This document shows, one piece after another, positions 1 through 35,000 of a stretch of DNA of 35,000 nt. The notes beneath the pieces are model-generated. The model ran no database searches. It was given only the letters and a program-made list of their open reading frames with translations, and had not been told where the DNA came from. The translations under genes were made by a program, and so were the position numbers. Each line of letters begins with the position of its first letter. The first letter of the stretch is position 1. The stretch is from the NCBI RefSeq assembly GCF_000485595.1, contig NW_014578069.1:52559-87558 (forward strand), in the 5' to 3' direction. Source of the DNA: Priapulus caudatus (taxonomy: Eukaryota; Priapulida; Priapulimorpha; Priapulimorphida; Priapulidae).

Positions 1-78
1 GCCAGAAAAAAGGGCAACTCAAAATTTTTAGGGGGGGGGTGCGCACCCCCTGCACCCCCCCCCCTGGATCCGCCCCTG
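1..78 (-). mobile_element. hAT-like transposon terminus, cut by window edge
   Basis: Read on the minus strand the block begins CAGGGGCGGATCCAGG followed by runs of G and C-rich sequence, the layout of a hAT-type terminal inverted repeat. It ends abruptly at 78, and sequence of a different repeat (the foldback at 79-203) continues from there, so this element appears to have inserted into that repeat. The other end and the other copy of the expected 8-bp duplication (79-86 would be CTCATTAG) lie outside the window. Family assignment rests on the terminal motif only. Confidence 0.5.
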
Positions 79-203
79 CTCATTAGTGGAGCAGGCGAGG
101 TACGGTCCGGCATATAATATAGTACCAGGGTACGTTCCGGTATAGCGGACCGTACCCAGGGTACGTTCCGGCAGTACCCCAGGGGACATAGACCCTCTCA
201 GCC
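79..203. mobile_element. Right part of the GTACCCTGG foldback repeat (copy U0)
   Basis: This matches the right half of the foldback elements at 13003-13259 and 13279-14343. It shares the segment TTAGTGGAG(C/T)AGGCGAGGTACG, repeated GTACGTTCCGG motifs and the terminus GGACATAGACCCTCTCAGCC. The left half is absent because the hAT-like end at 1-78 interrupts it. No coding potential is seen. Confidence 0.65.
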
Positions 204-319
204 AAACTAGGATTGTGCATATTTTTTGCAGTTTTATACGTACTTGCGTTTTTTCTCGCTCAGTCGCAGAAACGTTGTGAATCACTGCAATTAATCATTT
301 TATATGTTGTGTTGCACAG

Positions 320-422
320 CCTGAGATCGAGTGGGAAGGTTGCTCCTGGATCGTGGGTGGTTCTGCAAGGGGGTGAGTCTACCACGCGCTACTGCTCTGA
401 TCATGAACCTTTATTTCGACAG
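320..422 (+). CDS. PEPD: Prolidase (Xaa-Pro dipeptidase), exon 2-like, partial
   Basis: Prolidase hydrolyses Xaa-Pro dipeptides in the cytosol with a dimetal centre in its C-terminal pita-bread domain; this exon belongs to the N-terminal domain. The translation reads LRSSGKVAPGSWVVLQGGES and then TTRYCSDHEPLFRQ, which lines up with the conserved VVLQGG...RYC.D...LFRQ block of animal prolidases. The acceptor is gttgcacag before 320 and the donor is CAG/GTGAGC after 422, in phase 0, matching the next exon. The same frame stays open upstream and includes QKRCESL (about 259-279), which resembles the family's helix just before this block. The exon could therefore begin earlier, near 232, with an 11-residue insertion. 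The start methionine is not visible. Identification rests on remembered family sequence and is strengthened by the following two exons. Confidence 0.85.
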
Positions 423-890
423 GTGAGCAGGCTGCAAAACTATCGGTGAATGTAGCTTCCTTGATTCCACAGAGCGGGTCTTTTAAATTAAATGTAAAAC
501 AGTGCATTTATCTTTGTGCACATGATATTGGAGTAATGTTACCACAATAACGTTTGGGAATATGAATCTGCAGTTGTAATTTTTTTATAATTCGTTTGGT
601 CAAGACCAAAATCTAGGTCACCAACCTATGATCTCCACAATTTAGCAATGGTCTCTAGTGATTATCAGAAATTTGCATTTATAGTCACCATCCAGGTTCT
701 TTGTAATCATATGTCAATGAGATATATCAGTGATCTGAATTTTAGTTTTAATTAACTAAATCAATCGAGTAAAGTAAAACCTTAACATCTTACTGTTGAT
801 CAATGTGTGCATTTTTGCTGCTTGTGGCTCTTCACAACAGTACACGTGTGTATTTTCACATGTCAAGAATGATGATCTACTGTTTTGTAG

Positions 891-1005
891 GAGTCGTATT
901 TCCACTGGGCATTCGGGGTTCTGGAGCCAGACTGTTATGGAGCTATTGAGGTTGATACCTGTGTGACTATCCTGTTTGTACCAAAACTTCCTGAATCCTA
1001 TGCAG
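891..1005 (+). CDS. PEPD: Prolidase exon 3-like
   Basis: The reading [20 protein letters not shown] continues [18 protein letters not shown], matching the conserved ES(F/Y)FHWAFGV.EP.CYG.I.VDT...LFVP(R/K)LP segment of eukaryotic prolidase. The acceptor is gttttgtag/GAG and the donor is GCAG/GTATAT. The exon is 115 nt and leaves a single G that joins the following TG to make Val, so the splice phase agrees with the next exon. The family usually has Gly-Lys-Ser/Thr where this has Cys-Val-Thr, the only visible departure; nothing is broken. Confidence 0.9.
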
Positions 1006-1354
1006 GTATATGTGCAACTGATTCTATTCAATTTATAGCCTTGTGACATGCACAAGAAAAATCCTACTTTTATTTTAGAAGTTTAGAATTCAGTAAACCA
1101 AATGGGAATTTTTATCCAATTGAAATGTTTTGCAAGTGGATCATAAATGGTAGCTCAATATTTGAAGAAAATTTTTAGATACGTCGATGATATTCTAGGT
1201 CACTTATTTCTCTCACTGAATTTGTCATTTAAACATTTTGGCAGGTGGCTCGGCGCATGTCAATGCAGTATGGTGTTATTATTTACCAGAAGACTAGTTG
1301 CGTTCAGTTGTTTGCGTCGTGGCAGTTTGCAGACGAGGTTCCTTCGTGTTGCAG

Positions 1355-1514
1355 TGTGGATGGGAAAGCTTCAGGGATTGGAGCAGTTCAAGACTAAATA
1401 CAGTGTAGATACGGTGCATTACATTGATGATATTAGCAGTGTACTTGCTAGCAAGACCCCTTCCTGTCTGCTCACTCTCCATGGCCTAAACACAGACAGC
1501 GGTAAAATGTCCAG
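1355..1514 (+). CDS. PEPD: Prolidase exon 4-like
   Basis: The reading is [20 protein letters not shown] followed by [20 protein letters not shown] and [14 protein letters not shown]. This corresponds to the WMGKI...F..KY.VD.V.Y.DEI..VL....PS.LLTL.G.NTDSG section of animal prolidase. The acceptor is tgttgcag/TG and the donor is AG/GTAAGA; the 160-nt exon ends in phase 2. It joins exon 3 without frameshift. The next expected part (the EA.FDGI..F.VNN.. segment and the metal-binding catalytic domain) was not found anywhere downstream on the plus strand. The rest of the gene is either beyond very long introns outside the window, or this is a gene fragment. Confidence 0.92.
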
Positions 1515-1785
1515 GTAAGACGATTAAATTCAAGAGAGTCGAGAAAGAAACAATCTCACAAGTTCAGAAAACATTTCTTGAAGGTCGCGTCAGTTGTAGC
1601 ACCGGTGTGTGTTTTAATGTTTGCCACATTTTAACTGGCATAGAGCATGTCACGCGGCATGAGACAAAAATCCCCCATTAAAAATAATTGTTAAAAAGTA
1701 TGGCGACCACCTTAAATTGACTACGTCACGAATTTTCTATGGTAAAATTTGTAAAAAAAATTGCCATTTTTTATGTGCCGCAATT
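1515..1785. other. Putative prolidase intron start, no further feature
   Basis: After the GTAAGA donor the sequence is unremarkable. I see no exon continuing the prolidase and no clear repeat in this stretch. Confidence 0.5.
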
Positions 1786-2055
1786 CTGCATTTCCTCCCT
1801 ATACCTTAAGTTAAGGAGTGAATGTTCCCCCTTCTTTTACACCTCTTGACCTTTGACTTTTGACCTTTGACCCCCAGCTTCGACAGCCCAACTCGTTTTG
1901 ACGATCCCCCCCAATGTGCCGAATATCGTGACCGTACGTCGAGCGGTTAAGATTTGTGCCCAACTGTTGACGGACGCTCGGACGGACGGACGGACGGACG
2001 GACGGACGATCGTGCGATTCTACAAGCTGCATCTGACTATGTCAGATGAGCTAAT
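1786..2055. repeat. Dispersed repeat with TTTGACC units and (GGAC)n tail
   Basis: Several TTGACC/TTTGACC units (1846-1873) precede a block ending in about seven GGAC tetramers (1977-2007). It closes with a small inverted repeat, CATCTGACTATGTCAGATG (2029-2047). The layout resembles non-coding dispersed repeats with GGAC tails common in marine invertebrates, which is an inference from overall appearance. Short open frames over it are low-complexity and not genes. Confidence 0.5.
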
Positions 2056-2190
2056 AAAACACACACAATGTTCGGTGCTAATGTTTACATGCCACAGCGC
2101 CATCTCTTGGATGTTTTATACGTAAAAATGGGGATTTTCAAATAAAATAATGCGGTTTTATATGTATTTACCACGATTTACGTATAGAAA

Positions 2191-2640
2191 CTATATGATT
2201 TCTCCGTATCTTTCCTTGAAGTTTTCATCGTCTTTCAATGTGTTTCGGTAGGTTTTCTGCGTGACTATTATTTTGCGCAGGCACTCATTTTGGAAATCCT
2301 CCAACACTTTTACTTCTTCCTTAGTTAAGTTAGTCCATGTTTCACTGTTATTTAGGAAGGAAGGTAAAACTGTGCATTCGTATAATTTCACTCTTGCTTC
2401 TATAGTATGATTTCCATAATTTTGCTCTTCTGCCCATGATAATATCAGGAGTGTATCAATATTGATACACTCCTGATAATATTTCCCTCATCATGAACCT
2501 ACATTTTTCAGTTCGGACTCTTATCATATCGTTATAATCTCCTATATCATTAATTAAATCCCCTAGGTATGATTATTTGGTGCATTTTTTTATTACTTGG
2601 TTGCCTATTAATATCTCCTTCTCTATCCTTTCTTTGTTTG
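2191..2640 (-). pseudogene. LINE reverse transcriptase C-terminal relic
   Basis: Read on the minus strand, pieces such as IGNQVIKKCTKSYLGDLIND, YNDMIRVRTEKCRFMMREIL and ARVKLYECTVLPSFLNNSET then WTNLTKEEVKVLEDFQNECL carry the YLG..I...G..., R.R..K and KLY..tVLPs.L..sETW signatures found downstream of the catalytic core in non-LTR retrotransposon reverse transcriptases. The element is fragmentary: no endonuclease and no complete RT core. A 30-bp palindrome with a 7-bp duplication interrupts it at 2439-2482; without it the frame runs from MMREILS directly into WAEEQNYGNHTIEARVKLYE. Confidence 0.75.
2439..2482. mobile_element. Micro-palindrome 1 (30 bp) with 7-bp target duplication
   Basis: The core at 2446-2475 is a perfect palindrome whose first half is CAGGAGTGTATCAAT and whose second half is its exact complement, with no spacer. 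Perfect direct repeats ATAATAT flank it at 2439-2445 and 2476-2482. The host sequence is a reverse-transcriptase relic read on the minus strand; deleting the core plus one repeat (37 bp) restores its frame, which argues for insertion rather than chance. Three further copies are at 14842, 18634 and 18681. Confidence 0.7.
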
Positions 2641-2665
2641 TGAATTGCTTCTAAAACTACAGACC

Positions 2666-2733
2666 ATCCGCTGACCGCTGTGGAGACGTGCGCCGAGCCT
2701 CGAATTTGGCGCACGTCTCCACTGCGGACAGCG
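2666..2733. repeat. Strong CpG-rich hairpin
   Basis: The 15-bp arms GTGGAGACGTGCGCC (2680-2694) and GGCGCACGTCTCCAC (2708-2722) pair perfectly around a 13-nt loop. Imperfect complementarity continues outward (CCGCTGACCGC against GCGGACAGCG). The surrounding 2690-2815 stretch is much more CpG-rich than its neighbours. Whether this is a transposon relic or a transcribed hairpin cannot be decided. Confidence 0.6.
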
Positions 2734-2819
2734 CTTCATACTTGAACATCCCCGCGGTCGCGTGCGCATATCCCGCGGAACTGCGCGTCTCATCCGCGCG
2801 CAGCGCTTAGGATCAACAG

Positions 2820-3998
2820 CAAAACTGTGCCACGCAATCTTGTATCATGTCTCTCTGGATTTTTACACTGATAGTGATAAACGATACCATTAATCTGTCA
2901 TAACGGAGGTTTAATAATTTCGCACACGTGTAGGGGGGATAGGTGGCTATACTGATCGATCTTGGACGGGAGCTTAGTGTGGTTGCTGTGCAACCTGTGC
3001 AAGCGGTGTACGTGAGAACAGACACGTTTAGTCTCGCACCGCTGCATGCATTGTGACATCACATGAGCATTGCCTAGCTGCTGCTCACGCAAAATATATA
3101 GAAATAGCGTATAGGTTTTATGGAAGAAAATATAGTAATAATGCGCACAGATCCGGTCCTGGCAGTGACTGAACTGATATTTGTATACTACTGACAAGCT
3201 ATCACCTGGGCCTCAATACACACGAGATCACAACCTCACAAGAAGGATAGGTGTAATTCATGGTTAAATTCCCAAGCTAATCACATTTATCACATGACCC
3301 CGTAATAACACAAATGCTTACAATCGAGTCGCTCATAATATAGGGATTGTAACCAGGATTGTACAGTATCCACGACAAAGATATCTGCTTACTGGTAATG
3401 ACTTGCAGTTTCGGATAGTGGAAAAGGGGACAGCTGGCATTCTATGACAGACAGGAAGAACCAACCACCACCCACTCGTTCGCACAAAAACAGGAACTGG
3501 TAAATACACCCACCGCACTACTAAACCTGTCACTCGCCTTGGCAATTAACAGAATATCGCAGGAAATTTGTAAGGGACGTATCACCAGGAACTGGAAGTG
3601 CGTGACAGAGACCATTTCGCACGTTAAGTATATATACATGGAGTGAAACACGATAAGATCTCGCCTATCTCAGAAAAGGGGCCTGTCTCGGTAGCTGGAA
3701 AAGCTGCAGCTCTTGAAGCTAGTGACACTTCTACATAATACTAAGAAAAGCACTTACCAACTGCACCACCAACCACCACCACCACCACCACCTACCAACT
3801 AATAGAATATATTCAATATAATATAGACCAAAAATATACCTAAATAGCAGTATACCCTCTATATTTTCTGCTCAAACATGTCAAAAGAAGCATATATCTA
3901 GACATAGTGACTAGTGAATATATTTCAAAAGCTGTGAGTAGTTTACCCTGTATCCTTCACCAACTATATAAAAGGTAACAAGCTGACTGAAGTGACTA
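2820..3998. other. No recognised gene; CAC triplet run
   Basis: Open frames here are short and resemble nothing I know. The only notable feature is a run of ACC/CAC triplets at about 3764-3792. Confidence 0.4.
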
Positions 3999-4329
3999 GG
4001 CCATAATAAAAATATTGTTTGTTTGCCCTCGCCCCACCGACCCGCCAAAAGAGGCCGGCTCAAAAAATTGTATTGATCTTTTTTTTCTTTTTTCTTTTTT
4101 ACAAATTGTATCACTGTACATTATATAAATCGGTAGGCAATACCTTATATGTACCAAGCAAAACAAAGATTCAACATAAAAGGTATCTCCACACAAGCAC
4201 ACCCGAGCATACAGTAGACACAATGCTGAATTTGTAAAAAGGCCCAATCAAAAAAAATCCTACCTACCTATACCCAAACTTTTCAGCCTGGGTCGGATGA
4301 GGGCAAACAAAGATTTTTCCAATTGTGCC
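3999..4329. mobile_element. MITE of the GGCCAT...GACC family, copy 1
   Basis: The left end GGCCATAATAAAAATATTG runs on to TTTGCCCTCGCCCCACCGACCC. It is mirrored by the right end, which on the minus strand reads GGCACAATTGGAAAAATC and then TTTGTTTGCCCTCATCCGACCC. The same ends occur in a better-preserved copy at 6672-6929. There is no coding capacity, and a T-rich tract fills part of the centre (4079-4103). The flanking duplication is not clear (CTA on the left, TCT/CTA on the right). Confidence 0.55.
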
Positions 4330-5094
4330 TCTAACGATAAATTTTAAAGGCTGCACATAATTTATCTCCTATTCTCTGCTACCCAACTATACGAGAAGGC
4401 ATGCTGGCTTCAGCAAGGCCAAACAACATGGAAGCTCATGTGTTAAACCTTACCGAAGTCTGCTTATTAAATGAATAAACTACAACAACCACAACATAAT
4501 AATAATAACAGGCATGGGAATAGATGATCTCAAAAAAATCTCAACACAGGATGCCGAAGGCATCCCAGCTTGCCTTTAGACGATTTTGAAATTTAGACTT
4601 AGAGGCTCTGAGATCACATCTGATGACTTCTAGAGATACAATTATCCACAATTTACAAAAAGAACAAAATACCTAATTTTTAATGAGAAACTTTTCAAAT
4701 TGACCCATGTTAAGCATGCATGCAGAATGCAGTGTATTGTTTATAAATAATTATACTCACAAAAAGTCTATCATTGAATTTAGAGCCACTCGGAGAGATA
4801 AATTCTGCATATTTTAATGGCACATTTTCCAAATTTTTATATATGTCAGGTAACAAGAAATGTTGGTATTAGTATGAAGCCATACACTGTGATGACGATC
4901 AACAACACATACTGGGTCATTCTACACACAGGGGTTCAATCGACCTTCCACCCACCCATCTCTAGCCTACCCTAATATCTCAACGGATTTGCAAGTTTCT
5001 CAAAAATGACCCAGGTGGTCGGCAAAAAACTCTGAAATCCGCGGAAAATTCCCATGTCTAAATAATAATAACAATAATAATAAAATAATAAAAA
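4330..5094. other. No recognised gene; scattered AAT repeats
   Basis: A(T/A)-rich DNA with short ATA/AAT runs at about 4495-4510 and 5060-5094. I find no exon continuing either the prolidase or the SLC22 gene here. Confidence 0.4.
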
Positions 5095-5429
5095 CAGGGG
5101 TAGAAATTAACTTTTGAACACGGGAGTCCAACGGACTCCCTACCCTCAAAAGAGGGAGTCCGCAGTCTGAGGTTTAAAATTCACAAGATATTAACAATAA
5201 CGCATGTGCTTATTTTTAAGATTCATGCAGTTGCACGTGTGCCAAATTTTCTTTGGGCGTTAGCTAAACAAATACAGTAATTACGCGAGGCCGTGCTCCG
5301 GACGAACTAGTTACTTAGTATGGCAGAATTTTCAGGGCGTCACACGGACTCCTGCATATGTCAAATCAGGGAGTCTGACAGTAAATCAGAGAGTATTTGA
5401 CTACGGACTCCCGTTAATTTCGCACCCTG
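5095..5429. mobile_element. Non-autonomous DNA transposon with GAAATTAAC-type ends
   Basis: The left end CAGGGGTAGAAATTAAC and the right end (minus strand CAGGGTGCGAAATTAAC) are inverted repeats differing at three positions. Both are followed by GGGAGTCC motifs that recur internally. The flanks both contain TAAAAA (5089-5094 and 5430-5435), a probable short duplication in AT-rich DNA. The element lies only 19 nt beyond the putative splice donor of the SLC22 exon. The ends are hAT-like, but the superfamily is an inference. Confidence 0.65.
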
Positions 5430-5448
5430 TAAAAATAATAATGAAAAC

Positions 5449-5766
5449 CTCTGTGACGATCGTCGACCCAAACTCGTCCGAGAACCACCACCCGTCACGG
5501 CAGGGAATCGTCGCGTTCCCTTCTGGGGGGTTCGTGAACATACTGCACTGATCCAGCCCGCCTGCACTGCCGGCCGGGATGAGATTGCTGAGGGAGGTGA
5601 CGTTGTCCGCGGCAACGGCACAGCGGTGGTCGGGGACGGCGCCGATGAAACTGATGCTGAGTGAGTGCCAGGCAGAGAAGACCTGCATGGCGGCAACCTG
5701 TGCAAACACAAGCATCTGGAAGCGTCCGTATGCTCCGAGCGCGGTCAGTGCCTCGTCAATGTTCAT
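5449..5766 (-). CDS. SLC22-family organic ion transporter, first coding exon
   Basis: Members of SLC22 (organic cation/anion/carnitine transporters, major facilitator superfamily) sit in the plasma membrane with 12 helices. The ATG at 5766 (G at -3) gives MNIDEALTALGAYGRFQMLV, the typical lead into helix 1, followed by a hydrophobic helix ending in SFIGAVPDHRC, the family's F.G..P.H.C signature. Next comes the large extracellular loop with Asn-Val-Thr and Asn-Ala-Thr glycosylation sequons and Cys-Arg-Asp-Gly-Trp. The similarity stops at FGSTIVTE, where STIVTE.dLVC is normal. I therefore place the exon end at 5449, with GTTTTC as a weak donor. The frame is open upstream to a possible acceptor (gttgccag) near 5823, so a 5' untranslated exon may precede. 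No later exons are visible. Confidence 0.82.
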
Positions 5767-5863
5767 CGCAGCCCTGCCGCCGCCACCACCGCCGCATTGT
5801 CCCGGCTTCACTGTCACATCGCCTGGCAACAAAAACGATGCACATATTAATTATTTCTTATTA

Positions 5864-6128
5864 ATTTCACCTGTCTGTATAAACATGTATAGGATGCACA
5901 GAATTTCACCTGTCTGTATAGACACGTATACGGTGCACAGAATTTCACCTGCCTGTATATGGACACGTATACGGTGCACAGAATTTCACCTGTCTGTATA
6001 GACACGTATAGGGTGCACAGAATTTCACCTGTCTGTATAGACACGCATACGGTGCACAGAATTTCACCTGCCTGTATAGACACGTATACGGTATTCCACC
6101 TGTCTATATACACACATACAGGGTGCAA
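5864..6128. repeat. 39-bp minisatellite, about seven copies
   Basis: The unit begins AATTTCACCTGTCTGTATAG and continues ACACGTATACGGTGCACAG. Most copies are exactly 39 bp; the third is 41 bp and the last two are degraded. Because 39 is a multiple of three, open frames run through it on both strands, but the peptides are repeat translations. It lies between the SLC22 exon and the LINE relic. Confidence 0.85.
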
Positions 6129-6386
6129 GGTGTCCATTGTATTACGTTGCGCTGGCCATGGGTTGTCTTTTCCATAATATAGTCGATGGCAAGACTAAAT
6201 AGCAGCGGTGACAGTAAGCATCCTTGCCTAACTCCTAGATTCAACTGCGATGGTTGCTGATAGTTTTCCAGCGTGGATGACCTGACACGTCATACCTTCA
6301 TAGTTCATAGGTACTCTTTATTATGCTAATTATTATATCTGGAATGCCATGTTTGAGCATTTTCCATAGAATTGTTCTATCCATAC

Positions 6387-6602
6387 CAGTGTTTCCCCTG
6401 CATTGACACAGGCGAGGCGGGCCGCCTCGCTCAAATTCTCAACCGCCACACAGAAATTTGTCCAAAACACCGCCTCGCTGGCTTTGCTAGGACCTCAAAA
6501 TGTGCAAACGCATTAAAAATTTTTACCCCCTTACAGACCCTCCCTTACCTCCCTTCCCTCCCTCCCTTACAGACCTTCCCTTTTTGGCCAGGGGAAACAC
6601 TG
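6387..6602. mobile_element. hAT-like MITE inside the LINE, no target duplication
   Basis: The ends CAGTGTTTCCCCTG and CCAGGGGAAACACTG are inverted repeats enclosing 216 bp of non-coding DNA. Removing 6387-6602 exactly joins the LINE codons for KAFES to MDRTILW. The termini look like hAT ends, but no 8-bp duplication is present; at most a single C (6386/6603) is shared. Confidence 0.75.
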
Positions 6603-6671
6603 CTTTCAAAAGCTTTGAAAACGTCTATAAATACGATGTGCAAAGATGCGTTCCATTCAACCGATTGCTCA

Positions 6672-6929
6672 GGCCATCCTTAAAAAATCATATGTTTGCT
6701 GTCCTCCGACCGACCCACGAAAATAGCCGCAACCCAAGTTTTTTTTTTTCATTTTGGGTTCCATTTTTTTGTACATTGCTCATAGTTAAGACTGAAACAC
6801 AAAGCATGTGTGGCAAACATGAGAACAGACTTAAAATAACATGCCTCACAAAAAAAAGACCTACCTACCTACCCACTAAAAAAATCATGGGTCGGGGGAC
6901 AGCAAACATAGAATTTTTTAAGGATGGCC
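6672..6929. mobile_element. MITE of the GGCCAT...GACC family, copy 2
   Basis: Terminal inverted repeats of about 40 bp: GGCCATCCTTAAAAAATC on the left, continuing to TTTGCTGTCCTCCGACCGACCC, and the complement on the right. A 3-bp duplication TCA flanks it (6669-6671 and 6930-6932). A 3-bp target site fits PIF/Harbinger-type elements, but the assignment is tentative. It has inserted in the LINE relic, and removal with one TCA restores the RT frame. Confidence 0.75.
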
Positions 6930-7020
6930 TCAATGATAATGTGGAGTTCCCCCCCCCCCGTACAGACGTAATTCAACGTCCCCTAAAAAATGCAGGTGTG
7001 GCATCAACAGTTAGACTGAC

Positions 7021-7475
7021 TGAGACATTAAAAAAGCATCTGGTACACCCTGAGGACAGAACAGATATACACAACATTACAGACTGTGTCTACAAGATAC
7101 CGTGTGTAATGTGTGGGAAAAGTTATAGAAACCGGTTTATAGAAACCGGCCGAAAATTTGAAACCCGCCTTAAAAGAACATAAAAAGGACGTAGACACCG
7201 TAGCACCCAAATCTTTCACAAGGGCCCAACGAAAACAGTCGGCTACCGAAATAACCAAATCCGCAAACACAGACGACGTAGCGAAGGACAATCACCCCAT
7301 CGATTGGGATAATTCGAAGATCATCAATCGCGAACCAATCAAAATCAGGCGTTGGATTAAAGAGGCCATCTGGATCCGCAAGACCCCAAACATCAACCGT
7401 GACGAGGCAAGATACAGACTCAGTCACGTGTGTACCAAGCTGCTGACCACTACACCATCTGGTGGTCAAAACTGA
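7021..7475 (+). pseudogene. Penelope-like GIY-YIG endonuclease relic
   Basis: The family's C-terminal endonuclease cuts DNA at the target. Visible parts are DRTDIHNITDCVYKIPCVMC with the Cys-x2-Cys, then ETGRKFETRL, EHKKDVDTVAPKSFTRAQRK, DNHPIDWDNSKIINREPIKI and the closing LLTTTPSGGQN. The frame is broken in two places: a 14-bp tandem duplication of TATAGAAACCGGTT near 7123-7150 within the Tyr-Ile-Gly-Glu-Thr motif, and an extra A in the run near 7172-7176, after which the rest reads in another frame to the stop at 7473-7475. Because of these it cannot be functional here. Confidence 0.85.
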
Positions 7476-7486
7476 TAATCATCAGT

Positions 7487-7529
7487 CAGCTTTGAGAAAG
7501 CCACCTGTCACGAGGCGAAACGTCAGCTG
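7487..7529 (+). ncRNA. Degenerate hammerhead-ribozyme-like fold in the Penelope-like 3' region
   Basis: CAGCT (7487-7491) can pair with AGCTG (7525-7529) as stem I. GCC (7500-7502) can pair with GGC (7514-7516) as stem II. GAAA (7517-7520) then C and the GTC triplet (7522-7524) follow in the hammerhead order. The first core strand reads TTGAGAAA instead of CTGATGA, so activity is unlikely. Penelope-like elements are known to carry minimal hammerheads, so the position is right. Confidence 0.4.
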
Positions 7530-8370
7530 TACGTTTTCAATCTTCACGGTTGAGTAACAATTAACCCAGATAGATCGATAATGTGGAGTGTGGGGATTTG
7601 GTCAGTGCAGGACCTTCCTTTCCGAAATCCCGTCTGGTTGTCTCTTAAACTGCTATATATAGCTGCAGTCAGGCACTCCAAAATGATCCTCAAGGGAACT
7701 TTGCCGAGTACAGAAATCAACATTATACCTCTATAATTTCTGCATTGACAGAGGTCTCCCTTTTGGGGCAATTTGATTGAGTAACCTTCACGCCATTTGT
7801 CAGGTGCTTTCCCAGTCATCCAGATCTGGAAATAGACTGTGTGTAGCATATGTCTGCCTCCATGTCGACATCGACCTTAAGGTCCTCTGGTGGGATGTCG
7901 TCAGGACCTGCACCTTTCCCGTCTTTCAGCAATTGAATGGATTTCTTGATCTCCCTGTTGCTGGTTTGCTTAGGTCTACCTGAAGCTCTTCTTCAGCGGG
8001 TAGTATGTCGTCCAGTTCTTGAAGAGTGGTTGGATTGTTAATAACCTCTTTAAATTTTCTGCCCATCGTTTAAGCTGGGCCTCTGAGTCTGTGATCAAGT
8101 GGTTGATTGCATCCTTGATAAGTCTGTCCTGGGCTGAGTATTTCCCTGTAAGCTTCCTCGTAGTTGCATACGAATTTCTGAGGTTTCCTTTGGCAGCTGC
8201 TGTCTCTGCTTGCTTTGCAAGGGACTCAACATGCCTTCTTTTATCCTCCATGATACTATCCTTGACTTGTTTGTGTGTTTCTTGGTATTGGCTGTTAGAA
8301 AAGGTTTTACCTCTAGGTTTCTACTACTTCAAGGTTTGTCTTAGGCTTCCTCTCCTCGACAATGGCCCGT

Positions 8371-9469
8371 ACTGATACATATTGCAGCACTATAAAGATG
8401 TACTGGTAGGCCTATTTGGTACTGTTGTTCAGAACAAAACATAAATCGAATCAAGTCACCATACTTTCACTTCATGTTTTTATTGCCTCTACGAATAGAT
8501 CTCCATCGATCTATACCGTTCACATTATGTTTGAGCGTCTCGAGTATTTTCTTATTCGATGTGTGCTGACACTGTCGAAGACCTACGTATTGTTGACTGT
8601 AGACTCGTCCTCGTGGCCAGCTCCACTACACTAGACCCGTAAGAATAGTAGCAGGAGACAGGGCAGGAGCAGGACATACGGTGATACACTACGCTCATAA
8701 GTGATATTAGGGGTTCTCACTAACCGTTGATTCAGCATTTTTATACATTTTGATTTTTTGTTTGAAGAAAACTACTGCAATTAAGGAACGAGATGCTAAC
8801 TAGTACAATCACTTTCGTATCTGAAAGACAGAAACACTTTCTGTCTAAACCCATGATGCAATGATAAAGTGTGCTGACATGTGATATTAGCATTTTAGTG
8901 CCTTCCATTATGCAGACCAAATTTACAGCACACAATCTTATATACAACCGATTCGTGTGGCCGAATAGAGATTATAGTATGATCAACACTGAATTACTTT
9001 GATGCCCAGAAATTATGTTCATGAATGTGATCTGTTTAATATCAGCCGAGGTAGGAAGCTTGCAAGGAGAGACCGATGATGGCCTTGCATGTGTGAGGAG
9101 AGAAAGCCTCCAGGCCGTGGTCTGCGCTACATAGTACAAACTTGCTCATTTTGAAAACTTTTATGCAATGTCACTGCTGCACGTTGTGTTTGTTTTATCA
9201 AGCACACACTTAGACATTCATGCCTTGCAGGCATAACAATGCTACGATGATCTGAGGTAATTCTGGCACTCCCTGATGCATACATAGCAGGTAAAAGTAT
9301 AAAACATATGCTATAGCATTCCCTCACGAACACATTATGACAAATAACTAGAAAGGGCAGTTGTCGCAAACTACATGTATCCCCCGTGATCTAGTATGAA
9401 TGAAATATCTCTGTAAGGACGTAGAAGGTAGGTAAAGTTAAATAAGTCACAAAGACAAAGGTTTGTTAC
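8371..9469. other. No recognised feature
   Basis: Short open frames only, none resembling a known protein. No clear inverted or tandem repeat was seen in this stretch. Confidence 0.4.
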
Positions 9470-9945
9470 ACAACTCAACTGCCTGAGATGTGCAAGTATG
9501 TTAAAATTGGTTGCCTTCTAGAGGTTTTGGTATGCGACACACCTTTTCCCCAAGATGTGTAAGTATACCAAGTTTGGTAGCGCTAGGTCAATTAGGGGCC
9601 GAGTTATAGAGCGGAAGGGAAATATGATCAAGGTCAAGGTCAAATAAAGGTCGTAGTGACCAGGTTTTGGTAGCGCTAGGTCAATTAGGGGCCGAGTTAT
9701 AGAGCGGAAGGGAAATATGATCAAGGTCAAGGTAAAGGTCAAATAAAAGTCGTAGCGACCTGGTTTTGGTACGGTGCACACCTTCTCCCCAAGATGTGTA
9801 AGTATACCAAGTTTGGTAGCGCTAGGTCAATTACGGGTCGAGTTATAGAGCGGAAGGGAAATTCTCTGCGGCGGACCGAGTGGCGGCAGCTGGACAGACA
9901 TGAAACCATAGTATCCCCGCCGACTTCGTCGCGGGGGATATAATA
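9470..9945. repeat. Tandem dispersed repeat, GGTAGCGCTAGGTCAATTA units
   Basis: Three partial units share GTTTGGTAGCGCTAGGTC...GAGTTATAGAGCGGAAGGGA (about 9572, 9664, 9812). They are separated by GGTCAAGGTCAAATAAAGGTCGTAG blocks, and AAGATGTGTAAGTATACCAA occurs twice. The tail has AGACATGAAACCATAGTATC and then a CCCCGCCGACTTCGTCGCGGGG hairpin (9914-9936). This arrangement resembles repeat families abundant in molluscs and other lophotrochozoans. Long open frames across it are repeat translations. Confidence 0.7.
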
Positions 9946-11063
9946 ATATCAGTTCAGTTCAGGGTAAGTACAGTGTGTGAATGGGGTTAGTATGCAAGTC
10001 AAGGATGCAATATTTATTTTTACAAACGCGTATCAGTACAGCAAGGAACTGTGTTTCGCCATGGCTGCAAATGATCTCTCTATAGTTTCACCTGCCTATA
10101 ATGGCTCCCCTTAACAGTGTGTGCATACGTGGTTAGGCCACACCATTTCTATGGGCCACACAGTCACTGAATAGGGCATGCCCTACTATATAAATTATCC
10201 ATGGTTACCACTGGCACACTCTGGTTGCCCAGAAACGTTGCCCAGCAATAATTAATATATATATGCTGAATGAGTCAGGCTGTAATGCCTCGCGTGTTTC
10301 CGTCAATGATCGACAAATGGAATGAATGACGTCTGTTATTGATTGCCATAGTGATGACCCCTACCTGTGCCCACCTCACGCTGGATGTGTAGTAATCTCT
10401 GTAGTACTGACGTGAGTCAGCGCCAGCATGACGCTACACAGCAACGACCAGAAGCAATACACTGGCCACAAAGCGAGAGACTGTCGCAGTAAACACTGAT
10501 CTCAAGTCAGTTTTCGGCAAAAATACCAGATTTTCACCACTCATTATCTCAGCGTAGGAGCATCGTAGGGAAAAGCGGTTTGTTTTATAAATTATATTAA
10601 CAAGGTTGATCAATAATACCGCAAAGAATCGTCAAAATAAAAATAGAATTTTTTATTTTGTTGGTTTACAGATCCGCCGACCCAAATTTTCAAGAAAAAT
10701 ATTAAAAAAATAAAATTGAAAATCTGTATTTTTTTTATTCCCGCTGACCTTTTCTTTAAAAAAAATGAATAAAAAAAATGTAAACTTGCACAAACAATTT
10801 ATAATAAAAGTAAAAATAATTACAAGTTGAGTTTTGTTTTCATTTAGTTTTCTTAAAATACTAAAATATCATGTATAACAGACAGTACCACTGTATTTTT
10901 ACTTGTTTGATCTGACAAAACAAGAATTTTTTTCTGTTTTTTTACCCTACCGAGTCAACAACAACAACAAAAATTCTGTAATCAAACAAAACAAAAAAAG
11001 GTGGCCTAATTATTAGTAGTCAAATTAAGAAACTTTGCCGATTTTATTTTGACGATTCTCCTG
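9946..11063. other. AT-rich non-coding stretch
   Basis: No gene is seen. From about 10620 to 11000 the DNA is extremely A/T-rich, with long A and T runs and ACA/ACAAC repeats, and contains GATCCGCCGACCCAAATTTT (10671-10690), reminiscent of the inner part of the GGCCAT/GACC MITEs. Confidence 0.4.
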
Positions 11064-11150
11064 AGAAGGAGAGCGTACAACGGTGAAATGGTGAAACCAT
11101 GTTGCAGTATTACATGGTTTCACCATTTCACTGTTGTACGCTCTCCTTCT
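11064..11150. repeat. Near-perfect hairpin, 39-bp arms and 9-nt loop
   Basis: The left arm (11064-11102) starts AGAAGGAGAGCGTACAAC and the right arm (11112-11150) ends GTTGTACGCTCTCCTTCT. They are complementary at 38 of 39 positions, with one G/T-type mismatch, around the loop TGCAGTATT. No flanking duplication is apparent. Confidence 0.8.
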
Positions 11151-13002
11151 TTATACGCTCTTAAAAATATGCATATAATTATGTATAAATGACTGCAATC
11201 TAGACACATACAACCCCTAATCTAGGGTCTTATTTCTTTTTATGCCCTTTATACCAAATAAACATCAACAAAACAAAAGATTGTTTTAAAACACCACAAA
11301 CATAATGCCTGGCCAGATCTCTCTATATATATATCACTACAATGGCGACACAGAACACTCGAAGCGGCGAGTGCGGGAGCGGCTAGTTCTGCATTAGTTT
11401 TTGTGAACGCAAATTAATATACAGCGACACAACAGTGGAGGTGTAATTGAGGGGTAGTATTTGTGAATGTGCAGTGTGCACTCATATTATTTTCAGTGTT
11501 TATTGACTCTGTCCCAAGTGCCTATAGCTGTGGTTTGACATATGAAAACAATTCCATTTGAAATGCAGATTGGTGCACATTTTGGTGGAAAGAATGTTGT
11601 GCGAGTGCTCTATGATAGTGCTTCATAAACTGGCAAATGGTTCACTTGGGAGGAATGACACTTACCAAAAACAAGGAAATTTAGTCGCGGCCAGTGAATG
11701 AAATTTTGATAAAGACTCGATCGAGGGTGAATGACACCGACATCGTTTTTAAGAAGCGCTGCTCTATGACATGTTAGCCTTACTAAATACATTTAGTGTT
11801 AAATATGCAAGGAGTTCCAGTAGCCAGTAAGTGTCAGCACGGTTGAGAACATATGAAAACGGTTGGTTAAATCATGAGAAATCCTCGCTTTAAGAGGAAA
11901 TTCGTGAGGATTTTTCGTTCTCGTAACTTTACGATATTTCTGCCAACAATTTATGAGTGGCCGGGTTATAAGACTCATTTTGTTTCGGGCAACGGCACCT
12001 AGCTCTTGTGAATTTTTCTATTATGATTTTTTCGCTCATTCTCTTATCTTTTGTGAGTTTAATTGTTCACCGCAGAATGCAAGAAGTAAGATTGTGTGTT
12101 CGAAAGGAGTATTTGAATGGCATTTACGTGGAATTATTAGGTAATGTAGAGTAGACTGTAGAGTATATTTGGTAGTATATTCATTTTTATTACTGAAACA
12201 GCTACAAGTGCCTGTGATTTGAATGGCACTTACGTGGAATATTATATTAGGCCTAGTAATAGTATTACTAATACTAGTCTGGTATAGAAAAAAATTAAGC
12301 TTAGAAGTGAAAGTCAGGCACCTCTGTGCTGCACTGTACTGTGTGTACATTCATGAGCCCCTACGCCACAGGGCAGTGGAACACATTATCATGTCGGAAA
12401 CGGTCCAACGATTCCACACATTGTCATTCGTGATATATTTATGCTAAACAAATCCAATACAAATTACAACGCTATCGATAAGTAATGAAAAAGTAGTGAG
12501 CATCCAAGTACTCAGTGCTCGCTTCCCAATACTGACGATTACAGACTATCGTATCGGATTCGTATAAATATACTAAACCGCTAAAACGCCGCAATAACAA
12601 AACCCGCTCACCAGCGGTGGACGCTTGAGACTTTTCTCTCGCTGTCGTCTCACACTCGCATTCGTCATTCCCACAGACGCACAGTAACGACTGTGTAGTC
12701 ATCTTACTGCTGCTGCTGCTGCTGTCTCTCCGTGGATCGTAGCATCCTTTACTAGTCACATACCTGATAGCGAGCTGAGAGAGCGGAGAACGGGATTCTC
12801 TAAAGTACTCTGCGTAAACTCACAATTCACACTGGCTGGTACGGAACAGTGCTCACGGCGAGCATCGAGTGACGAGTCATCGACGTCACCCGATGCTGCG
12901 TGCTAGAGCCACAGTGCGTGGGTTGCGCGCGCACGTGCGCATCGCGAAAACCCATCACGGCGGGAACCCTAATACGTGAGCATTCCTGCAGGGGTGTACT
13001 AC
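11151..13002. other. No recognised gene; small duplication and CTG run
   Basis: TTTGAATGGCA(T/C)TTACGTGG occurs twice (about 12112 and 12218), a short direct duplication 106 bp apart. A (CTG)n run of about six units lies at 12706-12723. Open frames here do not resemble known proteins. Confidence 0.4.
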
Positions 13003-13259
13003 GGCTCATATAGGGTCTATGTCCCCCAGGGTACTACTACTAGGAAGGTACCCTAGGTACGTTTCGTTATATCGGAACGTACCCTGGTCCACTGGTAACT
13101 ATCTGATATGGTTAGGGTTAGGGTAACTGGCTAGACTCGTTAGTGGAGTAGGCGAGGTACGGTCCGGCATATTAGATAGTACCAGGGTACGTTCCGATAT
13201 ATCGAACCATACCCAAGGTACCCTCCGATAGTACCTTGGGGGACATAGACGCTCTCAGC
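13003..13259. mobile_element. Foldback element U1 with TTAGGG tract and 8-bp duplication
   Basis: The left end GGCTCATATAGGGTCTATG and the right end (GGACATAGACGCTCTCAGC) are inverted. Inner GTACCCTGG/CCAGGGTAC and GTACGTTCCG motifs also pair across the element. TGTACTAC flanks it on both sides (12995-13002 and 13260-13267), an 8-bp target duplication. TTAGGGTTAGGG (13112-13123) lies near the centre. No protein is encoded. The 8-bp duplication suggests hAT-driven mobility, but the termini are not typical. Confidence 0.75.
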
Positions 13260-13414
13260 TGTACTACAGGGTACTAGTGCTCATATAGGGTCTATGTCCC
13301 CCAGGGTACTGCCGGAACGTACCCTGGTATAACTATCTGATATGGTTAGGGTTACGGTTAGGGTTAGGGAGTAGGCGTAGGCGACTCCCTAGACTCGTTA
13401 GTGGAGTAGGCGAG

Positions 13415-14289
13415 CAGGCGCACCGGAAGCAGTTTTGGATTGGGGGGGGGGGCAAAGACCTAAGGGGGCTCACGCTTTTTTTATCGAGTGTGCGTGAGCG
13501 CGTGTGCGCGATCGTGTGTCGCGTGAGCGCATGTTGCGAGCTGTTGCGTGAGCGCCATGTGTTCTGACGTTGGGTGGCGTGAGCCGCGTGTTGTGCGTTG
13601 AGCGCAATGGTGTGGGACATTGTGTACTGTGTGCGTGAGCGTGTGTGTGCGACGTGGTGCGCGTGAGGCGCGTGGTGGCGTGAGCGCATGTGGTGCGTGA
13701 GCGCGTGTGTGCGGCGTGTGTGCGTGAGCGCGTGTGTGCGACGTGTCTGCGACGTGTGTGCGTGAGCGCGTGTGTGCGACATGCGTGCGTGAGCGCGTGG
13801 GTGTGCGTGAGCGCGTGTGTGCGAAATGTGTGTGTAAGCGCGTGTGTGCGTGAGCGCGTGTGTGCGGCGTGTGTGCGTGAGCGCGTGTGTGTGACGTGTG
13901 TGCGTGAGCGCGTGTGTGCGGCGTGTGTGCGTATGTGCGGCGTGTGTGCATGCATGAGTGCGTATGTGCGGCGTGTGTGCGTGAGTTCGTATGTGCGGCG
14001 TGTGTGCGTGAGCGCGTATGTGCGGCGTGTGTGCGTGAGTGCGTATATGTGCGGCGTGTGTGCGTGAGCGCGTATGTGCGGCGTGTGTGAATGAGCGCGT
14101 GTGTGCGACGTGAGCGTCAATCACGCAAAGCGTGCAGCGAAAACTTAAAATGGATACGTGTATAAATTAGTTTTTGAACGTTAGAATTAACAAGTCTTAG
14201 CTCATAAATTTTTTTTTCTTTCCACTCCACTTTTTGGATTGAAGGGGCGGCCGCTCCCCTGCTCCCTCCCCCCACTTCCGGCGCCTCTG
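13415..14289. mobile_element. hAT-like non-autonomous element carrying a minisatellite
   Basis: The left end CAGGCGCACCGGAAG and the right end on the minus strand CAGAGGCGCCGGAAG are imperfect inverted repeats. The 8-bp flanks TAGGCGAG (13407-13414) and TAGGCGAT (14290-14297) differ at one base, as expected of an ageing hAT duplication. The element sits inside the U2 foldback. Most of its length is the 27-bp minisatellite; no transposase is visible. Confidence 0.7.
13485..14115. repeat. 27-bp minisatellite (GTGAGCGCGTGTGTGCGGC core)
   Basis: The regular part repeats GTGAGCGCGTGTGTGCGGC plus GTGTGTGC, 27 bp, with frequent GACGTG variants and a more degenerate left third. Since 27 is divisible by three, all frames stay open. 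Minus-strand frames read Thr-His-Ala-Ala-His-Thr-Arg-Ser-Arg over and over. These are consequences of the repeat, not genes. Confidence 0.85.
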
Positions 14290-14343
14290 TAGGCGATCGA
14301 GGTACGTTCCGGCAGTACCCTGGGGGACATAGACCTTCTCAGC

Positions 14344-14834
14344 AGCACAAAGTAGGTTCTCGATGTATTTTATACAATCTGACTGCTGTTATTCCAGAAC
14401 ATACATTACGCGCTATGTAAACTTTCGGGTCATACGATTTGATTGATCGTAAAATGAAAAAAATTTAATAGAAGCAACATATATTATTCTTGACATCATA
14501 TATGTAATCATGAAATCATGAGTGAATAAAAACTCTTTTTTATTAACTACTGATAGTACTTAAGATCGGTGGTCAGTTAGCAGGTCGGATTATATAGGTC
14601 GACCTATAGCACTACCCACTGTAAAATTAGCAGTATCTTTTTCATAAATAGGCTGTAAGATGTATCGCTATATAGTATTGTGACACTGTAATACGATCAT
14701 TGACCGACGTGTACGAGGAACATACGAATAACAACATTACATTATTCAACTCGGTTGTATAAAATACCATACTGTTTTATTGCGGTTATGCGTTATAGTC
14801 GATCGTAAAATGCGTCCTAGTCACGTTTTATGAC
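14344..14834. other. AT-rich, no recognised feature
   Basis: No exon, tandem repeat or transposon terminus could be identified in this stretch. Confidence 0.4.
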
Positions 14835-14880
14835 ATGTAATCAGGAGTCTATCAATATATTGATAGACTCCTGATGTAAT
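14835..14880. mobile_element. Micro-palindrome 2 (32 bp) with 7-bp target duplication
   Basis: The core 14842-14873 is a perfect palindrome starting CAGGAGTCTATCAATA. Flanking direct repeats ATGTAAT lie at 14835-14841 and 14874-14880. The target 7-mer differs from that of the other copies, showing that the repeat belongs to the site rather than the element. Confidence 0.7.
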
Positions 14881-15960
14881 TCTTAGATGGCTATATATAG
14901 CCACGATGCCTGCATGCGCGCACCTTCATCTTCCGTCCTTCACGCGTAGATATATTTACTAGTCCGGTAGTTGAAAACTTGAAGATGAATATTGATGCTA
15001 CCCGGAAAAAAATGGTATAAAGCTGGTTTTGGTGTCAAACGAAGCAGAATTCGGAGTAAAACAACATATCAAAAATTCGCAAAAATCTCATTGGGGAATT
15101 TTTTACGAGTCTGAATATTTTGCATATTTTTGCATGTTTTGTAATGGGAATGAGCATGAGCAAGGCTCGTCAAGTGATATGGAGAATGAAATGCCTCTAA
15201 GTAATAATGGTATGTACACTGCACACCTTCTATTAGAGAAGTAGAAACAGATGCTCATCCAGAGAGCCAAAGGAGTATGGAGGATCCCCAAGACCCCTTG
15301 ACCGATGTCGAGATGGAAATACCTGCTGCAGCAACGCTTATACCGGAATGCTATACCGGAAACAGAGATGCCAACACGTATTTGAAGCAATCTGTAGTTT
15401 CTGGCCATCAAATTAGTAGTTCGAGGGTCACGTAGTGACCCGAGTTTGCTAGGGGGGTCCGGCATGCCCCCCGGAAAAAATTTTGATTATGAGATGCAAT
15501 TTCCTGCATTCTGAGGGTCAAAAATGACAATAAATTGACAAAAAATGACAATAATTAAATTATTTTTTTTTCGATTACAGTGAAATTCGTAGTTTGATAC
15601 AAACTGGTTGTATTGGTGCAAAAAGGTATAGAAATTCGTATAAAATACGGATAAATCGTAGTGGTTGGCATCTCTGCGGAAACAACGCGATAGCACATAG
15701 TCGGGAACTAGTGACGGCGTGCATGTAGATTATGATGTTTTAACTGCAGTCCGGTATATTATATGCTTCAGCAGAATAGCTTACAGTGCATATTAACCAA
15801 TACCGACACTGATGAGACGTAATTAGTAAATGTAACAGGAAATGCAGGAAATGTAAACGTGCCTCGAACGCCATGCAGTTCCCTAGTTCTATGTTCTCAC
15901 AATATTCTCGGGGGAGGGGGGGGACCTTGCACCCTCGGCCGCGTTCACGCTCTGCGTCTT
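14881..15960. other. No recognised gene; GGGTCACGTAGTGACCC palindrome
   Basis: An open frame at 15029-15244 (+) has no family I recognise. At 15425-15441 there is a perfect 17-bp palindrome, GGGTCACGTAGTGACCC. It is followed by GGGGGGTCCGGCATGCCCCC and GGAAAAAATTTT, a motif seen at the ends of repeats in many aquatic animals; I infer a transposon-end fragment. Confidence 0.4.
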
Positions 15961-16424
15961 AAAGCCTAGCCTAGCGCACACACACGAGCAAAACGGGAAA
16001 TTTTGTTTTCCAGCGTTTCGCGTTCTGCTCGGCGAGCAAGCGCACACACGGTACCCGACACAGCACACAGCTGAGCAAAACATACAGAAACACTGCGTAC
16101 AGCGCCGTTATCACATGACATAAAAAATAGCCATCCAATGGACATCCAATTTTGTGTGTCATGTGATATTTTTAAGGATATTGATTAGAGACCGTCTGTG
16201 GCGTAGCCGTTTCGCTGTGTAGCAGAACGATTGACACCCGAGCAAAACGTACGCTCAGGCGAAAACACGTTCCGCGAATCAAACATTGCTTGTTCAGCGA
16301 AACACGCTCAGCTGAGCAATGTTTTTTGTTTCGGGAATCCGCACACAGCCACGAACATCGAGCGAAACACGTTTTGCTCCACGCACGTTCAGGGTATTTT
16401 GCTCGGGTGTGCGCGCTAGGCTTT
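15961..16424. mobile_element. Inverted-repeat element with AAAGCCTAG ends
   Basis: The left end AAAGCCTAGCCTAGCGCACA leads to CACGAGCAAAAC. The right end on the minus strand reads AAAGCCTAGCGCGCACACCC then GAGCAAAA. Inside, GAGCAAAAC and GCTCAG motifs recur many times in both orientations. A smaller stem, TATCACATGACA (16109-16120) against TGTCATGTGATA (16157-16168), lies near the left middle. No protein is encoded and the flanking duplication is unclear. Confidence 0.6.
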
Positions 16425-16570
16425 ACGCGGTCACAATAGTAACCCATTACACGAAATCGAAAAATAAGATTTAGAAAATTACGTTATAAAATGTGCACCG
16501 TCATCGTTGCACGATAGTTTTACAGATTACGGGCACGCAAACATCGATCGTCTGGACTTAGAGAGAGTAC

Positions 16571-16645
16571 GCTCAGATAGACTATACGCTTAGCAACAGA
16601 GAGACTATACGCTTAGCAACAGAGAGACTATACGCTTAGCAAGAG
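16571..16645. repeat. Three tandem copies of a 23-bp unit
   Basis: The unit AGAGAGACTATACGCTTAGC plus AAC is present about three times; the first copy has AGATAGAC and the last breaks off at GCAAGAGC. Confidence 0.75.
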
Positions 16646-16774
16646 CAAATACACACAAATACGTGAGTTGGCATATATTATGGTACCGCACCCAATACAA
16701 TCATTCATTGTAATAATATTCCTTGTTATATCTTTTTTTCTGGCGAGTTGTGGTATAGGTACAGTTCGTACACA

Positions 16775-16850
16775 CCCACACGCGCGCGCGCGCACACACA
16801 CACGCACACACACACACACGCACGCGCGCAAACACACACAAACGCACGCA

Positions 16851-16903
<53 letters not shown>

Positions 16904-17107
16904 ACTACCACACACACGACACACATACACATAGTTACACACACGACACACACGCACACACACACACACACACATACACACACACGACAACACACACACA
17001 CACACACACATATACAACACACACACACGACACACACACACACACACACACCACACACACATACAACCACCACAACACACAACACGACACGCAACACAAC
17101 ACACACA

Positions 17108-17149
<42 letters not shown>

Positions 17150-17160
17150 ATAATACACAC

Positions 17161-17216
<56 letters not shown>

Positions 17217-17331
17217 ACACACATCACCACACAACACACACACAACAGCACATACACACAACACAACAGGCACACACACACACACATAACACACATACAC
17301 ACACACACACACACACACAACGAGTGATACA

Positions 17332-17376
<45 letters not shown>

Positions 17377-17536
17377 CACACAGCAACACACACACACACA
17401 CACAGCGAACACACACACACAGGCACACACACACACACACACGAATACACACAGCCACATAGCGACCACCACACACACACAGTGACACACATCACACACA
17501 CACCATGCACACACACACCACACGACACACACACAC

Positions 17537-17600
<64 letters not shown>
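16775..17600. repeat. (CA)n-dominated microsatellite block, about 800 bp
   Basis: Long (CA)n runs alternate with CACG, CGCGCG (16781-16793), CGCACG (16844-16868) and interrupted ACACAAC segments. The alternating purine/pyrimidine sequence keeps several frames open on both strands, giving Thr-His or Cys-Val repeats that are not genes. It can form Z-DNA in principle. Confidence 0.9.
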
Positions 17601-17601
<1 letters not shown>

Positions 17602-18626
17602 TGCTCCAGCCGTCTGTAACTTCGTTAACTACGTTTCAGCGTCGTATATAAAGACGTACCGTGAAAAGTACGAAATAACGCATAGAACCACCCATATACC
17701 CCCCCCCCTCCACCCACACTTGAGCCACTTTTTGGCTCAATTTCAATTGCATTATACGTACAAAAGGTGGCTATATAAAAAGGTCATGGTAAAGGTAAAG
17801 GTAAGGTAAGGTAAAGTTAAATGGTATATAAAAAAGGTGGTTTTGTACGTTTTCTTTCCCAGTGGTAGGCCTACATCTTATATGCGAAGATAAAAATCAC
17901 AAACGGGTGATAAATTATGGTGATCAGCTAATTCCCGTAAATCAGCGATACAACTAGGCGCTACCCGGATATATATATAATCCACGTGTCGCCTCACCCA
18001 CCTTACATTCAACCCCACCCTACTCCCCACGTTTACGCTTACAATCTAGCAGAAGGTCATACATATCGTGTAATTTAACACCAACAGGCAAAGAAAACCT
18101 TGAATTACGCACTAACTGAAGGTTACGCAGCACACATTTACCTACTAGAGATGTCTACATGTATAGTTAATCGTCCAGTCGCCTGGAACATTGACAGAAA
18201 TTTGCACGCGCATCCGCAGACCATTTGCCGTCACCCGCAAGGCGAGTTGGACCAGAAGCGCTACGATTACCGTCCACCGTCAGCAACAGCGATGACAATA
18301 ACAGTCATGAAGCGTGTTGCTCAAGCAACATTGATCCGAAATGCAAAGGTGTTGTGATGTGTCTATTTTGTATCTGCGCCCAGCGGTCGTGGGGTGGGTG
18401 GTCTATAGAAATCGCAGCCCAATAACCCAATAAGAGAAATCGCAGCCCAATAACCTTATTGATTCACATCTCTGATAATTTTATGTCAACGCAATGTTTG
18501 CCCAGCGGAGATATCAAAAACCTTACATTTAATTTAAACGTTTTTGCCACCTGAGGGAGCCACGAGGTGGATAACCACAGCTTCGTTCGCTTCTGGGGAT
18601 TGCTTGCCATGCAAAGGAAGATATTA
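17601..18626. other. No recognised gene; short tandem duplications
   Basis: A GGTAAAG/GGTAAG run lies at 17789-17816. AGAAATCGCAGCCCAATAAC is repeated at 18407 and 18434, a 27-bp tandem duplication. The open frame at 18100-18357 (+) resembles nothing known to me. Confidence 0.4.
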
Positions 18627-18717
18627 ATATTATCAGGCGTTAATAAAGACAAATTTGTCTTTATGAACTCCTGATATTATCAGGAGTGTATCAAAATTGA
18701 TACACTCCTGATATTAT
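18627..18717. mobile_element. Micro-palindromes 3 and 4 in tandem, three ATATTAT repeats
   Basis: Order: ATATTAT (18627-18633), a 40-bp imperfect palindrome starting CAGGCGTTAATAAAGACAAA (18634-18673), ATATTAT (18674-18680), a 30-bp palindrome starting CAGGAGTGTATCAAA (18681-18710), ATATTAT (18711-18717). The second is almost identical to micro-palindrome 1; its central AA/AA dinucleotide is the only non-pairing part. The first shares the ends CAGG..G and CTCCTG but has a different interior. Confidence 0.7.
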
Positions 18718-18994
18718 ACACTTATGTATTTATCACTTGCCAGTAACGCGGACCGTGTTTTGGGGATAAATAAGGTATTAGTAAAGACACCAATTGTTCT
18801 GATAAGCAGGTTTTCACATTACATAGACGTGTTACTGCACAAGTGATACCTAATGCAGCTATACCTTTTACATCGCATCTGACTGTGCGCACCGCGAGTG
18901 TTCTTGAGTGCATGTGTGCGCGTACGGCTGCGCGCCTGTGTGCAAATCTACACGTACTGCGCGCGTCAGTACGCGTCTCTGTTGGCATATGTTC

Positions 18995-19508
18995 TATCCC
19001 TGCAGGGCCGGACTAAGCGTGTGGGGGGGGGGCCGGGGCACGCAATTGTGTGGGGGCTCTATAGTCTGTATTTTTTCTGCACTTTCATGCTTGCAAATTC
19101 AGAGAGTATTTCATCGTGTTTCAACAAATTTAAAATGTCACTTTCGATAGCGAGAATACTGAGGTTTACCAGTCTCTGTTGGCACATCGTGGTTCTCATG
19201 TGATTTTTAATCAACTTGAGTTTTAAAAATGACCTTTCACCGCTACAATTCGAGACCATCAATGAAAGATAGACTCTCAGAGTAATTTCGGTATTAGGGA
19301 AAGTGTCCTTCAGCTGAACAGCAAAATTCAGTCAGAGAAACAGCATGGGAAACGCATCACTTCAACGTTACATGCTAAGAATTTTGTGGATCACAATTAC
19401 GACAGTTTTGTAAATTTTAGGATACTCTAAATGTGGGGGGCCCCAAATGTGGGGGGCCCGGGCCACGTGCCCCTGTTGCCCCGCTCTTAATCCGCTAGTG
19501 TATCCCTG
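18995..19508. mobile_element. Internally deleted hAT transposon, perfect 8-bp duplication
   Basis: The element spans 19003-19500. The left end is CAGGGCCGGACTAAGCGTG; the right end on the minus strand is CACTAGCGGATTAAGAGCG. Both are followed by G/C-rich GGGGCACG blocks. TATCCCTG flanks it perfectly at 18995-19002 and 19501-19508, the 8-bp duplication expected of hAT elements. Inside is a remnant of the transposase C terminus. A 17-bp block ending in GGGGGGCCC is tandemly repeated at about 19433-19460. Confidence 0.88.
19059..19262 (-). pseudogene. hAT transposase C-terminal dimerisation domain relic
   Basis: The minus-strand reading contains NCSGERSFLKLKLIKNHMRT and TMCQQRLVNLSILAIESDIL. 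These match the hAT dimerisation domain signature (S.ERSFS.LK.IK..lRs.M...RL..LalL.ie.d). The catalytic domain with its acidic residues is missing and the element is only about 500 bp, so this is a relic of the autonomous parent kept between intact ends. Confidence 0.85.
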
Positions 19509-20082
19509 TCTCTTATTCGTTGTTATTTATTTCGTGTAATATCTTGTCGCGACCCTTTACGACCACAGCTTTCCATTCCACGATATTTCACTGAAGGGTT
19601 GGAAGCCATACTCACTACTCCCTGTGCAAACCACATACATTACTCCCTGCGCAAACCCTGTTAGTTACTCTTTGTGTAAACTAGATGACATTTGTTGTGA
19701 AAACCAAATGAATTTTATCGGGTGTATACTCGTATATCGCATTTGATCTGAGAAACACTGATGCCATTTACATCTGCCTTAGATTTGGAAGCGTTCCGTA
19801 AGTTTTATCAGCGTTATCCACAAGCACGACTCAGGTACTATATTGCGAGAAGGCGTGCAGTGAGCCACAGAGCTGCAACACCCCCCCCCCCAACTCCGAC
19901 TTATGCGATGGCGCTCCCTTATTTATTTATTTATTTTACCATGTCTTACTTTATTTATTTTACGTGACCACTGACCCGTACCAGATGATTCGCCCACGAT
20001 CCTAATCAATAGTTATTAACTATAGTATATATTGTAATCGCGACATAATTTTGTAAAGGGAAAAATGAACATTTGAAATTAT
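19509..20082. other. No recognised feature
   Basis: A C run (19880-19890) and ATTT repeats (19919-19935) are present; no coding similarity is seen. Confidence 0.4.
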
Positions 20083-20085
20083 ACA

Positions 20086-20125
<40 letters not shown>

Positions 20126-20126
20126 C
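20083..20126. repeat. (CACG)n microsatellite, about eleven units
   Basis: Uninterrupted ACGC/CACG tetramers from 20083 to 20126. Confidence 0.95.
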
Positions 20127-21593
20127 ATCCACGCTGGCACGGTCGGATGTGAGCGCACGAACAAACCCCACGCTTTTCAAACGGACTAGCAATCCTCTAG
20201 TTGAGGAATCAACTTACTAACGAGAATTTGAAATCGAATACCGTTTGCCACCCGGGGAATTCTAGTAATATAGGTACACAAAATAATCCCTACAGAAGAC
20301 GTACATTTACTTCCATGAGAAATAGACGAACTACAGTATACAGGTGAAATGAATTTTTAATTATCAGTAAAAGGCAATATTCTGATTCTCCAGTATTAAA
20401 TAAAATAGCGGTAAAATCAATCGATATGGCGTTCGTACAGCACTAATAGTACGAAGTATATAAAAGCTACGAAGATGTTACGGAACTATGCTAATATACC
20501 CTTCTGAAAATGCCGGCAAAAAATATTTCACTTCACATATATCATCGTACTTTACATGTCTAATTTAAAGTGACCTTTTCATATTTTTTATGATAAGAAT
20601 TCACAAACATGATGGGAATCGGCTGGTCGAAAAAGAGCGGACGCTACCCACAGCGAGAAACCGAGGGGCCGGATTGCAATACGCCTGATGAGAAAGGAAA
20701 CCCTAGCGTACTCTACACGCACTTGCAGACGGCAGAAGGAGAATCAATAGAATATTGCCTCCGTCTAGGAAAAGTCTATACATGCAAGCGATCAGATTAT
20801 TTCGAGTTTAAAAATTACTTCTGCCGAATGAAAATGCAAGCATAAATGCCGGCGGCGTGGCAACGAGGTGTCAGCAGGGGTCGCGTCGGCTGTACCCCGC
20901 GGGGGGAGACGTACAGGCGTGTGGGGGGAAGCAGCCCGCACCGCCTGCCTCCCTTCCTCGTCACTACGCTCGGTTGCCATGGCGATCGCAATCCATCGCC
21001 TAGGAAACAGGTTGACATCGCCCAGAGGTCTCAATAACGGCTGCCACAACAATGTAACTGTGGTTCGTGAATTCCACTACGGAACACACGAGTTGTTCAC
21101 TGCAAGAGCGGAGGGCCGCACCCCCGACCACGGGAGCGAGAGAACCCCCAGCTAATCTCAGTGGCCGTTATGAAGCACGTCTTGTCATAGCAACAATGAT
21201 TCGTCATCTTATTGGAACGAATCCCCTTGAAAATACACCTCTGCGGAACGGTGCTACAGCACGACCCATTCAACAGTACTTAAAACAACAAAACAAAAAA
21301 CAAATCAAGACGAAATGAAGAACAGGTCATAAGAGTCTCTTTGCCACAAAGATCTGTACAAATAGAAGAGCTGTTTTTAAAATTTGAAAGAAAGAGTAGT
21401 AGCAAAACAGAGAACAAAATTTGAAAGCGAGGATGCGTCGCTGCAGCGAGGGTCGGAAAACGAAACGTGGCAACGGGGAAGCTGCGGATGTAATTGGAAC
21501 GGGTGTCGTCGCCGCCTCCCGTCCCGCGGAAGCATGAAGTGTCCTGGCAACGGTCGCCATAGAGACAGAGGCGACCGCCGATGCAGGAGGGGC
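20127..21593. other. Region downstream of tropomyosin, possible 3' UTR in part
   Basis: On the minus strand this follows the last tropomyosin stop codon at 21594, so the first part is probably 3' untranslated sequence. I could not place a convincing AATAAA on the minus strand close to the stop. An open frame at 20609-20845 (+) has no recognisable family. Confidence 0.35.
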
Positions 21594-21676
21594 TTAGTAT
21601 GTAGAGAGCTCCTGGAAGGTGAGGTCGAGCTCCTCACTGATGGACTTGTACCTCTCCTTCTCGTGTACGAGGTCAT
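21594..21676 (-). CDS. tpm: Tropomyosin last exon, variant 9-II (tail ending ELSTY)
   Basis: The acceptor ccttgcag/AT at 21676 completes the Asp codon split from the 70-nt exon. The reading is [20 protein letters not shown] and FQELSTY, then TAA (21594-21596). The hydrophobic/aromatic tail resembles the common protostome tropomyosin C terminus (LDQTF.EL.GY), which overlaps the next dimer's N terminus and contacts troponin in muscle. It is the distal of two alternative ends, 911 nt beyond the proximal one. I infer the muscle-type role from similarity only. Confidence 0.92.
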
Positions 21677-22587
21677 CTGCAAGGCGACATAATTCACGAT
21701 GAGTAACCAACCGTCGCCACGGCAACTACACTCCGACGATGCGACGGGAAACCACCCGCCGCCACAGTAACGACACCAATGGGACAAAGCGTCGCCTCAG
21801 AACACAGAGTAAACGTCGCAACGGTGCAAACAAACCTGCGTTACGTGCCACCTCTATAGAACAGCCACGTGTCTATAAAGGCCACTTTTGCAATTTTCCT
21901 TGCGTGTCCGTTATTAACAGGTTTGATTGTACCTTAGTTCTTGTTCCTAATTAAACACCTGCACTGACCTGGCACTCTTTAATCTTGAAACTTATGATTG
22001 CTCTCGGACAAATACTGATCAACAAACATTATTTCATGACAGTGTGTTTATGATGCCATGAAACACCGTGCTTCTTCTAAAACAACAAAATCCTTCGATG
22101 AAAGTATCTGTAATAGTGAGGAACTTTGCTCAGGCGGCAGGGTGCGCTCCCACACTCACTGTCGTGTGGATGTCTGTCTGTTTGTCATCCACGCATAACT
22201 CCAGATACCCTCATGCGCTAAACGCCGCCATACACTAACGTCTGATGATTACTGACGCAAACACGCACTTCAGACCTTAACCGGAGAAAGAAAGCGAGGT
22301 GGGCATCTCGCAAGCATAGTCGACAGAGTTGAAAACTGCATGTGCCAAAAGGCATTTTCGCCATGTTTTCTTTCCACTCCTGTGAGCTAACCGTAAAGTT
22401 TAGCGAGTCTGTATATATCAGGAAGTAAGGAGATAAATGGTATTTGGGGCTCTCCTCGCCACAAATCTAACATATACACGGAAATTGTCTGCGTCAAACT
22501 GAATCGGGTGCATTAGCGAATGTCGCATTCGCACGGTAATCATCAGACGTTTGCATAACGTGCAACAGGTGGAGGCACATGCACACC
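21677..22587 (-). other. Intron or 3' UTR between the two last exons
   Basis: Depending on the isoform this is the 3' untranslated region of variant 9-I or an intron. No further exon variant and no clear repeat is seen. Confidence 0.5.
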
Positions 22588-22670
22588 TCAGCAGTTGACG
22601 ATGTCATTCAACGTATTTTCCATGTCTGTGGCCATCGTCTTCACCTTCTCTGTTTCCTCTCTCAGGTCAT
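22588..22670 (-). CDS. tpm: Tropomyosin last exon, variant 9-I (tail ending DIVNC)
   Basis: The acceptor catgctcag/AT at 22670 gives DDLREETEKVKTMATDMENT and LNDIVNC, then TGA (22588-22590). It is the same size (83 nt with stop) and splice phase as variant 9-II, but the sequence is quite different and ends in cysteine. Spacing of hydrophobic residues still fits the heptad pattern. The C terminus forms the end-to-end overlap of tropomyosin cables, so this choice should change cable strength and partners. The cysteine tail could allow a disulphide, which is inference. Confidence 0.88.
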
Positions 22671-23201
22671 CTGAGCATGCACAAAAAGCACAAACACATG
22701 CAACATGCAGTAGTGAGGTGTAGCAGCAACAACTAAATCGCTCCACCACTAACCAGGGAGCACTGATAGGGAGTTATGCACCCACTATCAGAGGAGCTTT
22801 CACTTGTTAGAACACTTTCAATTCAAACTCACTACTTAAATTGTGTTATCAGTTATTTGTCATGCTAATTTGCTGTTAACCTTAAGGCGGAATATCACTG
22901 CAAAGGGTCACCCATTCAGACAATCTCAACAACCCAAGAAAGTCATGATGGGTAACCAGGCAAACCATCTAAACAATCAAACCGAGTAAACTCGAATTCG
23001 ACTAGTTGATGAATCTACTCAAGCATCTCACTCCATAAAAACAAGCGTGCTTATCGAAATGCTAACTTCTGACTCAGTGTTAGTAATGAATGCTGAGTAC
23101 AGAATTAGCCGGATCAATACGAACACGGCAAGCAAACGTAATCGACTCTACGAACAGCAACAACCAAACACATCAACTGCTGCTCTCAACTTGTTAACTA
23201 C
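22671..23201 (-). other. Tropomyosin intron segment
   Basis: Non-coding; part of the intron between the 70-nt exon and the last exons. No repeat is evident until the foldback element begins at 23209. Confidence 0.5.
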
Positions 23202-24022
23202 ACCTTACCAAGAGTAGATAAATAACAAGAGTGAGACAACCGATTCCCGCATTTTTAACCGATTTTGCTCATCAAAATTTACCACCAATAAAGAAGCAAG
23301 TGTATACGTTCCTCAGCTTATTATGACCACTAATCACTCACCTTCGTGGTACTGAAATTCGTTTACATATATTTGCTAGCGTATTGCTGTAAATCGTAAT
23401 CTTGCACGAGCTGAATTCGCACAATTTACCGCTTTTGTTGCGACCTGTTTAGCCATTATGTAGAAGCTATCGGGGCGCCAATATTTAGCAATGGACGTTT
23501 CCAAATCATTCGTGCCCCGATAGGGTTGAGAGACAATCTAAATTTCGAATTTTGATCTCGTGAGGAACCGCGAGACGCGCTCAGTTATTGTGATCGCAAC
23601 ACAAGAAATTGACATACTATCTTACATAAGTAATAATACAATAATAACAATATTCTCTGTAGTAGTTTGCAGTAAGTATCACATTACGCACGCGCAGGTA
23701 ATCAAGTACATTAAAAATAAAAATTGCTAAATATTGGCGCACCGATAGCTTCTAATAATGTCTAAACAGCTCGCAACAAGTCGCCATTTTAGCGGTAAAT
23801 TTATCGAATTCAGCTCGTGCAAGATTACGATTTACAGCAATACGCTGTCAAATATATGTAAACGAATATCAGTACCACGAAGGTGAGTGATTAGTGGTCA
23901 TAATAAGCTGAGGAACGTATACACTTGCTTCTTTATTGGTGGTAAATTTTGATGAGCAAAATCGGTTAAAAATGCGGGAATCGGTTGTCTCACTCTTGTT
24001 ATTTATCTACTCTTGACCTTAC
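23202..24022. mobile_element. 807-bp foldback element with 7-bp target duplication
   Basis: The left arm 23209-23492 and the right arm 23723-24015 are inverted copies of about 285-290 bp, roughly 95 per cent alike by eye, enclosing a 230-bp unique centre. The terminus is CAAGAGTAGATAAATAACAA on the left and its complement on the right. ACCTTAC flanks it at 23202-23208 and 24016-24022. It lies in a tropomyosin intron, 160 nt beyond the donor of the 70-nt exon. No protein is encoded. Superfamily is undetermined. Confidence 0.88.
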
Positions 24023-24181
24023 TCGTATCCCAACGCTCCTACGACTACCACTGGTTAGTGACACGCTCGGCTCACGTCCAGTACAGCGGCAGGCGATGTG
24101 GAATGCCATGCCATGCGCTAGCTCCCGCCACACGGAGCTGCCAACGAGAGAAGCCATGCACGATGTGACAGAGACACTCAC

Positions 24182-24251
24182 CCTCAAGTCTGTCGACCTC
24201 CTTCTGCAGCTTCTGTACTGTCCTCTCAGCGAACTCGGCACGTGTCTCAGC
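24182..24251 (-). CDS. tpm: Tropomyosin exon 8-like (70 nt)
   Basis: The acceptor attgccag/GCT and donor GAGG/GTGAGT frame [20 protein letters not shown] then RLE, the most conserved block of protostome tropomyosin ([24 protein letters not shown]). The final G is the first base of an Asp codon completed by either last exon. It has the usual 70-nt length. Confidence 0.97.
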
Positions 24252-24604
24252 CTGGCAATAAAGTAGGTGTTGTGTGAGTGCCACGAGCCCTACAGCTAAC
24301 CTGCTCTCTAATTATATCTTATACCTTATAGTCGATCGCTAAGCCTGTTCGATATCCTACTTATAACCATCCCCGATTGATAACCTCATCCCTTATTCAA
24401 CTTATATTGATCCGTGATTGCTAATACCCGATCTTAGGCTACCTTATTCATCCTTAGTTATTAACAAGCCCCAATTCATACATAATTCTTGTCATCTCTA
24501 AGCGCAAGCCTTACCCCAATCCCTTCTCTATTCCTTTCCACTATCTAATCTCTTACACATCTCTCCACGTTTATACCTCTCGCGTGATAGGTTATAAAAC
24601 TTAC
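24252..24604 (-). other. Tropomyosin intron
   Basis: A 353-bp intron with no recognisable insertion. Confidence 0.6.
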
Positions 24605-24667
24605 GTCCTTCAGTCGTGCGGTGAGGTCACGGATCTGCGCCTCGTAGCTGTCCTCTCGCTGGGTGGC
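24605..24667 (-). CDS. tpm: Tropomyosin exon 7-like (63 nt)
   Basis: The acceptor gcctgcag/GCC is not overlapping other exons and the donor is GAC/GTAAGT. The reading ATQREDSYEAQIRDLTARLK then D corresponds to the A.QRE..Y..QI..L...LK. block that follows the VGNNLK segment. 63 nt, phase 0 on both sides, as in other animal tropomyosin genes. Confidence 0.95.
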
Positions 24668-25085
24668 CTGCAGAACAAACAGAAGAGCATGTAAATGATG
24701 TAGATGGCGCTGCACTGCTATCCAATGTGGAAGCAGATGCACTAAAATTTAAAAAATAGCTAGATAGATTTAGATGCAATCCGTTAGCAGCAGCACCACA
24801 ATCTCCTACCTCAAAACCAAAAGGATAGAGAAAAAGAGCCAAGACCCACTTTCATAGTGAATCTCAAGGTTCATATTATTGAACATAACCTTGCATATGT
24901 CATAATAATGCACACATCTAAATGTATCTAACCCTATCCCTAATGCCAAAAGGGTGTAAACTGAATGAACACTTGGAAACACACTTCTCACACAATATAT
25001 ATATATTGAAAACGTGCATAGATCCACCTTTATCTACCCCTGTCTTACCCTCCCACGACGAGCCCCTCATCCCCCAAGTTCTTAC
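24668..25085 (-). other. Tropomyosin intron
   Basis: Short non-coding interval with a TATATATATA stretch near 24998-25009. Confidence 0.6.
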
Positions 25086-25161
25086 CTTCTCCTCAGCGAC
25101 CTCAAGACCCTTCAGGTTGTTGCCGACGATTCTCAGCTCTTCCTCAAGCTCAACGATCTTG
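25086..25161 (-). CDS. tpm: Tropomyosin exon 6-like (76 nt)
   Basis: The acceptor tcttacag/C and donor AAG/GTAAGA enclose KIVELEEELRIVGNNLKGLE then VAEEK, with the first C completing Ser (after exon 5-I) or Thr (after 5-II). This is the family's ELEEEL..V.NNLK.LE segment. Only one version of this exon was found, unlike in vertebrates where exon 6 is one of the alternative ones. Confidence 0.96.
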
Positions 25162-27369
25162 CTGTAAGATCACAGGATAAGACATGTTAGCCCTGTGCAC
25201 ATCCCATCACGTCGCGAGATACACCAACACCCTCTATCAACAACACATCATTCTGGCATGCTCCTCCACTGTCACAACGAATGCCACGACCCGAGTCGTC
25301 ACATACCGAAATAAAACACAAAGGTCTGTTGCGGTTCCCCGTGCGAACGAGGGTCGATTACCATGACTGGGCGTCCAGTTTTCTGGAACAGCGGAGACTG
25401 AGCACCCGTCACATAGTACCTACCAGTCTCCTTGGCCCCGGTCGCTGGTGGTCGCATGGCGTGACTAAACTTTTCACACAATTAACTAGCCCGAAGGGAG
25501 CCTGGTCGTAGGGTCGCGACCAACCGAATCACTTATAGCGATGATTTCAAAAAGAATTTCCGACCGTTCTCGTGTTTTCCAGACTTTTCAGATACTTACC
25601 GTTATTGCCCGTGTAACATCAACTGTCTAGAGTAATGCTGAGCTTAGAATCTTCGTACTTCGCTATGGTCAGACTTTCTCGCGATAATAATTCTCACTAC
25701 ACTGAATCAGATGGACTTTTGTATGAACTAGGTGCACTTGCGTTGTCATTTGCAAATTAATTGTCACTATAATCAAATATTCGGTGGTGTTATGACGTGT
25801 TCAATTGCAATTTTCTACAACAGCATAAATTCTTATTGATTTTCAAGTTGGTGTAATAAGTAACTATCTGCTGTTAGATGAGACTATATTTTGCTATATT
25901 TTTTCTAGACTGAGCGTATATATGCAATGATTTTGAAGTACTTTCTTTGAAATCTAAATTTCCCTTAAACCACTAATTGCTATAAGAGCTACACTCGCTG
26001 CGGAGTATAAAATGCTGACATAAAACGAGTTTGGGGGAATCAACTACAAGTATGTTATGATATGACCTTACGCGAGACAGGAAGAATCTGCCAACCGGGG
26101 ACAGAAAGACAGAACAGCCGCTTACTGGAAATTAAAAACCTTCTAATGTGCAGATATGTCAACGTAACCAGGTAAATGATAAACAGCAACAACAACAAAT
26201 GTGGGAGTTCAATCTGAATAATTACATCCAGATCGGTGTTAATGATACGACCACGTTTGATTTCAGGGGAACAAACATCACTAAAAACAAAATCGTGTCT
26301 TTGCAGTACGAACAAATATTCACGTTAATGACGATGAGAAACAAATGATATAAACAGATGAATGATAAACTTAGGAAAATTGAACTGCGAGTGACAGTTA
26401 AACTTCGATACCTAATAACTTCTTAGAAAGATTTCTGAGGATAGCATGCTATGTAAAACATACATGAACAAGTCTTTGTGTGCATGTATACCCTATAACA
26501 TGCAGTCTTCTTAGTTTTAATCCAACTGCTATCAACTCGCGTGACAAAATAGTCCACAAGTTATACCAGATGGGGGTGGTCACAGTATTTTAGTACCAGG
26601 GGTAGTGGTGGACAGGTTCTTCTCTACCTCAGGGGATCAGAATCTGTCAGTGCATGGTTTCAACGCAATCTCATGCTTCCCACTACTGGCTTCACACCCC
26701 AACCAGTCACCGCTCTAGTTCATTTGCATATTAGATCGGCTATTAGGATGTGAGTATGGCATTACTGATCGATTGCTGTGAGGCTCCAGATGGCAGCACT
26801 GTGCATGGCTCTGCAAACTACAGCTCGACTAATCATGGAAGGCACCAAATGTTTAGAGACAGCGAGAGAGACAGAGAGAACTAGCTAGTCGCAAGGGATT
26901 ATAGCACTGTCAGGGCCAGAAATATTTCAACTATTCAAGCTGAAATTAGACGTAACACTGATGCCCCGTGCCAGAAGGCAGAAAAATGTCTCATCGCCCA
27001 AGACGGGAAGACCAAAGGTTAAAGAATCACCGGGGAGTCACACGTTCATGTTGTATGGGACGCAGAATGAAGGAGGGCATCGGCAATGAGAGCATTGACA
27101 TCAGCCCACTCTAAATTTCCGGAATCTGTTCGTATGACCAGCCGGAGGGATGTGGTAGTACTATGCTGCATTGATTAGTGGAACTGAGGCACGTCGCTGC
27201 CACGCAGGCGCCCCGCTCTCCTCTCCTCGTGTCGTGAGCGGGACGCCTGCGTCATCGCGACACGCCCGTGTCCATGTCAGCTAGGCGTCAGTGTACAGGC
27301 CAGCGGGGGCCGGCAGCGGTCCCGCCCGCCTCCATGGGATGCTGCGGGGACGCATCACCGTCTACTCAC
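25162..27369 (-). other. Tropomyosin intron, about 2.2 kb
   Basis: I looked for a second version of exon 6 or further exon 5 variants on the minus strand and saw none. No clear transposon termini. CpG-rich DNA resumes at about 27180, next to the exon 5 pair. Confidence 0.5.
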
Positions 27370-27440
27370 GTTTCACCGGTGTTCGCACGATCCTCCGTGC
27401 GCTCCAGGTCTGCCTCCATCATCTTCACCCTGCGGTTAAC
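27370..27440 (-). CDS. tpm: Tropomyosin alternative exon 5-II (71 nt)
   Basis: The acceptor gtctgtag/GTT and donor AAAC/GTGAGT give VNRRVKMMEADLERTEDRAN then TGE plus a split Thr codon. It is a paralogous copy of 5-I with about two thirds identity; both keep the MEADLER/VEADLER core. It is 71 nt, the normal length, and lies 84 nt downstream of 5-I. Confidence 0.93.
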
Positions 27441-27524
27441 CTACAGACGGGCAGATGACGGAGAAGACGAAAGAAAAGAGAAGAGCGACGTTAGCAGGGC
27501 CTGCGTCACGACGCGTGTACTTAC

Positions 27525-27595
27525 GATTCACCGATCTCGGCACGCTCCTCCGCGCGTTCCAAGTCAGCTTCAACCATCTGAACCTTTCTCGCCAC
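27525..27595 (-). CDS. tpm: Tropomyosin alternative exon 5-I (71 nt)
   Basis: The acceptor tctctgcag/GTG and donor AATC/GTAAGT enclose VARKVQMVEADLERAEERAE then IGE plus a split Ser codon. This matches the classic VARKL...E.DLER.EERAE block. It is the proximal and more canonical of the two. Including both 5-I and 5-II would shift the frame, since each is 71 nt. Confidence 0.96.
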
Positions 27596-29385
27596 CTGCA
27601 GAGAAACACGGGAGAACGTAACGTCACGGTAACCAGACAGCGAGGATACGAGGATATGGGACATCAGTCGCGAGATGATGATTTCACCAACGGTTCAATG
27701 AGAATTCGAAAATTTCTCTTGAACGTACTTAAATACTAAATATTACCTTCTATAATATCTGCACCTGTTCAAATAATATACGAATACTCAATCAATCTTT
27801 GAATTCATTATAAAATTTCAAATACTTCTAGCAAATGAATGAATTCTAGCTTCTGAATTTCTTTGGTCATCTAGTCACCGCAAAGCGGCCTCGGTTTCCA
27901 AACAACTAATGCCGAATATCTAATAGAGAAAGCCAAGATGGAGAAGCAGTTTACACCATCCATTAAAATTCATGCCTCGTATTCACCACCGGTGGGGAAC
28001 CACAAAGTGCGGGTACGTAGAACATTTATATAAGTTAAAATATACATAGGTTTTGCCAATTCGTACACAAGGCCTGTAATTGGCATTCAACAAATGCCCA
28101 CAAACTCCAAGAAAATATTCTATGAGAAAACTTGAACCCGGTATGCATTTATCTCGATGAACGTAATAAGGGGAGGTCAATAGCAATCCACATTCGCTTG
28201 CTTGCCAACCGGACCCTGTAACAGAACCGTTACGAACAAGAAACAGGAGGCGTGAGGGCTTCCCCTTCACTCTGCTTCCATAATGCTGCAACTGGAAGCA
28301 GGAAAACTCCCAATGAATTACACAAGGGATGTGTTTTGGGACACCTCGTCACGCCCCCTGGTGTCGGCCACCGGGTGGTCTTCACCCATGTCTGCACGGG
28401 CATACACACAAACGGACATACACACTAAACACAAAACTCAACATTCGCCCCACAAGGAACAACTACACTGCATTATCTAGCAATCAAATGCTTTACACTC
28501 CCAAAGTTGCTACCACAACAAGAGAGAAACGGTATGTCTACACATGCTATCGCTGTTACTGATATATTATGTGTCAGGCTGCCAAGCTGGTTACTTAATA
28601 ATTACCTCTGCAAGGTTGTTAGAACAGAGATAAGAGTCGACTAATTGTTATTGCACGCTAAAATTTCGGGATAGACAAGAGCTTTACTGGGTGGTAGAGG
28701 CAATTAAATCACGTGCTGTATTTAAACAAATATTAGAAAAAGGAAAATGAAAAAACGTGTGCACTGCTTGTAATAATAGCTAGCGTGCATATTACACTAC
28801 CATTATTTTGATTTGAGTATTTCATACGGATTGCTTCTGCACCATAGAAAATTCAGAGACCATGACATGCATTGCTTTACTATCCTAGTTAATCGTGGCT
28901 GTTCACTAAGAAGCGATTAGCACGGTCCACTCTATAAATCATAGCCCCGGGCTGGCTAACAAATTTGGAAACCAGTTTGACGTTTAATTCCCCTTGTGGA
29001 TACATGTTTTTCTGGCTACATCATTATGGAGATATGCACAACAAGATGCAATGGGTTAGTTTACCGCAAAATGAACGAATACAATCACATGCACACACAC
29101 AGTCGCATAGACACTACCAAAAAACATAACGCTGTCACTTCCAACGACCAGTGGGTCCCTATTAAGTGGCGTCTCCTGCTGGCAAAACAATACTCTAGTA
29201 TGGCTACATGGTTAGTATAGGATTATGATTTTTTCTCTACCTCTCGGTGCCACCTGTTGACCAAACAAAACTTCAGCGTGGCAGGTGTGTGGTTCATTAA
29301 GGGCCGTACGAGGTTAGTGGGGATTGGCGGTGCGGCCGTCGCCGTGGTTACGCTCGCATGCCGGGCGGTGGCATGCACACGTCAC
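27596..29385 (-). other. Tropomyosin intron, about 1.8 kb
   Basis: Separates the exon 4 group from the exon 5 pair. No further exon copy and no obvious transposon terminus is seen. Confidence 0.5.
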
Positions 29386-29503
29386 CTCGTCGTATTTCCT
29401 GTCGGCTTCCTCTGCGAGATACTGAGCTTCCTTCAGCTGCAGCTCGAGTGCATCGGTGCGTTCTTCCTCTGTCTGCACCTTGTGCTCAAGCATCTTCCTC
29501 ATG
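29386..29503 (-). CDS. tpm: Tropomyosin alternative exon 4-III (118 nt)
   Basis: The acceptor tgtctag/C (completing Arg) and donor GAG/GTGACG give [20 protein letters not shown] then [19 protein letters not shown]. This is the most canonical version of the family's M(R/K)..LE.R...E.R.D.LE.QLKEA...[10 protein letters not shown] block, so it may be the ancestral exon. Same length and phase as 4-I and 4-II. Confidence 0.95.
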
Positions 29504-29750
29504 CTAGACAACAGACGACAATTCTCATCAGTGACTATAAATCTAATGATTAATCCACAGCCACAGAGACCACTCCATCCTCCTCCACCACGTTCCGCTC
29601 CGACGACCACGACCACGAAAACCTGAAAATGCTGAAGACGAATTAGTATTCCCCGTCAGCGCAAGGGGGCGCCACCTCCTGCCTTCCCCCGGTCACCACG
29701 AGGGGGCGCCGCGCGCGTGCCCGCGTCGCACCACCACCAGTAGTGAGTAC

Positions 29751-29868
29751 CTCTTGGTATCGCTGCTCAGCTTGCTCGGACAGCAGCTGTGTCTCCTTCA
29801 ACTGCATGTCGAGCAGCTCCGCACGATTCTCGTCGATCGTGCTCCGATTCTCCAGCACCTTGCGGCCG
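29751..29868 (-). CDS. tpm: Tropomyosin alternative exon 4-II (118 nt)
   Basis: The acceptor cttccgcag/C and donor GAG/GTACTC give GRKVLENRSTIDENRAELLD then MQLKETQLLSEQAEQRYQE. It keeps GRKVLENRS and the DMQLKE core but replaces the usual [10 protein letters not shown] with SEQAEQRYQE, altering charges near the end of the exon. Same splice phase as the other two. Confidence 0.94.
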
Positions 29869-30222
29869 CTGCGGAAGACAGAGAGAAAGAGCGCGCCGTA
29901 ACGCCCCGCATGCACATGCAACACCACGGCCTGGTAGGGGGGGCGCTGCGGTCGGCACTTGGGGAGGGGGGGGCACAGTTGTGGAGTGGGGTTGCTGCAT
30001 GGTGGGGGGGGGAGCTATGGTGAGCACTGATGTGGGGTAGTGGGTGTGTCGCTGTGGGGTAGAGAGTAGAGACTGCTGTAGTAAGGTAGGGGGAGGTGTG
30101 CAGTGGTGAAGGGGTTGCTGTGGTAGAATAGCCAGCATGACTGAATAGAGTGCACCACGGCAGTGCAGCGGGGTAAGGGGCGACGCGGTCACAAGGGTTG
30201 GGAGAGTGCCACGAGGTTTTAC

Positions 30223-30340
30223 CTCTTCGTTTTTCTTATCGGCCTCCTCCGCTAGCAGACGATACTGCTCTACGCCGCGCTCTAGCTCCTCAATCTTGTC
30301 CGCCTCCGTATACGAGCGATTCTCAACGCTCTTTTTCGCT
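30223..30340 (-). CDS. tpm: Tropomyosin alternative exon 4-I (118 nt)
   Basis: The acceptor gatgtgcag/A and donor GAG/GTAAAA give AKKSVENRSYTEADKIEELE then RGVEQYRLLAEEADKKNEE. It is the most divergent of the three: the centre ERGVEQYRLL replaces the usual ...LQLKEA. Hydrophobic spacing is still coiled-coil-like. It is the first of the group in transcription order. Confidence 0.93.
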
Positions 30341-30609
30341 CTGCACATCACCGCAGACGGAGAGAGCAATGCAGCAGGAAAGAGACACGAGACAGAGACA
30401 CAGACCAGTTAGCATGGACACAAACAAAGGCAGGCATGTTAGCACGCACGTGTGTGCGCCGAGAGGAGAACTGCATTCGTCAGAAACTAAACTGACGTGG
30501 ACACACACGCAGGACTAAAGCCTCTGCATCAAAACAAGGAGAGAACGATACACAGATAAGCACTGCCCCACATTCACGCGTGTAACCATATAAGTTTAAC
30601 AAAAGTGAG

Positions 30610-30627
30610 AAAGTGAGAGAGACAGAG

Positions 30628-30671
<44 letters not shown>

Positions 30672-30740
30672 GAGAGAGGGAGGAGAGAGAAGAGAGAAGA
30701 GAGAGATAGATAGAGGGAGATAAAAAAGAGAGAGAGTTAC
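30610..30740. repeat. (GA)n-rich tract
   Basis: Near-pure purine GAGA repeats on the plus strand, i.e. a pyrimidine-rich CTCT tract on the transcribed strand of the intron upstream of exon 4-I. Frames across it are low-complexity. Confidence 0.85.
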
Positions 30741-31128
30741 ACCCATGTTGCTATAGCATATATATATTGTGTATCTTATATAGAGAAAAAACACACACAT
30801 TTCTATAGCACATAAAGAGGAGAACACACACAGATATCTATAATATACATTCTATATCACACAGAGAAAGATCTGTATGTTGGGCTCCACTGGCTCAATC
30901 TTTTGAGGACAAGTTCGGTTTGATTATCTATATACATAATTTCAAAATTTTAATTACTTTAACAATTATAAGCACTCCTGTTTGATATTCTATGGCCAGT
31001 TTTGCCAGTAGAGGGAAATACACGGTACATATATTATAATGTACTATTTCTTACTAGCTTAGACCTTGTGTTGAACATAAATTATTATACAAATTGTTTC
31101 TAATACACTATATCACACAATGTACATA

Positions 31129-31306
31129 TACAGTTAAACCTCGATTATCCGAACGAGACGGGCGGGGAGTATTTTGTTCGGATAACTGATTGTTCGGATA
31201 ATTTATCTAATCGTATTACCGTTAAATATTCAAGGGACCTTGAGATCTTGTTCGGATAATCCGAAATTCGAATAATTGATGTTCGGATAACCGTGGTTTG
31301 ACTGTA
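31129..31306. mobile_element. pogo/Tigger-like MITE, 174 bp, TA duplication
   Basis: The left end CAGTTAAACCTCGATTATCC (31131 on) and the right end on the minus strand CAGTCAAACCACGGTTATCC are the well-known pogo/Tigger-type terminal repeat. Repeated GTTCGGATAA motifs lie inside. TA flanks each side (31129-31130, 31305-31306). It lies in the intron after the 134-nt exon. No transposase. Confidence 0.88.
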
Positions 31307-31439
31307 ATTATTATGCTATTTACCCTTATACCAAATTTCTATAGATACCAGCATAAAGTGGATACTTGGTATCATATGTCATGTCTCTGCAGGTATTAAA
31401 CTGCAGACATATTTATGCTGCTGCTAGTTTTGGACATAC

Positions 31440-31573
31440 CGTTCGCTCTCATCAGCGATCTTGCCAGCACTTTCCAACTTCTCAGTGGCATCCTTCAATC
31501 TCTCCTCTGTCCTTCCCAACTCTTCCTCCGTCAACTGGATCCTCCTGTTCAGGGCCTGGATCTCAGACTCGGC
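31440..31573 (-). CDS. tpm: Tropomyosin common exon (134 nt, exon 3-like)
   Basis: The acceptor ctctgtag/GCC and donor AACG/GTATGT give [20 protein letters not shown] then [20 protein letters not shown] and DESE plus a split Arg. The [17 protein letters not shown] block and DESER end are hallmark tropomyosin sequence. The 134-nt length is conserved in animals. The last two bases (CG) are completed by any of the three exon 4 versions to give Arg. Confidence 0.97.
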
Positions 31574-31906
31574 CTACAGAGAGGGTTCGGAGAGAATTAT
31601 TATTATTATTAAATCTTTATTGCATGTAATTCAGATACAAATACATGTATGATTGACAATGAATGTCGACTCCATGCAATGACTTAAATCTAGGGTTTCA
31701 GACCCATACCCTTATCGATCGCTGATTAACACAAGATTTCCAGCAATTCTTAATGAATGACTACAAACCGATTTCAATAGCAAGAAATTCGGAAACGGAA
31801 ACCATCAGCTAGTGATAATTTAATCCAATTAACTCAATGAATCATTTAATTAATCATGAATAATTAAATCAGCAATGACTAGCAGATGGCATGCATCTTC
31901 CCTTAT

Positions 31907-32558
31907 TTAAAGGCATACTAGGTCCATTGATTATGCAATGTTGAAGAATGGTAGAGTGGTAACTGGCACCTTGTGTAGTTAATAAGTACATAACCTTACA
32001 TCCAAACACGTATTAGTTTGTCCAATATCACTGCTGGTTACTAAGAAATGTCTAATTGAAATCCGCAATCCAAGAAATCAGTTGTTTACAGTTTCAAACC
32101 GCTGCCGGCGAAGCGGGTGTGATACAGATTTATAGTGCACCGGACATTTTCGTACGCATGCTCGGCCGTACGCAATGCTATCATCAGTGATTTCGTAAAC
32201 ACGGACGCTCGTGATAAGGCACTTTTTGTCACAGCTGTCCATGTGCGTCGGTGATTAGTACGTGTGTTTTACTCCATTTCCATGTTTAGTCCGTGGTCGT
32301 GGTTACACCGCAGACACCTCCATTTTATCTGGCGTCCAAAACATACGGGCCACACAAATGTTTACGTCATCGCTTGACTCCTGGATTACATTTACGGATT
32401 ACACATACAAGTCTTGCTTGTAATGTAACCAGCAGTGATATTGGACAAACTAATATGCGTTTGGATATAAGGTTATATGTACTTATTAACTACACAAGGT
32501 GCCAGTTACTCTAGCATTTGTCAACATTGCATAATCAAAGGGCCTAGTATGCATTTAA
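31907..32558. mobile_element. TTAA-flanked foldback element in tropomyosin intron 1
   Basis: Arms of about 135 bp (31911-32045 and 32420-32554) are inverted and highly alike. The left end is AGGCATACTAGGTCC; the right end on the minus strand is ATGCATACTAGGCCC; both run on to TTGATTATGCAATGTTGA. TTAA lies directly outside each end (31907-31910, 32555-32558), the target used by piggyBac and some other families. The 370-bp centre is not repetitive and has no convincing frame. Confidence 0.8.
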
Positions 32559-33188
32559 TAGTACAATATGTTGTACAATCATTTGGCAATTTGCAGCTTG
32601 TGTTTGCTGGTGAAAACTAGGCAATATGGCAAACTAGCCTAGGTTTACTTTAGTTTTAGCTTGAGAGCCTGGTTTTACTTGAACCTTGATGACAGCTTAG
32701 AATTTAGATGCAGTTCATCTTGGCAACAACAAAGCAGGTTTACATTGTTTCATGTCATTGTCATGTGTTTGCACCGATGATCTAATGGCGAGGAAGTTTC
32801 CATAACAAATAAATCTTTAGTACGTGGGAACAAATTTCGTAGATTTACAAGCCGCTGACCTAAGGCTACTTCGTCCCAAACAGGTATCTCTGGATTTACT
32901 CCGGCAAGTCAAGGAACTTGCTTATTACAGCATACTGTAGTGTACACTGTAGTCTGTATATGCAACCGCCCCCTGGTGGTGAACATAATGCTACCAAGCC
33001 CACATTTATAGTCTTGTTTTGATTAGATTTATTACAATCTACTCACATTCTGGCATGATCTGCATGTAATCAGGAATTAGTATAGAATATGATAACTTCA
33101 CCCGAATACAAATTAAGGATTTAATTTCGTGAGAAATGTTTAAGAGGCAATGCTAACTAGTCTAGATTACACGGTATAGTATACCCAC
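32559..33188 (-). other. Tropomyosin first intron, proximal part
   Basis: Non-coding; no second version of the 134-nt exon is visible. Confidence 0.5.
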
Positions 33189-33323
33189 GTCTTCTCGTTT
33201 TGACACTTCTTGTTTCAACTGTCTTCTAGCTTCCTCTAATTCATCGTTTAGCGTTTCCAGTTCATCTCGCTGTTGCCTCATCTTTTTCTTTATCACATCC
33301 ACGACAGTCGATGGCACAGCCAT
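33189..33323 (-). CDS. tpm: Tropomyosin first coding exon, short-isoform N terminus
   Basis: The ATG at 33321-33323 has a strong context (A at -3, G at +4) and opens MAVPSTVVDVIKKKMRQQRD then ELETLNDELEEARRQLKQEV and SKRED, 45 residues. The donor is GAC/GTGGGT. Like vertebrate exon 1b it begins Met-Ala, is 40-odd residues long and joins directly to the AESEIQ exon. The same frame is open upstream to 33689, but nothing there resembles tropomyosin, so I take the later ATG. This first exon implies a promoter between about 33330 and 33720 or further upstream. Confidence 0.93.
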
Positions 33324-35000
33324 TTTGATTTTGATAATAAACGCCAGAGACACGACGACACAGAATTTAGGGATCAAAAACCGGCACTTGCGACTAGCCA
33401 AACCACCGCAATAACCGTCCGCCACCGCTAGGGAACTATACTGCCCATTAACAACTACAACTCTGACAATTCGTCGCAAATAAAAGTGCAATATTGACAC
33501 AAACAAGGTTATTACGCGGTTATAAAAATAAACTTTACAAACTCGTTCTACAGTTTGGCGGAAAAATTTGTTGGTTGTCTTCCGTGTATTAGTGCGCGCA
33601 GTGCAGACAGCGTGACGATAGCGGCGGTACACACATTCACGAAGGCGGCGTTCCTTACTAGCCACTGCGGTCAATAGACGTTGAGCCATAAGCGGCGCGA
33701 TAGCGCACGTATATAATCCGCACAGTAAAGAATGTGTAGGCGAGTGAGTTCAGGACCTTATCTAGTACCAGCAGATACTTCCCCGGGGAGTGTTACAACG
33801 CGAAACGAGTGCATTGCGATAAACGCGGGCGTGTCGACTTGTTAGATAATATGTGCTTGCATATATACGAGTTCACGAGGACTTCCTTACGAACGTCTAA
33901 TAGCACTAAATGTTTTAGACGAATAGGATCGTATACTGGCATTCTTTGGGGGTGAATTACTAATAAAGAATGTTGAATAAACGCGGGATAAACCACTGTA
34001 TAATTATCACGCCGCACCCAGGCAAAAGTTTAATCACAAGTGAACTGCCCGACAGTCGTTCTTTACAAAGAACGTTATTTATTGCGCTCTGCTAATAATA
34101 AGTAGACAGCGTATGACTGCAAGAGTGCTGAATAACGATATACGGGAGCGCGGATCTCTGTACATAGAGTCGCGTACGTACTCTTTTGCAGAGTGCAATA
34201 ATGCTCTGTCCATGTACGTATAGAGTCAGGAATGCCTCCCAGAATACGAAGTAGGAGAAGAAACTAGCCTATCTGGAGTCTTTCTTTACGTAATATCTCA
34301 GCAGTAGGCACATGTGTGTCTACACCCACACTGTGCTACACCCGCACTGCCACCGCTCATGGAACCAAGCGTTTATAAATAGACACGGGCGTGTATAGCA
34401 AGGAGCACACCGAACGGGACTGCAAGGTTCGTCTGCCAAAATCGGCTCAGTGACGTCACGGGCGCGCCGCACGATACAGTGGCGGTAACGGCAGCTAAAT
34501 AAGGCTGCTGCCTGAGACGCCGCCGCCTCGCACTCCCCCTGTGAAGTATTGCTCATCCACCAAGAATCCGTTCTACATATTAACGCGCGTGTATCGTGGC
34601 GTAGAAGACATACTAGCAGTATCATTCGTCGACGTGCAGTCATGTATCTTCAGTCATGTATCTTCATCTATCAACATTGCCCAATTGACAATCTTGAAAG
34701 AGTACATCGAAACGAAATTCCACGCGGTGCGTTAATTCACACCCCACCAACCCAACATAGCGTTCCACCTTCGCGGCAACAACGTGCCGCTCGGGTATGC
34801 AGCCGAAGTTTTGCTTTAACACGCGTACTAGGTAATATTCTTCGTATTATCTTAACGATTATTATTATTATTATTATTATTATGACAATATTATTATTAC
34901 GAATGTACTCGGGATGTCGATCCCAATGGTGCATTCACAACGTTATCGTAAACGCACGTCTTGTTCGTATATTTCATCTCCGTCCCATTACTCCTCGATA
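33324..35000. other. Upstream of tropomyosin short-isoform start; no further exon seen
   Basis: On the minus strand this is 5' untranslated/promoter sequence and then unassigned DNA. ATTATATACG on the minus strand near 33712 is the only TATA-like element noticed. An (ATT)n run lies at 34858-34882. I looked for long-isoform tropomyosin exons and saw none. Confidence 0.4.

Follow-up and report, generated by a model that had tools for sequence, protein, structure and literature searches.

The window analysed here is a stretch of 35,000 nt from Priapulus caudatus (GCF_000485595.1, contig NW_014578069.1, positions 52,559-87,558, forward strand). Exons of a tropomyosin gene lie on the minus strand between 24000 and 33700, and judged by eye one exon apparently exists in several alternative versions; each of the four frames tested gave a PF00261 match, which passed Pfam's cut-off in one frame and fell below it in three. 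Fragments resembling a non-LTR reverse transcriptase lie on the minus strand at 7547-8070, with a match to RVT_1 at 7547-7876 that is below Pfam's cut-off. The window also holds an inverted-repeat element of a different kind with TTAA at its outer ends (31907-32558), a 314-bp segment, perhaps another transposon type, that has CAGAGATGCCAAC as its ends and CGGAAA as a 6-bp repeat (15363-15676), and a hairpin with 58-nt arms, 83% complementary (11045-11169), around the core of which no 7-bp duplication was found. Set among these are four short palindromes, each lying between 7-bp direct repeats, and an unexcised element of 807 bp (Table 1). The four cores and every flanking 7-mer sit at the coordinates given in an initial annotation of this DNA; the 807-bp element was absent from that annotation and was found by a blind scan of the window. 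Its inverted-repeat arms extend for 241 bp (95%), its ends read CAAGAGTAGATAAA, and no transposase frame was seen in it.

Table 1. Palindromes, flanking duplications and unexcised element in the window, labelled according to the interpretation proposed in the text (scar, probable excision scar)
Feature	Positions	Strand
Left 7-bp target duplication ATAATAT	2439..2445	no strand
Family A scar, 30 bp: two 16-nt end remnants, TA overlap of 2 bp	2446..2475	no strand
Right 7-bp target duplication ATAATAT	2476..2482	no strand
Possible degenerate fifth scar, 36 bp, 17+2+17; weak	14517..14552	no strand
Left 7-bp target duplication ATGTAAT	14835..14841	no strand
Family A scar, 32 bp: two 16-nt end remnants, blunt join	14842..14873	no strand
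Right 7-bp target duplication ATGTAAT	14874..14880	no strand
Left 7-bp target duplication ATATTAT	18627..18633	no strand
Probable 40-bp scar of a further family (C), 20-nt arms	18634..18673	no strand
7-bp target duplication ATATTAT, common to the 18634 and 18681 scars	18674..18680	no strand
Family A scar, 30 bp, centre AA (14 + 1 + 15)	18681..18710	no strand
Right 7-bp target duplication ATATTAT	18711..18717	no strand
Left 7-bp target duplication ACCTTAC	23202..23208	no strand
Family D unexcised element, 807 bp, end CAAGAGTAGATAAATAACA	23209..24015	no strand
Right 7-bp target duplication ACCTTAC	24016..24022	no strand

A palindrome scan of the window, run at a threshold above the imperfect 18634, listed five palindromes, comprising three of the four cores and unrelated ones at 2669 and 11064. 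In 30 windows simulated under a Markov-1 model palindromes numbered 0.03 on average and none had a duplication, so the four palindromes are beyond chance. The blind scan, for perfect direct repeats of 5-10 bp bounding terminal inverted repeats (at least 11/14) within 3 kb, returned exactly five matches at 7 bp, namely the four palindromes and the 807-bp element, and zero at 8, 9 and 10 bp; there were 11 matches with 5-bp and 6 with 6-bp repeats, some of them the same items in a shifted register. A similar scan gave one additional match inside the window, whose start is not CA, and no additional 7-bp case in 50 kb of the contig beyond it, which indicates an uneven density. The candidate at 14517 has no clear duplication at its flanks (ATGAAAT / ATAGTAC).

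Palindromy over the whole length, as originally described for all four cores, is perfect for 2446 and 14842, while 18681 has a 2-nt mismatch at its centre and 18634 has two mismatched pairs. The first two represent a 30-bp class with a shared TA and a 32-bp blunt class, respectively, and the joint at 18681 is one of 30 bp with one base added or changed. The 40-bp palindrome at 18634 probably belongs to a separate family, C, known here from scars alone; a comparable 40-bp case, flanked by a separate duplication, occurs elsewhere (L006:935). The ATATTAT between 18634 and 18681 is common to both, implying a second insertion into the duplication made by the first, and at two other loci (L026:103-172, L044:141-230) two scars of different families likewise stand on one shared target duplication. 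In flies, double P insertions at a single target are known. Also seen were a family A scar nested in a remnant of another family (L002:1471-1556) and additional palindromes that have 7-bp duplications but differ in their end sequences (L014:1200, L006:160), which probably represent further families. The flanking repeats had been said to differ at 14842; in the window those at 2439 and 18674 are reverse complements, and 18634 and 18681 share one copy, so the four palindromes give just two distinct targets, and it is elsewhere in the genome that duplications differ by site.

The 14-nt end of family A, CAGGAGTNTATCAA, has 1265 matches in the 385-Mb genome (633 forward, 632 reverse), compared with 3 (2 + 1) for its reversed control, and inverted pairs of it with a gap of 0-30 nt occur 341 times (control 0). 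Five full-length parents of 829 bp (C1 and C260), 843 bp (C14), 845 bp (C1608) and 847 bp (C215) carry the same ends with identical 7-bp duplications either side, which upholds the original suggestion that the cores are two transposon ends joined; a 952-bp copy (C1552) has no 7-bp match in the parental register. The end had first been read, from the window alone, as CAGGAGTSTATCAATAT; the parent shows CAGGAGTSTATCAATAG, so that the 30-bp class is 16+16 with a TA overlap, not 17+17 with an ATAT overlap. The search for parents gave 520 candidates for the 131-bp parental end, 40 of which were scored and 20 loci fetched, some of these being two ends of one element. Nine of the 20 had one exact end and no exact second end within reach, and three had no exact end; a relaxed search of these twelve recovered a second end and a perfect duplication in two (L113, 829 bp; L114, 319 bp), and two more, followed further, run into assembly gaps. 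Single-ended copies at L118, L119 and L139 end in stretches of N, and this assembly may be broken by long inverted repeats. Elements of 493 bp (L048) and 319 bp (L114) are internally deleted and keep 7-bp duplications, and further pairs of family A ends 441-819 bp apart were seen. Two more families were followed genome-wide, family B, whose end CAGAAGTAGATAATAGG gives 889 ends (control 0), and family D, to which the 807-bp element belongs, with 46 ends (control 0). A viral-contig scan found nothing.

Family A was sampled as the first 100 of the 1265 places in contig order, which a site rule resolved into 68 sites: 3 long copies (829, 843 and 493 bp), 56 short copies and 9 ends without a partner. 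Among the 56 short copies, two of which are a local duplication (L016, L017) and one place of which is counted twice (L064), 43 have a perfect 7-bp duplication, 7 match at 6/7, and 6 at 5/7 or below. It is important to note that the site rule behind this count used the duplication in part. In the subset of 30 pairs whose ends were defined from 14-mers alone, 22 have a perfect 7-bp duplication, 5 match at 6/7 and 3 lower, with 8- or 9-bp duplications in none of the 30, compared with 28 of 2000 when flanks of different sites were paired. Together with the same duplications in the parents, this supports the initial annotation's view of the 7-mers as target-site duplications. When both strands are read, the 43 perfect duplications comprise 26 different sequences with a symmetrised consensus of ATAWTAT, as target duplications with a palindromic preference would. 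In family D the duplication is 7 bp in 8 of 11 pairs and 8 bp in the other 3; in family B it is 7 bp in 8 of 14, 8 bp in 4 and neither in 2.

Between these duplications the cores vary. The 56 short family A copies span 24-151 bp and include 46 distinct cores when strands are collapsed (42 ignoring base 8), and 12 of the 56 are perfect palindromes. One 30-bp core recurs at 9 of the 56 sites, on several different targets, with two of the nine belonging to the local duplication. We scored 68 joints, 43 from family A (after removal of 13 copies in which one side had fewer than 8 nt matching), 14 from family B and 11 from family D: 14 have an overlap of 2-4 bp, 7 are blunt, 16 carry 1-5 nt of filler, and 31 carry at least 6 nt, one of which (L044) is really two scars sharing a target. 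Typical products are 16+16 sharing TA (30 bp), 16+16 blunt (32 bp), 17+1+17 (35 bp; L013, L047) and 19+19 (38 bp; L123), as well as an asymmetric 24-bp class (L001, L023), explained if the final three bases of a 17-nt tail pair with CTA at positions 8-10 of the other tail. In the 31 long fillers, the longest stretch matching the remnants or the duplication has a mean of 6.5 nt, compared with 4.6 nt when shuffled, and only some fillers stand out individually, a modest sign of templated synthesis.

The amount of transposon end retained is limited, and the limit is characteristic of the family. Past position 17, 52 of the 1265 family A ends continue with the parental RAGT, and one of these parent-like ends belongs to a filler-bearing scar (C19:235562, L065). 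Of the ends that match exactly, many more come from scars than from parents, an excess that concerns exact matches only, since diverged parents may be numerous. The 95 non-parent ends in the 100-end sample keep 14 (10 ends), 15 (8), 16 (51), 17 (8), 18 (14), 19 (2), 20 (1) or 21 nt (1), that is, 18 nt or less in 91 of 95, with ends keeping fewer than 14 nt falling outside the sample because the pattern needs 14 intact nt. The 16-nt peak corresponds to the class with TA microhomology. Position 17 is followed by G in 50 of the 52 parent-like ends and in only 2 of 26 scar ends (A 16, T 7, C 1), which puts the family A limit at 17, with 18 still conceivable. The samples for families B and D were chosen by a 17-mer and therefore start at 17 nt. 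For family B, 14 of the 15 close pairs among the listed 100 places were used, and their 28 ends keep 17 (3), 18 (3), 19 (5) or 20 nt (17) and none more than 20; in the family B parents the next base is G in 6 of 6 ends. The 22 ends of 11 close pairs in family D keep 18 (5), 19 (13), 20 (1), 21 (1) or 24 nt (2), and the two of 24 nt look like templated copies of terminal CTCTTG. Nine of the 22 unpaired family D ends were read and keep 17 to 22 nt, the 22-nt one being parent-like (L135) and another ending in N (L139). The cut offset thus seems to differ by family, at about 17 (A), 19 (D) and 20 (B), for scars within reach of the 14- and 17-nt patterns, more heavily trimmed ones lying outside it.

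Most probably, the palindromes in this one genome assembly are scars left by the excision of P-superfamily-like transposons, in which a staggered cut was repaired by end joining. We propose that such a transposon would insert at an AT-rich palindromic target (ATAWTAT in family A), duplicating 7 bp or, in families B and D, sometimes 8 bp. On excision, the transposase would cut one strand at the very end of the element and the other inside the terminal repeat, at about 17 nt (A), 19 nt (D) or 20 nt (B), so that a single-stranded remnant of the transposon would stay on each of the two chromosome ends. End joining by the host could then fuse the remnants through microhomology (TA, giving 30 bp), directly (16+16 giving 32 bp, 19+19 giving 38 bp), or by way of filler for which the remnants themselves served in part as template. 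The two remnants being inverted repeats, their fusion would leave a short, palindrome-like joint between the target duplications. We infer a stagger with 3' overhangs and an enzyme of the P superfamily. Counting against excision scars of this kind are the 9 of 68 sites that are partnerless, the 13 of 56 short copies without a perfect duplication, the limits of 20 and 19 nt in families B and D, which exceed the 17 nt of the fly P element, and the 4 of 22 family D ends longer than 19 nt, two of them the apparent templated copies.

P-type transposase genes are present in the genome. A profile search gave 14 matches to PF12017 in the genome of the window and none in 14 control genomes, and one frame of 827 aa contains Tnp_P_element, both RNase H parts, the GTP-binding insertion and THAP9_C, five P/THAP9 families in all. 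Among 7988 candidates scored, 482 are relatives of this frame; few of the 120 listed are named, and the named ones are mostly THAP9-like animal proteins. We read 14 loci around the PF12017 matches (L081-L094, ~3.2 kb each) and three longer ones (L095-L097, 5.9-7.5 kb), and found in them no transposase-coding copy between family A, B or D ends. The only paired ends there are two elements of 689-695 bp beside P fragments, and no autonomous copy was seen at two long single-ended loci, where the stretches run into N. Membership of families A, B and D in the P superfamily is therefore a best inference from anatomy: duplications of 7 or 8 bp in all three; retention near 17 nt (17 in A, 19 in D, 20 in B), from which products a stagger is deduced; CA...TG termini in families A, B, C and D, as in fly P and Pdre2; and, in family A, the palindromic target ATAWTAT with its TANTA core. 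The hAT superfamily makes 8-bp duplications and leaves footprints derived from the flanks, not from the ends. Family A does not fit this, with no 8-bp duplication in 30 pairs and remnants that derive from the ends; families B and D do have some 8-bp duplications.

A transposase of some other superfamily, if it likewise cuts 17-20 nt into its ends, could have left the same scars, and the lack of any transposase found within these ends, as well as family B and D limits of 20 and 19 rather than 17, can be cited in favour of this reading. We consider it improbable, given the duplications of 7 or 8 bp, the CA...TG termini, a target resembling the GTANTAC of Galileo, retention in family A that stops at 17 nt and the P-type transposases in the genome; to our knowledge, no eukaryotic superfamily other than P makes so long a stagger. 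The initial annotation raised a different possibility, that the palindromes are themselves mobile in a minimal form, as a pair of fused terminal repeats on which a transposase acts in trans. Perfect duplications and the recurrence of one 30-bp core at 9 of 56 short sites would fit such a unit, which should be a single conserved core. What is found instead is 46 distinct cores in 56 copies, many asymmetric or carrying filler (the 24-bp class, for example), filler that matches the remnants more closely than shuffled sequence does, and full parents that share the ends. We regard continued mobility as very unlikely, and the variety of joints, together with a retained end that stops at a distance fixed for each family, argues against the hairpin-insertion process that had been raised beside it and is as left by end joining after staggered excision.

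Deletion within longer inverted-repeat elements, leaving by chance the tips alone, deserves mention since deleted elements with 7-bp duplications (493 and 319 bp) and end pairs 441-819 bp apart do exist. Random loss gives no sharp, family-set limit at 17, 19 and 20 nt, and such an origin appears scarcely credible. On balance we also favour, with more reserve, the broader view that scars left by P-like transposons make up a large class of genomic palindromes so far unrecognised, that they outnumber intact parents here, that they record the stagger of each family (diverged at 17, 19 and 20 nt), and that their joints record germline end-joining over evolutionary time. The excision chemistry is already known from flies. 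What seems new is the abundance of the scars as a natural feature of a genome, the surplus of scar ends relative to exact parental ones, and cut offsets that differ among families within one genome; a literature search of titles and the openings of abstracts returned no description of genome-wide palindromic P scars. If this is correct, short palindromes flanked by 7-bp repeats in the genome of an animal could be taken as records of transposon departures, from which the cut offset of each family could be obtained without an enzyme assay and excisions counted against surviving copies. They would also form a natural archive of end-joining products, and serve as a warning to annotators that such palindromes are not elements.

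Palindromic MITEs are inverted repeats with target duplications that move as units, usually with an interior; unlike these, the Priapulus joints are 24-151 bp long and confined to element tips. Zebrafish Pdre2 and THAP9, as far as the accounts compared go, resemble the Priapulus case in the presence of a P-type transposase outside flies, ends starting with CA and internally deleted copies. Pdre2 differs in its 8-bp duplications and 13-bp ends of another sequence, and excision by zebrafish THAP9 in fly cells leaves larger flanking deletions, unlike the scars here. Galileo, a Drosophila element of the P superfamily, has a 7-bp duplication, GTANTAC, with three 8-bp cases in one species, in the description compared (PMC4168063). 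Priapulus shares with it the 7-bp and, rarely, 8-bp duplications, a palindromic AT-rich target with a TANTA core, and inverted repeats; the outer bases of the target are A/T here and G/C in Galileo, and the portion of that description compared makes no mention of palindromic scars (PMC4168063).

A close parallel is the repair of P excisions in Rad51-deficient Drosophila melanogaster, where products listed in Table 1 of PMC2895639 consist of an 8-bp duplication, up to 17 nt of one end, microhomology or filler (15 nt at most), as much as 17 nt of the other end, and the duplication again. The fly P transposase is described as cutting 17 nt inside the element end, giving 3' extensions (PMC7776569). 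By our count from that table, the AT class (14 isolates) is 30 bp and the TA class (5 isolates) 32 bp, and another 20 isolates show long microhomology with 8 or fewer end nt kept (PMC2895639). The fly joints are laboratory-induced with 8-bp duplications and include this large class that keeps few end nt, whereas the Priapulus scars are natural, have 7-bp (sometimes 8-bp) duplications and show limits of about 17, 19 and 20 nt. The order of parts, duplication, tail, microhomology or filler, tail, duplication, is nonetheless the same, and products of 30 and 32 bp are the commonest with short microhomology among the fly isolates tabulated (PMC2895639).
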